Source: Arcanobacterium phocisimile (GTDB taxonomy: Bacteria > Actinomycetota > Actinomycetes > Actinomycetales > Actinomycetaceae). Taken from it: a stretch of DNA of 64,000 bases. Made by a program: the position numbers and the translations under genes. The stretch lies in contig NZ_CP070228.1 in the NCBI RefSeq assembly GCF_016904675.1, positions 744,001 to 808,000 on the forward strand, written 5' to 3'. Positions 1 through 64,000 of the stretch are shown one piece after another. The stretch's first letter is position 1, and each line of letters starts with the position of its first letter. The notes below the pieces were generated by a model. It saw only the letters and a program-made list of their open reading frames with translations. It was not told the DNA's origin and did no database searches.

Positions 1-1
1 A

Positions 2-625
2 TTCGGAATTGGCCATAAAACCGGTATCGAACTGCCTGGCGAAGTAGATGGTTTCCTGAAGTCCGACGCCGAATGGGATGATCGAACACGATATACCACG
101 ATGATCGGCCAGTCATGGGCAGCATCAACCGTCCAACTCGGACAGATGATCTCCATCGTAGGAAATGATGGGGTGCGCGTCCCGTTACATATCGTCGATG
201 GTGTCTACGACGGGAACGGAGTTTTTGAACCAACCGTGATTGGTGCATCCGAACAAGTTGTTTCTCCAGAAGCAGCTCGTGCAGCAAATAGTATCCTCCA
301 AGGCGTCACCCGTAGCGATTCAACCGGTGAATTAGCGCGAATACCGGGATATAACGTTGCCGGAAAAACTGGTACTGCGGAAGTTCCAGATGAAAACGGA
401 AACTTGACTAAACGTGTGGGTACCTTCGTAGGATTGGTGCCTGCGGAGAAACCACAAGTAGCTATCGCCGTGGTTATGTATAATCCTTCAGGCCCCGGTT
501 ATGGTTCGGTTACCGCAGCCCCAGTATTTGCCGATATTGGGAAATTTGCGATGCGCCTGTTAGGCGTAGCCCCCTCAAGTGAACCTCTTATGAAATATCC
601 ATGGACTCTAAGCGAGATGCAATGA
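2..625 (+). CDS. ftsI: Peptidoglycan transpeptidase FtsI/PBP3 (3' part)
   Basis: This is the C-terminal part (about 207 residues) of a class B penicillin-binding protein; the gene begins before the window, and the reading frame is open from base 2. FtsI cross-links septal peptidoglycan outside the membrane as partner of FtsW. The KTGT box of the transpeptidase fold is visible at about 365-376 (AGKTGTAE), which is the third active-site motif; the SxxK and SxN motifs lie upstream, outside the window. It is followed directly by murE, the standard dcw order, which favours FtsI over another class B PBP. The stop TGA overlaps the murE start ATG at 622. Family assignment is firm; the subtype rests on gene order. 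Confidence 0.93.
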   Translation, partial: FGIGHKTGIELPGEVDGFLKSDAEWDDRTRYTTMIGQSWAASTVQLGQMISIVGNDGVRVPLHIVDGVYDGNGVFEPTVIGASEQVVSPEAARAANSILQGVTRSDSTGELARIPGYNVAGKTGTAEVPDENGNLTKRVGTFVGLVPAEKPQVAIAVVMYNPSGPGYGSVTAAPVFADIGKFAMRLLGVAPSSEPLMKYPWTLSEMQ

Positions 626-2106
626 TACGTCCTCAACATGTTAGCCCGGTCAGCTTAGGCCAGGTAGTGCCTGATTGCGACCCCCAGTACGCAGATATTC
701 TTCTGACCGGAGCAACTGCTGATAACCGCCACGTGCTCCCTGGTGATCTTTTCTTTGCGTTGCCAGGGCAACACGTTCATGGCGCCCGTTATGGGGATGC
801 GGCGGCGGCAGCCGGTGCGCACGCTATTATCACTGATCCTGCTGGAGCTGAACTGATTAGCGCCGATATCCCGTTAGTGATAGATCCGCATGTCACCGCT
901 AATGTTGGCAAACTAGCAGCGGTCATCTATGGCAATCCAGCACAACACCTGACAACGTACGCGGTTACCGGGACCAACGGTAAAACCACGACCGCTTTTA
1001 TGATTGACCACATCCTACGTGCGCTCGGCGAAACAACCGGTCTTATCGGTACGGTTTCGGTGCAGATAGCTGGCGTCGAGGTTCCAGCTACACTCACAAC
1101 TCCACAGCCAGCGGATTTGCAGGCAATGTTGGCAACACTGGTCGAACAAGGCGGAACGAGCCTTGTTATGGAGGTCTCTTCTCATGCCATCGCGCAAGGA
1201 AGAATTGATCCAGTGCAATATACGGTTGCTGGATTTACAAACCTGACACAAGATCATCTGGACTTTCATCACACTTTGGTTGAATATTTTGAGGCCAAAG
1301 CTGAACTTTTCACGGAAAAATATGCAAAAACTGGCGTCGTTATTACCGACAGTGAATGGGGTAGACGTATCGTCGGGCGCGATCGCATACATCTCGAGGC
1401 GCTTTATATCAACGAAATCAACGCTGATGCTTGGCACCTGACAGATCGTGATGGACAAGCATTTACGTTGGTTGCGCCGAATGGAGAACGTGTGCACACC
1501 ACGTCGTCGCTATCTGGGGAGTTCAATATTGCCAACGCGGCATTGGCGGTCGCAATGGTCGCCTGTGGAGGGCATTCGTTAGAGAGCATCGAGCGGGCAC
1601 TCCAACAAACCGGTGGAGTGAACACAATAGTGCCTGGCCGGATGGAAATCATTGGCCAGGAGCCGCGGGTGGTGGTCGATTTTGCCCACAACGAGGATGC
1701 GCTTGCTAAGGCAATGACTGCGCTTCGCTCATCAACCAGCGGAAAACTTATTGTGATTACTGGTTCGGCAGGCGACCGTGACGTCTCGAAACGCCCCGCA
1801 ATGGCTCGCGTTGTTGCTGAACTTGCTGACGTATTAATAGTTACAGATGACGATCCACACAGTGAGGATCCAGCCCAAATTCGCCAAGATCTTATTGCCG
1901 GGATCCCAGACGGCTTTACATGGCAGGAAATACCGGATCGGCGCACCGCAATCGTAGAGACAATTGTGGGCGCACAACCAGCAGATACTATACTGATTGC
2001 TGGACGAGGGCACGAACGTTTCCAAGACGTCAACGGTACTCTGATTGAAATCGACGATCGTGAGGTTGCTCGTGCCGGACTCTCTCAGCGAAAGGCCAGT
2101 AGATGA
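622..2106 (+). CDS. murE: UDP-MurNAc-tripeptide synthetase MurE
   Basis: Cytoplasmic Mur ligase that adds the third stem-peptide amino acid to UDP-MurNAc-L-Ala-D-Glu using ATP. The P-loop GTNGKTT is near residue 117, and the central and C-terminal Mur ligase domains are complete (about 494 residues). I chose ATG 622, which overlaps the ftsI stop by 4 nt as at other junctions of this operon; an in-frame ATG at 601 is possible. The amino-acid specificity motif, DNPR in meso-diaminopimelate enzymes, reads DDDPH here (around nt 1846-1860), so the DAP-contacting arginine is absent. This suggests L-lysine (or ornithine) at position 3, as in lysine-type Actinomycetaceae; the substrate is inferred. 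Confidence 0.95.
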   Translation: MIRPQHVSPVSLGQVVPDCDPQYADILLTGATADNRHVLPGDLFFALPGQHVHGARYGDAAAAAGAHAIITDPAGAELISADIPLVIDPHVTANVGKLAAVIYGNPAQHLTTYAVTGTNGKTTTAFMIDHILRALGETTGLIGTVSVQIAGVEVPATLTTPQPADLQAMLATLVEQGGTSLVMEVSSHAIAQGRIDPVQYTVAGFTNLTQDHLDFHHTLVEYFEAKAELFTEKYAKTGVVITDSEWGRRIVGRDRIHLEALYINEINADAWHLTDRDGQAFTLVAPNGERVHTTSSLSGEFNIANAALAVAMVACGGHSLESIERALQQTGGVNTIVPGRMEIIGQEPRVVVDFAHNEDALAKAMTALRSSTSGKLIVITGSAGDRDVSKRPAMARVVAELADVLIVTDDDPHSEDPAQIRQDLIAGIPDGFTWQEIPDRRTAIVETIVGAQPADTILIAGRGHERFQDVNGTLIEIDDREVARAGLSQRKASR

Positions 2107-3521
2107 TTACCGTCTCCTTACAGCAGGTAGCACATAGTGTTAAAGGGTGCCTCACAGCACCTGCCGATATGGCAGTGCGTGAAGTGAACGGAGTGTCGAC
2201 TGATAATCGTCGTATCAGTGCCGGTGATTTGTTCGTTGCTATCGCTGGAGAGCGGGTGGATGGAAACCGATTCGCGCACGCGGCTATTGAAGCCGGCGCG
2301 GCAGGTGTTTTAACAGCCAATCCGCAACAAGCGATAGCCAGTGGTGCTGACCCGCAGGCACTGGTGACAGTTGATGATCCGATTCGTGCTTTGGGGTTAT
2401 TGGCACACGACCAAGCAGCAGCATTGCGTGCTGGTGGGGCACCTGATTTTCGCGTCGTTGGTGTCACCGGTTCAGTAGGGAAAACAACGACGAAAGATCT
2501 GCTAGCGCAGTTACTTGCAGCCCGCGGGCCAGTGGTTGCCCCGCCAGGCTCGTTCAACAACGAGCTGGGCTTGCCGTTAACTGTCCTCCAAGCCACGAAA
2601 GAAACTGCCACCCTGGTTGTGGAAATGGGTGCGGACCATATCGGTAATATCGATTACCTGACTGGCATCGTACAACCAGACATTTCTGTAGTTTTAGCGG
2701 TGGGGCGAGCCCACGTCGGTGAATTTGGTGGAATCGACAACATTGCTCTTGCCAAGTCAGAGCTCGTTCGTGGAACTCGCGCCGGCGGCGTCGTCGTTTT
2801 GAACTACGACGACGAACGAGTACGCCACATGGTACACAAAGCCCACGGTGAGGTTCTCTTTTTCTCCGCTTCGGGAGCTTATACCGAAGGCGTGTGGGCT
2901 TCCGATATACACACATCCGATACCGGTCATGCTTCTTTTGTTCTCCATTATGGCACCCAACAAGCGGCAGTCGAACTCGGTTTGGTTGGCGAACATCATG
3001 TGGCAAACGCTTTGGCTGCAGCAAGCGTTGCGATTCTTTTGGGATCAACAGTTGACCAATGCGCCCATATTCTCTCCCACACCCATGCTGGAAGTCCGCA
3101 CCGGATGGATGTGTGGGATCGTGACAAAGTCACAATCATTGATGATTCTTATAATGCAAACCCGGATTCAATGCGTGCCGGTTTGCGGGCCTTAGCTCAT
3201 CTAGGGCGGGGCAAACGCACTATTGCTGTGCTTGGCCAAATGCTTGAACTGGGGGAGTCGTCAGTACTTGAGCACCACGAAGTCGGTCGAATCGTGGCCG
3301 ATCTAGGGATCGACATCCTTATCGGGATTGGTTCTGGAATGGAACCAACTATCACGCAGGCCCGTGAAGGCGGAGTGCATGTATATGAACTACCTAGTGT
3401 GAGCGAAGGTATAGAGTTGCTTAATACTCTTATGCTCGCTGACGACGTAGTCTTAATAAAAGGTTCACATGGTTCTGGGGTATGGCGCCTCGCAGATGCT
3501 TTAAAGGAGATAGATCGCTAA
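2103..3521 (+). CDS. murF: UDP-MurNAc-tripeptide D-Ala-D-Ala ligase MurF
   Basis: Last cytoplasmic Mur ligase, adding D-Ala-D-Ala to complete the UDP-MurNAc-pentapeptide. The 472-residue protein has the ATP-binding loop GSVGKTTTKD near residue 120, a central domain with NNELGLP, and the C-terminal DDSYNANPDSM motif typical of MurF. The ATG overlaps the murE stop by 4 nt (ATGA), so translation is probably coupled. mraY starts immediately after the stop, which is consistent with a single operon. No anomaly is seen; length is normal for the family. Confidence 0.96.
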   Translation: MITVSLQQVAHSVKGCLTAPADMAVREVNGVSTDNRRISAGDLFVAIAGERVDGNRFAHAAIEAGAAGVLTANPQQAIASGADPQALVTVDDPIRALGLLAHDQAAALRAGGAPDFRVVGVTGSVGKTTTKDLLAQLLAARGPVVAPPGSFNNELGLPLTVLQATKETATLVVEMGADHIGNIDYLTGIVQPDISVVLAVGRAHVGEFGGIDNIALAKSELVRGTRAGGVVVLNYDDERVRHMVHKAHGEVLFFSASGAYTEGVWASDIHTSDTGHASFVLHYGTQQAAVELGLVGEHHVANALAAASVAILLGSTVDQCAHILSHTHAGSPHRMDVWDRDKVTIIDDSYNANPDSMRAGLRALAHLGRGKRTIAVLGQMLELGESSVLEHHEVGRIVADLGIDILIGIGSGMEPTITQAREGGVHVYELPSVSEGIELLNTLMLADDVVLIKGSHGSGVWRLADALKEIDR

Positions 3522-4607
3522 ATGCTCGCGATTCTTATAGCACTTGGAACAGCGCTGATCATTGCGTTGCTAGGTACCCCGTTCTTAATCAGGGTCCTTG
3601 AACGACGTTCGTATGGTCAATTTATTCGTGAAGACGGGCCAACAACCCATCTCGTCAAGCGTGGTACTCCGACGATGGGTGGTGTCGTCATCATTGCCGC
3701 AACCATTGTAGGTTGGGCGATTGCAAATATCGCTACTCAGCGCATCCCGACCATCACCGGATACTTGTTGCTCGGCTTGATGCTTGGAATGGGTGCTGTC
3801 GGTTTTATGGACGACTTTATTAAGGTCCGAAAAGAACGATCGCTTGGTTTGACTCCCCGCGCAAAAATGCTCGGTCTGGGAACCGTGGGCATCACGTTCG
3901 CGGTGCTTTCCTTGCAATTCCCGAATGAGGCACACCGCACTCCGGGTTCGACAGCTATCTCCTTTGTCCGCGATACTCCGATTAATCTTGCCGCCTGGGG
4001 GTCAATCCTCGGCGTTGTCCTCTTCGTACTATGGGCAAATTTCCTCATTAGTGCATGGTCAAATGGAGTCAATCTTACAGACGGCTTGGATGGCTTGGCC
4101 GCCGGTGCTTCTATGCTGGCGTTTGGTGCATACACGATCGTTGGGATCTGGCAGTATTATCAGCCGTGTGAGTCGATTGTAGCGACGAACACTGGCTGTT
4201 ACGATGTGCGCGATCCGCGCGAAATCGCCATTATTTGTGCAGCCATCGTTGGTGCTTGTTTTGGATTCTTATGGCACAACACCTCACCTGCAGCGATTTT
4301 CATGGGTGACACTGGTTCGCTAGCTCTCGGTGGCGCTTTTGCTGGGGTATCAATTTTGACGCGTACCGAAGTTCTCGCTGTTTTACTTGGTGGTCTGTTC
4401 GTCGTTATCGTTATCTCCGACGTTATTCAGATCGGCGTTTTTAAAATGACGGGTAAACGAGTTTTCCGCATGGCTCCGTTGCATCACCATTTCGAGCTGA
4501 AAGGTTGGAAAGAAGTCACTATCGTAGTACGCTTCTGGCTAATCCAAGGTTTGTTCATCTCCGCTGGAATGTTTTTATTTTATGCTGAATGGTTGGCTCA
4601 ACAGTGA
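3522..4607 (+). CDS. mraY: Phospho-MurNAc-pentapeptide translocase MraY
   Basis: Integral membrane enzyme that transfers phospho-MurNAc-pentapeptide from UDP to undecaprenyl phosphate, making lipid I. The 361-residue sequence is hydrophobic throughout, with the family motifs DDFIKVRKERSLGL, NLTDGLDGLAAG, GDTGSLALGG and the late HHHFE motif, all near the expected positions and including the catalytic aspartates. The start codon directly abuts the murF stop, with GGAGATAGATCG upstream as a ribosome site. The 3' end overlaps the murD start. Nothing unusual is seen. Confidence 0.96.
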   Translation: MLAILIALGTALIIALLGTPFLIRVLERRSYGQFIREDGPTTHLVKRGTPTMGGVVIIAATIVGWAIANIATQRIPTITGYLLLGLMLGMGAVGFMDDFIKVRKERSLGLTPRAKMLGLGTVGITFAVLSLQFPNEAHRTPGSTAISFVRDTPINLAAWGSILGVVLFVLWANFLISAWSNGVNLTDGLDGLAAGASMLAFGAYTIVGIWQYYQPCESIVATNTGCYDVRDPREIAIICAAIVGACFGFLWHNTSPAAIFMGDTGSLALGGAFAGVSILTRTEVLAVLLGGLFVVIVISDVIQIGVFKMTGKRVFRMAPLHHHFELKGWKEVTIVVRFWLIQGLFISAGMFLFYAEWLAQQ

Positions 4608-6091
4608 AGCGGCATATTCCAGAAGCTCAGTTTTTCGATAATAAAAAGATTGCGATTCTTGGTGTGGGGGTTTCCGGACGTGCATGCATTGATGCCCTCA
4701 CGGAGCATACTTCTGCACGTTTGAGTATCTGGGACAGCTCGCAAAAGGCGATTTTACAGATAACTTCTGCCCGGATTGAAGAGTCTTTCGCCTCTGACGA
4801 GCCCGCGACGTTGCTTGCTCGGCTCCTTGCTTGGGAACCAGAACTCGTGGTGATTGCGCCTGGCTTCCGGCAAACTGGCCCTGAATGGCAGGCCTTGCGT
4901 GCAGCAGGGGTGCCAGTGTGGTCCGAGATTGAATTGGCTTGGCATCTGCGCTCGTGTGATGAAGACGGCCAGTTCTCACCATGGTTGTGTATCACTGGAA
5001 CAAACGGTAAAACAACAACGGTCTCCATGCTCGAAGCTATGCTTAACGCCGGGGGGAAACGCGCTCTTGCGGTGGGCAATGTTGGCACGCCAGCGGTTAC
5101 TGCAGTATCGGATCTCAGTGATCAAGCACCTGAAGTGTTCGCCTTGGAACTATCTTCTTTCCAATTAGCTGCAACCTATTCGATGGAACCGACGTCGGCC
5201 GTTGTGCTCAACCTCGCTGACGACCACCTCGAATGGCATGCCAGCCGCGCCGAGTATGCTGGTGCAAAAGCCTCCATTTACGAACGTACCCATATTGCCT
5301 GTGTATATCCAATAGGAGATCGGGTGGTACAAGGTATGGTTGATAATGCAGACGTTACCGAAGGTGCGCGTGCGATCGGTGTTTCACTTGGTATTCCTTC
5401 GCGCGGAGAACTTGGCTTTGTTGAAGAGGTTGCAGTAGATCGAGCGTTTGTTCGTCAGGCGCATGCCAACGCTACAGAGCTTTTTACGATTGACGATCTT
5501 GCCCACTTAGCGCCACCTGGATACGATCTCCCTGTCCATATAGTTAAAGATGCATTAGCTGCGAGTGCCCTAGCACGATCTGTAGGCACCCCGGCTCCGG
5601 CGATTGCGCAAGGTTTACGCAATTTCCATCCCGGCGCGCATCGAATTGAACTTGTGGCTGAACATAACGGGGTTCGGTTTATTGACGATTCGAAAGCTAC
5701 GAACGCCCATGCGGCACAAGCCTCCCTACTCGCTCAAGATCCGAAAAGCACCGTCTGGATCGCTGGTGGTCTCGCAAAAGGTGCGACATTTGACGATCTG
5801 GTTACCCGCATAGCAAACCGACTAGCCGGGGTTGTCGTCATCGGCGTAGATCAATCGCCGTGGCGTGCCGCCTTAGACCAGCTCAATATCCCAGTAACAT
5901 ATATAGACGCTCATGTGGAACACCCTATGATGGAAGCTGTGGCACAGGCATACCACCTTGCACAGCCAGGGCAAACTGTTCTTCTAGCTCCTGCGTCTGC
6001 CTCGCAAGATCAATTTTTCAGTTACGGCGAACGCGGAGATAAGTTTGCGCAGGCCGTTGAAGAGCTTGTGACTGTTGGCGAGGAGGACTAA
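4604..6091 (+). CDS. murD: UDP-MurNAc-L-Ala D-glutamate ligase MurD
   Basis: Cytoplasmic Mur ligase adding D-Glu to UDP-MurNAc-L-Ala. The N-terminal Rossmann-like part holds LGVGVSGRA, the ATP loop is CITGTNGKTTTV near residue 135, and the C-terminal domain carries HRIELV and DDSKATN, all MurD hallmarks. I prefer GTG 4604, which overlaps the mraY stop by 4 nt (GTGA), over in-frame ATG 4589, which would overlap by 19 nt; neither has a strong Shine-Dalgarno, so the start is uncertain. The stop shares a base with the ftsW ATG (TAATG), behind a clear GAGGAGGA ribosome site. Confidence 0.95.
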   Translation: MKRHIPEAQFFDNKKIAILGVGVSGRACIDALTEHTSARLSIWDSSQKAILQITSARIEESFASDEPATLLARLLAWEPELVVIAPGFRQTGPEWQALRAAGVPVWSEIELAWHLRSCDEDGQFSPWLCITGTNGKTTTVSMLEAMLNAGGKRALAVGNVGTPAVTAVSDLSDQAPEVFALELSSFQLAATYSMEPTSAVVLNLADDHLEWHASRAEYAGAKASIYERTHIACVYPIGDRVVQGMVDNADVTEGARAIGVSLGIPSRGELGFVEEVAVDRAFVRQAHANATELFTIDDLAHLAPPGYDLPVHIVKDALAASALARSVGTPAPAIAQGLRNFHPGAHRIELVAEHNGVRFIDDSKATNAHAAQASLLAQDPKSTVWIAGGLAKGATFDDLVTRIANRLAGVVVIGVDQSPWRAALDQLNIPVTYIDAHVEHPMMEAVAQAYHLAQPGQTVLLAPASASQDQFFSYGERGDKFAQAVEELVTVGEED

Positions 6092-7323
6092 TGACGACAC
6101 ACCGGCCAGCACACGATCTTGAGGACGCGGATCTTGCTCGGCGCAATGTCATTCTGCACTCATTGCTATTGATGGTAGCTTCGGCATTGATGCTCATTGC
6201 TATTGGCGTTTTTATGGTGTTTTCCGCTACCGCGCCATCATCAATTTCAGCAGTTGCTAACGACCCGACGACGCAGTTATTCTCCGTAGCTTTGCGTCAG
6301 TCAGTCTTTGCTGTGCTCGGTATCGTGGGTGCTATTGTGCTTGCCATAGTCCCGTTCCGATTCGTCAAACGTTTTTCACCACTTTTGCTCTTCCTAGGTA
6401 TTTTCTTGCAAACATTAGTTTTGCTCCAAGACGGTGACGGCGTGGCAGGAAACAACAACTGGTTGCGTATCGGCGGCGCTGCCGTCCAGCCTTCGGAGTT
6501 TCTCAAACTGGCGCTCATCATATGGTTAGCTATGATGCTCGCTCGCTTATCGTTGGCAGAAATTCAAAGCTATAAAACGATCATCATCCCGGCACTCGGA
6601 TTCGGAATTTCTATCGGCGTCGTTGTGATGGGCGGTGACGTGGGTACGGGCCTGGTGTTCGTGCTTATTGGTGGCGGAATGTTTTGGCTTTCTGGCATGC
6701 GCGCACGTCAGCTAGTCCCACCAGCATTCCTGTTCGGCTTTGCGGCAACTATTTTGGTTGTCATCCGTCCCTCACGCTTGTACCGTGTGGGTGATTATCT
6801 TGCGAATCTGTTTACGCTACCAGGAACAATCACACCCACCCAGTCTGACTATGCATTATTTGCGTTCGGCTCTGGTGGTGTTACTGGTGCCGGTATCGGT
6901 GCTGGGAAAGAGAAATGGCGGGATTTGGCAGAAGCTCACACCGATTTTATTTTCGCTGTTATTGGCGAAGAGTTGGGATTAATTGGTGTAGTGACGATCA
7001 TTTTGCTTTTCCTAGCTCTTGGCTGGGCACTGTTGCGCATTGCTATGAACCACTATGATCGCTATGCACAGTTATTGGCAGTTGGTGCAGCACTATGGCT
7101 GTGTGGTCAAGCATTTGCAAATATGTGGGTTGTGGCTGGATTACTACCAGTGTTCGGTGTGCCGTTGCCGTTCGTTTCAATGGGTGGTTCGTCTATGATG
7201 GCTACCGTATGGATGTTAGGTGTTGTGGCCGCAACCGCGTTTGATGTTCCGGGCGTGAAAGAATCGTTTACTGCCCGACGTGGTCTTGTACGCCAAGCTC
7301 GAGCACTTATTCGGAGGAAGTAA
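6091..7323 (+). CDS. ftsW: Septal peptidoglycan polymerase FtsW
   Basis: SEDS-family glycosyltransferase that polymerises lipid II at the septum together with FtsI. The 410-residue protein has about ten membrane segments with a short cytoplasmic N-terminus. It shows the family signatures NNWLRIGG...QPSEFLKLAL, GGDVGTG, the AHTDFIFAVIGEELG loop and a C-terminal VSMGGSSM. The ribosome site GGAGGA is strong, and the start overlaps the murD stop by one base. Placement between murD and murG is the standard order. RodA is an alternative within the family, but the context argues for FtsW. Confidence 0.95.
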   Translation: MTTHRPAHDLEDADLARRNVILHSLLLMVASALMLIAIGVFMVFSATAPSSISAVANDPTTQLFSVALRQSVFAVLGIVGAIVLAIVPFRFVKRFSPLLLFLGIFLQTLVLLQDGDGVAGNNNWLRIGGAAVQPSEFLKLALIIWLAMMLARLSLAEIQSYKTIIIPALGFGISIGVVVMGGDVGTGLVFVLIGGGMFWLSGMRARQLVPPAFLFGFAATILVVIRPSRLYRVGDYLANLFTLPGTITPTQSDYALFAFGSGGVTGAGIGAGKEKWRDLAEAHTDFIFAVIGEELGLIGVVTIILLFLALGWALLRIAMNHYDRYAQLLAVGAALWLCGQAFANMWVVAGLLPVFGVPLPFVSMGGSSMMATVWMLGVVAATAFDVPGVKESFTARRGLVRQARALIRRK

Positions 7324-8429
7324 TGACTTTAAGTGTTGTGTTGTGTGGTGGCGGTACAGCCGGTCACGTCAATCCTTTGATTGCAACCGCGTCGGCAATT
7401 CGTTCGGCTGTTCCTGAGGCCCGCATTACTGCAGTCGGAACTACCGGGGGCTTGGAAAACGATCTCATTCCGGCAGCTCGCTTCGACCTGGAATTAGTAG
7501 AGCGGGCTCCTTTTCCGCGTCGTATCAACACCAACATGGTGACATTTCCATGGCGTTTTTTGCGTGCAGTGCGCCAAGGCAGGAAAATACTGCGGGACAC
7601 TCAAGCATCTTGTGTGATTGGATTTGGCGGGTATGCTTCGTCGCCCCTGTATCGCGCGGCAGTGAAAGAAGGAATTCCGATTATTGTCCATGAGGCAAAT
7701 GCGGTTCCCGGTATGGCTAACAAGTTAGGTGCCCAGCATGCGCGTGTTGTGGCGCTCACGTTCCCGTCCACGCCGCTCCGGGCAAAGAAAGGCGTTACGG
7801 TCACTGTCGGGTTGCCGTTGCGTTCCGCAATTTCGGAACTTGCAAATTCTGATGATTCGTCGCGACTTCGCCGTCGTCAAGTCGCAGCTCAACGCTTTGG
7901 ATTAGACCCCCAGCGGCCCATCGTCGTCGTTTCTGGCGGTTCGCTCGGTGCTGTCAAACTTAACGAAACCATGCAAGAAGCAGGTCCTGATCTGCAGGCC
8001 CAGGTACTGCATATCACCGGAAAAGAAAAAGACCGGCCTGTACGTGACTCAGTAGGGGACAACCCAGATTATGTTGTTGTCGACTATGTGACAGATATGG
8101 AAGAAGTCTATGCTCTTGCAGATGTACTGATCGCACGCTCTGGGGCGGGCATGGTCTCAGAAGCTTCAAGCCTTGGCATCCCCACAGTTTTTGTGCCGCT
8201 TCCCATTGGCAATGGCGAGCAGGCAAAAAATGCAAAAGATGTGGTCGATGTAGGCGGAGGAGTACTCGTTGACAACAGTGATTTCACTCCTGAGTGGGTG
8301 CGTGAGCATGTGCCAGCGTTGTTAGAAACTGATCGGCGCCAACACATGAGTCAGCAGGCGCGCAGTGTCGCTCCTTCAGATGCGGCGACGAAGTTGGCTC
8401 AGTTCGCGATTGAAATTGCAGGTGAATGA
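7323..8429 (+). CDS. murG: Lipid II synthase MurG
   Basis: Membrane-associated GT28 glycosyltransferase that adds GlcNAc from UDP-GlcNAc to lipid I, forming lipid II. The N-terminal GGGTAGHVNP loop is typical of MurG, GFGGY lies near residue 101, and the C-terminal nucleotide-sugar site includes ARSGAGMVSE and LPIGNGEQ. The 368-residue length is normal. The ATG overlaps the ftsW stop by one base and follows GGAGG. The 3' end overlaps murC by 4 nt. No defect is seen. Confidence 0.96.
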   Translation: MTLSVVLCGGGTAGHVNPLIATASAIRSAVPEARITAVGTTGGLENDLIPAARFDLELVERAPFPRRINTNMVTFPWRFLRAVRQGRKILRDTQASCVIGFGGYASSPLYRAAVKEGIPIIVHEANAVPGMANKLGAQHARVVALTFPSTPLRAKKGVTVTVGLPLRSAISELANSDDSSRLRRRQVAAQRFGLDPQRPIVVVSGGSLGAVKLNETMQEAGPDLQAQVLHITGKEKDRPVRDSVGDNPDYVVVDYVTDMEEVYALADVLIARSGAGMVSEASSLGIPTVFVPLPIGNGEQAKNAKDVVDVGGGVLVDNSDFTPEWVREHVPALLETDRRQHMSQQARSVAPSDAATKLAQFAIEIAGE

Positions 8430-9781
8430 TGAAGTTTCATCTTATTGGAGTCGGCGGAGCGGGGATGAACGTCGTCGCTCGTTTGTTAACCGCCGAAGGG
8501 CATACTGTATCGGGATCGGACCGGGAAGAATCGGTTGTCTTGGAACAACTGCGTGAGCTTGGTGTAGCGACGTCGGTTGGGCATAATGCGCTCAACGTGC
8601 CTTCAGATGCGGTCGTTGTACGCTCAAGCGCCATCAAGCCAGATAACCCCGAAATGATAATCGCTGTCGAACGCGGCCAAGAAATCTGGCATCGTTCCCA
8701 AGCTCTTGCCTATGCTGCCGGAGATCGCGATTTTATCGCTGTTGCCGGTGCGCACGGAAAGACGTCTACCTCAGCAATGATCGCTGTTGCGCTAGGTGAA
8801 CTAGGAGCCGATCCTTCCCGTGCTATTGGGGGTCATTTGGCCGGCGCTCAACCAGGAGGATACTTGGGTATTGGATCGGCCATGGTAGCCGAAGCCGATG
8901 AATCCGACGGCTCATTTTTGAACTATTCTCCGCGTATCGCGGTAGTGACCAATGTGGAACCCGATCACTTAGACCACTATGGAAGCACCGAAAAGTTTCA
9001 GCAAGCCTTTGTTGATTTCGCCAATAAGATTGTGCCAGGCGGTTTATTGATTTGCTGCACCGATGATCCAGGGGCTCGCTGGCTTGCAGATATCGCTCGT
9101 GAAGCGGGCAGACGTGTTGCCACCTACGGAACCCGTCCCTATCCCGGCGATCACACTCTGGTAATTTTCGACACCAACTACAGGGGTAAAACTCAAATAG
9201 GTGCACAGCGTGCTTCTCAGACAGTGAATTTTGTTCTCCCTGTTCCCGGGGAGCATATGGGACTTAATGCAGTTGGTGCGTGGTTGGCATGTTGTGATCT
9301 CGGTTATGAGCCTCAAGCATGTGGACACGCTTTGGAATCCTTCCGAGGGACCGGGCGCCGCTTCGAAGTGCGTGGAGAGGTTGACGGCATCCGAGTGATA
9401 GACGACTACGCTCATCACCCGACAGAAGTTGAAGCGACCTTGCATACTGCACGATCTATTACTTCTGAGCGGGTGCACGTCATTTTCCAGCCACATTTGT
9501 ATTCGCGCACCAAAAACTTCGCCTCAGCTTTTGCACAGGCACTTGACCTTGCTGATGACGTGATCGTCACCAGCGTGTATGCAGCACGAGAAGTCCCTAC
9601 TGACGGTGTCGAAGGTGATGCCATCGTGGAGCTCTCTTCCAAGGCGAGCTATGAACCGGATATGTCAGTAGCGGCACGCCTTATAGCTCAACGTGCCAAA
9701 CCTGGAGATGTCATCTTGACAATGGGAGCCGGTAATATCACACGTATGGCTGCAGTAATCATCGATGAGTTGAACTCATGA
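8426..9781 (+). CDS. murC: UDP-MurNAc L-alanine ligase MurC
   Basis: First Mur ligase of the pathway, adding L-Ala to UDP-MurNAc in the cytoplasm. The N-terminal loop GVGGAGMN binds UDP-MurNAc, the ATP site GAHGKTST is near residue 111, and EADESDGSFL and DYAHHPTEVEAT are characteristic of MurC. It has 451 residues. The ATG overlaps the end of murG by 4 nt, and the murC stop overlaps the ftsQ start by 4 nt, so the murG-murC-ftsQ messages are probably translationally coupled. Confidence 0.96.
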   Translation: MMKFHLIGVGGAGMNVVARLLTAEGHTVSGSDREESVVLEQLRELGVATSVGHNALNVPSDAVVVRSSAIKPDNPEMIIAVERGQEIWHRSQALAYAAGDRDFIAVAGAHGKTSTSAMIAVALGELGADPSRAIGGHLAGAQPGGYLGIGSAMVAEADESDGSFLNYSPRIAVVTNVEPDHLDHYGSTEKFQQAFVDFANKIVPGGLLICCTDDPGARWLADIAREAGRRVATYGTRPYPGDHTLVIFDTNYRGKTQIGAQRASQTVNFVLPVPGEHMGLNAVGAWLACCDLGYEPQACGHALESFRGTGRRFEVRGEVDGIRVIDDYAHHPTEVEATLHTARSITSERVHVIFQPHLYSRTKNFASAFAQALDLADDVIVTSVYAAREVPTDGVEGDAIVELSSKASYEPDMSVAARLIAQRAKPGDVILTMGAGNITRMAAVIIDELNS

Positions 9782-10782
9782 GGACACCACGAAAACCGCG
9801 CAAGCCTATGCCGCTCGATCCGAGTGCGGTCGTCGAACGAACCTCTGGGGGTGAAACGTCGGCGCGTGATCTGCCAGATTATACGCAAGACTACGTTCCT
9901 ACTGCTCCGGTTGACCCTCAGGATTTTGCGGATTTAGACATCGATGAGTCGGATGAATCGTATAATTATGGCGACACCACCGAGGAAGCCGGCTATCTGG
10001 AGATATCTGTCCAAAATGATCATGATTTAGTTGATCGTGCAGACGAGCCGATTGAACTCAGCCAACGACGTCTCGAACGGCGCGCGGAACAGCGTCGTAT
10101 TCAGTTCAAGCGATTTGCGATTTTCTCTGGCTCGATAATTGCTAGCACAGTGTTGATCTGGCTTATTTTCTTCTCGTCGATTATGACATACTCGTTTCAA
10201 GATACGGATATTCGCGGTCTGTCTGCTGAATCGATCGTCGATCGTGCGCGATTAGCTGATGTACTGCGGGCACATAACGGGGAACAAATCTTGCTTTTTG
10301 ATGATCAGAAGCTCCAAGCAGAAGTCTCCCAGGTACTCCCAGAAATAGCGAAGATTTCCTCGGAGTATCAGTTCCCAAACAAGCTGGTTTTCAACGTCGT
10401 CGAACGTGTGGCGGTAGCATGTGTTGTTAGCGGCGAGCAATGTCAGGCGATTGCGCAGGATGGAACACGGATTGCGGTGCCGCAAGATCGTGTGGCTTCA
10501 CTTATCAAGATTGGTGAGCTCCCCGAAGAATTAGATCAAGAAATCGCCATGGACTCGATGACCACAGTACTCAATTCGCTCAATGAGGCTCTGCGAGCGA
10601 TTGTCGGACAGATTTCAATCGATCGCAATATGCTCATATCGCTAACCTTGAGTGACGGGCGGAACGTTGTGTGGGGACAGGCAGAACATAATGAGCAAAA
10701 AGCTGGTATTTTGGCGGTCTTAGTCAATCAGCCGGTGTCAAGAATTGATGTTTCTGCACCGAATGCTCCGGTAACTAGTTAG
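9778..10782 (+). CDS. ftsQ: Division protein FtsQ (POTRA domain)
   Basis: Bitopic division protein linking FtsB/FtsL and the FtsWI synthase to the divisome. The 334-residue sequence has an acidic, disordered cytoplasmic N-terminus of about 115 residues ending in an arginine-rich stretch. One membrane helix follows (about residues 118-140), then an extracellular POTRA region (from about FQDTDIRG) and the FtsQ domain with FNVVERVAVACV. The long N-terminus is common in actinobacterial FtsQ. It is the last gene before the 121-bp gap to ftsZ. The name rests on the domain order plus position between murC and ftsZ. Confidence 0.92.
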   Translation: MRTPRKPRKPMPLDPSAVVERTSGGETSARDLPDYTQDYVPTAPVDPQDFADLDIDESDESYNYGDTTEEAGYLEISVQNDHDLVDRADEPIELSQRRLERRAEQRRIQFKRFAIFSGSIIASTVLIWLIFFSSIMTYSFQDTDIRGLSAESIVDRARLADVLRAHNGEQILLFDDQKLQAEVSQVLPEIAKISSEYQFPNKLVFNVVERVAVACVVSGEQCQAIAQDGTRIAVPQDRVASLIKIGELPEELDQEIAMDSMTTVLNSLNEALRAIVGQISIDRNMLISLTLSDGRNVVWGQAEHNEQKAGILAVLVNQPVSRIDVSAPNAPVTS

Positions 10783-10903
10783 CAATTTCGCAACACGCCC
10801 CGGAAACTCTTGCAACTGCCACCATATTTCTCTACCTTTTGCGCGAGGTTGGACGAATAAAACTTCAAGTTCCACTTGAGGGTTTCGAAGGGAAACGAGA
10901 GAA

Positions 10904-12139
10904 ATGTTTAGTAGCAATGCAAACATCAAAGTTGTTGGTGTTGGTGGTGGCGGCGTCAACGCGGTTGATCGCATGGTTCAAGACGGCCTGGTTGGCGTCG
11001 ATTTCGTTGCAGTTAACACTGACAACCAGAGTCTTGCTAAGTCAGAAGCTGAGACAAAACTCGATATTGGTCGCGATATCTCTAACGGTCTAGGTGCCGG
11101 CGCAGATCCAACGGTCGGTCGCCGTGCTGCTGAAGAGAACGCCGATACAATCAAAGAAACCCTTAAAGATGCTGACATGGTATTCGTGACAGCAGGCGAA
11201 GGTGGCGGTACAGGAACCGGCGCAGCGCCAGTTGTCGCGCAAATAGCACGCGACCTTGATATTTTGACGATTGGCGTAGTCACACGCCCATTCACCTTCG
11301 AAGGTCGCCAGCGTGCTAATAATGCCGATGCTGGTATTGCAGCTCTACGTGAAGCAGTCGATACGCTAATCGTCATCCCAAATGATCGCCTATTACAGAT
11401 TTCTGAGGAATCACTTTCCGTTATTGAGGCATATCGTCTAGCAGACCAAGTCCTACGCTCTGGTGTTCAAGGAATTTCAGATCTCATCACCAAGCCGGGT
11501 CTCGTGAACCTCGACTTCGCGGATGTGAAGGCAATCATGAAGGATGCTGGTACTGCGCTGATGGGTATTGGTGTGGCTACCGGTGAAGATCGCGCAATGC
11601 GTGCTGCTGAAATGGCAATATCATCGCCACTGCTCGAAGCGCGCATCGATGGTGCACGCGGTGTTTTGCTCGCTTATACAGTTTCCGAGAGCTTCGGCTT
11701 GAACGAATTAGCTCAGGCATCAGATCTGATCAAGGAATCGGTCGCAGACGATGCGAACATCATCTTCGGTGTTACGTTCGATGACAACGTTGGCGACGAA
11801 GTTCGCCTCACTGTTATTGCGGCTGGATTTGATCAGGAAAACGATTATTTGCTCGCCCAAACCAAGAAGCACACTCCAGGTGAAGCGCGTCATGAAAGCC
11901 GTGCTAAGCACGTGATTGCTGACCCAGCATCGCATAGTGCTGAACCTGCTTCGCAGCCAAGTCAGCCTGCTCCGCAGGCGAGTACCCCAGTAGCTCCTGC
12001 ACCAGATGTTCCAGTGGTGCCAGTTCAACCAGCCCCGCAACAACCAACCTCCTTGGACGTCCCGCCAACTTTGGAAGATGAGAAGTTTAACCGTCGACCA
12101 GACCTCGACATTCCTGATTTCCTCGTCAACGGTAATTAA
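10904..12139 (+). CDS. ftsZ: Cell division GTPase FtsZ
   Basis: Tubulin-like GTPase that forms the Z ring. The 411-residue sequence has the GTP-binding signature GGGTGTGAAP near residue 104, the N-terminal VVGVGGGGVNAV, and NNADAGIAALREA. A Pro/Ala/Gln-rich linker follows from about residue 325, and the end is the conserved tail DLDIPDFLVNGN, which binds SepF in actinobacteria (sepF lies about 930 bp downstream). A GAGAGA ribosome site precedes the ATG. The 121-bp gap after ftsQ probably carries a separate promoter; I see no unambiguous -10/-35 pair there. Confidence 0.98.
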   Translation: MFSSNANIKVVGVGGGGVNAVDRMVQDGLVGVDFVAVNTDNQSLAKSEAETKLDIGRDISNGLGAGADPTVGRRAAEENADTIKETLKDADMVFVTAGEGGGTGTGAAPVVAQIARDLDILTIGVVTRPFTFEGRQRANNADAGIAALREAVDTLIVIPNDRLLQISEESLSVIEAYRLADQVLRSGVQGISDLITKPGLVNLDFADVKAIMKDAGTALMGIGVATGEDRAMRAAEMAISSPLLEARIDGARGVLLAYTVSESFGLNELAQASDLIKESVADDANIIFGVTFDDNVGDEVRLTVIAAGFDQENDYLLAQTKKHTPGEARHESRAKHVIADPASHSAEPASQPSQPAPQASTPVAPAPDVPVVPVQPAPQQPTSLDVPPTLEDEKFNRRPDLDIPDFLVNGN

Positions 12140-12160
12140 GATCGATTCCACGTCCAATCC

Positions 12161-12193
12161 AGAGGCTGCAATGCTCGGCGCATTGCAGCCTCT
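12161..12193 (+). terminator. Perfect 13-bp hairpin after ftsZ
   Basis: The arms 12161-12173 and 12181-12193 (AGAGGCTGCAATG and its exact complement) enclose a 7-nt loop, 22 nt after the ftsZ stop. There is no run of T after it, so it may be a weak terminator or an mRNA 3'-end stabiliser rather than a classical intrinsic terminator. Confidence 0.6.
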
Positions 12194-12238
12194 GCTGTAT
12201 ATTGTCATTGGCATCACGTACTAGCAAGGGAATAGTTG

Positions 12239-13018
12239 ATGGCTGATGATCGCAATTTTGGAATATCGCATTTCTTCACGACAGTTGAAGGGGGCGTGTC
12301 TAAGAAGCTCTACGCGTCTGCGAATCTCGGTTTTCATGTTGGTGACCGCCCCGATAATGTAGTCCAGAATCGAAAACTTTTGGAAAAGCGAACCGGAGTT
12401 CCGATTGTGTGGATGGAACAAGTCCATGGAGCGCACGTTGCGTCGGTCATCCCACAGGATCCAGATATTTTACCGACAGATCCGTATGGTTTTCTTACTG
12501 TCGGACAAGCAGACGGGATTATTCTCGAGCGTAGAGATGTGCCCGAAACAGGTTTAGCACTCGCTGTTATGGTTGCCGATTGTGTCCCTGTCCTCTTAGC
12601 CGACCGCACAGGTTCTCGAATTGCTGCTGTACACATGGGCAGAGCTGGAATGGAAAAAGAGATTGTGGGAAAGGCAGTGGACATGTTTTTGGCTAGAGGT
12701 TCACACACTAATGACATATCTGTTTGGTTTGGACCGCATATCTGTAAGGCATGCTATGAAGTGGGTGCAGAGCTCGCGCAACAGATGCCCACTGCAGTGA
12801 GATCTGTAACCCGGTGGGGGAGCCCGGGGCTTGATATTGCGCTCGGTGGGATCCATCAATTGCAAGAACGAGGAGTATCTGTTCACATCAGCAATCAGTG
12901 TACTTATGAATCTACCCTCTACTATTCCCACCGTCGTGCCACCCAGTTATCTGGGCCCACTGGTCGCTTCGCTGGAATTATTTCGCTGATTCCGCACGAC
13001 ACGCTCGCAATGTACTAG
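12239..13018 (+). CDS. pgeF: Peptidoglycan editing factor PgeF (laccase-domain, YfiH)
   Basis: Multicopper-oxidase-fold (DUF152) protein of 259 residues. In E. coli the homologue hydrolyses wrongly built UDP-MurNAc-L-Ser; it is commonly found after ftsZ in Gram-positive dcw clusters. The conserved metal-site residues are visible: QVHGAH, VADCVPVLLAD and AVHMGRAGM carry the His-Cys-His set, followed by WFGPHICKACYEVG. The start is ATG 12239, 6-7 nt after AAGGGA; an in-frame TTG at 12236 is less likely. The neighbours sepF and yggT follow in the usual order. Confidence 0.9.
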   Translation: MADDRNFGISHFFTTVEGGVSKKLYASANLGFHVGDRPDNVVQNRKLLEKRTGVPIVWMEQVHGAHVASVIPQDPDILPTDPYGFLTVGQADGIILERRDVPETGLALAVMVADCVPVLLADRTGSRIAAVHMGRAGMEKEIVGKAVDMFLARGSHTNDISVWFGPHICKACYEVGAELAQQMPTAVRSVTRWGSPGLDIALGGIHQLQERGVSVHISNQCTYESTLYYSHRRATQLSGPTGRFAGIISLIPHDTLAMY

Positions 13019-13072
13019 GTTTTTCAGCGATTTGCGCATAGTTTAATGACAGTAGGACCAAAGGAGAGTGCA

Positions 13073-13483
13073 ATGGGAATTTTTGATCGAATCGCAGCAA
13101 AAGCTACACCTTACGAAGATGAGGTTGATTACGAGCAATACGATCAGTACCCAGAGGAGGAGTATTTCGAGGATGAGGCTCCAGTGGCCCCATTGCATTC
13201 GATTCCAGCAGTTCCTGAGGTCGCTCGGATCGTTACGGTTTGGGTAACCGACTTCAAGGATGTGAAAGATTTTGCAACGGAGTACCGACATGGGCTTCCA
13301 GTGATTTTGAATCTTTCTGACGCGACCAATGAAGACCGTAAACGAATCGTCGATTTTGCGCTCGGTCTCGTATTCGGTCTTGAAGGTGCATTTTCGCGGA
13401 TTTCTGAGGACGTCTTCCTACTAACTCCTCAGGCAGTTAAGCTTGATTCTATGGGTGCTGAAGAACCGCATAACTTCGGGTGA
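13073..13483 (+). CDS. sepF: Cell division protein SepF
   Basis: FtsZ membrane anchor and Z-ring assembly factor; in actinobacteria it is essential and binds the FtsZ C-terminal tail. The 136-residue protein starts MGIFDRIAAK (an amphipathic helix for membrane binding), then an acidic linker rich in Asp/Glu/Tyr, then the SepF core with LNLSDATNEDRKRIVDFALG and a FLLTP strand. ATG 13073 follows AAGGAGAG, so I prefer it to the in-frame ATG at 13046. Confidence 0.95.
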   Translation: MGIFDRIAAKATPYEDEVDYEQYDQYPEEEYFEDEAPVAPLHSIPAVPEVARIVTVWVTDFKDVKDFATEYRHGLPVILNLSDATNEDRKRIVDFALGLVFGLEGAFSRISEDVFLLTPQAVKLDSMGAEEPHNFG

Positions 13484-13782
13484 TAATGTCATATCTCTTT
13501 ATCGCCGTTATTTGGCTTTGCAGTCTTTACACGTTCGTACTTTTCGCACGCGTGATTGTTGACCTGACGTTATCCCTCACGCGAGATTGGCATCCGGATA
13601 GTGCCTTTGTTGTGGTTTTCAATGCTGTGTACTTTTTGACTGACCCGCCGTTACGTTTGGTCAATCGGTACATCCCTCCGTTACGTTTGGGCGGGATTGC
13701 ATTGGATCTCGGGTTCATCGTGGTTTTCATCGCAGTGCGGGTGATACAAAACATCGCTATTGCACTTGCTACGGCACTTTAG
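13480..13782 (+). CDS. YggT family membrane protein
   Basis: Small membrane protein of about 100 residues with two hydrophobic segments (about 3-22 and 68-95) and the YggT pattern FARVIVDLTLSLTRDWHP...DPPLRLVNRYIPPLRLGGIALDLGFI. YggT genes sit between sepF and divIVA in many Gram-positive bacteria; the biochemical role is not established. GTG 13480 overlaps the sepF stop by 4 nt; ATG 13486 is the alternative start. Neither has a clear ribosome site, so translational coupling is likely. Confidence 0.9.
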   Translation: MIMSYLFIAVIWLCSLYTFVLFARVIVDLTLSLTRDWHPDSAFVVVFNAVYFLTDPPLRLVNRYIPPLRLGGIALDLGFIVVFIAVRVIQNIAIALATAL

Positions 13783-13896
13783 CTCCTTTGGGTACTTAAT
13801 CCTATAAGATGCTAGTAGCTTATGGTAAAAGTGTTTTATTTCGCCTTCTCCTAGATAAAATTCGCCTTTAATTACCCGTTCAAGCCAATCCTCTAG

Positions 13897-13930
13897 TAAT
13901 CTATGCTGGTAGGTACTCAATTCGGAGTAC
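13897..13930 (+). promoter_or_regulatory. divIVA promoter region with an 18-bp palindrome
   Basis: In the 170-bp gap before divIVA, -10-like hexamers TAATCT (13897-13902) and TATGCT (13902-13907) are followed by the inverted repeat GTACTC-AATTCG-GAGTAC (13913-13930), 22 nt before the ATG. It could be an operator or a 5'-leader hairpin. No regulator is identified. Confidence 0.4.
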
Positions 13931-13952
13931 AAGAATTATAACGAGGTGAAAA

Positions 13953-14534
13953 ATGGCTCAGCTTTCTGAACAAGATGTCGTAAACAAGCAGTTCAAGGAG
14001 CCCGCATCCATCACAGATGGCTATGATCAGGATGATGTCGATTTCTTCCTGGATGAAGTCGCTGAGACTATTGCGAAGCTTACTGCTGAAAAGGCAGAGT
14101 TACAGGAGAAGCTAGCACGTGCAGAGGCTCGGGTCACTGAACTCGAAAATGCGCAGGGTACTTCCCAGCCACAGGCATCGGCTAGTGCTCCAACCGATGC
14201 TACATCCACAACATCATTGGCCCCTGTGCCAACTGACAATGAAGCAGTTGAAGCAGCATCCGTTTTGGCAATGGCTAAGCAACTGCACGATCAGTTTGTT
14301 GCTGACGGCAAGGCTGAGAATGCTCGATTGATTTCTGAAGGTGAAGCCGAGAAGGTACGTATCGTCACTGAAGCTGAGGATATTCACAACCGTACCTTGG
14401 CTAAGCTCGAAGAAGAGCGTTCGCTCATCGAACGCAAGATCGCTGAACTTCGTGACTTCGAGCGTGACTACCGTACACGCTTGAAGAGCTACTTGGAGTC
14501 GTTGTTGCACAACGTCGACTCAAGCCAGCAGTAG
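13953..14534 (+). CDS. divIVA: Polar growth scaffold DivIVA/Wag31
   Basis: Coiled-coil scaffold that marks poles and septa and directs wall synthesis in actinobacteria. The 193-residue protein has the N-terminal DivIVA domain (QFKEPASITDGYDQDDVDFFLDEV split over residues 9-35). A first coiled coil (36-65), a Ser/Thr/Pro/Ala linker (67-95) and a second long coiled coil to about residue 185 follow. A GAGGTG ribosome site precedes the ATG. It ends the division cluster and is followed by a terminator. It is shorter in the linker than many mycobacterial Wag31 proteins. Confidence 0.94.
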   Translation: MAQLSEQDVVNKQFKEPASITDGYDQDDVDFFLDEVAETIAKLTAEKAELQEKLARAEARVTELENAQGTSQPQASASAPTDATSTTSLAPVPTDNEAVEAASVLAMAKQLHDQFVADGKAENARLISEGEAEKVRIVTEAEDIHNRTLAKLEEERSLIERKIAELRDFERDYRTRLKSYLESLLHNVDSSQQ

Positions 14535-14549
14535 TCGCATATGAGTTTC

Positions 14550-14586
14550 AAGGGGCCGGCACTCGGTTAGTGTCGGTCCCTTTCTC
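14550..14586 (+). terminator. Intrinsic terminator after divIVA
   Basis: AAGGGGCCGGCACT pairs with AGTGTCGGTCCCTT (two G-U pairs) around a short loop, followed by TTCTC. It closes the divIVA transcript and separates it from the lspA promoter. Confidence 0.85.
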
Positions 14587-14608
14587 GTTGCTTGCGCAGG
14601 AGTTTTGC

Positions 14609-14614
14609 TACAAT
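14609..14614 (+). promoter_or_regulatory. -10 box TACAAT of a probably leaderless lspA mRNA
   Basis: TACAAT lies 6 nt before the GTG at 14621, so transcription would begin at or next to the start codon. A weak -35 (TTGCTT, 14588-14593) is 15 nt upstream. No Shine-Dalgarno sits at a usable distance. Confidence 0.6.
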
Positions 14615-14620
14615 CACTAG

Positions 14621-15133
14621 GTGACGAAAAAGAATCTCATACTCCTAGCCATTGCAACCGTTACCGTTATCATTGATCAATTATCTAAACATTGGGCTCT
14701 TTTGGCTCTCAATGATGGCAGGACTCTCCCTATCTTGGGCGATTGGTTGAGCCTACATCTGGTACATAACCCGGGTGCGGCTTTCTCATTCTTAGATAAC
14801 GCTACGTGGGTATTTACGCTCATAGCAACGGCCTTCGTCGTCGCTTTTCCATTTTTCTTGCGGTCGGTAAGCTCTCGCGTCGTTCTCGTTTCCGCTGCGC
14901 TAGTTTGGGGTGGCGCGATCGGGAATCTGATTGATCGTCTCTTTCGCGATCCAGGTTTCCCACAAGGCCATGTTGTTGATTTTATTCAATACTCAGATTG
15001 GTTCATTGGCAATGTTGCAGATATAGCGCTCGTTGCTGGCTTTGCCGTATGGGGTATATATGAGCTACTTAGTCCCAGTTCGCCCAATGCCACGACGCAT
15101 ACGGTTCAAACCATCTCAGAGGAGAAGCCGTGA
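14621..15133 (+). CDS. lspA: Prolipoprotein signal peptidase LspA
   Basis: Membrane aspartyl protease that removes signal peptides of diacylglyceryl-modified prolipoproteins (substrates here would include ZnuA and the Mgl-type binding protein). The 170-residue protein has four membrane segments, DQLSKHWAL near the N-terminus, HNPGAAFS, and the two catalytic aspartates in GNLIDRL and [10 protein letters not shown]. The start is GTG, apparently leaderless. The stop overlaps the GTG of the following pseudouridine synthase (GTGA), a common lspA-rluD pairing. Confidence 0.96.
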
Positions 15134-16053
15134 CACATACATATTTCATTCCTGATGGTTTTGCTGGCGAACGTATCGATGTTGTTCTAGCTAAAATGAC
15201 AGGGATTTCGCGCTCGCAAATTGCAGAGCTTATTGCGGGAGGCGAGGTCCACATTGATGGCCATGTTCCTGGAAAGTCTGAGCGAGTTGCAGCTGGAGCA
15301 TTGGTCTCGGTAAGTCTTCCGCAACCGGCGAGTCTCGAACCGCAGCCTACCCCAGTTGATGGCATGGGTGTGTTGTATGAAGACGAAGATATTATCGTCG
15401 TCGATAAACCCGCTGGTGTTGCTGCGCACGCCTCGCAAAATTTTGAAGGTCCGAATGTATTAGGTGCGTTGCTTGCCGCGGGAGTGAGGCTAACGACGTC
15501 GGGGCCACAAGAACGTATGGGAATTGTGCACCGGCTCGACGTAGGTACTACTGGAGCGATGGTTGTCGCTAAGTCAGAGCTGGCGTATACGGTTTTGAAG
15601 CGGGCGTTCCGAGATCGTACTGTCACCAAGATTTATCACGCTCTTGTCCAAGGCCATCCAGACCCGATGAATGGTACGGTAGAGGCTCCTATTGGGCGTG
15701 ATCATCGCCATCAATGGCGAATGAATGTACGAGCAGACGGCAAGCCATCGGTGACACACTATGACACCCTTGAAGCGATGGCCGGAGCGAGCCTGCTTGA
15801 GGTTCATCTTGAAACTGGGCGCACCCACCAAATTCGTGTTCATATGAGTGCGTTGAAACATCCGTGTGTGGGTGATGATATGTATGGAGCTGATCCTCGT
15901 CTGTCTGCTCGTGTAGGGCTTGAGCGTCAATGGTTGCATGCAGTGCGGTTGGGTTTTGATCATCCTCGGACGGGACATTACCTAGAGGTTGAATCGCACT
16001 ATCCGCAGGACTTGCAAAAATCGTTGGACATGATGCGTGCAGGTTTACTGTAA
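15130..16053 (+). CDS. RluA/RluD family rRNA pseudouridine synthase
   Basis: Predicted 23S rRNA pseudouridine synthase of 307 residues. An S4 RNA-binding domain (about residues 13-70, [16 protein letters not shown]) precedes the catalytic domain with the motif [11 protein letters not shown] (active-site Asp) near residue 137 and the late [11 protein letters not shown] motif. The best fit is RluD-like, with uridines of helix 69 as the usual target; the exact site cannot be read from sequence. GTG 15130 overlaps lspA and follows AGGAGAAG. Confidence 0.92.
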
Positions 16054-16514
16054 TGGATGTTCAACGTCTTTTGTGGAATAGTGATTTAACTGCGGCCTAT
16101 CAGTTGCGTCGGGAAGTTTTTGTCGACGAGCAACATGTTCCGTTCGAACTTGAGTATGATGAGCGCGATACTGCACCAGGTACATACCATGTGGTTGTAC
16201 GTTTAGTTGGGGAGGGCGAGGCGGCTGGAACTGGGCGGGTTTTCGCCGATGACGATGGACATGTTCATATCGGCCGGATTGCGGTGCGCCGTGAGGCACG
16301 CAAAATGGGTATTGGCGCACGCGTGATGGCTGAGTTGCATGAGATTGCGCGCGAAATTTTTGCCGGCGATGAGGGTGTGGAGATTTTCTTGTCGGCGCAG
16401 CTCACAGCAATAGATTTTTATCGCCGGCTTGGATATCAACCGGTGAGTGATGAGATCTATCTTGACGCGGGTATCGAGCATCAAGATATGTCGGTCAAGT
16501 TATCGAGCATGTGA
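16053..16514 (+). CDS. GNAT family N-acetyltransferase
   Basis: A 153-residue single-domain acyltransferase. The acetyl-CoA loop is visible as RIAVRREARKMGIGARVM (R/Q-x-x-G-x-G/A), and FYRRLGYQPVSD near the end is typical of the ElaA-like/GNAT fold, as is the N-terminal LRREVFVDEQHVPFELEYDE. The substrate is unknown. The ATG shares a base with the stop of the pseudouridine synthase (TAATG), so it is cotranscribed with lspA and the synthase. Confidence 0.88.
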   Translation: MDVQRLLWNSDLTAAYQLRREVFVDEQHVPFELEYDERDTAPGTYHVVVRLVGEGEAAGTGRVFADDDGHVHIGRIAVRREARKMGIGARVMAELHEIAREIFAGDEGVEIFLSAQLTAIDFYRRLGYQPVSDEIYLDAGIEHQDMSVKLSSM

Positions 16515-16559
16515 GAATCTACGTGACCTAGACACCAGACATGTGTGGGACGCAGTCAT

Positions 16560-16565
16560 TAGACT
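16560..16565 (+). promoter_or_regulatory. -10 box TAGACT of a probably leaderless dnaE mRNA
   Basis: TAGACT lies exactly 6 nt before the dnaE ATG (16572), with no Shine-Dalgarno between. The same hexamer at the same or nearly the same distance precedes the genes at 38386 and 53932. Confidence 0.6.
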
Positions 16566-16571
16566 ATAGCC

Positions 16572-19500
16572 ATGGCTGGAAAAAACTTTGCGCACTTGCA
16601 TGTTCATACGGATTATTCGTTGCTTGATGGAGCGGCGAAGATTAATAAACTAGTGGCAGAAGTTGCTCGCCTCGAACAGCCCGCCGTTGCGATTACGGAT
16701 CATGGTTACTTGTTTGGTGCGTATGAAATGTATAAGGCGGCTACGGCGGCTGGGATTAAGCCTATTATTGGTCTTGAAGCATATATGACGCCAGGTACGT
16801 CGCGGTTCGATCAGACCCGTCAGTTGTGGGGTACTGAGGCACAACGTTCAGATGATGTTTCAGCTCGTGGTGCATACACCCATATGACCCTTCTGTCGGA
16901 GAACAATACCGGTATGCATAACTTGTTCCGGATGAACTCTCTTGCGTCACTCGAGGGGCAAATGGGCAAGTGGCCGCGTATGGATCGTGAGCTACTTGAA
17001 ACCTATCATGATGGTTTGATTGGTACTGCCGGGTGTCCTTCAGGAGAAATTCAGACCCGCCTGCGGTTAGGCCATTGGGACGAGGCGCTTAAAGCTGCTG
17101 GTGAATTACAAGATATTTTCGGCAAAGATAACTTCTTCGTTGAGGTGATGGATCACGGCCTAGAGATTGAACGCCGAGTGCAAAAAGACTTGATCAAAAT
17201 TGCTCGTATTATCGGTGCTCCGTTGATTGCGACCAACGATTCGCATTATGTCAAACGCGAAGATCGCGATATTCAAGACGCCATGTTGTGTATTAATTCC
17301 GGTTCGACACTTATGGATCCCGATCGTTTCAAATTCGACGGGGATGGCTACTACATCAAGTCTTCGGAGGAGATGTGGCGCCAGTTTGAAGATCTTCCAG
17401 AAGCGGTTGAGAACACGTTGCTTATCGCTGAACGATGCAACGTTTCGTTCCAAACTACTGCGGATGGCATTAGCTACATGCCGGCTTTCCCAGTGCCACC
17501 GGGGGAAGATGAGACGTCGTGGTTCATTAACCAGGTAGAAGCTGGTTTGATGAAGCGCTATAACGGCAGTATTCCGCAACATGTACGAGAACGTGCCGAT
17601 TATGAGGTTGGCGTTATCACCTCGATGGGATTTCCAGGATACTTCCTGGTTGTTTCCGATTATATTAAGTGGGCGAAAGAACACGGTATTCGAGTGGGTC
17701 CTGGTCGTGGTTCAGGCGCTGGGTCGATGGTGGCTTACGCGCTTGAGATTACTCAACTCGATCCGATTAAGCACGACTTGCTGTTCGAACGATTCTTAAA
17801 CCCCGAGCGTGTCTCGCTTCCTGATATCGACGTCGACTTCGACGATCGTCGTCGCGATGAAGTTATCCGTTACGTTGAAGAAAAGTACGGAACTGATAAA
17901 GTGGCGCAGGTCGTTACATATGGAACCATTAAAACGAAGCAAGCGTTGAAGGATGCCGCCCGAGTTTTAGGTATGCCATTCCAGATGGGTGACCAGTTAA
18001 CGAAAGCTTTGCCGCCTGATGTTCAGGGCAAATCGATTGCGGTTAAAGATATATACAATCAGCAGGCGGCTCGCTACAACGAAGCAGATGAATTCCGCGA
18101 ATTTGTGGATGGTAACGCGGAGGCTAAACGTGTCTTTGAATTCGCGCTTGGTTTGGAGGGAATGACTCGTCAGACCGGCGTTCACGCGTGTGCAGTTATC
18201 ATGTCTTCCACGCCGTTAACTGATGTTATTCCGGTGATGAAACGTCTTCAGGACGGGGCGATTATTACCCAATTTGAATATCCGCAATGTGAAGAATTGG
18301 GTCTGGTGAAGATGGACTTCCTCGGATTGTCCAACTTGACTGTTATCGAAGGTGCGTTGGCAAATATTCGTAACAATGGCAAACAAGCTCCGGATATTGA
18401 TGCTATCCCGCTCGATGATAAGGAAACGTACGAGCTGTTAGGTCGCGCTGAAACCTTGGGTATTTTCCAGCTAGATTCTCCGGGTATGCGCCAGTTGCTC
18501 AAACAGATGAAGCCCGATATGTTCGGCGATATTTCGGCAGTTTCAGCGCTTTATCGTCCAGGTCCGATGGGTGCGAATTCGCATACTAATTACGCTCTAC
18601 GTAAGAACGGTCTGCAAGAAAAGACTCCTATCCATCCGGAGTTAGCCGAAGCCCTTGAAGATATTTTAGGTTCAACGCACGGCTTGATTGTCTTCCAAGA
18701 GCAAGTTATGCGTATTGCGCAGAAGCTTGCTGGTTTCTCCTTAGGACAAGCAGATATTTTGCGTAAGGCAATGGGAAAAAAGAAAGCTGACGTGCTGCAA
18801 CAGCAGTTCAAAGGCTTTGCCCAAGGCATGCGCGATCATGGATATTCTGATAACGCGATTAATACTCTGTGGGATATTCTTGTGCCATTCGCTCAATATG
18901 CGTTTAACAAGTCCCATTCGGAAGCATACGCATTAGTAACCTACCAAACGGCTTATCTTAAAGCACACTATCCAAGTGAATATATGGCAGCGTTACTGAC
19001 CTCAAATCAAAACAACAAGACGAAAGTAGCAACCTACCTTGCTGACACTCGCCGTATGGGCATTCGTGTCAATGTTCCAGACGTTAATAAGTCAATGGAT
19101 GTGTATTCTGCAGTGGGCGACGAAGTCCGAGTCGGTTTGAGCTCGGTTCGCAATGTTGGCAAGAACGTCGTTGAAGGCATTATCCAGACGCGACAAGAGA
19201 AGGGAGTTTTCACTTCCTTCCAAGACTTCCTCGATAAAGTTCCGGCTTCGGTATTGAACAAACGTGGGATTGAGTGCTTGATCAAGGCTGGCGCCTTTGA
19301 CTCGTTGGGGTACTCCAGGCGTGCTCTTGTAGCCATCCACGAAGAAGCTATCGAAGCAGTTTTGCCAGTTAAACGTAACGAGGCAGGCGGGCAATTCGAT
19401 CTTTTTGGCGGTCTCGGGGAAGACAATCCGATTGCACAATCGTTCAACGTTGAAGTTCCAGATCTTCCGGAATGGGACAAGAAAGAAAAGCTTAATATTG

Positions 19501-20123
19501 AACGAGATATGCTCGGACTTTATGTTTCTGATCATCCATTGTCGGGATTGGAAGCGTTTCTTGATCGGGCTGCTGACCACACCATTTTGGGTATCCAAAA
19601 CGATGAGAACCCGGTAGATGGACATATTGTGACTGTTGCGGGTTTGATTACGGCCGTCCAAACTCGTATTTCGCAAAAGAATGGAAAGACGTGGGCTACC
19701 GCAACTATCGAGGATTTCACTGGCTCCATTGAAGTGAATTTCTTCCCGGCTACTTACCAGTCGGTCTCACAGTTTTTAATCCCAGATTCCGTGGTCACGA
19801 TCAAGGCTCGCATGTCGGTTCGTGACAGTGGGGTACAGCTAAACGCGATGGATATGAAAGTTCCGCAGTTAGCTGGTATTGCCGAAGATTCACCGCTGGA
19901 TATTCAGATCCCGGAACGCATGCTTACTCAACAGATGATGCGTAAACTTGCCGATACCTTAGCTCAGCATCCTGGCAAAGCTCCGATTCGAGTGCACGTT
20001 CGGCAGATGGGGAAGACCACTGTTGTCCAGCTTCATGATTCCTATGCGGTCCAAGTCAATCCTGCATTGCTTTCTAGTTTGCGTGTCTTGCTGGGGAAGA
20101 ACGCACTAATGATGGACCAATAG
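16572..20123 (+). CDS. dnaE: DNA polymerase III alpha subunit DnaE
   Basis: Replicative C-family DNA polymerase, 1183 residues, full length. The N-terminal PHP domain begins HLHVHTDYSLLDG; the palm holds the catalytic pattern PDIDVDFDDRRRDEV (around residues 415-430) after GPGRGSGAGSMVAY. The fingers and tandem HhH region follow, then a C-terminal OB fold (VAGLITAVQTRISQKNGK near residue 1025). The short dnaE1-type architecture is as expected for the main actinobacterial replicase. It appears to be monocistronic, with a leaderless-type promoter and a strong bidirectional terminator. Confidence 0.98.
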   Translation: MAGKNFAHLHVHTDYSLLDGAAKINKLVAEVARLEQPAVAITDHGYLFGAYEMYKAATAAGIKPIIGLEAYMTPGTSRFDQTRQLWGTEAQRSDDVSARGAYTHMTLLSENNTGMHNLFRMNSLASLEGQMGKWPRMDRELLETYHDGLIGTAGCPSGEIQTRLRLGHWDEALKAAGELQDIFGKDNFFVEVMDHGLEIERRVQKDLIKIARIIGAPLIATNDSHYVKREDRDIQDAMLCINSGSTLMDPDRFKFDGDGYYIKSSEEMWRQFEDLPEAVENTLLIAERCNVSFQTTADGISYMPAFPVPPGEDETSWFINQVEAGLMKRYNGSIPQHVRERADYEVGVITSMGFPGYFLVVSDYIKWAKEHGIRVGPGRGSGAGSMVAYALEITQLDPIKHDLLFERFLNPERVSLPDIDVDFDDRRRDEVIRYVEEKYGTDKVAQVVTYGTIKTKQALKDAARVLGMPFQMGDQLTKALPPDVQGKSIAVKDIYNQQAARYNEADEFREFVDGNAEAKRVFEFALGLEGMTRQTGVHACAVIMSSTPLTDVIPVMKRLQDGAIITQFEYPQCEELGLVKMDFLGLSNLTVIEGALANIRNNGKQAPDIDAIPLDDKETYELLGRAETLGIFQLDSPGMRQLLKQMKPDMFGDISAVSALYRPGPMGANSHTNYALRKNGLQEKTPIHPELAEALEDILGSTHGLIVFQEQVMRIAQKLAGFSLGQADILRKAMGKKKADVLQQQFKGFAQGMRDHGYSDNAINTLWDILVPFAQYAFNKSHSEAYALVTYQTAYLKAHYPSEYMAALLTSNQNNKTKVATYLADTRRMGIRVNVPDVNKSMDVYSAVGDEVRVGLSSVRNVGKNVVEGIIQTRQEKGVFTSFQDFLDKVPASVLNKRGIECLIKAGAFDSLGYSRRALVAIHEEAIEAVLPVKRNEAGGQFDLFGGLGEDNPIAQSFNVEVPDLPEWDKKEKLNIERDMLGLYVSDHPLSGLEAFLDRAADHTILGIQNDENPVDGHIVTVAGLITAVQTRISQKNGKTWATATIEDFTGSIEVNFFPATYQSVSQFLIPDSVVTIKARMSVRDSGVQLNAMDMKVPQLAGIAEDSPLDIQIPERMLTQQMMRKLADTLAQHPGKAPIRVHVRQMGKTTVVQLHDSYAVQVNPALLSSLRVLLGKNALMMDQ

Positions 20124-20168
20124 GAGAACTAGTAACAACCGTGGCCCTCCCTTAACCAGACAGAAATG

Positions 20169-20205
20169 AGTGTGCGCAGGTATCGACGAGATACCTGCGC
20201 ACACT
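20169..20205. terminator. Bidirectional terminator between dnaE and the S4-domain gene
   Basis: A perfect 15-bp stem (20169-20183 with 20191-20205) around a 7-nt loop lies between convergent genes ending at 20123 (+) and 20236 (-). It can serve both strands; T-tracts are weak on either side. Confidence 0.8.
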
Positions 20206-20235
20206 GTCATTCGTCTGGAATGAGAGCCAGATATG

Positions 20236-20463
20236 TTACGCTTCAACCACCCGAGCACGCAGTGGCTTTTGGTCAGGGTAGTGCACTTCGACAAGGTCTC
20301 CGTCGTTGAGCTTTGACGATCGGTGAGTGTTGAGCTCACCGTTGACGTAAACAAGCTCATCGATAATGATCTCGCGAGCTTGGCCGCCGGTTTCTGCGAG
20401 CCCGGCTAGTTTGACAAACTGTCCCAATTGGATAGGGAGGCGGACTGGGAATTCTTCAACCAT
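20236..20463 (-). CDS. S4-domain RNA-binding protein (YbcJ-like)
   Basis: A 75-residue protein made almost entirely of one S4 fold: IQLGQFVKLAGLAETGGQAREIIIDE is split over residues 10-35, followed by VYVNGELNTHRSSKL and DLVEV. Such small S4 proteins bind RNA, but the target here is unknown. It is the last gene of a minus-strand run; the gap to the DedA-like gene is one base, so they are cotranscribed. Confidence 0.85.
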   Translation of the reverse strand: MVEEFPVRLPIQLGQFVKLAGLAETGGQAREIIIDELVYVNGELNTHRSSKLNDGDLVEVHYPDQKPLRARVVEA

Positions 20464-20464
20464 A

Positions 20465-21025
20465 TTATTCTCCTGAATTGGACGGATTTTCTGCCTTTAT
20501 GATGTCATCACCAGCGCGTTTGCGGCGAAGGAAAAAGACTCCGTAGAGTCCGAGCAAACTAATCATGATTAGTGGTCCCCACCATGAGTAGGTTGCTGAT
20601 GCCACTGTGGCTTTCCACACGGCCCAGCCAATAGTTGAATAGATTGCAGCCCAGGCAAGGCCACCTGGAATCATCGCAGCGGTATATAGTGGCCAAGGCA
20701 TTCGCAAAATTCCAGCAGCCATGTTAGCAATCGTTTGGAAACCTACTGTGAGGAACGAGAGCGTGACGACGGGCCAACCCCGTCGTTGTACACTATGGAC
20801 TCCGTTTTGAACGCGTTCGCTCGCGAGCCAGCGAGCAAAGCGTGACGAAGATTCAGCGGTGGATCCTGGCGTTGTTACAGTGCGTTGAACAACACGCGTG
20901 ATATAACGGCCCAACCAGTAAGTTCCTTGTGCTCGGAAGAAAATAACCACGCACAGGAAAAGGAAAACTGCAAGGAATGGTCCTTCGGACATAAAATTCG
21001 AAATAATCGAAACTAAATCGCTCAT
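20465..21025 (-). CDS. DedA/VTT-type membrane protein
   Basis: A 186-residue membrane protein with about four to five hydrophobic segments. The central part (GWPVVTLSFLTVGFQTIANMAAG and PLYTAAMIPGGLAWAAIYSTIGW, about residues 84-135) matches the VTT/DedA pattern of a re-entrant segment followed by a proline- and glycine-rich helix. DedA proteins are linked to lipid carrier recycling and membrane homeostasis; the substrate here is unknown. It starts 4 nt after zur and is likely part of the same transcript. Confidence 0.7.
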   Translation of the reverse strand: MSDLVSIISNFMSEGPFLAVFLFLCVVIFFRAQGTYWLGRYITRVVQRTVTTPGSTAESSSRFARWLASERVQNGVHSVQRRGWPVVTLSFLTVGFQTIANMAAGILRMPWPLYTAAMIPGGLAWAAIYSTIGWAVWKATVASATYSWWGPLIMISLLGLYGVFFLRRKRAGDDIIKAENPSNSGE

Positions 21026-21028
21026 ATC

Positions 21029-21424
21029 TTAAGCTTCATTTGCGGAGCATTCGGCGCACAGGCCAAATATTTCGAAAGAATGGGATACCCGAGTAAATCC
21101 GTGTTCGGCGGCAACTCCATCCGCCCATTTCTCGATATTTGCGCCAGAGATCTCGATGGTCTTCCCACATGAGCGGCATACCATATGGTGGTGATGAACA
21201 GCTTCGCCACAGAAGCGGAAAAGTTGAGTTTCGGAGTTTTCAAGACGTAAAACATCAACATAACCATTGGTTGCTAGCGCTTGGAGATTGCGATAGACGG
21301 TTGCTAAACCAATAGATTCACCAGAGTTTTCGAGAAGATCATGGACCTCTTGTGCGGAGAGAAAGTTATTTTCCGTCCGTAACAGCTCCCAAATAGCTTC
21401 GCGCTGCTTCGTCATGCGTTGCAC
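21029..21424 (-). CDS. zur: Zinc uptake regulator Zur (Fur family)
   Basis: A 131-residue Fur-family repressor. The winged helix includes TKQREAIWELL and GLATVYRNLQAL (recognition helix) and the metal-binding half has HHHHMVCRSCGK and a second CxxC pair, CAEC, near the end, which form the structural zinc site. Location directly after znuB favours Zur over Fur. The start is GTG at 21424, with AAGGGG 5 nt before it; ATG 21415 is the alternative. It would sense zinc and repress the znu operon through the palindrome at 24192. Confidence 0.88.
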   Translation of the reverse strand: MQRMTKQREAIWELLRTENNFLSAQEVHDLLENSGESIGLATVYRNLQALATNGYVDVLRLENSETQLFRFCGEAVHHHHMVCRSCGKTIEISGANIEKWADGVAAEHGFTRVSHSFEIFGLCAECSANEA

Positions 21425-21464
21425 TGGTTCCCCTTATTATCGCTCGTACAGTACCCGAAACGTA

Positions 21465-22328
21465 TTATCGTCGGGCACGATATTGCTTGCCTAGTAACCC
21501 TAGTATAACTGGACGAAAAATTGCGACAAGAAGGTAAAGGCTAACAGCGTACAAAACGATTGTTGCACCGGGGGACCAAGGCTGATAATAGGTGGTGATT
21601 AGTCCAGAAGTTGCGACGACAACACCGATGAGCATCGCTAGATGCATCGTAGAACGAAAAGAGCGAGTTACCATATGTGAGATCGCAACCGGGATGATCA
21701 TTAAAGCAGACACGAGTAGCGCGCCCACAACTCGCATTGCGACCGAAACAGTAAGGGCCGCTGTGACCGCAATTAACGCTGAGAGAAACACGGTAGGCAG
21801 ACCTGAGGCGCGTGCATGTTCTTCATCTTGGCACAAAACGAACAGCGCTGGACGTAAGCCGAGCCCGATACCGAGGATAATGATTGAGAGTAAGCCGGTA
21901 AGCCAGACGTCGATTTCAGTCACGGTAGAAATCGAGCCGAATAAGTATGATGTGAGGTTCGACGTCGTTCCGCCAGCGATTCCGATAAGAATCACACCAC
22001 CTGCGATACCCCCATAAAAGACGAGAGCTAGGGCAACGTCTGCTGAGGAGTTACCTCGGTTGCGCATCCATTCGATCAGTAAAGCGCCTACAACGGAGGC
22101 GATGATGGCACCGGGAACAGCCCAAGCATCACGATTAGTAGCTTGCGCTGCGTTGGCCGCCAGCCACCCTAGCGCGACGCCGGTTAGTGCGATATGGCCG
22201 ATGCCGTCACCGAGAAGTGTTAGTCGACGTTGAACAAGATAAGTGCCGACGACGGGGGCAGTTAGACCAACAAGTACCGCTACGATCAGGGCACGGACCA
22301 TCAGGGGAGAAGAGAGCAGTTCAAGCAT
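21465..22328 (-). CDS. znuB: Zinc ABC transporter permease ZnuB
   Basis: ABC-3 family permease of 287 residues with about eight membrane segments. It shows GDGIGHIALTGVALGW near residue 36 and the ATP-binding-cassette coupling region DEEHARASGLPT around residue 165. It would form the zinc import channel with ZnuC and ZnuA. The start overlaps the znuC end by 8 nt. Manganese transport is possible for ABC-3 permeases, but the His-rich ZnuA and the Zur gene argue for zinc. Confidence 0.9.
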   Translation of the reverse strand: MLELLSSPLMVRALIVAVLVGLTAPVVGTYLVQRRLTLLGDGIGHIALTGVALGWLAANAAQATNRDAWAVPGAIIASVVGALLIEWMRNRGNSSADVALALVFYGGIAGGVILIGIAGGTTSNLTSYLFGSISTVTEIDVWLTGLLSIIILGIGLGLRPALFVLCQDEEHARASGLPTVFLSALIAVTAALTVSVAMRVVGALLVSALMIIPVAISHMVTRSFRSTMHLAMLIGVVVATSGLITTYYQPWSPGATIVLYAVSLYLLVAIFRPVILGLLGKQYRARR

Positions 22329-23046
22329 GAGTATCCTCGCATTCGCATGCTAGCGGGCTAAGATGTTCCGTCAAAGATCGTGTTTTTTCCGCGGAAAGTA
22401 GGCATCCTTGTGATACTTCATGAACCTGATCAATAATGGAACCAAGATTATAAATATCGTGTAGCACCATGACGATAGTGGTCCCAGAATTACGCAAGTC
22501 GGTAAGCGTCGTCGTGATCTGTTCGCGAGATTGGGAATCGATACCGGCAAACGGTTCATCGAGAATAAGTAGATCTGGTTCGCGCACGAGAGCTCGCGCG
22601 ATCAGTACTCGTTGTTGTTGCCCACCGGAAAATGTTTGAACCGACTCGTCGGCGCGGTGCTCTAGCCCTACAGTGCGGAGAGCTTGCAGGGCTTTCGTTT
22701 TGGCTCCCCCAGGTAGCCAGAAATGCCAGCCGTGGACGAAACCGGAAAGAACGGTTTCTAAGGCGGAGGCAGGAACTGTAGAGGCTTGTGCAACACGTTG
22801 TGGGGCATAGCCAACCCGTTGCCATGGAGTTTTACGTCCCAACGGTTGGCCAAATAACGAGATTCTGCCAGCCGAGCAGGGGATTGCCCCAACAATTGCT
22901 TTGATTAACGTTGACTTACCAGAACCGTTAGCCCCCAAGATTGCTACGGTTTTACCGGCGTCGATGGTGAGGTCGATACCGTGCAGAATCGGCACTCCGC
23001 CGAGTTTTACATGCAGTCCTTGGATGCTAACAGCTGGTTGAGTCAT
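22321..23046 (-). CDS. znuC: Zinc ABC transporter ATPase ZnuC
   Basis: ABC ATPase of 241 residues. Walker A is GANGSGKST near residue 38, the signature is FSGGQQQRVLIARAL near 140, Walker B LLILDEPFAGID near 160 and the H-loop is MVLHD. The C-terminus is acidic and cysteine/histidine-containing (ECEDTHA). It sits 4 bp after znuA, and it overlaps znuB. Sequence is canonical. Confidence 0.92.
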   Translation of the reverse strand: MTQPAVSIQGLHVKLGGVPILHGIDLTIDAGKTVAILGANGSGKSTLIKAIVGAIPCSAGRISLFGQPLGRKTPWQRVGYAPQRVAQASTVPASALETVLSGFVHGWHFWLPGGAKTKALQALRTVGLEHRADESVQTFSGGQQQRVLIARALVREPDLLILDEPFAGIDSQSREQITTTLTDLRNSGTTIVMVLHDIYNLGSIIDQVHEVSQGCLLSAEKTRSLTEHLSPLACECEDTHA

Positions 23047-23050
23047 GGGG

Positions 23051-24172
23051 TTACTTTACACACCTCATGGAGTTTGTGAGAGATTGAAGATTCTTTTCCA
23101 TAATGGAAATGTAGTCAGCGGAATCTTCACCCCGGGTTGCGGCGACGTCGAGGACAGCGAATTGTGCGCCGGTTTCCTTAGCGACAGTCTGGGCTACCTT
23201 CTCTTCACCATTAGTTGGGGTAAAGATAGTATTGATTTTCTCGGTTTCAACCAGTTTCTTAATCTCTGCAATTCGAGCTGGGGACGGTTCGAATTCTGGA
23301 TCAATTCCGGCAACGCCAATCTGCTTGAGACCGTATTCGTGTGCGAGATATCCGAAAGCTGCGTGTGTTACAACAAATGACTTTGTTTCGCAGGTTGCGC
23401 TGAAGGCGGTGTCGAATTTCTGGTCTAGGTCAGTGAGCTTAGTGATGAGAGCCTTAGTGTTGGCCTTGTAGTCCTCAGCGTTTGCTGGGTCTTTTTCACT
23501 TAGCGTGGTTGCAATTGCGTCTGCAGCCTCAGCCATGCGCTCAGGGTCGGTCCAGAAATGTGGGTCGTAGATGCCGTGGTCATGTCCTTCGTGGTCGTGG
23601 TCGGCGTGTTCGTCGTGATCTGCTTCGTGGTCGTGGTCGTGGTCGGCGTGTTCGTCGTGATCTGCTTCGTGGTCGTGATCGTGGTCGGCGTGTTCATCGT
23701 GATCTGCTTCGTGATCGTGGTCGGCATGTTCGTCGTGATCAGCATCCGACTCATGCTCATGATGATGAGCTTCACCGCCAGTTTCTTCATTTGTTAGTAA
23801 ATGAACTGACTCGCCGATGTTAATTGCGTTTGCATCTGCTGAAGCAACGGCATCGTCAATTGCCGGCGAAAGCTTTGCAAGGTAAAAGACAATATCAGAT
23901 TTTTGCATATCTGAAATTTCTTTAGGGGAGAGTTCAACGCCGTGAGCATCGGCTCCCGGTGGGGTGAGGTCAGTAATGCTGACGTGCTCGCCACCAACTT
24001 CAGATACAAGGTATGTTAGCGGATAAAAACTGGTGGTGACAGAAATCTTGCCATCCGCCGTCGTCGCTTTCTCAGAAGCGTCAGTTGAACAACCAATGAG
24101 CGCCAAAGCGCTAGCGCTAGTCAGGGCGATAAATTTTGCGAGAGTCGATACTCGGAAGTTATTTTGTGTCAT
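23051..24172 (-). CDS. znuA: Zinc-binding lipoprotein ZnuA/AdcA with His-rich repeat
   Basis: Cluster A-I substrate-binding lipoprotein of 373 residues. A lipoprotein signal with lipobox ALIGC (Cys near residue 28) anchors it outside the membrane. The fold carries VTTSFYPLTYLVSEVGG at the start, PHFWTDPERM, THAAFGYLAHEYG and GIDPEFEPSPARI, which supply the metal ligands. Between about residues 128 and 200 lies a His/Asp/Glu-rich loop built of tandem units of 12-14 residues (DHDEHADHDHDHEA type), four copies, probably a zinc scavenging or sensing loop. A Zur-box-like site lies 20-34 nt before the start. Confidence 0.93.
   Translation of the reverse strand: MTQNNFRVSTLAKFIALTSASALALIGCSTDASEKATTADGKISVTTSFYPLTYLVSEVGGEHVSITDLTPPGADAHGVELSPKEISDMQKSDIVFYLAKLSPAIDDAVASADANAINIGESVHLLTNEETGGEAHHHEHESDADHDEHADHDHEADHDEHADHDHDHEADHDEHADHDHDHEADHDEHADHDHEGHDHGIYDPHFWTDPERMAEAADAIATTLSEKDPANAEDYKANTKALITKLTDLDQKFDTAFSATCETKSFVVTHAAFGYLAHEYGLKQIGVAGIDPEFEPSPARIAEIKKLVETEKINTIFTPTNGEEKVAQTVAKETGAQFAVLDVAATRGEDSADYISIMEKNLQSLTNSMRCVK
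23590..23751. repeat. Tandem repeat encoding the ZnuA histidine loop
   Basis: About four imperfect copies of a 36-42 bp unit (on the plus strand GTGGTCGGCGTGTTCGTCGT followed by GATCTGCTTC). Copies differ at a few bases, and one or two lack a GTGGTC hexamer. Such in-frame tandem units can vary in number between strains. Confidence 0.85.
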
Positions 24173-24191
24173 ATCTTCATGTAACCGTAAA

Positions 24192-24206
24192 TGAGAACGA
24201 TTGTCA
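24192..24206. promoter_or_regulatory. Predicted Zur operator
   Basis: TGAGAACGATTGTCA is a near-palindrome (TGA-N-AA...TT-N-TCA) closely resembling actinobacterial Zur boxes of the form TGAAAAYGATTTTCA. It sits 20-34 nt upstream of the znuA start and overlaps likely core promoter bases, so zinc-loaded Zur would block transcription. Confidence 0.7.
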
Positions 24207-24301
24207 CCAGTAGCGTGCGGAATTCGTGAAGTGTGGTGGCTTTAACGTGGAGAAAACTCCCGTGACACCAACTCAAACGAGAGATTCATCTGGTGGGGAC
24301 G

Positions 24302-24307
24302 TAGAAT
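24302..24307 (+). promoter_or_regulatory. Candidate -10 box for glyS
   Basis: TAGAAT lies 58 nt before the glyS ATG. Unlike other genes here this would give a leader of about 50 nt, and glyS has its own AAAGGAG ribosome site. No good -35 is seen. Confidence 0.4.
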
Positions 24308-24364
24308 GAAAGGACAGATACCCACTGCATCATCCAGATGCAGACACTTGAAAGGAGCAGCCGC

Positions 24365-25759
24365 ATGGCCAAGCAGGCCCCATCGCGACTCGATAACGTT
24401 ATTTCACTTGCAAAACGACGCGGATTCGTCTTTCCCTCCGGAGAAATCTACGGTGGAACCCGATCTGCATGGGATTACGGCCCATTGGGAGTCGAACTTA
24501 AAGAAAACATCAAGCGTCAATGGTGGAAGGCTAATGTGACTGCTCGTGAAGATATGGTTGGACTAGATTCCTCCATCATTCTTCCTCGTGAAGTATGGGT
24601 AGCTTCCGGCCACGTCGCAACCTTCTCTGATCCGCTTATCGAATGCCAGCACTGCCATAAGCGCTTGCGCGAAGATGATCTCATCGAACAGCATGCAGAA
24701 AAGAAAGGCATCGCCGAATCCGATGTCTCTATGACCGACATCGCTTGCCCTAACTGCGGAACACGTGGTCAATGGACGGACTCAAAGCCATTCTCCGGTC
24801 TCCTGAAAACCTTCCTTGGTCCAGTCGATAACGAAGAAGGCCTACACTACTTGCGTCCTGAGACCGCTCAAGGAATTTTCGTTAACTTCCTCAACGTTGT
24901 TACTGCTTCTCGTAAAAAGCCACCGTTTGGTATCGGCCAGGTCGGAAAGTCGTTCCGCAACGAAATCACACCAGGAAACTTCATTTTCCGTACCCGTGAA
25001 TTCGAGCAGATGGAAATCGAATACTTCGTTAAGCCTGGTGACGACGAAGAATGGCACCAGTCATGGATCGATGCTCGCCTCTCATGGTATGAAGATCTTG
25101 GAATTTCCCGTGGTAACCTCCGACTCTACGAGCACCCGCAAGAGAAGCTCTCGCATTACTCCAAGCGCACAGTGGATATCGAATACCGATTCGGATTCCA
25201 AGGATCGGATTGGGGAGAACTTGAAGGTATCGCTAACCGTACCGACTTCGATCTTTCTTCCCACTCGGAGGCTTCTGGTAAGAAACTGGAGTACTTCGAT
25301 CAGGCTTCAGGCGACCGTTACACGCCATACGTTATCGAACCTTCCGCAGGTTTGACTCGTTCCCTGATGGCCTTCCTGACCGAGGCTTACACGGAGGACG
25401 AAGCACCAAACACTAAGGGTGGGGTTGATAAGCGAGTTCTTCTCAAGCTCGATCCACGTTTGGCCCCAGTCAAGGTTGCTGTTTTGCCATTGTCGCGTTC
25501 TGCTGACTTGTCGCCAATGGCTCGCGAACTTGCGGCAAAGTTACGCCGCCACTGGAATGTCGATTTTGACGACGCCGGCGCTGTTGGTCGTCGCTATCGC
25601 CGCCAGGATGAAATCGGAACTCCGTTCTGCGTCACGGTCGACTTCGATTCTCTTGAGGATCACTCGGTAACGATCCGAGATCGTGACTCCATGGAACAAA
25701 TCCGTATTCCATTGGCAGAAGTTGAATCTTATCTTGCAGGTAAACTTGTTGGATGCTAA
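24365..25759 (+). CDS. glyS: Glycyl-tRNA synthetase (alpha2 type)
   Basis: Class II aminoacyl-tRNA synthetase charging tRNA-Gly, about 464 residues, of the homodimeric type. It starts with the typical [23 protein letters not shown]. It has a four-cysteine insertion (CQHC ... CPNC, about residues 88-130), class II motif 2 around [14 protein letters not shown] and motif 3 near [11 protein letters not shown]. The anticodon-binding domain is at the C-terminus. ATG 24365 is chosen because AAAGGAG stands 7-8 nt before it. Confidence 0.96.
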
Positions 25760-25766
25760 TGATTCA

Positions 25767-25799
25767 GTGGTTGGTGAAGGTCCTTCCTTCACCAACCAC
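25767..25799 (+). terminator. Perfect 14-bp hairpin at the glyS/yibE-like junction
   Basis: GTGGTTGGTGAAGG (25767-25780) pairs exactly with 25786-25799 around a 5-nt loop, 7 nt after the glyS stop. There is no T-tract. It overlaps the probable 5' end of the next gene, so it may limit readthrough or control initiation there. Confidence 0.55.
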
Positions 25800-26984
25800 A
25801 CACATTCTCACTCCGGTACTTTAACTCTTACACCGGAGGATCGCCGTCGCGTGCGTTTTGCGTTGGCGTGCGTCGTGATACCCATCGCCCTACTTACGAT
25901 GCTTGGCCTATTCATATTCTGGCCGACTACGGGAACTTTGGGCGGTTCGGGATCTACTGCTATCGCATCGCGTGCGGAATTTGCTCCCGGTACAGAAAAA
26001 GTGATCGGCGAGATTAGTTTTATCGGGCAAACAGATGAGAATCGTCAGACCCCTGTAAAGATGAAAATTGACGGGGTGGAAGTTGGCGTGCACGTCCCTT
26101 ACGAGTACGTCCACAACGGCCTTGACGTTGGCGATCGCATTAACGCTATTTTTTCACCGGGACTTATTGAAACGGATACTCCATACATATTCGTCGATTT
26201 CGTCCGTGCTGTTCCGGTTTGGATTCTGATTACTCTTTATATTCTTGTTGTGCTCATTGTGGCGCGCGGAAAAGGGCTGGCAGCGGTTCTTGGCTTAGGA
26301 GTCTCGCTAGCTGTTGTTGCAGCATTCATGTTGCCGGCCTTAATGGCCGGAAAATCACCGATTATGGTGGTAATTATCGGCGCGGTATCGATGATGTTCA
26401 CGTCTATCTATTTAGCACACGGAATCTCGATTCGTACCACAACTGCGATTCTTGGCACCCTGGGTGGCCTGTTGATTACCGGAGTCGTAGCGTGGATTTC
26501 TATCGATTCAATTAACTTAACGGGCACTTACGGAGAAGAATCAGTTGGGCTGTATAGCCAACTAGGCTATCTACGTATGGATCAGATCTTGCTGTGTGGC
26601 ATGATTCTTGCCGGTCTGGGTGCGCTAAATGATGTGACAATCACCCAGGTGTCGACCGTGTGGGAATTACATGCTGCCAACCCAGCGGCCCGGCGTCGTA
26701 AAATCTTCCGGCAGGCAATGATTATTGGCCGTGACCATATTGCCTCAACTGTCTATACCCTCGCTTTCGCCTACGTCGGTTCGGCGTTGCCGCTGCTGAT
26801 GAGTGCGACGTTAGTAGATCGCGGATTTGTCGATTTCTTGATGATCGGGCAGGTTACTGAAGAAATCGTCCGCACCCTGGTAGCTTCCGTCGGTCTGGTT
26901 CTTGCAATCCCAATGACGACTGCGATTGCCACGATTTTCGCACCGGTAGCGCCGACAACCACGAAAGAGAATACTGACGAATGA
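25767..26984 (+). CDS. YibE/F-like multipass membrane protein
   Basis: About 405 residues with a short N-terminal tail containing HTHSHS, a first membrane helix (about residues 29-51) and an extracellular region up to about residue 150. A cluster of about seven hydrophobic helices with the YibE/F features ARGKGLAAVLGLGVSL and MILAGLGALNDVTITQVSTVWEL follows. The function of the family is not established. The start is uncertain: GTG 25767, TTG 25746 and GTG 25851 (behind GGAGGA) are all in frame; the His-containing tail resembles family members, so I favour an upstream start. The stop overlaps dusB by 4 nt. Confidence 0.8.
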   Translation: MVGEGPSFTNHTHSHSGTLTLTPEDRRRVRFALACVVIPIALLTMLGLFIFWPTTGTLGGSGSTAIASRAEFAPGTEKVIGEISFIGQTDENRQTPVKMKIDGVEVGVHVPYEYVHNGLDVGDRINAIFSPGLIETDTPYIFVDFVRAVPVWILITLYILVVLIVARGKGLAAVLGLGVSLAVVAAFMLPALMAGKSPIMVVIIGAVSMMFTSIYLAHGISIRTTTAILGTLGGLLITGVVAWISIDSINLTGTYGEESVGLYSQLGYLRMDQILLCGMILAGLGALNDVTITQVSTVWELHAANPAARRRKIFRQAMIIGRDHIASTVYTLAFAYVGSALPLLMSATLVDRGFVDFLMIGQVTEEIVRTLVASVGLVLAIPMTTAIATIFAPVAPTTTKENTDE

Positions 26985-28204
26985 GTGTTCACATTGGCGA
27001 CGTATCACTTGAGGCACCGATTATTCTTGCCCCGATGGCAGGCGTAACCAATCCGCCGTTTCGGCAGTTGTGTCGTGAATTTGGTGAAGCGGGCGCGCGT
27101 GCTGCTGGAGTAGAACTCAATGATAAAGTTGATAGTGGCGGGAGTGTTTCTCAAGCAGGCCTATATGTTTGTGAAATGATCACCTCGCGGGCACTGATCG
27201 AGCGCAGTCCAGAAACGATGACGATGATCAAACCAGATCCACTCGATCCGGTTAGGTCGATTCAGCTCTATGGTGTTGAACCAAGAACTATCGCGCAAGC
27301 TGTCGATATTTTGGTACGCGAGGACCGTGCTGACCATATCGATCTAAATTTTGGATGCCCGGTCCCCAAAGTCACCCGCAAGGGCGGTGGTTCAGCGCTA
27401 CCGTGGAAGCATCAGTTATTCTCCGATATTGTTTCTGGCGCTGTGGAAGCTGCTGAGCAGGCATCGCGCGAAGCTGGGCGCTCCCATGTAGTGCCGGTGA
27501 GCGCAAAGTTCCGGATTGGTATCGACGACGATCACACCACCTTCCGCGACGTAGCCCAGATGAGTGCGGACGCGGGAATTTCCGCATTGACGCTCCATGC
27601 ACGCACAACCGAGCAACACTATTCTGGGCAGGCGCGTTGGGAGTATATCGAAGAACTGAAGTCGCTATCACAGTTACCAGTTTTTGGTAATGGGGATATT
27701 TTTGAAGCTGATGACGCGGCCCGTATGCTTAGGCAAACAGGTGCTGACGGTGTGAGCGTTGGCCGTGGATGCCAGGGGCGCCCGTGGCTATTCTTTGACC
27801 TTGTTGCCGCAGCATACGGTAGTCAGGAACGGTATCGTCCTGATTTGCGAGAAGTTGCCGATATTATTGTCCGGCATGCTCAATTATCCGTCGACCATTT
27901 CGCTGATGAACACCGGGCTATGCGTGAGCTTCGCAAACATGTGGGCTGGTATTTGCGCGGTTTTTCTGTTGGTGGGCAGATGCGCCATCAGCTAGGTCTG
28001 ATCGAATCAGTTGAACAGCTTAGGGAACTACTCGATACGTTAGATCTTGATCAACCGTTCCCAGAAGCCGCTGGCGGACCACGGGGCAGAGCCGGTGGAG
28101 CAAAGCGCCCGCATCTTCCAGAATTCTGGTTGGATTCGCACGAGCTTTCTGAGCTCCAGCAAGCAAAAATTCATGAAGCAGAAGTTAATACGTCTGGTGG
28201 TTGA
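26981..28204 (+). CDS. dusB: tRNA-dihydrouridine synthase (DusB type)
   Basis: FMN-dependent reductase that makes dihydrouridine in tRNA D-loops. The 407-residue TIM barrel starts APIILAPMAGVTNPPFR, has the catalytic cysteine in NFGCPVPKVTRKGGGSALP, phosphate-binding GNGDIFEADDAARML and GVSVGRGCQGRPWLF. A basic C-terminal helical domain follows. The ATG overlaps the preceding gene by 4 nt. The following dgt is a frequent actinobacterial neighbour. Confidence 0.93.
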   Translation: MSVHIGDVSLEAPIILAPMAGVTNPPFRQLCREFGEAGARAAGVELNDKVDSGGSVSQAGLYVCEMITSRALIERSPETMTMIKPDPLDPVRSIQLYGVEPRTIAQAVDILVREDRADHIDLNFGCPVPKVTRKGGGSALPWKHQLFSDIVSGAVEAAEQASREAGRSHVVPVSAKFRIGIDDDHTTFRDVAQMSADAGISALTLHARTTEQHYSGQARWEYIEELKSLSQLPVFGNGDIFEADDAARMLRQTGADGVSVGRGCQGRPWLFFDLVAAAYGSQERYRPDLREVADIIVRHAQLSVDHFADEHRAMRELRKHVGWYLRGFSVGGQMRHQLGLIESVEQLRELLDTLDLDQPFPEAAGGPRGRAGGAKRPHLPEFWLDSHELSELQQAKIHEAEVNTSGG

Positions 28205-28247
28205 GACGACACTCAGTTTTTGAGATAGTGAAAGATATAGCAAGATT

Positions 28248-29498
28248 ATGAGCTACAGTTACGCCTCGCAAGATACACAACGGTGGTTGAGTGAAGGGAT
28301 TAAGAGTACGTCACGTACTGATTTTGAACGTGATCGTGCTCGAGTGCTGCATTCAGCTGCGTTGCGTAGGTTGGGTGCGAAAACCCAAGTTATGGGGCCG
28401 GAATCAGATGATTTTATCCGCACTCGCTTGACCCATTCTCTGGAAGTCGCACAGGTTGGTCGTTCGTTGGCGAAGAATCTTGGTGCTGACCAAGATATCG
28501 TAGAGACGGCTTGTTTGTGCCATGATCTTGGACATCCACCGTTTGGGCATAACGGTGAAAAAGCATTAGACGAGCTTGCACAGTCTTTCGGTGGTTTTGA
28601 AGGTAACGCTCAGACGCTACGTATTCTTACCCGTTTGGAACCTAAACGTTTTCACAGTGATGGTACGCCCGCAGGGTTAAATCTTACCCGGGCGATCGTG
28701 GACGCTACGGTGAAGTATCCGTGGACGCGTTTCACTGGTCCGGCGGGCAATGCTTCGCCGAAGTTTGGTGCATACGACGACGATGTTCCTGCTTTCTTAT
28801 GGGCACATGAGGATCATGGACGCTCGCGGTCTGCTGAGGCGCAGATGATGGATCTGGCTGACGATATTGCTTATTCTGTGCATGATTTGGAAGACGGTAT
28901 TTTTTCTGGTTATATCGATCCGAAGCGGATATCGGCTTCGAACGAATCTGAGCTAACGGCGATTGTTGACTCGACACTTTCGTGGTACAAACCCGCGTGT
29001 AGTGCTGATGACTTAGCAGCGGCTGGGCGACGAGTGTTACAGATGGCTGCACGCCCAGTGGATTATCAAGGATCGCAACGGGATATTGCCCGGTTAAAAG
29101 ATTACACGTCCGATTTGATTGGCCGGTTCGTTTCCTCTGTCACCTCTGCGACTCGAGAACGGTATTCTGATCCGCTGGGCAGGTATGACGGAGACGTCAT
29201 TGTTCCAACCGATACGGCTTTGGAAATAATGTTTATTAAGGGGATAGCGGTGCATTATGTTATGGCACCACGGGAGCTCGAAGCGCCATATTTCGAGCAA
29301 CGTTCGTTGCTGTTCGACTTAATGGATGCGCTTGTGGAAGATCCGCTGGAACGCCTTGAACCAATGTTCGCCCAACTGTGGAAACAAGCTCCGGATGAGG
29401 ATGCAAAACTTCGCGTGATTATTGACCAGATAGCTTCCTTGACCGATCAGTCGGCTAGGGTATGGCATGCGCGTTTTTGTGGAATGTTACGCCATTGA
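28248..29498 (+). CDS. dgt: Deoxyguanosinetriphosphate triphosphohydrolase-like protein
   Basis: HD-domain dNTPase, 416 residues. The metal-binding set is visible: RTRLTHSLEVAQVGR (H), CLCHDLGHPPFGHNGE (HD and later His) and LADDIAYSVHDLED (D). It hydrolyses dNTPs to nucleosides and triphosphate, adjusting dNTP pools; which nucleotide is preferred cannot be told. The start ATG 28248 has no ribosome site; TATAGC stands 6 nt before it, a weaker version of the leaderless arrangement seen elsewhere in the window. Confidence 0.92.
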   Translation: MSYSYASQDTQRWLSEGIKSTSRTDFERDRARVLHSAALRRLGAKTQVMGPESDDFIRTRLTHSLEVAQVGRSLAKNLGADQDIVETACLCHDLGHPPFGHNGEKALDELAQSFGGFEGNAQTLRILTRLEPKRFHSDGTPAGLNLTRAIVDATVKYPWTRFTGPAGNASPKFGAYDDDVPAFLWAHEDHGRSRSAEAQMMDLADDIAYSVHDLEDGIFSGYIDPKRISASNESELTAIVDSTLSWYKPACSADDLAAAGRRVLQMAARPVDYQGSQRDIARLKDYTSDLIGRFVSSVTSATRERYSDPLGRYDGDVIVPTDTALEIMFIKGIAVHYVMAPRELEAPYFEQRSLLFDLMDALVEDPLERLEPMFAQLWKQAPDEDAKLRVIIDQIASLTDQSARVWHARFCGMLRH

Positions 29499-29506
29499 TC
29501 TATGTG

Positions 29507-29536
29507 TTGCAGGTCGCATTATTTTCCGTGTATTCT
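29507..29536 (+). promoter_or_regulatory. Promoter of the Mgl-type sugar transport operon
   Basis: TTGCAG (29507-29512) and TATTCT (29531-29536) are separated by 18 bp. They lie 81 nt before the ATG of the binding protein, which has its own GAAGAGGA ribosome site. No clear operator palindrome is seen in the leader. Confidence 0.6.
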
Positions 29537-29617
29537 TTCTGATGTCTGGCGAAGCCCATCAACGATGATGTCCGTGGTAAGCCAGTTTGTCAATGAAGAC
29601 TTAGAAGAGGATTCGCA

Positions 29618-30850
29618 ATGAAGAATATGACCAAAGTCGTAGCTGTATCCCTAGGATCGCTGATGGCGCTTGCAGCTTGCTCGGGTGGAGACGCTACGTC
29701 GTCATCATCAGAAACTTCAAGTGCAGCAAATAACCAAAAGCCACTCGTTTGGTTCAACCGTCAACCATCTAACTCCTCAACCGGAGATCTTGATATGGAC
29801 GCGTTGAGCTTTAATGACAACACCTACTACGTCGGATTCGATGCATCCCAAGGTGCTGAGCTCCAAGGCCAAATGGTTGCGGAATATATCGAGGCTCACA
29901 AGGACACAGTTGACCGTAATGGTGATGGCAAGATCGGTTATGTTCTTGCTATTGGCGACGTAGGCCATAATGACTCGATTGCTCGCACCCGAGGTGTTCG
30001 TAAAGCACTTGGTACCGCAGTTGAAGAAGGTGGAGCTATCCTTTCCGATCCTACCGAAACCAATGCACAGGCGGTTAAGGAAGGCGAACTTGGAAGCTTC
30101 AAAGTAGTTGAGCTTGCTTCTAAGGAAATGAAGACCGGTGCCGGCGCAACCTGGGATGCAGGTACAGCTGGCGATACCATCACAGCATGGAGCGGTAAGT
30201 TCGGCGATGATATCGACCTTGTCATCTCGAATAACGATGGTATGGGCATGGCAATGTTCAATAAGTGGGCGAAGGCTTCCAAGGTTCCAACTTTCGGCTA
30301 CGATGCAAATTCTGACGCCGTTGCAGCTATCGCTGATGGATACGGCGGTACCATTTCCCAGCACGCAGACGTTCAGGCATACCTCACCTTGCGCGTTTTA
30401 CGTAATGCGCTTGACGGCAAGGATGTCATGGAAGGCATTTCCAAGGCTGACGAAGCTGGAAACGTCTTGTCCGATAAGGACTTCAAGTATGTAGAAGACG
30501 AGCGTTCCTTCTATGCATTGAACGTTGCAGTAGGTGCAGATAACTACCAAGACTTCCTCGACTCAACCGTTACCTACAAGCCAGTGAGCAACCAGGTTAC
30601 CGCTGACACCAAGAAGGTATGGCTTGACATTTACAACTCGGCGGATAACTTCCTCGGTTCAACCTACCAGCCACTTCTTCAGAAGTACGACAAGCTCCTC
30701 AACCTCGATGTTGAGTACATCGGTGGAGACGGACAGACCGAATCCAACATCACCAACCGTCTAGGTAACCCAGGATCGTATGATGCATTTGCGATCAACA
30801 TGGTGAAGACCGATAACGCTTCGTCCTACACCTCGCTTCTCAACCAGTAA
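29618..30850 (+). CDS. Mgl-type sugar-binding lipoprotein, apparently circularly permuted
   Basis: Lipoprotein (lipobox ALAAC, Cys21) of 410 residues and a relative of the galactose/glucose-binding MglB. Residues 41-320 follow MglB from its fourth strand onward: LVWFNRQPS, the Ca2+ loop DRNGDGKIGY (99-108), GHND..AR (117-123), W179, NND (205-207), FGYD (to 229). The normal N-terminal part (first strands, with DNF and AINxV) is not at the N-terminus but at the C-terminus: KVWLDIYNSADNF (333-345) through AINMV (392-396) to residue 410. This is the signature of a circular permutation. The sugar-contacting residues are mostly present, so galactose/glucose is a plausible ligand (inference). First gene of the operon. 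Confidence 0.85.
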   Translation: MKNMTKVVAVSLGSLMALAACSGGDATSSSSETSSAANNQKPLVWFNRQPSNSSTGDLDMDALSFNDNTYYVGFDASQGAELQGQMVAEYIEAHKDTVDRNGDGKIGYVLAIGDVGHNDSIARTRGVRKALGTAVEEGGAILSDPTETNAQAVKEGELGSFKVVELASKEMKTGAGATWDAGTAGDTITAWSGKFGDDIDLVISNNDGMGMAMFNKWAKASKVPTFGYDANSDAVAAIADGYGGTISQHADVQAYLTLRVLRNALDGKDVMEGISKADEAGNVLSDKDFKYVEDERSFYALNVAVGADNYQDFLDSTVTYKPVSNQVTADTKKVWLDIYNSADNFLGSTYQPLLQKYDKLLNLDVEYIGGDGQTESNITNRLGNPGSYDAFAINMVKTDNASSYTSLLNQ

Positions 30851-30880
30851 TTTTCAGCCGTCGTTTTAATAGCTGAAAAT
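30849..30880 (+). terminator. Intercistronic hairpin 1
   Basis: ATTTTCAGC and GCTGAAAAT form a perfect 9-bp stem just after the binding-protein stop, followed by AAAAG. With the next hairpin it probably protects or partly terminates the binding-protein message. Confidence 0.5.
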
Positions 30881-30883
30881 AAA

Positions 30884-30924
30884 AGAATGGGGTAATCGAA
30901 CATCGGCTTCGATTACCCCATTCT
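30884..30924 (+). terminator. Intercistronic hairpin 2
   Basis: A perfect 17-bp stem (30884-30900 with 30908-30924) around a 7-nt loop lies between the binding-protein and ATPase genes. No T-tract follows; the ribosome site AGAGGAAAGA comes next. This arrangement usually serves to give more binding protein than ATPase and permease. Confidence 0.7.
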
Positions 30925-30940
30925 AAAGAGGAAAGATCTC

Positions 30941-32449
30941 ATGACACACACCACTGAAGATTTAGTTTTGACGATTCGGGGAATGTCAAAATCGTTTGGT
31001 CGTAACCGAGTCTTAGACCATATCGATTTCGATGTGAAACGCGGATCAATCATTGGCTTGATGGGGGAAAACGGCGCCGGCAAGTCAACAATGATGAAAT
31101 GTCTTTTTGGCACGTACCAAAAAGACGAAGGCGAAATTACACTCGATGGACATCCAGTTGCCTTCGCTGGACCTAAGGAAGCTCTGGAAAACGGAATTGC
31201 GATGGTCCACCAGGAGCTCAACCAGGCACTGGAGCGTTCCGTCGTTGATAATCTCTTTCTAGGCCGTTACCCAAAAACAAGCTTGGGAACCATTGATGAA
31301 ACACGTATGCGGCGCGAAGCAGCTGACCTTTTCCGGCAGTTGGGAATGACGGTTAACCTCACTCAGCCAATGCGGAAAATGTCAGTGTCGCAACGCCAAA
31401 TGTGTGAAATTGCTAAAGCTATTTCGTATAAGTCGCAAGTTATTGTACTGGACGAGCCTACGTCGTCGTTGACTGAACCGGAAGTGCGTAAGCTGTTTGA
31501 AATGATGCGCAAGTTGCGGGACAACGGTATATCTTTGGTTTACATTTCGCACAAGATGGATGAAATCTTCGAAATTTGCGATCAAGTTTCAGTGCTGCGT
31601 GACGGTAAGCTAGTGATGACGAAGGATACCGATAAGACGAACATGAACGAGCTCATCACCGCTATGGTGGGGCGCTCACTCGATAATCGTTACCCAGAAG
31701 TAGATAACACTCCGGGTGAACCGATTCTCTCGATCAGTCATCTTTCGACTAAGTTTGCTCCCTACATTAAAGACGTGTCTTTTGATGTCCGTGAAGGCGA
31801 AATTTTTGGTCTCTATGGTCTTGTGGGGGCGGGACGAACTGAGCTCCTTGAAACAATTTTCGGTGTCCGAACCCGTGCAACTGGGCGTGTCTACTACCGT
31901 GGCAAGCTCATGAACTTTAACAAACCACGTGAAGCAATCGATTCCGGATTCGCGCTTATCACTGAAGAGCGCAAAGCGGACGGTCTATTTTTGAAAGGTG
32001 ATTTGACCTTCAATACAACGATTGCGAACCTGCCAGCATATAAGAAGAACGTGGCTCTTTCTGACCGGCGTATGCAAGCTGCGACGGTGTCTGAGATTCG
32101 TACGATGCACACGAAGACTACCGGCCCAGAAGAGCTTATTTCCGCGCTTTCTGGTGGTAACCAGCAGAAGGTTATTTTCGGTCGGTGGCTTGAGCGGGAA
32201 CCGAAAGTTTTCATGATGGATGAGCCGACCCGTGGTATCGACGTCGGTGCAAAATATGAAATCTATGAACTGATCATCCAGATGGCTAAGCGTGGAAAGA
32301 CCGTACTCCTCGTGAGCTCCGAGATGCCAGAAATTCTTGGCATTACCAACCGCATCGGTGTTATGTCGGCCGGCCGTCTCGCCGGCATTGTTGAAACTAA
32401 AGATACTAACCAAGAAGAGCTTCTCCGGCTCAGCGCAAAGTATTTGTAA
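30941..32449 (+). CDS. mglA: Sugar ABC transporter ATPase (MglA type, two NBDs)
   Basis: Double-cassette ATPase of 502 residues, the form found in galactose, ribose and xylose importers. NBD1 has Walker A GENGAGKST (about residue 46), signature MSVSQRQMCEIAKAI and Walker B VIVLDEPTSSL. NBD2 has GLVGAGRTELLE in place of Walker A, which is usual for this family, LSGGNQQKVIFGRWL and FMMDEPTRGIDVG. It follows the intercistronic hairpins with AGAGGAAAGA as ribosome site, and the permease starts 14 nt after it. The Mgl assignment follows from similarity of all three subunits. Confidence 0.9.
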   Translation: MTHTTEDLVLTIRGMSKSFGRNRVLDHIDFDVKRGSIIGLMGENGAGKSTMMKCLFGTYQKDEGEITLDGHPVAFAGPKEALENGIAMVHQELNQALERSVVDNLFLGRYPKTSLGTIDETRMRREAADLFRQLGMTVNLTQPMRKMSVSQRQMCEIAKAISYKSQVIVLDEPTSSLTEPEVRKLFEMMRKLRDNGISLVYISHKMDEIFEICDQVSVLRDGKLVMTKDTDKTNMNELITAMVGRSLDNRYPEVDNTPGEPILSISHLSTKFAPYIKDVSFDVREGEIFGLYGLVGAGRTELLETIFGVRTRATGRVYYRGKLMNFNKPREAIDSGFALITEERKADGLFLKGDLTFNTTIANLPAYKKNVALSDRRMQAATVSEIRTMHTKTTGPEELISALSGGNQQKVIFGRWLEREPKVFMMDEPTRGIDVGAKYEIYELIIQMAKRGKTVLLVSSEMPEILGITNRIGVMSAGRLAGIVETKDTNQEELLRLSAKYL

Positions 32450-32463
32450 GAAAGGGAAGTTTA

Positions 32464-34122
32464 ATGACCATCCTCACCTATGAGAAGGAAGAACAGCTTC
32501 TCGCGCCAATCAAAGAATATGTTGGCACGATTCAAGCTGAGATTGATGCCTTGCGCGAAGACGGAACCACCAAGGCTACCCGCCTTCAGCATGAGTTGCG
32601 CAACATGAAAGCAGATCGCACGCTCTCGAAAGAAGAGCGCGAACAATTGCGTCGTCAGGATGAAAAAGAGTTAGCAGAAGCTAAGAAGGTGCAGTCCGCT
32701 CATCGTCCGCGCATCAATGAACTAATCGCGAAAGCCGAAAAGTATATTGAAGAGAACTTTGACAAGCAGTATTTGAGCAAGGTTGAAGCAAGCGTTGAAG
32801 AAGAAAAGAAGCAGGCGCGAGAAGAGTATCAACGGCGTTTAGACGAAGTTAAGCAGGAGCACGAAGAAGCCGTTGCTCAACTGAAGCAGAGCGATGGAGC
32901 TGACGTTTCACAAGAGCTTAAAGACGAAGAAGTCGTTTACAAAAATAAGCAATATGACGCCAAGGTATCTATGCAACACAGCTTGCAGGCTGCGAAAGAT
33001 CGCCGCCACGCAGCAGTTGCAGAAAAGTACCACATGATCGACTTACTGCGTAATTCGAACTTTACAGTTAAGCAGTCCCTGGCGCAGAAGTGGGAAAACT
33101 ACCGTTACTCCTTCAACCGTCGCCAGTTCCTGCTGAAGAACGGCTTGTACATCGTTATCATTTTAATCTTTATCGCAATGGCGATTTTGGCTCCGATGAC
33201 GAAGGGCGTTGACCTGCTCACCACGCAGAATGTTCTGAACATTTTGCAACAGGCTTCCCCACGTATGTTCTTAGCCTTGGGTGTTGCCGGATTGATCTTG
33301 CTTACTGGTACAGACTTGTCTATCGGACGTATGGTCGGTATGGGCATGGTTATTGCAACAGTAGTTATGCACAAGGGGCCGAATACCGGTAGCGTCTTTG
33401 GTCATGCCTTTGACTTCACCGGCATCCCGATTGGTGGTCGTGTTGTGCTGGCATTGATCGCTTGTATTATCGCAACGACGATCTTCACCATGATCGCCGG
33501 ATTCTTTACCGCGCGATTCAAGATGCACCCATTCGTCTCCACTATGGCAAATATGCTGATCATCTTCGGTTTGGTTACCTACGCAACCAAGGGTGTTAGC
33601 TTCGGTGCAATCGAATCCGATATTCCAAAGATGATCGTGCCAAATGTTTCCGGATTCCCAACCATTATTCTGTGGGCAATCGCAGCAACCATCGTGGTCT
33701 GGTTCATTTGGAACAAGACTACCTTCGGGAAGAACCTCTACGCAGTTGGAGGTAACCCTGAAGCAGCAGCCGTTTCGGGTATTTCTGTTTTCAAGGTGAC
33801 CATGGGAGCCTTCATCCTTGCCGGTATCCTCTACGGCTTCGGATCGTGGCTTGAAGCAGCACGTATGTTCGGTTCCGGTTCGGCCGCCTACGGCCAGGGT
33901 TGGGATATGGATGCTATTGCTGCCTGTGTGGTCGGTGGAGTTTCCTTCACCGGTGGTATTGGAAAGATTTCTGGTGTGGTTACCGGTGTGATGATCTTTA
34001 CCGGTCTGACCTACTCGTTGACTATTCTCGGTATTGACACCAATCTTCAGTTCGTATTCGAAGGAATCATTATTTTGGCTGCGGTCACACTTGATTCTCT
34101 CAAGTATGTTCAGAAGAAGTAA
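32464..34122 (+). CDS. mglC: Sugar ABC permease (MglC type) with N-terminal coiled-coil extension
   Basis: A 552-residue permease; classical MglC is about 340. Residues 1 to about 215 are highly charged (Lys, Glu, Gln, Arg), have no membrane segment, and show long heptad-compatible stretches (for instance EEKKQAREEYQRRLDEV), so a cytoplasmic coiled coil is predicted. From about residue 224 (NGLYIVIILIF) the sequence matches MglC: LALGVAGLILLTGTDLS, NKTTFGKNLYAVGGNPEAA, DAIAACVVGGVSFTGG and the end LDSLKYVQKK. The extension is in one open frame with the permease and has the same codon style. What it does is unknown; it may touch the ATPase or a partner protein. Confidence 0.88.
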   Translation: MTILTYEKEEQLLAPIKEYVGTIQAEIDALREDGTTKATRLQHELRNMKADRTLSKEEREQLRRQDEKELAEAKKVQSAHRPRINELIAKAEKYIEENFDKQYLSKVEASVEEEKKQAREEYQRRLDEVKQEHEEAVAQLKQSDGADVSQELKDEEVVYKNKQYDAKVSMQHSLQAAKDRRHAAVAEKYHMIDLLRNSNFTVKQSLAQKWENYRYSFNRRQFLLKNGLYIVIILIFIAMAILAPMTKGVDLLTTQNVLNILQQASPRMFLALGVAGLILLTGTDLSIGRMVGMGMVIATVVMHKGPNTGSVFGHAFDFTGIPIGGRVVLALIACIIATTIFTMIAGFFTARFKMHPFVSTMANMLIIFGLVTYATKGVSFGAIESDIPKMIVPNVSGFPTIILWAIAATIVVWFIWNKTTFGKNLYAVGGNPEAAAVSGISVFKVTMGAFILAGILYGFGSWLEAARMFGSGSAAYGQGWDMDAIAACVVGGVSFTGGIGKISGVVTGVMIFTGLTYSLTILGIDTNLQFVFEGIIILAAVTLDSLKYVQKK

Positions 34123-34132
34123 TACTACGTGG

Positions 34133-34181
34133 TAAAAGGATGGTGACCCCAGTATTGACGCTCGAGTCACCATCCTTTTAT
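34133..34181. terminator. Terminator after the sugar operon
   Basis: TAAAAGGATGGTGAC (34133-34147) pairs with GTCACCATCCTTTTA (34166-34180). The stem end is T-rich on both strands, so it can serve the convergent rhodanese gene as well. Confidence 0.85.
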
Positions 34182-34265
34182 AAGTCTTGTACGCATATGC
34201 TTTATAGCATGCTTGCGGCCAAAATAAACAACCGACGACGTCGAGATGGATCGGGAGAAGAACTA

Positions 34266-34601
34266 CTATGAAAACGGCAATCCAGAACTCTTCCAGCTAG
34301 CTAAGCCACCATGGATCGAAATCGCATCGTAACCTGCATTTTGCATGCGATATGCGGTGTGTAGCGATTGTTGCCCATCAGAACACACCAGTATCAGACG
34401 TTGAGTTTTGTCCAATCCAGACGACGGGCGAAGCAAACGCGCTTGTGGAATATGCTCGCTACCTGCTATATGCCCTTTATTCCAGTCAATGAGGTCGCGA
34501 ATATCGATTAGGCGAGCACCAGCTTGATATTCCTTATATGCCTGCGCAGTGGTGAGTTGAGGCGAACGCCCTTCTGGATAAAGAAAATCGAAAAAACCCA
34601 T
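34266..34601 (-). CDS. Single-domain rhodanese-like protein
   Basis: A 111-residue rhodanese-fold protein with the active-site loop CSDGQQS (Cys near residue 74, about nt 34380), preceded by RLILV and the N-terminal ARLIDIRDLIDWNKGHIAGSEHIP. Such proteins carry persulfide sulfur on the cysteine; the acceptor is unknown. The start ATG 34601 has TAGAAT 6 nt upstream on the minus strand and no ribosome site, which suggests a leaderless mRNA. It is convergent with the sugar operon and divergent from dnaG. Confidence 0.88.
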   Translation of the reverse strand: MGFFDFLYPEGRSPQLTTAQAYKEYQAGARLIDIRDLIDWNKGHIAGSEHIPQARLLRPSSGLDKTQRLILVCSDGQQSLHTAYRMQNAGYDAISIHGGLASWKSSGLPFS

Positions 34602-34607
34602 AGAAAT

Positions 34608-34613
34608 ATTCTA
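34608..34613 (-). promoter_or_regulatory. -10 box TAGAAT for the rhodanese gene
   Basis: On the minus strand TAGAAT is followed by 6 nt (ATTTCT) and then the ATG at 34601, the same spacing as for lspA, dnaE and dnaG. A leaderless transcript is inferred. Confidence 0.6.
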
Positions 34614-34726
34614 ACCAGATTTTCTCGATCGGTGCCTTAGACGATGAGACCTGTATCAAACGAGCTTTGAAAAGATGTTTTGCAAGAGCATAACTCAGAG
34701 GGGTGTTATCATTTGACACTGCCGGC

Positions 34727-34732
34727 TAATAT
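34727..34732 (+). promoter_or_regulatory. -10 box TAATAT of a probably leaderless dnaG mRNA
   Basis: TAATAT ends 6 nt before the ATG at 34739. A TTGACA at 34713-34718 is only 8 nt upstream and too near to be its -35. Confidence 0.6.
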
Positions 34733-34738
34733 AGAACC

Positions 34739-36709
34739 ATGGGCGGGATGATAAAACGATCAGTGATTGACGATGTGCGTGACAAGACGCGCATCGAAGA
34801 TATTGTTGGCGAATACGTTACGCTCAAAACCGCTGGAGTCGGCTCAATGAAAGGGTTGTGCCCATTCCACGATGAGAAGACGCCGTCTTTCCACGTGCGC
34901 CCGCACGTCAACCGGTGGCACTGCTTTGGATGTGGCGAAGGCGGAGATGCCATCTCTTTTATCGAACGCATCGAACATGTTTCCTTCGTTGAAGCAATAG
35001 AACTCCTCGCCCGTAAAGCCGGAGTAACAATCGAATATGAGGAAAGTGCATACGGTGAGCGAGAAGAACGCGGCCCACGCGATGTGACGCGCTCGCGACT
35101 AATCGATGCCCATCGAGTCGCCGAAGAATTCTATATTCAGCAATTGGCGACTGAAGCCGGGAAACCAGCTCGTGACATGCTGGAAGCACGCGGATTCAGT
35201 CCGCAAGCTATCGCTGATTTCCGCGTCGGGTATTCTCCGGATTCGTGGGACGGTGTACTAACCGAGCTTCGCCGTCGCGGGTTTAATGATAAAGAGATCT
35301 TGGCGTCAGGCCTTGCCACGCAGAAAACTCGTGGACTCTACGATCGGTTTCGAGGCCGAGTCATGTGGCCAATACGGTCCATTACAGGTGACCCGATCGG
35401 GTTTGGTGCACGTAAACTTTTCGACTCTGATCAGGGGCCGAAATACCTCAATACTCCAGAAACGATGATATATAAAAAATCTGGAGTACTTTACGGGCTG
35501 GATGTAGCGAAAAAGTCAATTGCTGAGCAACGTGCTATTGTCGTCGTCGAAGGCTATACGGATGTGATGGCTGCCCATCTTGCTGGGGTGACTAACGCGG
35601 TGGCTACCTGTGGTACTGCTTTTGGTAGTGAACATGTGAAGATTGTGCGACGGTTGATGGGCGATTCTGCTAATCCAGCAGCTGGTGTGATGATGAGTAA
35701 CGGTCGTGCTTTTGGCGGTGAAGTTATTTTCACTTTCGACGGCGATGCCGCGGGTCAGAAGGCCGCGTTGCGTGCTTTCCAAGAAGATCAAAGTTTTGCG
35801 GCACAAACCTTCGTTGCTGTTTCGGCAGATGGCATGGACCCGTGTGATTTACGGATGGCTGGGGGCGATGCAGCGGTAAGGCAATTGATCGACGATCGTC
35901 GTCCGCTATTTGAATTTGCTATTCGTTCAATGCTTAATCAGCTTCCATTGAACACGGTTGAGGGCCGAGCTGCTGGGCTTTCTGCGGCTGCTCCGGTGGT
36001 GGCACATATCCGAGATCGCGTCTTACAGTCGGAGTATTCTCGCCAGCTCGCTGGTTGGCTTGGTATGGATGAGGCACTGGTTCGTGACAGTGTGCGCCGG
36101 GCGGGGAGAAATTCGCGATTGCCGGTCCAAATTCAACAAGTTGAAGAAGAGTATTCGCGCCCGGTTTTACAACCGCGCGATGCGCTACGTGACCCGATAG
36201 CGTTGGTTGAACGCCAGGCACTTGAAGTAATGCTGCAATTGCCTGGACTTGCGTTGGGAGCGCATGCGGATCGTATTCCGTCGCGCACCTTCCGCATCCC
36301 GATCCATCAAAGTATTTTTGATGCGCTAATGGCCGCTGGTGGGGTTGGCGCTTACGACGCAAAGTTCCGTGAACTGACTGCTGGCGGTATGGATAAGAAC
36401 ACTGCTTCGATTCGTGCAAGTTCGTGGTTCGTTGAGGAAGTAGAGTTACATGCTGACGACGTTGTTCGCGGTGCTATTCGTCAGCTTACGGTTGAGCCTT
36501 TACCAGAACGAGATGGTGAAGAGTCGTGGCGTTACGTGCGTGGAATTATTGTTTCCCTTATCCGGCAGGGGATTACCCAACAGATTGCTGATGTGCGCCG
36601 GGAAATGAACACGTTAAGTGCGGATTCTCCACAGCAGGAGTACTTGTTTGAAATGCTCATGAAATTAGAAACGGCCCGACGTGCGTATGATTCGGTTAAC
36701 GGCGTGTGA
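34739..36709 (+). CDS. dnaG: DNA primase DnaG
   Basis: Replicative primase of 656 residues. The N-terminal CHC2 zinc finger is complete (LCPFHDEKTPSFHV and WHCFGCGEGGD, about residues 40-75), the RNA polymerase core follows, and the TOPRIM motifs VVEGYTDVMAA (about 262) and FTFDGDAAGQKAA (about 330) carry the acidic metal ligands. The C-terminal helicase-binding region is less conserved. ATG 34739 is supported by the -10 box placement; ATG 34748 is possible. Single gene, followed by a tRNA. Confidence 0.97.
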   Translation: MGGMIKRSVIDDVRDKTRIEDIVGEYVTLKTAGVGSMKGLCPFHDEKTPSFHVRPHVNRWHCFGCGEGGDAISFIERIEHVSFVEAIELLARKAGVTIEYEESAYGEREERGPRDVTRSRLIDAHRVAEEFYIQQLATEAGKPARDMLEARGFSPQAIADFRVGYSPDSWDGVLTELRRRGFNDKEILASGLATQKTRGLYDRFRGRVMWPIRSITGDPIGFGARKLFDSDQGPKYLNTPETMIYKKSGVLYGLDVAKKSIAEQRAIVVVEGYTDVMAAHLAGVTNAVATCGTAFGSEHVKIVRRLMGDSANPAAGVMMSNGRAFGGEVIFTFDGDAAGQKAALRAFQEDQSFAAQTFVAVSADGMDPCDLRMAGGDAAVRQLIDDRRPLFEFAIRSMLNQLPLNTVEGRAAGLSAAAPVVAHIRDRVLQSEYSRQLAGWLGMDEALVRDSVRRAGRNSRLPVQIQQVEEEYSRPVLQPRDALRDPIALVERQALEVMLQLPGLALGAHADRIPSRTFRIPIHQSIFDALMAAGGVGAYDAKFRELTAGGMDKNTASIRASSWFVEEVELHADDVVRGAIRQLTVEPLPERDGEESWRYVRGIIVSLIRQGITQQIADVRREMNTLSADSPQQEYLFEMLMKLETARRAYDSVNGV

Positions 36710-36757
36710 TGTGTGTAGTTTTACGGTTGTCAATTATGCCGGCGTGTAAGTTTTCGG

Positions 36758-36763
36758 TACGAT
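36758..36763 (+). promoter_or_regulatory. Candidate -10 box of the CAT tRNA
   Basis: TACGAT stands 10 nt before the tRNA 5' end, which fits a short pre-tRNA leader. A TTGTCA upstream (36727) is too far to be a standard -35. Confidence 0.4.
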
Positions 36764-36773
36764 AGTGTCCGTT

Positions 36774-36847
36774 GCCCCTGTAGCTCAGCTGGTTAGAGCA
36801 GGGAACTCATAATTCTTTGGTCGCGGGTTCAAGTCCTGCCGGGGGCA
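36774..36847 (+). tRNA. tRNA with CAT anticodon (Met or lysidine-type Ile2)
   Basis: A 74-nt cloverleaf: acceptor GCCCCTG pairs with CGGGGGC, D-arm GCTCAGCTGGTTAGAGC, anticodon loop CTCATAA, T-arm GCGGG-TTCAAGT-CCTGC. CCA is not encoded. The anticodon CAT is shared by elongator Met and by Ile2 (modified by TilS). The variable region TTTGGTCGC and GTTCAAGTCC resemble Ile2 of E. coli more than Met, but identity cannot be fixed by eye. It is not initiator-like, because the acceptor end is paired (G1-C72). Confidence 0.9.
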
Positions 36848-36853
36848 CAATGT

Positions 36854-36893
36854 AAAATCCTCTAGTAGTTTGTTTGACTACTAGAGGATTTTT
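36854..36893 (+). terminator. Terminator of the CAT tRNA
   Basis: AAAATCCTCTAGTAGT and its exact complement (36877-36892) form a 16-bp stem ending in TTTTT. Confidence 0.9.
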
Positions 36894-36956
36894 CGTCGGT
36901 GTACCGAGAACCTTTTGAGCTGTGGAAAACTTTTTTCGCGTATAGGAAAAGGTTGT

Positions 36957-36962
36957 TAGATT
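36957..36962 (+). promoter_or_regulatory. -10 box TAGATT of a leaderless-type start
   Basis: TAGATT is 6 nt before the ATG at 36969. No Shine-Dalgarno is present. Confidence 0.55.
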
Positions 36963-36968
36963 TACGCT

Positions 36969-37595
36969 ATGAGCAGCACAGACTTTTCTCAAATGGTTTA
37001 CCGATGGGCAGGTATTTTCATCGCTTCGATAGTACTTCTTAGCGCATGTACGGCTAAAAGTGAGCCGGCAGATCGGCCTATGGAGGCGTTAAGTTCACAA
37101 GAAGCGACAGTATTAGAGAACAGCGAGTCAGGCGGGGAACGAGCAATCCCTCAACGTCCTATTGTGGACCCACCGGTTGATCCGGTGTTGACTGGTGATA
37201 ACCGTGCCGATGCTGTGGCAGTCGCTCAACATTTTGTGCAGGTGTATCCGTACATGTTGAAGACTGGTGATACGTCATTTTGGCAGCGCTACTCGTCTCC
37301 TGAGTGCAAATTCTGTCAAGAGACTCTCGACGCTGCGCGTGAACGCAATAAGTCCGGAGCGTGGATCGATGGGGATCTGGAACTGAAGAATCCGCTGCTA
37401 CGGGTAGCGAATGAAGGTGAAACCCTCTTTCAAGTGGAATTTAGCGTGGAACGCACTGGTGTAGTTGAGCACTTGTCGACTGGCGAAAAAGTTGTTCCTA
37501 ACCATGAAAATAGAGTTCTGCTGATCGTGAGCAAAGATTCTCAATGGACTGTTAAAAATTTCCAAATCGGAAAAGCTGCAGAAAATAATGAATAG
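36969..37595 (+). CDS. DUF6318-like lipoprotein
   Basis: A 208-residue predicted lipoprotein: membrane segment about 12-25 and lipobox LLSAC (Cys near residue 27). A low-complexity linker follows, then a domain with AVAVAQHFVQVYPYMLKTGD and YSSPECKFCQETLDAARERNKSGAW (two cysteines in CKFC). This resembles the actinobacterial DUF6318 lipoproteins, whose function is unknown. It is first of four closely spaced genes between two tRNAs; the next gene overlaps its end by 8 nt. Confidence 0.75.
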   Translation: MSSTDFSQMVYRWAGIFIASIVLLSACTAKSEPADRPMEALSSQEATVLENSESGGERAIPQRPIVDPPVDPVLTGDNRADAVAVAQHFVQVYPYMLKTGDTSFWQRYSSPECKFCQETLDAARERNKSGAWIDGDLELKNPLLRVANEGETLFQVEFSVERTGVVEHLSTGEKVVPNHENRVLLIVSKDSQWTVKNFQIGKAAENNE

Positions 37596-38376
37596 TTTTT
37601 TCTTCTTTCTTGCTCTGACTGGAACTTTTAGTGCCGACACTCCTGCTATGACCGAGGGCGACCGTTGGGGATCATCAGTGACCGATAACATTGTTGAGGT
37701 GGGTATGGTCGTGCCGATTAATAGTTATACGAGAAACGACTCAGATGAGGTGCTCCCACCAGATCTCTCGGCGCCAACATTTGTACCGCCGCGCTATACG
37801 ATAAGCGACTTTTGTGCGGGTATTCCTGTACCTGGAACCGTGCCTGTTGGATGGGGAATAGGAAATCTCGGCGAGCTTGAATCAAGACGCGAAGAAATAT
37901 GTGCCGCAGATATGAACCAATCCCTAACCTTAGAGGCTATTTCAACAGCGTTTCAAGACCAAGCCTCCACAATTATTGATGCCGGTGAATTCCATATACA
38001 GCCAGAAACCACGTCGATCCTTATAAACAAAGACACCTATTTCTCAAGTACAGCAGTTGAGCACACAACTATGCTCACAGTTGCTGAACAAGAAATTCCC
38101 ATCAAAATTACTCCGCAGTCGTATCATTGGCAGTTTGGCGATGGCGAAGAGCAGATAACTTCCACTGGAGGCCGAGGGTGGCCTGATGGGCAGATTCGAC
38201 ACCCGTATCACCAACAAGGTACCTATCGACCAACAGTAGTCGTGGCCTGGTCGGCAGTAGTTCGATTACCGTCAGGAACGTGGATCCAGGTGCCCGGAAC
38301 TGGTTATACACAAAGTACTGGGCGGGAGTTCACAGTACGAGAAGCTCGAGCAGTCCTCACTTACAGAACACGCTAG
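37588..38376 (+). CDS. Exported protein with a PKD-like domain
   Basis: A 262-residue protein not recognised beyond its fold hints. A short hydrophobic N-terminus (NSFFFFLALTGTFSA) looks like a signal peptide. The C-terminal part has YHWQFGDGEE (about residue 177) and IRHPYHQQGTYRPTVVV, the W-x-F-G-D-G and H-x-Y-x-x-x-G-x-Y pattern of PKD-like beta sandwiches. The two cysteines (DFCAGIPVPG and REEICAAD) could pair. It overlaps the lipoprotein gene by 8 nt, so the two are cotranslated and may act together at the cell surface. Confidence 0.65.
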   Translation: MNSFFFFLALTGTFSADTPAMTEGDRWGSSVTDNIVEVGMVVPINSYTRNDSDEVLPPDLSAPTFVPPRYTISDFCAGIPVPGTVPVGWGIGNLGELESRREEICAADMNQSLTLEAISTAFQDQASTIIDAGEFHIQPETTSILINKDTYFSSTAVEHTTMLTVAEQEIPIKITPQSYHWQFGDGEEQITSTGGRGWPDGQIRHPYHQQGTYRPTVVVAWSAVVRLPSGTWIQVPGTGYTQSTGREFTVREARAVLTYRTR

Positions 38377-38379
38377 ACT
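38374..38379 (+). promoter_or_regulatory. -10 box TAGACT of a leaderless-type start
   Basis: TAGACT, identical to the dnaE element, ends 6 nt before GTG 38386. It overlaps the stop codon of the preceding gene (TAG at 38374-38376). Confidence 0.55.
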
Positions 38380-38385
38380 ACCAGT

Positions 38386-38625
38386 GTGAAACTAAATGAA
38401 AATTCGCAAGAAAAAGATGTGAACACCGGAACAGGTCTATCTGAGGACGAACTGGCAACGCTCAAAGCCGCGCAGAAAAAATACTTCTTCCTCGCCTTGA
38501 TAGCAGGGCTGATCCTTCTTGTTCTGGGAATAATTGCTGGTCAAAACTTTGCCCACTCGACGTCGAGTGAAGTGGAGCAGGGGAGTAGCATCGCTATAGA
38601 GATTTTGGGAGAACAACTGTGCTAG
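38386..38625 (+). CDS. Small single-pass membrane protein
   Basis: A 79-residue protein with a charged N-terminus, one membrane helix (FFLALIAGLILLVLGII, about residues 31-47) and a short acidic tail. No family is recognised. GTG 38386 follows TAGACT by 6 nt; no ribosome site is seen. Its end overlaps the start of the next gene by 7 nt, so the two are likely translated together. Confidence 0.65.
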   Translation: MKLNENSQEKDVNTGTGLSEDELATLKAAQKKYFFLALIAGLILLVLGIIAGQNFAHSTSSEVEQGSSIAIEILGEQLC

Positions 38626-39113
38626 GAAAGAAAAAATATCCTGAGAAGCTCAAGAACAGCCTCGGAAAAAGACCAGCCACTGCCACGAAGATCGCTGGAC
38701 AAACAGAGCGCTGGATAGCCGCCTGGGCCACTGAAATGGCGATCATCGAAAATGACGGCAGCCGTCAGACATACGAATGGTATGAGTTTGAAACAGCCTC
38801 CTGGGACGATGAAGCACGCCTCCTGACACTGACATTCGTCGAACCAGGAGTCGAGGCGTTGAAAATCACACTCGATGACGATGCAAATGATTACCTACTG
38901 ACGATGATTCATGAGCGAGTTGAGCGATCAATTGTCTGTCAAGGGTTTGCAGATTTACCTTCAGGCGGTGTCGCCCGAGGGCAAGTGCGTAGACGCTCTG
39001 ATGAGACCCTTTTCGTTCAAATCATTGTTGACAGGGAACCTACATCGGCGGATTTGCAGGCAATAAACGGTTTAGAGATAGAGTTGCGCGATATGGTCGG
39101 CATGGTTAGCTAG
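38619..39113 (+). CDS. Conserved hypothetical protein
   Basis: A 164-residue soluble protein, basic at the N-terminus (LGKKKYPEKLKNSLGKR) and mixed alpha/beta afterwards. Recognisable stretches are ERWIAAWATEMAII, WYEFETASWDDEARLLTL and a C-terminal ELRDMVGMV. It looks like an actinobacterial conserved hypothetical protein; no catalytic motif is evident. GTG 38619 follows GGGAGAAC. It is the last gene before tRNA-Asn. Confidence 0.7.
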   Translation: MLGKKKYPEKLKNSLGKRPATATKIAGQTERWIAAWATEMAIIENDGSRQTYEWYEFETASWDDEARLLTLTFVEPGVEALKITLDDDANDYLLTMIHERVERSIVCQGFADLPSGGVARGQVRRRSDETLFVQIIVDREPTSADLQAINGLEIELRDMVGMVS

Positions 39114-39187
39114 CGTTGCCGATCGACTGTAGGAACAGGCGATTTTGTGATGGCGCTTACAAAACGTAGAAAAATGCGAATTTGAAT

Positions 39188-39216
39188 TTGCATCCTTCTC
39201 CGTCACCGTCTATAGT
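39188..39216 (+). promoter_or_regulatory. Promoter of tRNA-Asn
   Basis: TTGCAT (39188-39193) and TATAGT (39211-39216) are spaced by 17 bp, and the tRNA begins 14 nt after the -10. This is the best consensus-like promoter in the window. Confidence 0.8.
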
Positions 39217-39230
39217 TTTTGGAGTCGCCT

Positions 39231-39302
39231 TCCCGCATAGCTCAATGGCAGAGCATTCGACTGTTAATCGAAGGGTTGCTGGTTCGAGTCCAGCTGCGGG
39301 AG
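39231..39302 (+). tRNA. tRNA-Asn (GTT)
   Basis: A 72-nt cloverleaf with acceptor TCCCGCA/TGCGGGA, D-arm GCTCAATGGCAGAGC, anticodon loop CTGTTAA (GTT) on a TTCGA/TCGAA stem, and T-arm GCTGG-TTCGAGT-CCAGC. CCA is not encoded. Confidence 0.97.
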
Positions 39303-39310
39303 CAAAGGAA

Positions 39311-39344
39311 TGAGACCCGGTCATTTGACCGGGTCTCATTCTAT
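39311..39344 (+). terminator. Terminator of tRNA-Asn
   Basis: TGAGACCCGGTCA and its exact complement (39326-39338) with a tight loop, followed by TTCTATTT. Confidence 0.88.
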
Positions 39345-39442
39345 TTCCCAGTAGATAAATCGTAGGTTCGAAAGTCGTTCTTCGCCCATCAGTGATGTCA
39401 GAGCGATATACAAAATCTCTCTAACTTAGCCCAGCTTTGAAT

Positions 39443-40831
39443 AGCGGCTCTTCGGATTTTGGTGGGGTGTGGGGTAGATTGTGTTGAGGAGTCGCTAGTT
39501 GGGTTTGCTGGTGTAGCGGAGGCATCTGGTGTGGTAGTTGGTGAAGTTGGTAAATCTGTAGCCGATTCTTTTGATGCGTTTGATGAGGTTGTTCATGGCT
39601 TCGGTGATCGAGTTCGATAGGCGGGCGTGGTGGTAGGCCAGGATCTGGTGATACCAGTTTTTGAGTGTTCGGCTAAGTTGTTGGATTTCTTGGGGTATGA
39701 AGTCTTGGCTGGTGTGGTTGATGAGTTGATCAAGCATGGTTTGAGTGGTGGTGATGTCGGGTGTAGAAATTTCGTAGGCGTGTCTTTGACACGGTAAGCG
39801 ATAGCTACTTCACCATAGGGCTCTCCTAGGCGTAAGAGTGATTCGATCCGATGTTGTGTTTTATCGGTGAGTTTTTGTCCGTAGACAAGTTGGCGTCTTA
39901 TACGGTAGAGCGGGTTGGTTTTTCGTCCGCGGTGTCCAAGTGTTTGTTGTTGAACACGCCGGCGTACACGATCAAGGGCTTGGTTAGTTAATGTGATGAC
40001 GTGGAAGTGGTCAGCAACTTGGGTAGCGTGCGGTGTGATCGTGTTGAAAACAGCCCGGTAGGTCGGGCTCATATCGAGTGGGGCATAGCTGATTTTTTGT
40101 TTCCAATAGGTAGGGAAGCGGTGAAGGAAACGGGCAACCTCAACATAGCTACGGTTTGGAATAATATCAATGGTCTGGTGGTTGGTTATATCGCGTAGCG
40201 TGGTCACATATTGGGTAGGGCGTTTGTTTAAGACGAACGAAACGTGTCTCGTCAAGACCAATCGCAGGAGTTTGAGATAAACGTTTACGATCAGCATCAA
40301 GTAAGGCCTGCCCGTAGACGGTCACGGTATGGTTAATCGTGTGCCAATCACAGCCCAGCTCGCCAGCGACTTTACTTATTGTTCGTCCCATTCCTACTTG
40401 CTTGGTCGTCCGTTTAGCTGCCCTGGTCGTTAACCGAGAGTGTCTACTAGCAATGCGTTTGTCCTGGCTAGTCCATGAACCCATAGCACAATCATTGCTA
40501 GGACAATACCAGCGGTGTTTACGCCAGATCAGACCCATGGGGCGTCCGTAAACGGGCAGATCGATATAAGGAACTCGTGGTCTATCCTTGACTCGTGCCC
40601 GTACCTTGCATCGAGGACATAGCACGGTATCAAGATCTTGCTCGATCTCGATTGATTGGTGTGGTCCGTGACGATGATAAGCCACAGGCACAACATCTTT
40701 TAAACTCAGTAAACGAGCCACGATTACGTTAGGATCAGAACTGGTGAAGATAGTTTCAGGTTTTTTGCTCACACTCTAAGCATGAACTCTCTTCACCATC
40801 TTCACAACACCCCGCTAAAATGCGAAGAGTC
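39443..40831 (-). mobile_element. ISL3-family insertion sequence, degenerate
   Basis: About 1.39 kb bounded by imperfect inverted repeats: left GGCTCTTCGGATTTTGGTGG (from 39446) and right, read inward on the minus strand, GACTCTTCGCATTTTAGCGG (to about 40830). The 9-nt GCTTTGAAT occurs just outside both ends (39434-39442 and 40832-40840), which looks like a target duplication plus a base. It lies 100 bp after the tRNA-Asn terminator. Confidence 0.8.
39495..40772 (-). pseudogene. ISL3-type transposase with two frameshifts
   Basis: The N-terminal zinc-finger part (CPRCKVRARVKDRPRVPYIDLP, CPSNDC) and HTH region (TISKVAGELGCDWHTI) run in one frame from GTG 40772 to GLDETRF. The frame then shifts (about 40225-40240) into the central DDE part (YAPLDMSPTYRAV, HFHVITL) and returns to the first frame near 39775-39785 for the C-terminal ARLSNSITEAMNNLIKRIKR. 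No single frame covers the whole, so it is inactive unless rescued. The domain order and motifs are those of ISL3 transposases. Confidence 0.85.
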
Positions 40832-41007
40832 GCTTTGAATGGCTCAGATCGCCCTGAATAAAGGGGAATGTTGTGCCGGGCACAATTACCAGCTCGAATA
40901 TCGATCCCTACCTCACATTCGAACTCAAGGAGTAGGAAAAAAGACCCTCGTGGCGTAGAGTTATAGTTGTCATGCAAATCAAGAAGAAAAGCAGGGGGTG
41001 AAACTAA

Positions 41008-41115
41008 ATGAAGAAGTTCAAGAACCTATTCCGCACCCGCGAGACAGCGAATGCACTCATCGTCGAAGCACGTGCGAAGGATATCGATTTCGCAATCGAC
41101 TCTCGCACATGGTGA
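41008..41115 (+). CDS. Small ORF of 35 residues with ribosome site and terminator
   Basis: An ORF of 35 codons starting MKKFKNLFRTRETANALIVE, basic at the N-terminus, mixed after that. AGGGGGTG lies 7 nt before the ATG, TATAGT (40962-40967) is a possible -10, and an intrinsic terminator follows within 25 nt of the stop. It stands alone between two insertion sequences. No family is recognised; it could be a small protein gene, a leader peptide cut off from its operon, or a chance ORF in an expressed small RNA. Confidence 0.45.
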   Translation: MKKFKNLFRTRETANALIVEARAKDIDFAIDSRTW

Positions 41116-41137
41116 ATAGAGCAATGCTCATAAGAAG

Positions 41138-41162
41138 GCGCACAACGGGGTGCGCATTTTTT
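41138..41162 (+). terminator. Intrinsic terminator after the 35-codon ORF
   Basis: GCGCAC-AACGGG-GTGCGC followed by ATTTTTTAT. Confidence 0.8.
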
Positions 41163-41265
41163 ATGCCCAAAATAGCTCGGCGAAAACATTTGCTGGACGA
41201 TAGTACTACAGGCCAGTGCTACTATATCCACCGTCGTAAAGCCCCACGTTGCTTTTCGGGCTAGC

Positions 41266-41288
41266 GGACAATTGTTATTGATGGTTTT
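41266..41288 (+). repeat. Extra copy of the IS1249-type left end
   Basis: GGACAATTGTTATTGATGGTTTT resembles the terminal repeat at 41354 (GGACAATAGTTATTGATTTTG) and lies 88 bp further out. It could be the true left end or a relic of an earlier insertion. Confidence 0.5.
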
Positions 41289-41353
41289 GCCGTTTTTCGT
41301 TGCTAGGGTGGGGTTTTCTGGAAAGAAACTCGTTTCGACTCGAGTTTTTGGTT

Positions 41354-42598
41354 GGACAATAGTTATTGATTTTGTTGCCAGTTATCCGCGTGATAGCAGG
41401 GAAAAATTGTAGTGAAAGTCGGTTGCATACTAGTGGGTATGAGATCGAACAAGAAACACTGCCCTACTTGTGGTGAAGGCATGGTCAAAAACGGTAAAGA
41501 CAAATGCGGCCACCAACGCTGGATCTGCCGCTCATGCAAGGTAACCTCGCGTTGGCATAACGACGTCACTTCGCGGGATTTGCGTGCGTTCTTAGAGGTT
41601 CTGACTGGGAAAACCACGCAGCGAGAACTTCCTGGACAGGGCCGGACCTTCCGACGCAAGAGCGCTGTGTTGTGGGAGATCTGGCCGATATGCGAACCCG
41701 ATGGGCAAGCCCACCGCGTGATCCATGTTGATGGTATCCATTTAGGCCGCGATGCTGTCATTCTGATCGCCTGCAGCCCCGAATATGTGATTGCCTGGCA
41801 TGTGGCCAGACGTGAATCGACCCAAGCCTGGCTGGACCTGCTCGCGAAAATCCCACCACCCGGTATGGTCGTGGCTGACGGGGGCACAGGTTTCACAACA
41901 GCTCGGGCACAATTGTGGCCCTCCACGCGTGTCCAACGCTGCACGTTCCACGCCTATCAACAGGTCAAACGCTACACGACCACACGCTCACGAACTGAAT
42001 GTGGCAGACAGCTCTACCGGATCGGTGTTGATCTATTGCATGTGAAAACTCCCGCACACGCGCACGTATGGATCGATAGCTTCTATGCTTGGCGTCACCG
42101 TTGGGCTGGGTTCCTGGCCGAGAAAACCCGTAACGAGAAAGGAAAACTAGTCGATAAACACGAGCGGCTCGTCAAGGCTGGCAATAGTCTGTCTAGGCTG
42201 GTCGATAGTGGCCATTTGTTCACGTTTCTCAATCCCGATCTTTACGATGACGGAGAAATAATCGGTTCTCTACCAGCGATGAATAACCAGATCGAGGGAG
42301 GTATCAACTCGCCTTTACGTGAACTGCTGCGCCGTCATCGGGGTATGAGTATCGATCACCGGATCCGTGCAGTGTCATGGTGGTGCTACCTACACACCGA
42401 GAACCCTGCCAACCCAGCCGAAATCCTGCGTATCATGCCCACCAACACGGACATCATGCGCGCTTACCAGCAAGCCGCAGCCCGACACCGAGCCCACCAC
42501 AACAACCATCGCTGGGGCAACGGCCTTGACTGGAACGAACTCCACACCCACACACCCTACCGCAACGACTACTAACCCAAAATCAATAACTTTTGTCC
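41354..42598 (+). mobile_element. IS1249-type insertion sequence, apparently intact
   Basis: The terminal inverted repeats GGACAATAGTTATTGATTTTG (41354-41374) and CAAAATCAATAACTTTTGTCC (42578-42598) match at 19 of 21 positions. They enclose a complete transposase gene. An additional related left-end copy at 41266 makes the exact left boundary uncertain (1.25 or 1.33 kb). Confidence 0.8.
41439..42575 (+). CDS. IS1249-type transposase (IS256 superfamily)
   Basis: A 378-residue transposase in one open frame. The N-terminal zinc ribbon is CPTCGEGMVKNG...CGHQRWICRSC. The catalytic core has HVDGIHLG (first Asp), VVADGGTGF (second Asp, near residue 150), RCTFHAYQQVKRY (the C-x-x-H characteristic of IS256-like enzymes) and MNNQIEGGINSPLRELLRRHRGMS with the last acidic residue. 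GTG 41412 is an in-frame alternative start. It appears functional, unlike its relatives in this region, and is the likely recent mobile element here. Confidence 0.88.
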   Translation: MRSNKKHCPTCGEGMVKNGKDKCGHQRWICRSCKVTSRWHNDVTSRDLRAFLEVLTGKTTQRELPGQGRTFRRKSAVLWEIWPICEPDGQAHRVIHVDGIHLGRDAVILIACSPEYVIAWHVARRESTQAWLDLLAKIPPPGMVVADGGTGFTTARAQLWPSTRVQRCTFHAYQQVKRYTTTRSRTECGRQLYRIGVDLLHVKTPAHAHVWIDSFYAWRHRWAGFLAEKTRNEKGKLVDKHERLVKAGNSLSRLVDSGHLFTFLNPDLYDDGEIIGSLPAMNNQIEGGINSPLRELLRRHRGMSIDHRIRAVSWWCYLHTENPANPAEILRIMPTNTDIMRAYQQAAARHRAHHNNHRWGNGLDWNELHTHTPYRNDY

Positions 42599-42680
42599 TA
42601 TAACCCTGCTTTTCTGACGTCCCGCATAAGTTAGGCCCAAGTTTGAAGTGCCCCAGGTTTTGTTCCGTTTGAGTAGATGG

Positions 42681-42698
42681 GCATAGTCTGGACTATGC
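42681..42698 (+). repeat. 18-bp palindrome over the IS3 orfA start
   Basis: GCATAGTC-TG-GACTATGC covers the ATG at 42695. It could fold in mRNA and limit translation, as in other insertion sequences that guard against readthrough. Confidence 0.6.
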
Positions 42699-43930
42699 CA
42701 AAGGAATTTGATCAGGATGCGAAGGATCGTGTCGTCCGCTTGGTAGAAGACCGTATTGTGGCGGAGAATGTTTCCTTGCAAGAAGCGTGCAAGATTGTGG
42801 CACCGAAACTAGGTGTTTCTTGGCACACTGCTCGGCAATGGACTCAGGTAGCTCGCCGTGGAAGGGGCGCGTTCTTGAACGCTTGCCGGAGGACTTGGAA
42901 GTCGAAAATGCGCGGCTACGCCGTGAGAATCAGGAGCTTTGTGATACTCATGAGTTCAGATAAGCAGCGTCGGCTTTTAACGTTGGAACTGGCCCCGAAA
43001 CATTGGTAAATGATTCGGGTCATTGATGAGTATCGAAATCGTTTCTCTACTCAGTTCATCTGCACGACGTTAAACACTGACCGTGTTGGTGGTTTGTGGC
43101 TATCGTCAATCAAAATCCCGTGGTGTGAGTGCTCGTAGCCTGCGTGATGCTGCTGCCGATAGGACATATCGTTGAGATTTATGAAGGTAACTACAATGTC
43201 TACGGGATTGGTTAAGATGCGGTCGGCGTTGGGCCGTGAGGGGAAAATATATTGGTCGTGAAGCATACCGCTCGTTTGATGCGCCTTGCTGGAGTTAGTG
43301 GTAAAGGTAAGGGCCGCTTGCTTGTGAGAACTCGTAAACCTCAAGGGGTGAGATACTCGCCTAGACTTGGCGTGACGTGAATGTCGAGCTTTCGAGGCCG
43401 AATCGGTTGTGGGTGGGGTGACATTACCTATGTCCGTACCCGTAAGGGGTTTTCTCTACACCGCTTTTGTGACCGATGTGTTCTCTACGGACGGATTTAT
43501 CGGGTGGGCGCTGGTCGGTTCAATGCGAACGTAAAGCGTTACTGTTGCAGGCATACTATCAGGCGATCGTATGTGCGAAGAAAACAACTGGGCTGATTCA
43601 CCATTGCAACCCGCGGCTCGCAGTATGTGTCCATTGTTGACAATGAGCGTCTTGCCGAGCATGGGATTACTTACCTCGACCAGGGACGGTTGGCGATTCG
43701 GATGACAATGCTTTGGCTGAGAACGTCAACGGTTCATTTCAAGAATGAGCTGATTCATTCATAGGTGGTCATGGGGCGGGGCGTGGTTTGATGTTGAAAT
43801 CGCGGGCGTTTGAATGGGTTTCGTGGCCGAACGAGTCAGGGCTTGACCAGAGCTTGGGCTACCGTACACCGGCTGAGGTTGAACAGGAGTTTTGGAACGA
43901 CAACACCGGCCAAGAAAATAATAGAAATCA
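42695..43930 (+). pseudogene. IS3-family transposase orfA/orfB, multiply frameshifted
   Basis: orfA begins MPKEFDQDAKDRVVRLVEDR with an HTH (LQEACKIVAPKLGVSWHTARQW), then shifts near 42855; the continuation ERLPEDLEVENARLRRENQEL (leucine-zipper-like) is in another frame. orfB fragments are readable in several frames: MIRVIDEYRNRF, LWVGDITYVRTRKGF, AENVNGSFKNELIHS and LGYRTPAEVEQEFW, the DDE core of IS3 integrases. Many shifts and stops show it is dead. Confidence 0.88.
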
Positions 43931-43966
43931 AAGCACATACCTAGGAACAAAACCCGGGGCACTTCA

Positions 43967-45279
43967 GTTTGCTGAGTTTCCTTAATGTGGCTGGATCGCC
44001 GGTTGTGATTATTTTGGCGATGATGTTTTTTAACATCTCGGTGATTGCTCGTACGGTGGGGGTGGCTTGGGCGAATCTGAACCCTAATTATGAGGATGCT
44101 GCCCGAACTTTGGGTGCTTCGCCGGTGCGCGTTTTTACTTCGGTTACGTGGCCGCGATTATCTGGGGCTGTTTATTCGGCAGCAATGTTGGTGTTTTTGT
44201 ATTGCGCTACGTCCTATTCGTTGGTGATGGTGCTTGGCTCTACTCGTACGCGCACGTTAGAAACTGAAATTTATCGGCAAACGTCGCAGTTTTTGAATTT
44301 GGGTGCTGCCGCGATTTTGTCATTGATCCAAGCGGTGATCGTTATTATTGCGTTGGTGATTTCCCAGCGGTGGAGCAAATCTGGGGTGGTGGTGGATCGG
44401 TATTCGCGTTTTGTTGCTGCGCCACGGCCGATATCTGCCCGCCAACGGCTATTATTATATGCCTTGATCGTCTTTATTTTTGTGCTTATTGTGTTGCCGA
44501 TCCGGCAGGGGGTGTTGCGGTCATTGCGGCGCAATGGTGAGTTTACGTTCGCTTACTACACTGATTTATTTATTCCTGGGGCTGCTCGATCAGTTGATTT
44601 TGCTATTGCCACGACGATTGGGAATTCGCTGCAATCGGCGCTTTACGCTACGGTGATTGCGGTGGTTATTGGCGGCGCGGTGTCATTACTGGTTACCCGG
44701 AAGTTCCGGCATCATGCAGACCGTTGGGAAACGATCCACAATATGTATGATGGTATTTTTATTTTCCCGGTGGGAATTTCTTCAGTCACCTTGGGTTTTG
44801 GCATGTTGGTGGCTTTGGGTGGCCCGTTGAACGTCATTGCTGATTCGCAATTGTTGCTTCCGTTGGCTCAATCTTTGGTATGTTTACCGATCCTTATTCG
44901 TACGATGGTTCCGATGTTGCAGCGGGTTAATCGAGCGCTATATCGGCCAGCCCTCACGCTTGGTGCACCGCCGTGGCGGGCTTTTTTCACTGTGGAAGGC
45001 CCAGTATTGTTGCGTGCACTGGGGGTTGCGAGTGGTTTTGCGTTTGCGATCAGTATCGGTGAGTTTTCGGCTACATCATTTTTGGTATTACAACGCGAAC
45101 CTACGCTGCCGGTAATGATTTATCAGTTGGTTGGGCGAGCGGGCGCTGCCGATCAGGGGATGGGTTATGCGGGCACTGTGGTGTTATGTGCGATCACGGC
45201 TGTGGTGATGCTCTGTGTTGAAATGGTTACGAGCACTAACGCGCAACAGCGCAACAATTCGACTGTTAGTGAGGGGTAA
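43967..45279 (+). pseudogene. 5'-truncated ThiP/FbpB-type ABC permease
   Basis: About 436 residues remain of a permease of the iron(III)/thiamine class with two fused membrane domains. The reading starts inside the first domain (FLNVAGSPVVIILAMMFFNISVIART) directly at the IS3 end; the first EAA loop YEDAARTLGASPVRVF and a second copy YRPALTLGAPPWRAF are present. Full-length relatives have 500-560 residues, so about 80-120 residues plus the upstream binding-protein gene are missing. It has no obvious start; TTG 43969 is the first option. Function is probably lost. The ATPase gene starts 4 nt after the stop. Confidence 0.85.
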
Positions 45280-45283
45280 GAAA

Positions 45284-45936
45284 ATGAGTACGATTTCGAT
45301 GTCTGATGTGAATCTGAGCTACCCTAATGGTTTCCAGGCGTTACGTGATGTGAACCTTGAGATTGCACATGGTGAGGTTGTGGGTTTGCATGGGGCTTCT
45401 GGTTCGGGCAAATCGACGGTGTTGCGCGCTGTTGCTGGGTTAGAGCCGATCGATAGCGGCAGTATTGTGGTGGGTGGAAAGATATGGCTGGTATCCCTAC
45501 TCATCAGCGTAATATCGGCATGGTGTTTCAAGATGGTCAGTTATTTGCTCATCGTAGTGTTGCCCGCAATATTTCGTATGCTTTGGAGATGGCTGGGGTT
45601 GGTGGTTCTCAGCGTGATGAGCGTGTGCGGGAGATGATGGATTTAGTTGGCTTATCTGGCTATGGGGATCGGGATGTGGCAACGCTTTCTGGCGGGCAGG
45701 CCCAGCGTATTGCGTTGGCGCGTTCGCTTGCTCCTAGCCCGCATGTGTTGTTGTTAGATGAGCCGCTTTCGGCTCTCGATAAGGATTTGCGCGAACGTTT
45801 GGCGGGGGATTTACGCGATATTCTGGTTCAAGCGAAAATGACGGCGATTTTTGTTACCCATGATCGGATGGAAGCCGACGCGGTTGCTGACCGGGTGTGT
45901 GTTATGGATGCGGGCAGGATTGTTCGCGAAGTGTAG
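45284..45936 (+). pseudogene. ThiQ/FbpC-type ABC ATPase with a frameshift
   Basis: ATG 45284 follows GAGGGG. The first frame gives the Walker A GASGSGKST and runs to GSIVVGGK; the rest (MAGIPTHQRNIGMVFQDGQ, signature LSGGQAQRIALARSL, Walker B VLLLDEPLSALD, VTHDRMEA) is in another frame. One base seems to be missing at the AAA run at 45478-45480. The C-terminus is short, as in ThiQ. It partners the truncated permease, so the transporter is dead. Confidence 0.82.
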
Positions 45937-46213
45937 TTGCTGGACTAACGTTAAACTACGAGTTTTCCCTAGGGATATGCAGGTTTGGTGAAACGTATAG
46001 TAAGGACTTTCGGTATTTTCAGATCTTTGTTTGGTATATATCACTGATTGCTATTTTTGGGTTTATTTTCGGTGGCGTTTTGCGTTATCATTTTTAGGAA
46101 TTGAGAATTCATTCAAATTTCAAGAATCGGTGAATCGATTTAAGAATTGAGTATGTAAAGCGAAGCACTGCTCGGTGGAATGCTTTACCCTAATTTGATA
46201 CTGAGGAAGAGTG
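45937..46213 (+). other. AT-rich leader before the surface-protein gene
   Basis: This 277-bp gap is richer in A/T than its surroundings. It contains an inverted repeat GTAAAGC (46155-46161) / GCTTTAC (46182-46188) before the GAGGAAGAG ribosome site, and TTTT runs. A promoter for the LAKTG protein must lie here, but no convincing -10/-35 pair stands out. No gene is seen. Confidence 0.4.
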
Positions 46214-48526
46214 ATGGTTATTGAACGAACACAACGAGTCTGGGCTTTCTTAACAGCCGCAGCGCTCGTTTTGATGACTTTGGGCGGTGGTTTGTTAGTG
46301 CCACGCTTTGCCCATGCAGATGTGCAAGGTGGTGCTGAACCAAGTCAGTCAGCGCCAATTCAACCGGCTGTAGATACGGCTCCAGCGAAGATGGCTGACG
46401 CGTATAAGCCTAACTTCATTGGTGCTGGCGTAGAACGCGGAGAAACAGTTACGCTTAACGCCCCAACGTTCGAGGATGCTAACAAACGGCCGATTGATGC
46501 ACCTGCAGGAGTGCAGTACTCCATTGATGAAAAAACAGACTCTCGTCTCCATGCTCGTATTGATGGTCAGGGTGTGATCACGGTAGCGCCAGATGCTAAT
46601 CTCAATGCAGACTTCTATAACGTGTTCGTGACGGTAACATATGCAGACGGAACTTCTGATTTTGCGAATTTCACTGTTAATGTCACAGCGTTATGGGATA
46701 TTGTTTACACTCCAGCAAATGTGGAAGTGCTTCAGGGAGAAACTCGGACGCTTACTCCTCAACTTCAGCTAGATGGTGCTCCGAAAAATACTCCGACGAC
46801 TACTGTGTTCGCAATTGAGAGTGGATCATCCAATAATGATGTGATTTCAATTGACCCAACGAATGGCAATATCGCGGTAAATGCCACTGATAATGCTGAA
46901 CTTAAAACATATGTCGTAAAGGTAACAGCAACTACTGGATCGGTTATTGCTCGTGGTACCGTGACGATTACGATCGCTGCCAAGGAAACGGCTCCAAAAG
47001 TGCCATCAACTCCTCAGAAGGATATGTATCAGCCGGCATTCACCGGTGATAAAGTGGACACTGGTGCAGCAAAAACTCTTGCTGCACCAGAGTTTACGGA
47101 TGCGAAGGGCGTAAAGACTGCAGCACCCCGAGGGGTACAGTACGCTATTGTCGGTGAAAAAACCTCAGCTGTCATGCATGCCCGTATCAATGATAAAGGT
47201 GAGATTACGGTAGCACCAGAACCGGGTGTCGCAACACGTCTGTACAATATTTTCGTTATGGTGACATATGAGGATGGATCTTCCGACGAAGTATCTGTCG
47301 GTGTATTCGTCGATACTCCTTGGGATATCGGCTACACTCCGGCCGATGTAGAAGTGCGCCAAGGGGAAACTCAGACGCTTACTCCTAAGATTAAGTACAA
47401 TGGCAAGGATCAAACGGCACCTAACACTACTGTTTACGCATTTGAGGGTGACTCACCCCATCCAGCGATTACTCTTGACTCAAAGACTGGTGTTATTGCA
47501 GTAGCCCCAGCAACTGATGCAGCAATCGGCCAATTTAATGTCCGTGTTAACGCAACCAATAATGGTAGGCTAATTGCTCAAGGTGATGTGAACATCAAGA
47601 TTGTTGCCAAGCCTGTGGCTCCGGCTCCTCAGCCACCGGCTCCAGCACCTGAAAAGCCTGCATACAAGTTCTCTTATGATGATCTTGCTGTGACTCAGGG
47701 TGAAACTGAGAGCGTTGAGCTTAAGGTAACGCTCGATGGTAAGAAGAGCTCAGCTCCAGCTGATGTATCTTTCACTCGCGATGCAAAGATGCCTGACTGG
47801 ATCACCGTAGATGCCAAGACTGGTGTAATTACCGCAACCACCGATGAGTATGTTCCAGCTGAAACCTACAACTACATGGTGACGGTTACACAAGCTGACG
47901 GTGCAAAGACTGAAGTTCCAGTGATGGTCAAGGTTGCCAAGGCTGGCGACGCACCTGAGCTCAAGTCCCAGCTATGGAAGCTTTCCTACGCTGATACCAC
48001 ACTCCAGCAACTCAAGAGTGCCACAGTTAAACTCACTGCAACCTTGTTCGGCAAGGAACGCGCCCTACCACGCGGAGTTACATTCGCTCCGGGTGCAGAT
48101 ATGCCAAGCTGGGTAACCGTAGATGAAAAGACCGGCGCTATTACCGTTAAGCCATCAGAATTCGTAGAAATTAAGAGCTACGTATTCCACGTTGTTGTCA
48201 CACACCTCAACGGCGAAACGGAAAAGTTGGCAGTGAACATCAAGGTCACTGAAGCTGATGCACAGATGGAAGAACCTCAACCACAAAAGCCTGGAAAGGT
48301 TGTAATCCCAGCTTTGAAGCTCACCCCGGCAACGCCACACGCGACGCCACAAGAGCCAAAGCCAAGTGATCCTAAGCCAAGTGATCCTAAGCCAACCCAG
48401 CCTAAGCCGGTAGAAACACCATCAACTGGTCTAGCAAAAACCGGTGTTGGAATTGCTGGCCTAGCTGGAACTGCGCTCCTTGCAGCACTTGCTGGCGCAG
48501 CGATGCTACGCCGTCGTAAGGCCTAA
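46214..48526 (+). CDS. Modular cell-wall surface protein with LAKTG sorting signal
   Basis: A 770-residue exported protein. The signal peptide covers about residues 1-36 (cleavage after AHA). It is followed by six beta-sandwich modules of about 95-100 residues in the order A-B-A-B-B-B: A modules near 63-158 and 268-367 (VFVTVTYADGTSDFANFTV, VFVMVTYEDGSSDEVSV types, similar to Rib/Ig-like surface repeats), B-type modules near 159-258, 368-468, 481-580 and 582-682. A Pro-rich wall spanner with PKPSDPKPSDPKP precedes LAKTG (about 739-743), a membrane helix and the tail RRRKA. The LAxTG form fits sortase E-type anchoring. Adhesin or wall protein; ligand unknown. ATG 46214 follows GAGGAAGAG. Confidence 0.85.
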   Translation: MVIERTQRVWAFLTAAALVLMTLGGGLLVPRFAHADVQGGAEPSQSAPIQPAVDTAPAKMADAYKPNFIGAGVERGETVTLNAPTFEDANKRPIDAPAGVQYSIDEKTDSRLHARIDGQGVITVAPDANLNADFYNVFVTVTYADGTSDFANFTVNVTALWDIVYTPANVEVLQGETRTLTPQLQLDGAPKNTPTTTVFAIESGSSNNDVISIDPTNGNIAVNATDNAELKTYVVKVTATTGSVIARGTVTITIAAKETAPKVPSTPQKDMYQPAFTGDKVDTGAAKTLAAPEFTDAKGVKTAAPRGVQYAIVGEKTSAVMHARINDKGEITVAPEPGVATRLYNIFVMVTYEDGSSDEVSVGVFVDTPWDIGYTPADVEVRQGETQTLTPKIKYNGKDQTAPNTTVYAFEGDSPHPAITLDSKTGVIAVAPATDAAIGQFNVRVNATNNGRLIAQGDVNIKIVAKPVAPAPQPPAPAPEKPAYKFSYDDLAVTQGETESVELKVTLDGKKSSAPADVSFTRDAKMPDWITVDAKTGVITATTDEYVPAETYNYMVTVTQADGAKTEVPVMVKVAKAGDAPELKSQLWKLSYADTTLQQLKSATVKLTATLFGKERALPRGVTFAPGADMPSWVTVDEKTGAITVKPSEFVEIKSYVFHVVVTHLNGETEKLAVNIKVTEADAQMEEPQPQKPGKVVIPALKLTPATPHATPQEPKPSDPKPSDPKPTQPKPVETPSTGLAKTGVGIAGLAGTALLAALAGAAMLRRRKA

Positions 48527-48555
48527 CCCAACACACAGCTAGCCGCAAGGCTACA

Positions 48556-48614
48556 GTAAAATACTCCCGGGAGTTAGACTCAAACGAGTTCCTAACTTTC
48601 CGGGAGTATTTTTG
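48556..48614 (+). terminator. Terminator of the surface-protein gene
   Basis: AAAATACTCCCGG...CCGGGAGTATTTTT with an inner AGTTAG/CTAACT helix; a long, strong intrinsic terminator. Confidence 0.88.
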
Positions 48615-48666
48615 TATCTAACGCTACCGCTGCGTCAAGGGCACCATAGTGCCGCACCTGAAGTAG

Positions 48667-50163
48667 TTACTTGTCAACCAATTCCGTATGCCAACAGCGG
48701 GCAGCAAATTCAGTAAACGGGCCGCGAATACCAGCCGCAACCTCAGCAGCTGTTTGCGCATCAGGTTGATCAGACCAAATTGAGAAGAACGCCCCCACGA
48801 GCGAATCAGGGTAGTGCCCAGCAGAAGGCTGAAGCTCCTAGTTAACGCAGTCTGTTAGCTTCGCCGGTAACTGCGGAAAAAGACCAGGGTGCCAGCCGGC
48901 AGCTGCCAACCGCTCCGCAGTTGGGTAACGGTATCCGGCATTCTCACCTAGCACGTAATACAACAACGAATCATTGAAGTTAACCACCCGATAATCAGCC
49001 TCCAGCGCCGATGCCAGAGGGCGCATTTGTACATGCCAATTAGTCCACCACGTTAAAATCACGTCTGGATCAAGAGGCACCACATGTGCGCGCAACATAC
49101 CGTCATTCCACACCCGCGGAATGAAACCGCGAGACTTCACGTGCGCACTGATCTGGTTAACGAAATCGGTGAGCAGATCAAAAGCATTCGCATCTGGACC
49201 AAAACGACGCTGGGCGGCTTGCGCTAACAGCGGATATTCCGATATTCACGCAAAATCAACAAATTCATCCCCGTCTAGATGCCATGATGGACAATCAGCG
49301 AATAAATCAGCAAAATCATCGATGAGTGCCCGCGCAAAGTCCAAAGCCTCAGGCAACGTAATATTCAGAGCATGGCCAGTATCTGGAATCGCTAACGGTT
49401 GCGCATCAGCCGCAAGATTAGCCGGTGGCAGTTGTAACTGTGGAAAGGCAGCCAAGGCTTGCCGTAAATGCCCCGGCATATCTAAGGACGGAATAATATC
49501 AATATGCAGATCGCGTGCTAAAGCAAGGATGTCGCGTGCTTGGGCGCGAGTAATATGTTCCTGAGAAACGATCTGCGGAAACGCCAAGGATTCTAACCGG
49601 AACCCCTCATTTTCAGAAAAGTGCCACTGGATCGTATTCAACCCAAGATTGGCTGCTTCGCGGATCAGATCCTTCATCCACTGGGCATCAAAATACTTTC
49701 GCCCTGCATCAATATGGATACCGCGTTCGCCAACCAACGGATACATGCGGATCGATTCACTCGGAAGCGAACCGTGTTTATCGTAGGTGGCAAGCAGATG
49801 CCGGGTGCCACGGAAAATACCTAGGGGGCTGGCAGATGATATGACGATAGTTGTTTCGCCGACGTCGATCTGGACGGCTTCTGTGGGGTGCATAGCCTGC
49901 GTGTGCGCACGCAAAACGATAGCGCAGGTTTCGGGGCTAGTGCTGTTCACACGCGCAGCCTTAGCCGCATCTGTGAAGCTATCGATAGTGATCGAGCTGT
50001 TGGGTTTTGCGGCGTCGTGAAGTATTGCAGCGTCGTCAAGTATTGCAGTAATGCCGCGGTCACCGAATTCAGTGGCTAACCGGTGTGCCTCATGGCTGAA
50101 AGCCGAATCGGATATGATGACAACAGTTTCCGGCACAATTGCGGTGTTAGGCCGGGTGCCCAT
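48667..50163 (-). pseudogene. GH20 beta-N-acetylhexosaminidase with two in-frame stops
   Basis: From ATG 50163 to TAA 48667 there are 499 codons in one unbroken frame except for TGA at 49246-49248 and TAG at 48838-48840. The protein matches GH20: an N-terminal substrate-assisting domain (IVISSASPLGIFRGTRHLLATY), GERGIHIDAGRKYF, FSENEGFRL, DIIPSLDMPGHL and the catalytic pair in WHLDGDEF. The TGA comes just 5 codons after the catalytic Asp-Glu, so the truncated product lacks half the barrel. The C-terminal text remains well conserved between and after the stops. The start lies beside the MalG-type gene, so the enzyme probably processed the sugar imported by that system. Confidence 0.88.
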
Positions 50164-50956
50164 TACTGCTTGACGCCACCTTCTTCAACACCCTTGAAGA
50201 ACTGCTTCTGGAGGGCGGCAAATAAGATGATGATCGGGATCAACGCAATCATCGTACCTGCTGCGATCACACGCGGATTAGCGGAGAAGTTAGAATTCAG
50301 GTACTGCATACCAACAGTGAGCGTGTAATTCTTTGGATCCGAGAGCACAACCAGTGGCCAAAGGAAGTCGTCCCAAGCGGCAATGAAGGAAAAGAGTGCT
50401 ACCACGGAGATCATGTCGCGGAAACCAACAGAACGTTAATGGCAGCGATAGCGCCAGGGAGGAATACGCCCCATAAAGTATTTGCTAAACCGATTGACTT
50501 GATGGTCAAATACTGGCTGGTGAGGGTGACTTCGCCGGGAAGAAGTAGGGTAGAGAAGAAGATCGCGATGATGATCGCCTTGCCCTTGAACTTCAAGCAG
50601 CCTAGAGCATACCCACCTAACGTTGCAAAGATGACGTTAGAGATTACCGTGCCTACACCAACAAGCAAGGAATGCCATGCGTAGTTCAAAACTGGAATGG
50701 TACGGAAAACTTCCTTGTAATTATCCCAAGTGGGCTCAGCTGGAATCATCGTTGGTGGGAAGTCGTAGATGTTCTCGCTAGCACCCTTGAATGAGGTGGA
50801 GAGTTGCCAAAAGAAAGGAAACACCATGATGCAGAAAACGGCAAAGAGCATCAAATATTTAACAATTAAGCCTGCTAGTGACGGCTTCATGATGTCAGAA
50901 GAACCCTTGGCGCGGTACGGACGGTCGTGACGGACCATGTCAGCTACTTTACTCAT
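50163..50956 (-). pseudogene. MalG-type carbohydrate ABC permease with internal deletion
   Basis: The N-terminal part (FPFFWQLSTSFKGASENIYDFPP, YALGCLKFKGK, LLLPGEVTLTSQYLTI) ends in AAINVLLVSAT then stop. The remaining part, MISVVALFSFIAAWDDFLWPLVVL, restarts in another frame at about 50414. The missing 35-40 residues include the EAA loop that contacts the ATPase, so the protein cannot work. It shares ATGA with the MalF-type gene upstream and its end shares a base with the GH20 start. Confidence 0.85.
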
Positions 50957-51765
50957 GATCGCACTCCCTCAGTGATATTTGCTTGAGCGGCCAGGTTAGC
51001 GGTCTGCTTCGTGTTCTTCTTTGCTACACTCTTGTTGGCTCGGCGGTTACGCCAGGAGGAGAGCGCTTCACGGAGCATATCTTTGTTATTTGATAGACCC
51101 ACGATAAGGAGTGGGAAGAGTGTGAGTAGGAACAAGATGACCGAGATAGCTGAAGCGTATCCGACTTGGACGTTCAAGCCCTTACCACTGGACCGGATAA
51201 GCATTACGATACTTCATAGCACGGCCGCCAGGGCCGCCCGAGCCGGCAGAGAGAATATAAAGTTCAGTAAAGACTCGCATTGCGGCTACGCAAATAAGAA
51301 CCGCAACGAGCAACATAGGGCCACGAACACCCGGAAAGGTGACAGACCAGAATCGGCGCCAGCGGCCAGCGCCATCCAAGGAGGCTGCTTCATGAAGATC
51401 ACGGCCAACATTACCGAGCGCAGCAAGGTAGACCACCATGTAGTAGCCCAAGCCCTTCCAGACGGTTAGGCCGATAGCACAGCCGATAAGTAACCAGCGA
51501 TCTGACAGGAACTCGATCGGGCGATCAATTAAACCGAAAAAGCGCAGGCCCTCGTTGATAGTACCTGAACCAGAGAAGAGGAATTCCCATACGATAGCAA
51601 CCACAACAGCTGATGCGATTACTGGGAAGTAGAACGTGGTTCGGAAGAATCCGATACCAGGAATTTTGTTGTGAACGAGGAGTGCCAATAAAAGTGGCAA
51701 GAACGTCAATAGTGGAACACAGACGATAACGTAGACCAACGACGTTGTGATATATGCAGTGGTGA
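50953..51765 (-). pseudogene. MalF-type carbohydrate ABC permease, truncated and frameshifted
   Basis: The N-terminus is missing: the frame is open at the junction with an IS relic near 51765 and reads LVYVIVCVPLLTF..., TTFYFPVIASAVVVAIVWEF, and the EAA loop LHEAASLDGAGRWRRFWSVTFPGVR. A frameshift near 51190-51205 separates the last helix (VGYASAISVILFLLTLFPLLI). The cognate binding-protein gene is absent from the window, probably lost with the same deletion. Confidence 0.83.
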
Positions 51766-52925
51766 GCTGAAAAAGAATGGTAAGACCTCGGCGGGTAAAA
51801 CACGTTACCGCTGTAATTCCTGTGGTGCGTCTTCAACAGCTCACCGACAAGGACTGACCAAAGAAGCTCAAATGAAAAGCTTCATCAACTTCGATACTGG
51901 GTAATAGTTCGCGTAAAGAACGCACCATAACTCGTTCCCAACGCCGTAGCCACCAATGGTGTTGGAATGTCCCTGTCCCACATCCCCAACCCACTGGCGA
52001 GGTATATCAAACCCTCATGGTCGATGGCACCTACTTCGCTTCATGGTGTTTACTCGTGGTCTATAACGGGAGACATGTTGTTGCTTGGCAATGGGCTATG
52101 CGTGAAAATACAGCCGCCTACACCGCGCTACTATCACACCTAGCCCAACCCGATATCATCATCACTGACGGACGCCGTGCGTGTGCTCAAGCAATCAAAC
52201 AAACATGGCCAAACCCGTCCCATACAACGGTGCTTTTTCCACATCTATCAACGCGTTATCCAACTCATAACTACCCGCCCACGAACACGAGCAGGTATCG
52301 AGATTCTCCAGCTCACAAAAACGTTGATGAACATATCAACTCCAACCCAGGCATCCTCATGGCTAGTCCAATACACCCAATGGGAAACTCTCTGGCACGA
52401 CATGGGCAAAGAACGTTCCTACCTTGGCCCACGCCCCACATCAATCACTGACCAACGCCGTTGGTGGTGGACTCACCGAAACTTACGATCAGTACGAGGC
52501 ATGTACCGAGCAATGATCAAAAACAACACACTCTTTACCTGCCTCAAACCACTGACAGTAAACCCACAAACCCAAACAACATCGCCACTTGAAGGGACAG
52601 TCAACGCCGCAATCAAACGGCTCTTGTCCCAACACCGCGGGCTAAGTATCGCTCACGCCTGCCGACCAGCCGAATGGTATCTGAACACGAAAACGTAAGT
52701 TTCCCGCCGACCCAACACAACTGATTACCCCGCAACACGACAACCAGGAAAAACAAACGGAACAACCAGCACCACCAACTCCACACGGCACCCCAACCTT
52801 CGATACCGCATACAACCAACACGCACCATGGGAAGACGGTATCTGGATAAGAAAAGGCTGGGCCGGACGCTACCGAGAATAACCCCGACACGCCCGACCC
52901 AGACACACTTTTTGACCTTTAACCC
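51765..52925 (+). mobile_element. Relic of a second IS1249-type element
   Basis: Fragments of a transposase related to the one at 41439: KTRYRCNSCG (half a zinc ribbon), MVDGTYFAS, IIITDGRRACAQAIK, RCFFHIYQRV and LEGTVNAAIKRLLSQHRGLS in three frames from about 51770 to 52690. A further frame ends DGIWIRKGWAGRYRE near 52880. The right end ACTTTTTGACCTTTAACCCT (about 52906-52925) matches the right end of the intact element (AACTTTTGTCCTATAACCCT). The left end is lost at the MalF-type junction. Confidence 0.78.
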
Positions 52926-52939
52926 TTCTATAGACAGGA

Positions 52940-52975
52940 AAGAGGGCTGTGGAAGTAACTAACCACAACCCTCTT
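52940..52975 (-). terminator. Terminator of the Pcs-like gene
   Basis: A 13-bp stem with one mismatch (AAGAGGGYTGTGG) around a 10-nt loop, 21 nt beyond the stop on the minus strand, followed by TTTCC. Confidence 0.75.
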
Positions 52976-52996
52976 AAAACGTCGCTACACAAGGAT

Positions 52997-53743
52997 TTAC
53001 TTTTCGGCGAGCGCCTCCGGATCAGGCCGGTCACGCCACGTACGAATGCCCCCAACAACCATCAGCCATAAACCAGCAATCCACCACGGGATAACAACGA
53101 GCCACGGGGCTTGCGGATAGAACCCGACCCAAACTGCCGTAGATGCAACCCAGACGATAGCTGCGACCGCATTGAGAACGCGAAGGTGCTTCACACGGAA
53201 TGGGTGTACCCACTTCCACGGTATGAGAGCAAGAAGTGAGAATACGAGGACAACTATCCAGTTGAAGATAGCGTTGGTGCCAAACAACCACAAAATTACA
53301 CTAACCACATTCCAGGCAGCCGGGAACCCAACAAAATACCAATCGGAGGATTTCATACGGGTGTTGGCATAGCAGAACATTGATGACATCGCAGCCATCG
53401 CAGCAGCAATGATGCTCAATATTTCACCGCCAAATGGCAAGACCTGCGCCATGAAAATTACTGGGACCATGGTCCAGCTCATGTAATCGACGATGTTGTC
53501 CATCATCACACCCGAGAACCAGGGGATGACCTCAGTGATTTTCACCTTGCGAGCCATCGGTCCATCAGCAGCATCGACAATGAGCGCGACTCCAAGCCAA
53601 AGCCACATCATTTTGTAATCGCTCACCATTAAGGCGCGGGTGGCAAGGATTACCCAGATAACCCCCGTCATAGTAAAGGCGTGAATTGCCCATGCCGTCA
53701 TATAACGCGAGATGGGGTAAGGGCGCTGAACGGTCTCTTTCAC
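52997..53743 (-). CDS. pcs: Phosphatidylcholine synthase-like CDP-alcohol phosphatidyltransferase
   Basis: A 248-residue membrane enzyme with about eight hydrophobic segments. The CDP-alcohol motif is the Pcs variant: DAADGPMARKVKITEV, then PWFSGVMMDNIVDYMSWTMVP (about residues 57-92), where the wide spacing between DG..AR and the final D...D is typical of phosphatidylcholine synthase rather than PgsA or PssA. It would condense CDP-diacylglycerol with choline. Length fits the family. Choline dependence is inferred; phosphatidylserine synthesis is an alternative. It stands alone with its own terminator, next to the IS relic. Confidence 0.8.
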   Translation of the reverse strand: MKETVQRPYPISRYMTAWAIHAFTMTGVIWVILATRALMVSDYKMMWLWLGVALIVDAADGPMARKVKITEVIPWFSGVMMDNIVDYMSWTMVPVIFMAQVLPFGGEILSIIAAAMAAMSSMFCYANTRMKSSDWYFVGFPAAWNVVSVILWLFGTNAIFNWIVVLVFSLLALIPWKWVHPFRVKHLRVLNAVAAIVWVASTAVWVGFYPQAPWLVVIPWWIAGLWLMVVGGIRTWRDRPDPEALAEK

Positions 53744-53918
53744 TTTTTCTCCGTCGGGTAGTCGATTGTCACGGGTTTTATCCTACCTGACGGTTGGCGA
53801 AAAACGCGGTATTTACAATGGCTTGGGTATGAAATTGATTTTGTAAAAGTCTAGACAAACATGGTCAGTGGTAGATTTGGAATTTAGTAAACGGGCGAAG
53901 ATGTATGTGATACGTTGG

Positions 53919-53924
53919 TAGACT
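53919..53924 (+). promoter_or_regulatory. -10 box TAGACT near the epimerase start
   Basis: TAGACT ends 7 nt before ATG 53932, close to the 6-nt spacing at other genes; a leaderless mRNA is inferred. Confidence 0.5.
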
Positions 53925-53931
53925 TGTTGGT

Positions 53932-54876
53932 ATGAGTAAACAACGACCAACCCTTGTTCTTGCGGGTGCTACTGGTTTTATTGGCGCGATGCTTGTGAAA
54001 GCAGCGATTCATGTGGGCTACGATGTCATCCGTCTCGTTCGTTCATATCCACAGGAGCGTCCGGCGCATTGCGAAGATATATTGTGGTTGCCAGGAGAGG
54101 GCAAGCTCGATGAATCGGTTTTAGTGCGAAGCGCTGGCGTCGTGTGTTTGAATGGTGCACCGCTGATTGGAAAGGTGTGGACAGACGAATATAAGGAAGT
54201 CCTGCGAGACTCTCGAATTGACTCTGTTAATACCATCGTCGATGCAATCGGCAGGCTTCCATCTCGGCAGCGACCGCGTTGCTTTATTTCAGGAAGCGCC
54301 ATTGGCGTCTATGGTTCTGATTCGGGCGATGCCGTATTGACCGAAGGAGATGCGCCTGGCTCTGGGTTCCTTGCAGATCTTTGCCAGGAGTGGGAGCAAG
54401 CAGCTCAGCGGTGCGAAGAAGAATTTGGTGTCCGGAGTGTCCAACTACGCACGAGTCTGGTGATGGGAGCCGAGGGGGGATTGCTGGGCATGCTCAAGAA
54501 CCTTTACCGTTTGGGGTTGGGAGCACAGCTTTCGGATGGTCAGATGTGGATGTCAACGATATCAATTGTCGATTATGCTCGTGCGGCTCTTTACCTCGTT
54601 AGCCATGATACTGTCCATGGGCCGGTGAATATGGCCTGTCCAGAACCGATACGTAATGAACAGTGGAATAAGTTGCTGGCACAGCATCTTGATCGTCCAG
54701 CAGTCTTGCGTGCTCCGCTGGGACCGTTGGCAAAGCTTTTTCCAAATGCCGTTGGGGAGACAGTTTTAGCTTCCCAGCGAGTCTATCCGCAGGTGCTACT
54801 TGAGGCTGGGTTCGCGTTCACTGCGCCAACCGTGCGCGATATATTTGCTCAAGTTTTGCCGCAAGCTCATAAGTGA
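53932..54876 (+). CDS. TIGR01777-type NAD(P)-dependent epimerase-like protein
   Basis: A 314-residue short-chain dehydrogenase/epimerase-like protein (SDR39U1/YfcH group). It has the N-terminal nucleotide-binding GATGFIGAML, LNGAPLIGKVWTDEYK, FISGSAIGVYG (with the family SAxGxYG in place of a full YxxxK triad), FLADLCQEWE and RTSLVMG..GG. The C-terminal DUF1731-like part has LRAPLGPLAKL. The physiological substrate is unknown; a role in division or wall metabolism has been suggested for relatives. Confidence 0.87.
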   Translation: MSKQRPTLVLAGATGFIGAMLVKAAIHVGYDVIRLVRSYPQERPAHCEDILWLPGEGKLDESVLVRSAGVVCLNGAPLIGKVWTDEYKEVLRDSRIDSVNTIVDAIGRLPSRQRPRCFISGSAIGVYGSDSGDAVLTEGDAPGSGFLADLCQEWEQAAQRCEEEFGVRSVQLRTSLVMGAEGGLLGMLKNLYRLGLGAQLSDGQMWMSTISIVDYARAALYLVSHDTVHGPVNMACPEPIRNEQWNKLLAQHLDRPAVLRAPLGPLAKLFPNAVGETVLASQRVYPQVLLEAGFAFTAPTVRDIFAQVLPQAHK

Positions 54877-54978
54877 GATGAACGATAGCGTAACCTAGTC
54901 AAAGTATGGCATAGTGTAAATAGCGAGTGATCTCAATATAGGTGTTACGGGGAATTTCACCTACATGAGGAGGTCACG

Positions 54979-55485
54979 GTGAAGAAAAAATACACTACTC
55001 GTGGTGTCATATTTATCCACTCTGTTACGCCGGCTGTTCAACCGCATGTTGAATGGGCGGTCGGAAGCATACTTGGATACCCCGTCCATTTTGAATGGAC
55101 CGCGCAGCCTGCAGTGCCATCGATGAATCGTGGCGAGGTCCTGTGGACTGGTGAAGTCGGCATGGGGGCAGCTATCGCCTCAGCACTTGGCGGCTGGGAG
55201 CATTTAAGATTTGAAATTACTGAAGAAGCATCACCAATTTCTGATGGTGGACGCTGGTCATGCACGCCGGGGCTCGGTATTTTCTATGCTCAAACTGATT
55301 TGTTGGGCAACGTCGTTGTCCCAGAAAACCGGGTACGCGCGGCTCTTGAACAAGCCGGGGACGATCCCGTAGAGATTCGCCGAATGCTCGATATTGCATT
55401 GGGGACCGCATGGGACGAAGAACTTGAAGTGTTCCGCTATGCTGGTGCCGGTGCTCCAGTACGCTGGCTACACCGCGTAGGCTAG
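54979..55485 (+). CDS. DUF3145 family protein
   Basis: A 168-residue protein of an actinobacterial family without known function. Characteristic text: RGVIFIHSVTPAVQPHVEWA, WTGEVGMGAAIASALGGWEHLRFE, CTPGLGIFYAQTDLLGNV and the C-terminal PVRWLHRVG. GTG 54979 follows an AGGAGGT ribosome site. A short TAGGTG/CACCTA hairpin lies in the leader. The gene is convergent with the ACP-like gene, 6 bp apart. Confidence 0.88.
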   Translation: MKKKYTTRGVIFIHSVTPAVQPHVEWAVGSILGYPVHFEWTAQPAVPSMNRGEVLWTGEVGMGAAIASALGGWEHLRFEITEEASPISDGGRWSCTPGLGIFYAQTDLLGNVVVPENRVRAALEQAGDDPVEIRRMLDIALGTAWDEELEVFRYAGAGAPVRWLHRVG

Positions 55486-55491
55486 GCGAGA

Positions 55492-55821
55492 TTATCGCTG
55501 GTTAAACAGCGAGGCGAGATCAGCTGCAGCTGACGCTACGTCGCGTGTCTCCTCCTCAGGCACGTGACGCGGTTCGTCTGCAATAAGCTCGATCAAATCC
55601 GCTACCGTGAGCAGTTGTGGAATCTGGGAGTCAGCCACATGTTTCTTTGATAGCATTTCCGCATTGGTTACCAGAGCCCAGATGCTTACCTCATCGAGCC
55701 GTAGTTCAGTGCGTAGTTGCGCATCTGGAACAATCTCATCATCTGGAATTTCTGGTGCAATTTCATGTAATGCGACCCGAATTTGCGCCAGTGCTAAATC
55801 TTTTGCTTCAGTATTGTTCAT
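55492..55821 (-). CDS. Acyl-carrier-protein-like protein without the carrier serine
   Basis: A 109-residue acidic helical protein. Residues about 1-80 follow the acyl carrier pattern (LRTELRLDEVSIWALVTNAEML, then IPQLLTVADLIELI for the last helix), but the DSL site that carries phosphopantetheine reads LDEV, with Glu where Ser is expected. It therefore cannot be a standard ACP. The remaining 25 residues are a charged tail. GGGAGAAAA before the ATG is a good ribosome site. A binding scaffold or regulator is possible; the function is unknown. Confidence 0.65.
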   Translation of the reverse strand: MNNTEAKDLALAQIRVALHEIAPEIPDDEIVPDAQLRTELRLDEVSIWALVTNAEMLSKKHVADSQIPQLLTVADLIELIADEPRHVPEEETRDVASAAADLASLFNQR

Positions 55822-55861
55822 TTTTCTCCCAGATAAACCCTTACGTGCTACTTAAATACTA

Positions 55862-55867
55862 TAGGCT
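55862..55867 (+). promoter_or_regulatory. -10 box TAGGCT of a leaderless-type start
   Basis: TAGGCT ends 6 nt before ATG 55874. TACTAT just upstream (55857-55862) is an alternative -10. Confidence 0.5.
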
Positions 55868-55873
55868 GTAGGT

Positions 55874-56479
55874 ATGGCTTTTATAGATCTCATTCAGCAA
55901 CTAGCAGATGAATCATCTCCGCTCGTCGACCGTGCAGGAGAGTTGCGCGTCGCGTTAGCCGCAGATCCCAACGATCGCGAAGCATTTGAGGAACTTATCT
56001 CGATAATTTGGGCGCTGGGACAATCACATCCAACCGTCGATCCTCTTACTGCTGACGAAGAACCACCACACGAGACTCCGATTAAGCTTGTTTTATGGGC
56101 GCTATCAGAGGATCTCGCTTCTGATTCGCGGGCATGGTATCCGCTGATTCAGCTGGCGCGTCTTTCGATCAAGGACGACGCCGAAGCAGCTGTTCATCAA
56201 ATCGAAGTTGCGGCGGGTCGTGAAGAGACAGGCCTTGCGCTAGAGCAAGGCATCTCTTTACTGGTGGCAGCCGGATACCCTGATACGGCGATGCAGATCG
56301 GAATGGGAAGATGGAATCCACAAGAACATATTGTCGGCGTCGGTGTTGCGTTGACGAAGGCTGCGATAGCTAGTGGAAAGCTCAGTGATGCGCAACGTTT
56401 CATAAGTTATTTAGATGAACGTTTTGCTCACGATCACGACGTACTTGATATTAAAGAAGAACTAGCGCAACTGCTTTAG
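55874..56479 (+). CDS. TPR-like helical hypothetical protein
   Basis: A 201-residue acidic protein rich in alanine and leucine, consistent with helical repeats of the TPR kind (LRVALAADPNDREAFEELIS, then EAAVHQIEVAAGREETG and AAIASGKLSDAQRFISYL). No catalytic motif is seen and no family was recognised. It begins 50 bp from the divergent ACP-like gene, and it is followed 24 nt later by the YciO-type gene, so these may form an operon with the HAD gene. Confidence 0.65.
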   Translation: MAFIDLIQQLADESSPLVDRAGELRVALAADPNDREAFEELISIIWALGQSHPTVDPLTADEEPPHETPIKLVLWALSEDLASDSRAWYPLIQLARLSIKDDAEAAVHQIEVAAGREETGLALEQGISLLVAAGYPDTAMQIGMGRWNPQEHIVGVGVALTKAAIASGKLSDAQRFISYLDERFAHDHDVLDIKEELAQLL

Positions 56480-56503
56480 CATTCGAAAGAAGGCGTATAC
56501 CAG

Positions 56504-57124
56504 ATGGCATGGTATGTTGATATCCATCCGCAAGATCCACAACAACGTCTGATCGACAAGGTTGTTGATCGGTTACGGCGCGGAGAAGTCATTGCTCTTC
56601 CTACTGATTCTGGATATGCGATCGCATGTACCATGGGCAACAAGGGTGGTTTAGAGCGCATTCGTCGCATTCGCCAAGTTGGCGATAAGCATCATTTCAC
56701 CTTGCTGTGCCATAGCTTTGCTCAACTTGGGCAGTTGGTCATTGTCGATAATGCCGTTTTCCGTCTTGTGAAGTCATTGACGCCTGGGCCGTATACCTTC
56801 ATCCTAAAAGGCACAAAAGAAGTGCCACGGATGACTCTTAACCCAAAGAAAGCAACGGTAGGTGTGCGTATTCCAGACCATAAGATTACCCAAGCGATTG
56901 TTGAAACCCTCGGTGAGCCACTCCTATCGTCGACGCTTATTTTGCCTGGGGACGAAGAACCGATGGATCAAGGTTGGGAAATCGCTGACGTTTTAGGAAA
57001 TGCCCTCGACGTCGTCATTGAAGGACCTGTTGGTGAAGCTGGTCCAACAACGGTGATCGATATGAGCGACGGCGGTACCACGGTTGCTCGGCAAGGTGCC
57101 GGCGATACGTCGATGTTTGACTAG
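56504..57124 (+). CDS. YciO/YrdC/Sua5 family RNA-binding protein
   Basis: A 206-residue protein with the YrdC fold: GEVIALPTDSGYAIACTMGNKGGLERI near the N-terminus, FTLLCHSFAQLGQLVIVDN, LTPGPYTFILKGTKEVPRM and VGVRIPDH. Length and text fit YciO, a paralogue of TsaC/TsaC2 (threonylcarbamoyl-AMP synthase for the t6A modification of tRNA). Whether it makes threonylcarbamoyl-AMP is uncertain. AAGAAGG precedes the ATG. Confidence 0.85.
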   Translation: MAWYVDIHPQDPQQRLIDKVVDRLRRGEVIALPTDSGYAIACTMGNKGGLERIRRIRQVGDKHHFTLLCHSFAQLGQLVIVDNAVFRLVKSLTPGPYTFILKGTKEVPRMTLNPKKATVGVRIPDHKITQAIVETLGEPLLSSTLILPGDEEPMDQGWEIADVLGNALDVVIEGPVGEAGPTTVIDMSDGGTTVARQGAGDTSMFD

Positions 57125-57146
57125 GGAGAAAGAGAATAAAGGTTTC

Positions 57147-57860
57147 ATGGTTGGTATGCTGCGCGCCGTACTTTTCGATGTCGACGGGACGCTAACGGAT
57201 TCGGCTCCGCTGATTAAACGCACTATGGCAGATGTTATGCGAAGTCGAGCCGGAATAAATATGCCAGACGAAGCATTTTCACGGTATGTTGGTCCGCCAT
57301 TGGAAGAGACCTTCCTGGATCTCGGCGTGGCGGTTAACCAGATCGATGACTATATCGAAGAGTATCGTCAACGTTATGCCCTTATCGTGGAGACAACTCC
57401 GCTTTTCGACGGGATTGCGAAGTTGCTAGCTGATGTGAAGGCTTTAGGGCTAGCTACTGCTACTGCCACTTCGAAAGGCGAAGAACCTGCCCGTAAAATC
57501 CTCAAATTAACCCAGATCGATCAGTTCTTTGATGTAATTGCAGGTGCCGATACTGCCATCGGCCGCTCGCACAAACATCAAGTCGTTGAACGAGCTTTGA
57601 ACCTACTTGAAAACACTGGAGTGCTCGACGCAGCTCAGCGTTGCCCGGTTCTGCCACTAGGAACCGACTGGTCTCAGCGTGATCTACGGGATGACGTGGT
57701 GATGGTTGGTGACCGTAATTTTGACACCGACGGGGCAGCGGTCCACGGTATTCGTACCATCCTTGTGGACTGGGGAGAAGGTAGCGCCGCAGAGCATGCC
57801 CATGCTTGGCGACATGTGCGTACGATAGACGAACTCACTCAGCTTCTTGGGAGCCTGTGA
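57147..57860 (+). CDS. HAD-family phosphatase (Gph-like)
   Basis: A 237-residue HAD hydrolase: catalytic DVDGTLTDSAPL near residue 11, TATATSKGEEPARKIL (motif II), and VMVGDRNFDTDGAAVHG (motifs III/IV), with a helical cap. It resembles phosphoglycolate phosphatase-type enzymes, but the substrate is open. There is a possible ATG at 57156; 57147 is preferred behind AAAGG. The 3' end overlaps the convergent ABC gene by 26 bp. Confidence 0.85.
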   Translation: MVGMLRAVLFDVDGTLTDSAPLIKRTMADVMRSRAGINMPDEAFSRYVGPPLEETFLDLGVAVNQIDDYIEEYRQRYALIVETTPLFDGIAKLLADVKALGLATATATSKGEEPARKILKLTQIDQFFDVIAGADTAIGRSHKHQVVERALNLLENTGVLDAAQRCPVLPLGTDWSQRDLRDDVVMVGDRNFDTDGAAVHGIRTILVDWGEGSAAEHAHAWRHVRTIDELTQLLGSL

Positions 57861-59628
57861 ACTGGGCCTGGTAGAGGTCATAGTAAGCCCCGCCAGCGCG
57901 CATGAGCTCTTCATGGTTACCTTGCTCCACAACATTGCCGTCCACCATTACCAGAATGAGATCTGCATCGCGAATTGTTGAGAGTCGATGCGCGATCACG
58001 AACGAGGTTCGCCCTGCACGCAACTCACCCATAGCTCGTTGCACTAACATTTCAGTTCGGGTATCAACTGAAGATGTGGCTTCGTCCAAGATCAAAATAT
58101 CGGGATCTGACAGGTATGCGCGCGCAATCGTGATTAACTGTTTTTCGCCCGTGGAAAGATTGCCATCTTCGTCATCAATATGAGTGTTGTAGCCGTTGGG
58201 TAGTTGACGGATAAGGTGGTCGACGCCGGTTGCTTTCGCCGCTTTAACGACGTCGTCGTGCGTGGCTGTTTGGGCACCAAAGGCGATATTTTCTTCGATG
58301 GTTCCATCAAATAGCCAGGTATCTTGCAAAACCATACCGGTACGTGACCGCAGTGATTGGCGCGAATATTCGCGGATGTCGACGTCGTCAATCCGGATCG
58401 AACCCGAATCGATTTCGTAAAACCGCATCAACAGGTTAACCAATGTTGTTTTCCCTGCCCCGGTCGGTCCCACAATTGCGACTTGAGAACCACGCGCAAC
58501 GTCAAGATTAAGTCCCTTGATTACTGCCTTTCCAGGCTCGTAGCCAAACTCCACATTCTCAAATTGGATCGTGCCCCCGCCACTGAACGGTGGGAGGGCA
58601 GCATCGGCGTCGGCCGGAACATCAGGGGTGTCAAGAAAATCGAATAGTCGCTCACCGGAAGCGGCCGATGACTGCAACATATTTGCTACCGACGCGATCA
58701 TCGCAACTGGATTGTTCAGCTGGCGAGAATATTGGATAAATGCTTGAATGCCGCCAATTGATAGGGATCCGTTAATGACTTGTAGCCCACCGACGACGGC
58801 GATGACCACGAACGATAGGTTCGATACCAAGCCCATGATGGGCTGGGCGAGCATCGATAAGAAAAAGCCACGGAAACCGGCGTTGAAGAGTTTCTCGTTC
58901 GCCTCATCAAAGGATTCATTAATATCGGCTTCCATACCGTAGACGGCTACCACGTCGTGCCCGGTGAACGTCTGCTCGACGATTGCAGAGACATCGCCGG
59001 TGCGCTTCCACTGTTCACGGAAGGCCGGTTTTGATCGTTTAAGAATTTTCGCCACCGCAAACATACCGATAGGTACCACGAAGAGGGACCACAGTGCGAG
59101 CGACCACGAAAGATAGAACATCATGCTCAGGACGCCAATGACCATATAGATGGCGTAGATCGTTTGCCCCAGGGTCTGCATGAGGGTTTGGACGATATTA
59201 TCAATATCGTTCGTCACGCGCGAGAGCAGATCGCCGCGAGCTTGTTGGTCGACGTAGGCGAGCGGGAGGCGATCGATTTTTTCTTGAGCATCGCGACGCA
59301 GTCGAGAGCCGAGGTTTTGTACTGATATGCGTGCCAGAGCGCCTCCAGAAATATTGGCGACAGCATGCAAGGCGTATAGGCCGATGATGAACAGAGCGAG
59401 ATTGCCGAGCTTGGTGAAGTCAACACCGTCGCGTGCTACGCCATCGACCACAATATTTGTGGCATCGCCTAAGAGCTTCGGTGTCATGAGCATGGCGATT
59501 GTGCCGACGAGTGTTAGAAAGACGACGCCGATGATCCGAGCACGCTCAGGCCGGAATAATCGCGCCAAGCGCATCAAAGAGCCCTTCATATCGCGGGTGG
59601 TATCGTCTAAGGATCCACGTTGTGCCAT
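57835..59628 (-). CDS. ABC exporter subunit with canonical ATP site
   Basis: Half-transporter of 597 residues: six membrane segments in the first 330 residues, then an ATPase with Walker A GPTGAGKT (about 390), Walker B ILILDEATSSVD with the catalytic Glu, and H-loop VIAHRLSTI. Its own signature is altered to LSTGEKQ. It pairs with the gene upstream, whose ATPase has an altered Walker B and H-loop, the division of labour known from heterodimeric exporters (TM287/288, BmrCD types). The ATG shares a base with the end of the partner gene. Confidence 0.92.
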   Translation of the reverse strand: MAQRGSLDDTTRDMKGSLMRLARLFRPERARIIGVVFLTLVGTIAMLMTPKLLGDATNIVVDGVARDGVDFTKLGNLALFIIGLYALHAVANISGGALARISVQNLGSRLRRDAQEKIDRLPLAYVDQQARGDLLSRVTNDIDNIVQTLMQTLGQTIYAIYMVIGVLSMMFYLSWSLALWSLFVVPIGMFAVAKILKRSKPAFREQWKRTGDVSAIVEQTFTGHDVVAVYGMEADINESFDEANEKLFNAGFRGFFLSMLAQPIMGLVSNLSFVVIAVVGGLQVINGSLSIGGIQAFIQYSRQLNNPVAMIASVANMLQSSAASGERLFDFLDTPDVPADADAALPPFSGGGTIQFENVEFGYEPGKAVIKGLNLDVARGSQVAIVGPTGAGKTTLVNLLMRFYEIDSGSIRIDDVDIREYSRQSLRSRTGMVLQDTWLFDGTIEENIAFGAQTATHDDVVKAAKATGVDHLIRQLPNGYNTHIDDEDGNLSTGEKQLITIARAYLSDPDILILDEATSSVDTRTEMLVQRAMGELRAGRTSFVIAHRLSTIRDADLILVMVDGNVVEQGNHEELMRAGGAYYDLYQAQFTGSQEAE

Positions 59629-61400
59629 TACTTCGCCTCCTCTTCGCTCATCTGAGATGCCACAATCTCTTGGTAGGTGGAGTTGTGGGTGAGTAGTTCG
59701 GCATGTGTGCCAGATCCTACGATCTCTCCTTCATCGAGGACGTGGATGATGTCGGCATTGCGGATCGTCGATACGCGCTGGCCGACTATCAAAACTGCGA
59801 CATCGCCAATATATGACGGCAGGGCATCGCGTAGTTGCGCGTCGGTAGCATTATCGAGCGCGGAGAAAGAATCATCGAAGACGATGAGATCAGCCGATCG
59901 GTTGCCCTCAGCATCAGGTAGGCAGCGGTATATTGCGCGGGCGATAGCTAGGCGTTGGCGTTGCCCGCCAGAGAAGTTCACTCCGCCTGATTCCACCGGG
60001 GCATCGATCGTATCGTCTAGTTCGCAGATAAACTCCCAGGCTTGTGCCGCGCGCAACGCTTGTTTGACGCGTTCGACATCAATATCAGTGTTACCACGGC
60101 CAACACCAGCGACGTTGGTTGCGATGGTTCCCGAAAATAGGAAGGATTTTTGTGGAACGAATGCAATGGTCGAACGTAACTTTTCTAGGTCAAGATCGCG
60201 AATATCGACGTCGTTGACGAAGATTGTGCCAGCACTTGGATCCATGAGTCTGGGCAAGAGTCGTAAGATTGAGGATTTTCCAGAACCAGTTGAACCGATA
60301 AGCGCGACGGTTCTTCCTGGGCGCAGTTCAACGTTGATCTCGTTGAGGACTGCTCGTTCGGCACCGGGATATTGCAAAGAGACCTCGCGTAGCTGGTAGG
60401 TGCGAGGGCGGTGAGGGAAGAGAAGTGGCTGGGTAGGTGAGGCGATCGACGACTTCGTATCAAAAATTTCCTGTAGGCGCCCGGCGGATACCTGGCCACG
60501 CGGGAACATCATCACCATAAAGCCCGACATCAACACCGCGCCCATAATCATCATCAGATATGAGATGTAGGCAGTCAACGCGCCAACATTCATCAAGCCC
60601 TCAGCAATACGTTGGCCTCCGAACCAGACCACACCTACTGAGGAAACGCCGACGACGAGTTGCGCAGTTGGCATGAGGAAGGCCCAGAGCAGACCTATCT
60701 GTAGCCAGACGTCACGTAGATCCCGATTTGCTCGGTCGAACTTTTTTGCAACGGCTTGTTCTTGAGTGAAAGCACGGATAACCCGGACTCCAATCAGTTG
60801 CTCACGCAATAGTGTATTAATTCGATCGATACGCTGTTGTTGAAGCACCGATCGGGAGATCATGGCCTTCATTGTTCCGATGATAAGAATCGATAAGAGC
60901 GGAACCACAACGAGAAGCAATAACGACAGTTGTGCATCTTCGAGAACTGCCATAACGATTCCGCCGATGCCTAAAAGCGGAGCCATGATCAGGATCGCGA
61001 AGGAGTTCAGTACGATACTTTGTATTTGTGTAATGTCATTGGTGGCACGCGTGATGAGGGTCGAGGCGCCGAATTTGTGTTGTTCTGTGGCTGCGAACCC
61101 TTGGACGTGGCGAAAAGCGTCTGAACGCAGTTCGCGACCTAAATTCATGGCAGTACGGGCACCAACATACATGGCACCCACGATACATGTGATTTGCGCG
61201 AGCGAGACTCCGAGCATCAGCAGTCCGGTACGCCAAATATAGGAAGTATCTCCGACGATGATGCCATTATCGATGATGCGGGCGTTGAGATTGGGCAGTA
61301 AAAGGCTCAACAAGACTTGACTAAATTGTAGTACAACGATTAATGCCAGAAGTCGTTTCTTATCGTGCAGGTATCGCCATACCAATCGAACGAGCGTCAC
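59628..61400 (-). CDS. ABC exporter subunit with degenerate ATP site
   Basis: Half-transporter of about 590 residues with six membrane segments, Walker A GSTGSGKSS and a canonical signature SGGQRQRLAIARAI. The Walker B end reads VFDDSFSALD (Asp for the catalytic Glu), and the H-loop reads GQRVSTI (Gln for His). It should form a heterodimer with the following gene in which only one ATP site hydrolyses efficiently. GTG 61400 is chosen because AGGAGG lies about 6 nt before it; an in-frame TTG at 61418 would be upstream of that site. Substrate unknown (lipid, peptide or drug). Confidence 0.92.
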   Translation of the reverse strand: MTLVRLVWRYLHDKKRLLALIVVLQFSQVLLSLLLPNLNARIIDNGIIVGDTSYIWRTGLLMLGVSLAQITCIVGAMYVGARTAMNLGRELRSDAFRHVQGFAATEQHKFGASTLITRATNDITQIQSIVLNSFAILIMAPLLGIGGIVMAVLEDAQLSLLLLVVVPLLSILIIGTMKAMISRSVLQQQRIDRINTLLREQLIGVRVIRAFTQEQAVAKKFDRANRDLRDVWLQIGLLWAFLMPTAQLVVGVSSVGVVWFGGQRIAEGLMNVGALTAYISYLMMIMGAVLMSGFMVMMFPRGQVSAGRLQEIFDTKSSIASPTQPLLFPHRPRTYQLREVSLQYPGAERAVLNEINVELRPGRTVALIGSTGSGKSSILRLLPRLMDPSAGTIFVNDVDIRDLDLEKLRSTIAFVPQKSFLFSGTIATNVAGVGRGNTDIDVERVKQALRAAQAWEFICELDDTIDAPVESGGVNFSGGQRQRLAIARAIYRCLPDAEGNRSADLIVFDDSFSALDNATDAQLRDALPSYIGDVAVLIVGQRVSTIRNADIIHVLDEGEIVGSGTHAELLTHNSTYQEIVASQMSEEEAK

Positions 61401-61470
61401 GAGTCCTCCTACTTTCAACTATCTTTTCTTAGGCTACTCTGTTCGCGGATGTGGGGCATGCTAAAACTAC

Positions 61471-61505
61471 GGAGGGGCAATCAGCTGTTAGCTGATTGCC
61501 CCTCC
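61471..61505 (-). terminator. Terminator of aceE
   Basis: A perfect 16-bp stem (61471-61486 with 61490-61505) closes 19 nt after the aceE stop on the minus strand. Beyond it come GTAGTTTTAG. Confidence 0.85.
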
Positions 61506-61523
61506 CGCAATAGTGAAAGTCGC

Positions 61524-64000
61524 TTACGCTACTTCGTTCGGGTCCGACATGCCGGAAGTTCCAGCGTTTGGATTGAACAGATCGTACTTGTCGATAGCCT
61601 GCTTGACCACAGAGCGATCGATTTCACCTCGGTCAGCGAGAGCTTGGAGTGCACGAACAACAACCGAAGCAGAATCAATCTTGAATTCGCGACGTGCTGC
61701 TGCACGCATATCCGAAAGACCGTAGCCGTTAGCACCGAGGACATAGTAGTCGGTTGGTACCCATGGGCGGATGGAATCTTGGACTTGCTTTTCGAAATCC
61801 GAGGTGGCGATTACCGGGCCGTTGGTATTCTTCAATACGGAAGTCAAGTACGCCTCTCGTGGAGCCTCTTCTGGATGGAGGTAGTTGTGTTCATCAACAG
61901 CCAAGCCGTCCTTACGCAGCTCGTAGAAGGATGTAACGGACCACGTTGTGGCCTTTACGCCCCAGTCGTTGCGGAGCATTTCACGCGCTTCGCGGATCCA
62001 TGGAACACCCACGCCGGAGGAGAAGAGCTGTACTTCAGGGCCTTCGCCTTCGCCTTCGTCAAGTTTGTAGATACCCTTGAGCAGGCCTTCAACGTCGAGG
62101 TTTTCTGGTTCTGCCGGCTGGTGGATTGGCTCGTTGTAGATAGTGATGTAGTACATGACGTTCTGGTCACGGCCGTCGGAGCCATCACCGTACATACGCT
62201 TGATACCATCCTTGACGATGTGGCTGATCTCGTAGGCGTATGCTGGATCGTATTGAACCATTGCTGGGTTAGTGGAAGCCAAGACGTGTGAGTGACCGTC
62301 CAAGTGCTGCAAGCCTTCACCGGTGAGTGTGGTGCGGCCAGCGGTTGCACCCATGATGAAGCCACGGGTGAGCTGGTCGGCTGCAGCCCAGAACTGATCA
62401 CCTGTGCGCTGGAAACCGAACATCGAGTAGAAGATGTAGACCGGAATCATTGGCACATTGTGGGTTGCATAGGATGTGCCCACAGCGGTGAACGCAGCAG
62501 CTGATCCAGCTTCGGTAATACCGGTGTGCAAGATCTGGCCGGAGTCAGATTCCTTGTAGGACAGCAACATTTCAGAATCAACTGCGGTGTAGTTCTGGCC
62601 TTGGATGTTGAAGATCTTTGCGGATGGGAAGATCGCATCCAAACCGAAGGTGCGAGCTTCGTCCGGGATGATGGGAACTAAGCGCTTACCAAATTCCTTA
62701 TCACGTAACAGATCCTTGAGCATACGCACGAAGGCCATCGTGGTAGCGACCTTCTGCTTACCTGAACCGGCACGGATCCCGTCAAAGGCTTTGTCCTTTG
62801 GCATCTCAATGCCGTGGAATTGAACGCGGCGTTCTGGAAGGTATCCGCCAAGCTGACGGCGACGCTCTTGCATGTACTGCATAGCTGGATGGTTTTCATC
62901 TGGCTTGTAGTACGGAGCGTTGTATGGATCGTCAAGCTGGGAGTCGGGGATATCGAGGTGTAGCGTATCGCGCAACAACTTCAGATCGTCGGAGTTCAGT
63001 TTCTTCATCTGGTGGGTGGAGTTGCGGCCCGCAAAGTTCGAGCCGAGCACGTAGCCCTTGACGGTGTGTGCCAAGATAACTGTTGGGGCGCCCTTGTGCT
63101 CAGTTGCTGCCTTGTATGCTGCGTAGACCTTACGGTAATCGTGGCCACCGCGCTTGAGCTTCCAGATCTTTTCATCAGACCAGTCGGCAACCATTGCCTT
63201 GGTGCGCGGATCGCGACCGAAGAAGTGCTCACGAATGTAGCCACCGTCGTTCGCCTTGAAGGTCTGGTAGTCGCCGTCGAGGGTGTCGTTCATGATGTTG
63301 ACGAGCGCGTTATCCTTATCCGCGGCCAGGAGCTCATCCCACTCACGGCCCCAAATGACCTTGATAACGTTCCAGCCAGCGCCCTTGAAGGAAGCTTCGA
63401 GTTCCTGAATGATCTTGCCGTTACCGCGCACTGGGCCGTCTAGACGCTGCAAGTTACAGTTGACGACGAAGGTGAGGTTATCGAGCTGCTGGGAGGCAGC
63501 TAGATGCAGAACACCGCGTGATTCGACTTCGTCCATTTCGCCGTCGCCCATGAAGGCCCACACGTGCTGGTTGGACGTATCTTTTAATCCGCGGCCTTCG
63601 AGGTAGCGGTTATACCATGCTTGGTAGATCGCCGAGATTGGCCCCAAACCGAGCGAGACAGTTGGGTACTCCCAGAAGTCATCCATTTGGCGTGGGTGTG
63701 GATACGATGGCAGGCCGCGACCTCCAGATTGGCGTGAAGCCTGCTGTCGGAAGGAATCGAGATCAGCTTCGGTAAGACGGCCTTCGAGGTATGCGCGGGC
63801 ATAGTTGCCAGGGGAGGAGTGACCTTGGAAGAAGATATGATCGCCGCCACCGGGGGCGTTCTTGCCGCGGAAGAACCAGTTCTGGCCAACTTCGTAAAGT
63901 GTAGCTTGAGCCGCGTAAGAAGAAATATGGCCGCCGACGCCGATGCCTGCACGTTGCTGACGAGTGACTTGCACTGCGGCGTTCCAGCGGGTCCAGCGAC
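61524..64000 (-). CDS. aceE: Pyruvate dehydrogenase E1, homodimeric AceE (5' end outside)
   Basis: Thiamine-diphosphate enzyme that decarboxylates pyruvate and passes the acetyl group to the E2 of the pyruvate dehydrogenase complex. About 825 residues are in the window, and the frame is open to the edge ([15 protein letters not shown]), so the first 80-90 residues are missing. The ThDP motif [12 protein letters not shown] with [35 protein letters not shown], and [21 protein letters not shown] are typical of AceE. The homodimeric form is usual in actinobacteria. It has its own terminator. Confidence 0.96.

What the first reader, a model, noticed from the sequence alone, without database searches (positions are those of the whole stretch)
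29618..30850. Circularly permuted Mgl-type sugar-binding protein
Aligned by eye with E. coli MglB from memory, the protein starts (after the lipoprotein signal and a Ser-rich linker) at the MglB segment VPVVFFNKEPS (here PLVWFNRQPS, residues 42-51). It follows MglB through the Ca2+ loop (DRNGDGKIGY), GHND..AR, NND and FGYD. The normal MglB N-terminal part (IY..DNF through AINxV) appears at residues 333-410 instead (DIYNSADNF, AINMV), ending exactly where the N-terminal segment would continue. Natural circular permutation of a type I binding protein inside an otherwise conventional operon is rare. It would move both chain ends to one point on the first lobe and change how the lipid anchor is attached.
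Basis: partly seen in the sequence, partly recalled or inferred. Interest (0 to 1): 0.92.

Follow-up and report, generated by a model that had tools for sequence, protein, structure and literature searches.

The report
Circularly permuted glucose-binding lipoprotein
This gene encodes a sugar-catching surface protein whose chain order is rotated relative to the classic E. coli version; the rearrangement is already known from a spirochaete and from gut bacteria, and here it travels with an unusual membrane partner.

Summary
ORF 29618-30850 is a 410-aa lipoprotein whose MglB N-terminal unit lies at its C-terminus (331-410). It aligns end to end with Treponema pallidum TpMglB-2 (TP0684): phmmer E 9.4e-92 to 5JX2; model to 6BGC_B Z 44.1, 357 residues, 2.3 Å. 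MglB (2GBP) matches colinearly only over model residues 32-316. It is therefore a member of a published permuted class ("Type Ic", PMC4990184), already reported in Gram-positives, and not a new kind.

Three points go further. (1) The 2016 paper left open whether the moved part came from another gene; a profile comparison finds MglB's own N-terminus in register (E 2.9e-4, probability 40; 0 of 300 shuffles as high), moderate support. (2) All ten MglB sugar contacts map to residues invariant in 89 of 89 aligned rows. (3) The permease carries a ~215-aa soluble N-terminal extension in 69 of 69 permuted operons with it in range and 0 of 15 ordinary ones; in 140 genomes of one family the same 16 hold both.

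The cassette is probably horizontally acquired.

The parts
29618..30850 (+). permuted mglB: whole gene, 410 aa
29618..29680 (+). lipoprotein signal, residues 1-21, ending LAAC with Cys21 (lipobox recalled)
   Evidence: sequence
29681..29737 (+). Ser-rich linker, residues 22-40
   Evidence: sequence
29738..30442 (+). core, residues 41-275: MglB from strand 4 of the first lobe onward
   Evidence: hhalign to MglB columns 90-292, E 2.7e-32; HMM 25-276
30443..30607 (+). connector, about residues 276-330, joining the old C-terminal end to the old N-terminal end (limits approximate)
   Evidence: not covered by the ordinary-MglB HMM; aligned to TpMglB-2
30608..30847 (+). moved MglB N-terminal unit, residues 331-410 (strand-helix repeated three times)
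   Evidence: PF18610 at 331-401
30884..30924 (+). 17-bp stem-loop between mglB and mglA
30941..32449 (+). mglA, ABC ATPase, 502 aa
   Evidence: NF008215 MglA model 657 bits, cut-off 828
32464..34122 (+). mglC, permease, 552 aa
   Evidence: NF007014 MglC model at 220-552, 279.8 bits, cut-off 386
32464..33108 (+). soluble N-terminal extension of MglC, residues 1-215

Best explanation
It is the lipid-anchored substrate-binding protein of a CUT2-type ABC importer for D-glucose (perhaps also D-galactose), a member of the TpMglB-2 'Type Ic' class. Sugar is held between two lobes by the same residues as in MglB, the lobes close, and the loaded protein docks on MglC/MglA. The topological difference is that the chain is opened before strand 4 of the first lobe and the old ends are joined by a connector, so the lipid anchor hangs from strand 4 instead of strand 1. 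Shown here: order, homology, fold by model, conservation of the site, operon. Inferred: ligand, transport role, lipidation. The moved part is most likely MglB's own N-terminus (a true permutation, one origin in the set examined), and the cassette probably passed from Bacillota to this lineage.
For: Full-length colinear match to TpMglB-2; AF2 model pLDDT 82.3, pTM 0.81; profile match of the C-segment to the MglB N-terminus, 0 of 300 shuffles as high, reversed profile 14.9; the ordinary-MglB HMM reads the re-ordered window as one domain of 141.5 bits and the native one as two, 125.4 and 6.4; ten sugar contacts invariant in 89 of 89 rows (contact list); mglA and mglC downstream; permuted rows one group at 100/99 on the core tree.
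Against: No ligand was measured. The profile match of the moved part is moderate (probability 40; 16 of 81 aligned positions identical to EcMglB; the neighbour-type MglB subset alone scores 21.2, within the range of the best shuffles). The permuted branch is long (3.83) and the tree tool warns of long branches meeting, so its nearest ordinary relative is unknown. No intermediate with two copies of the unit was found in the ORFs examined. Cassette composition is close to the window's.
Confidence: 0.92

Rival explanations
1. The C-terminal part is not MglB's own N-terminus but was taken from a different gene and converged on the same shape (the alternative named in PMC4990184).
For: Low identity: 16 of 81 positions; the paper gives 13% for TpMglB-2; hhalign probability only 40.
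Against: In-register match from MglB column 1 to 79, directly before the core match that starts at column 90; 0 of 300 shuffles as high; the two sugar contacts of this part, D14 and F16, are kept in 89 of 89 rows.
Confidence: 0.08
2. It is a sensor or chemoreceptor partner rather than a transport protein.
For: MglB has both roles in E. coli (passage); some Bacillota cassettes are followed by kinase genes.
Against: mglA and mglC follow directly here; no kinase gene was seen among the window ORFs listed around it (24-38 kb, by eye); in the Bacillota clusters read, an ordinary MglB sits next to the kinase genes.
Confidence: 0.06
3. Residues 331-410 are an added domain, or the order is a misassembly.
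For: None found.
Against: Same order in 6 of 8 other congeners with a match, in 80 of 80 named loci and in crystal structures.
Confidence: 0.01

Closest known systems
TpMglB-2 / TP0684 of Treponema pallidum (PDB 5JX2, 6BGC, 6BGD), 'Type Ic / Cluster Bc' binding proteins (PMC4990184)
   Same: Permuted order, full-length alignment at about 45% identity, sugar-site residues including Q at the N256 position, operon with mglA and mglC.
   Different: D343 where TpMglB-2 has N311. Whether the treponemal permease has the N-terminal extension could not be checked.
E. coli MglB / canonical Mgl importer
   Same: Core homology, sugar site, Ca2+ loop residues D99, N101, D103, operon mglB-mglA-mglC.
   Different: N-terminal unit at the C-terminus; a connector joins the old ends; E. 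coli MglC (336 aa) has no extension.
Pfam PF18610, Peripla_BP_7
   Same: Residues 331-401, 143.1 bits, cut-off 36.8.
   Different: Nothing noted; the family name does not itself say that this is the moved MglB N-terminus.
Two-binding-protein systems with one transporter and one sensor (CuaA/CuaD, PMC10384115; start of abstract in listing only)
   Same: A second binding protein beside two-component genes, in Bacillota clusters.
   Different: No kinase genes were seen near the window's cassette (by eye); here the transporter form is the permuted one (inference).

Membership tests
TpMglB-2 'Type Ic' permuted binding proteins | Strands 1-3 of lobe 1 supplied by the C-terminus | tested here: met
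   Colinear with 5JX2/6BGC over 34-409; model elements E332-337, E363-368, E390-393
TpMglB-2 'Type Ic' permuted binding proteins | Sugar-binding residues | tested here: met
   10 of 10 positions map; 9 identical to EcMglB, Q248 as in TpMglB-2
TpMglB-2 'Type Ic' permuted binding proteins | Ca2+ loop | tested here: inconclusive
   D99, N101, D103 and D200 kept, G107 in place of Gln; metal binding not testable
TpMglB-2 'Type Ic' permuted binding proteins | Lipoprotein in a cluster with mglA and mglC | tested here: met
   LAAC signal by eye; mglA and mglC downstream; lipidation itself not tested
TpMglB-2 'Type Ic' permuted binding proteins | Binds D-glucose and closes on it | not testable with these tools
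   Needs protein
Canonical MglB (NF011924) | Score over the curated cut-off | tested here: not met
   98.5 against 420 bits
Canonical MglB (NF011924) | N-terminal unit at the N-terminus | tested here: not met
Pfam PF18610 | Score over the gathering cut-off | tested here: met
   143.1 against 36.8 bits

The most novel reading that the evidence does not exclude
The permuted binding protein and the permease with the ~215-aa soluble N-terminal extension are two halves of one obligate importer type, distinct from canonical Mgl. The extension, probably cytoplasmic, gates or regulates the transporter, and the permuted anchor geometry is tuned to it. In a number of Bacillota the canonical MglB is kept beside it as a dedicated sensor for a kinase.
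Probability: 0.15. Interest if true: 0.6.

Novelty: new member of a known kind. Interest (0 to 1): 0.3.

Why it matters
The permutation is real but published. What is useful is support for the view that the moved part is MglB's own N-terminus, a question left open in 2016, and the complete co-occurrence, in the sets tested, with a permease extension for which I found no family and no paper. That makes the purpose of the permutation testable: remove the extension, or use the canonical order, and measure uptake. A relative of MglB that scores far below the MglB model is easily annotated as plain MglB, which hides this importer type.

Tried and rejected
The single-sequence AF2 model was useless (pLDDT 30.3) and was not used. 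By eye the three junctions of the window protein share 'NQ', which suggested a microhomology scar; the family consensus at the N-terminal junction is ANKDKP, so I dropped it. Ordinary MglB genes beside the permuted gene were considered as remnants of a duplication: the tree puts them in another group and the clusters read put them beside kinase genes, so this is not supported, though deep branches are unsure. A viral-contig scan found no relative among 36 pattern matches. Composition gave no clear foreign signature (GC 0.482-0.499 in the three cassette genes, window 0.507). The permuted form is the rarer one in a phylum-wide sample: 2 of 299 genomes have PF18610, 15 of 299 an MglB-model match at E 1e-30 or better. 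Literature, open-licence papers only: searches gave one paper on a permuted MglB; (TP0686) gave the same paper; (MglC, coiled-coil, permease) gave none.

Full report
What is there. Window 29618-30850 encodes a 410-aa protein with a signal ending in LAAC (Cys21), a Ser-rich linker, and then sequence that starts at the MglB segment VPVVFFNKEPS. mglA (30941-32449) and mglC (32464-34122) follow; dgt lies upstream and dnaG downstream (names recalled). A same-genus genome, G004, holds a contig of the same length and the same protein as Arcanobacterium phocae L011, so the window is inferred to be an Arcanobacterium.

Is it permuted? phmmer against PDB sequences gives a full-length match, 39-408 on 20-385, to TP0684 of T. 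pallidum (E 9.4e-92); E. coli and Salmonella MglB match only in pieces of the core. Pfam finds PF13407 at 66-269 and PF18610 at 331-401. A model from a 50-row alignment has pLDDT 82.3 and pTM 0.81; its last 80 residues are strand-helix three times over, as at the start of MglB. The model matches 6BGC_B over 34-409 (Z 44.1, 357 aligned, 2.3 Å), 6BGD (Z 38.5, 4.2 Å) and 5JX2 (Z 37.8, 4.2 Å), but 2GBP only from model 32-316 to chain 54-309 (Z 20.1, 229 aligned, 3.6 Å) (Foldseek ranks agree). The larger rmsd to 5JX2 and 6BGD may reflect lobe opening; this was not tested. No permutation-aware aligner was run.

Is the moved part MglB's own? PMC4990184 (abstract, outline and passages seen; not the whole text) reports the permuted topology of TP0684, proposes 'Type Ic / Cluster Bc', finds it in treponemes and many Gram-positives, and says the part may have come from another gene. 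I compared a profile of residues 325-410 from 89 permuted rows with one of 33 ordinary MglB-like proteins, E. coli MglB (L136) among them. It aligns columns 7-82 to MglB 1-79 (score 30.0, E 2.9e-4, probability 40); the core aligns to 90-292 (E 2.7e-32). None of 300 column shuffles reached 30.0 (best 27.2, median 12.7); the reversed profile gave 14.9; the transporter-type subset (13 rows) alone gave 27.1 and the neighbour-type subset (16 rows) 21.2. The ordinary-MglB HMM scores the re-ordered window as one domain (141.5 bits) and the native one as two (125.4 in the core, 6.4 at 331-403); only 16 of 81 aligned positions of the N-terminal segment are identical to EcMglB. This favours descent from MglB, moderately.

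Function. The ten sugar contacts of EcMglB in the paper's Table 2 map to D343, F345, N47, H117, D119, R123, W179, N206, D229 and Q248; each is invariant in 89 of 89 permuted rows, Q248 being as in TpMglB-2. The Ca2+ loop keeps D99, N101 (88 of 89 rows) and D103, but G107 replaces the glutamine of EcMglB. TpMglB-2 binds D-glucose and changes shape on binding (abstract). Glucose import is the best inference; no ligand was tested.

Distribution. Of 59 genomes (own included) 8 have the protein: 7 of 9 in the genus, 1 of 28 in other genera of the family, 0 of 22 in other families of the order. Of 396 genomes of the phylum 8 have PF18610: the own genome and seven from two other, unnamed families. 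A scan of named species genomes confirmed 371 of 406 candidate stretches as relatives and kept 80, most with titles of Lachnospiraceae or other Bacillota; all 80 have the permuted order. In the phylum of G450 (Anaerobutyricum hallii) 2 of 299 genomes have PF18610, in its family 16 of 140. On a core tree of 56 rows the 23 permuted rows are one group (100/99), and the window sits with congener L009, then an Actinomycetaceae MAG (L010), then a Bacillota MAG (L013). A quick MglC tree gives L011, L012 and L013 as nearest rows, in that order. In congener G003 (L172), which lacks the protein, dgt and dnaG are about 75 bases apart; in G006 (L173) the cassette and a rhodanese-like gene lie between them. 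The other congener without it, G002, has only a dnaG fragment at a contig end and could not be read. Gain or loss within the genus is not shown; the tree favours acquisition from Bacillota.

The operon is not ordinary. MglC is 552 aa and its permease domain starts near residue 218. Of the 80 named loci, 68 have an MglC over 100 bits in range, and all 68, and the window, carry the extension; 12 have none in range. None of 15 ordinary stretches (14 from the phylum of G450 and E. coli) carries it. Four operons from the other families of the window's phylum have MglC of 548-554 aa. A profile of the extension (22 rows) finds exactly the 16 of 140 genomes that PF18610 finds, and in 396 genomes of the window's phylum the same 8 as strong hits, plus two weak ones (E about 1e-4) that I take for chance. 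The window copy has no Pfam match at E 0.1 and the profile no PDB match better than E 0.021. It is 39% charged, without a hydrophobic stretch before residue 220. MglC proteins of permuted operons form one group (24 of 39 rows, SH-aLRT 100; quick tree with long branches). That the extension is cytoplasmic is inferred from the usual permease topology (recalled).

Two forms side by side. In L161 (Blautia), L162 (Anaerobutyricum) and L163 (Enterococcus) the cassette is followed by a response regulator, a histidine kinase, a second binding-protein-like gene and an ordinary MglB; in L162 two other ORFs lie between kinase and binding-protein genes (domains tested for L161 only). In nine loci an ordinary MglB lies 43-224 bases upstream of the permuted gene, in two more about 1.8 kb upstream. 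A reasonable reading is that the permuted form transports and the canonical form senses; a precedent for such a division is CuaA/CuaD (PMC10384115, start of abstract in the listing).

Verdict. The class is published, so novelty is a new member of a known kind. The permease extension is the lead worth following.

Noticed in passing
window 32464-33108: MglC of permuted operons has a ~215-aa charged, soluble N-terminal extension without a Pfam or good PDB match; present in 69 of 69 permuted operons in range, 0 of 15 ordinary.
   Followed up: yes
window 30884-30924: A 17-bp stem-loop between mglB and mglA (z -6.8, 0 of 200 shuffles as stable). By eye it recurs in five of seven other loci aligned, some with matching changes on both sides; pairs were not counted. 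It may set the ratio of binding protein to ATPase.
   Followed up: partly
L161, L162, L163; L027, L064: Ordinary MglB coexists with permuted MglB in one cluster, beside response regulator and kinase genes.
   Followed up: partly
L159 1500-1660 (congener G005): The binding-protein gene changes frame between signal and mature part; a broken gene or a sequencing error. Described only.
   Followed up: no
L172 2300-2430 (congener G003): dgt and dnaG lie next to each other without the cassette or the rhodanese-like gene.
   Followed up: yes
L091, L092, L093, L096, L097, L098 (N-termini): In two other families of the phylum the permuted protein has an RR-F twin-arginine-like signal, unlike the Sec-type signals in Arcanobacterium and Bacillota (by eye).
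   Followed up: no
window 23051-24172 (-): A metal-binding-lipoprotein-like ORF with a long His/Asp/Glu repeat (HDHEADHDEHAD), likely a zinc-binding protein (by eye).
   Followed up: no
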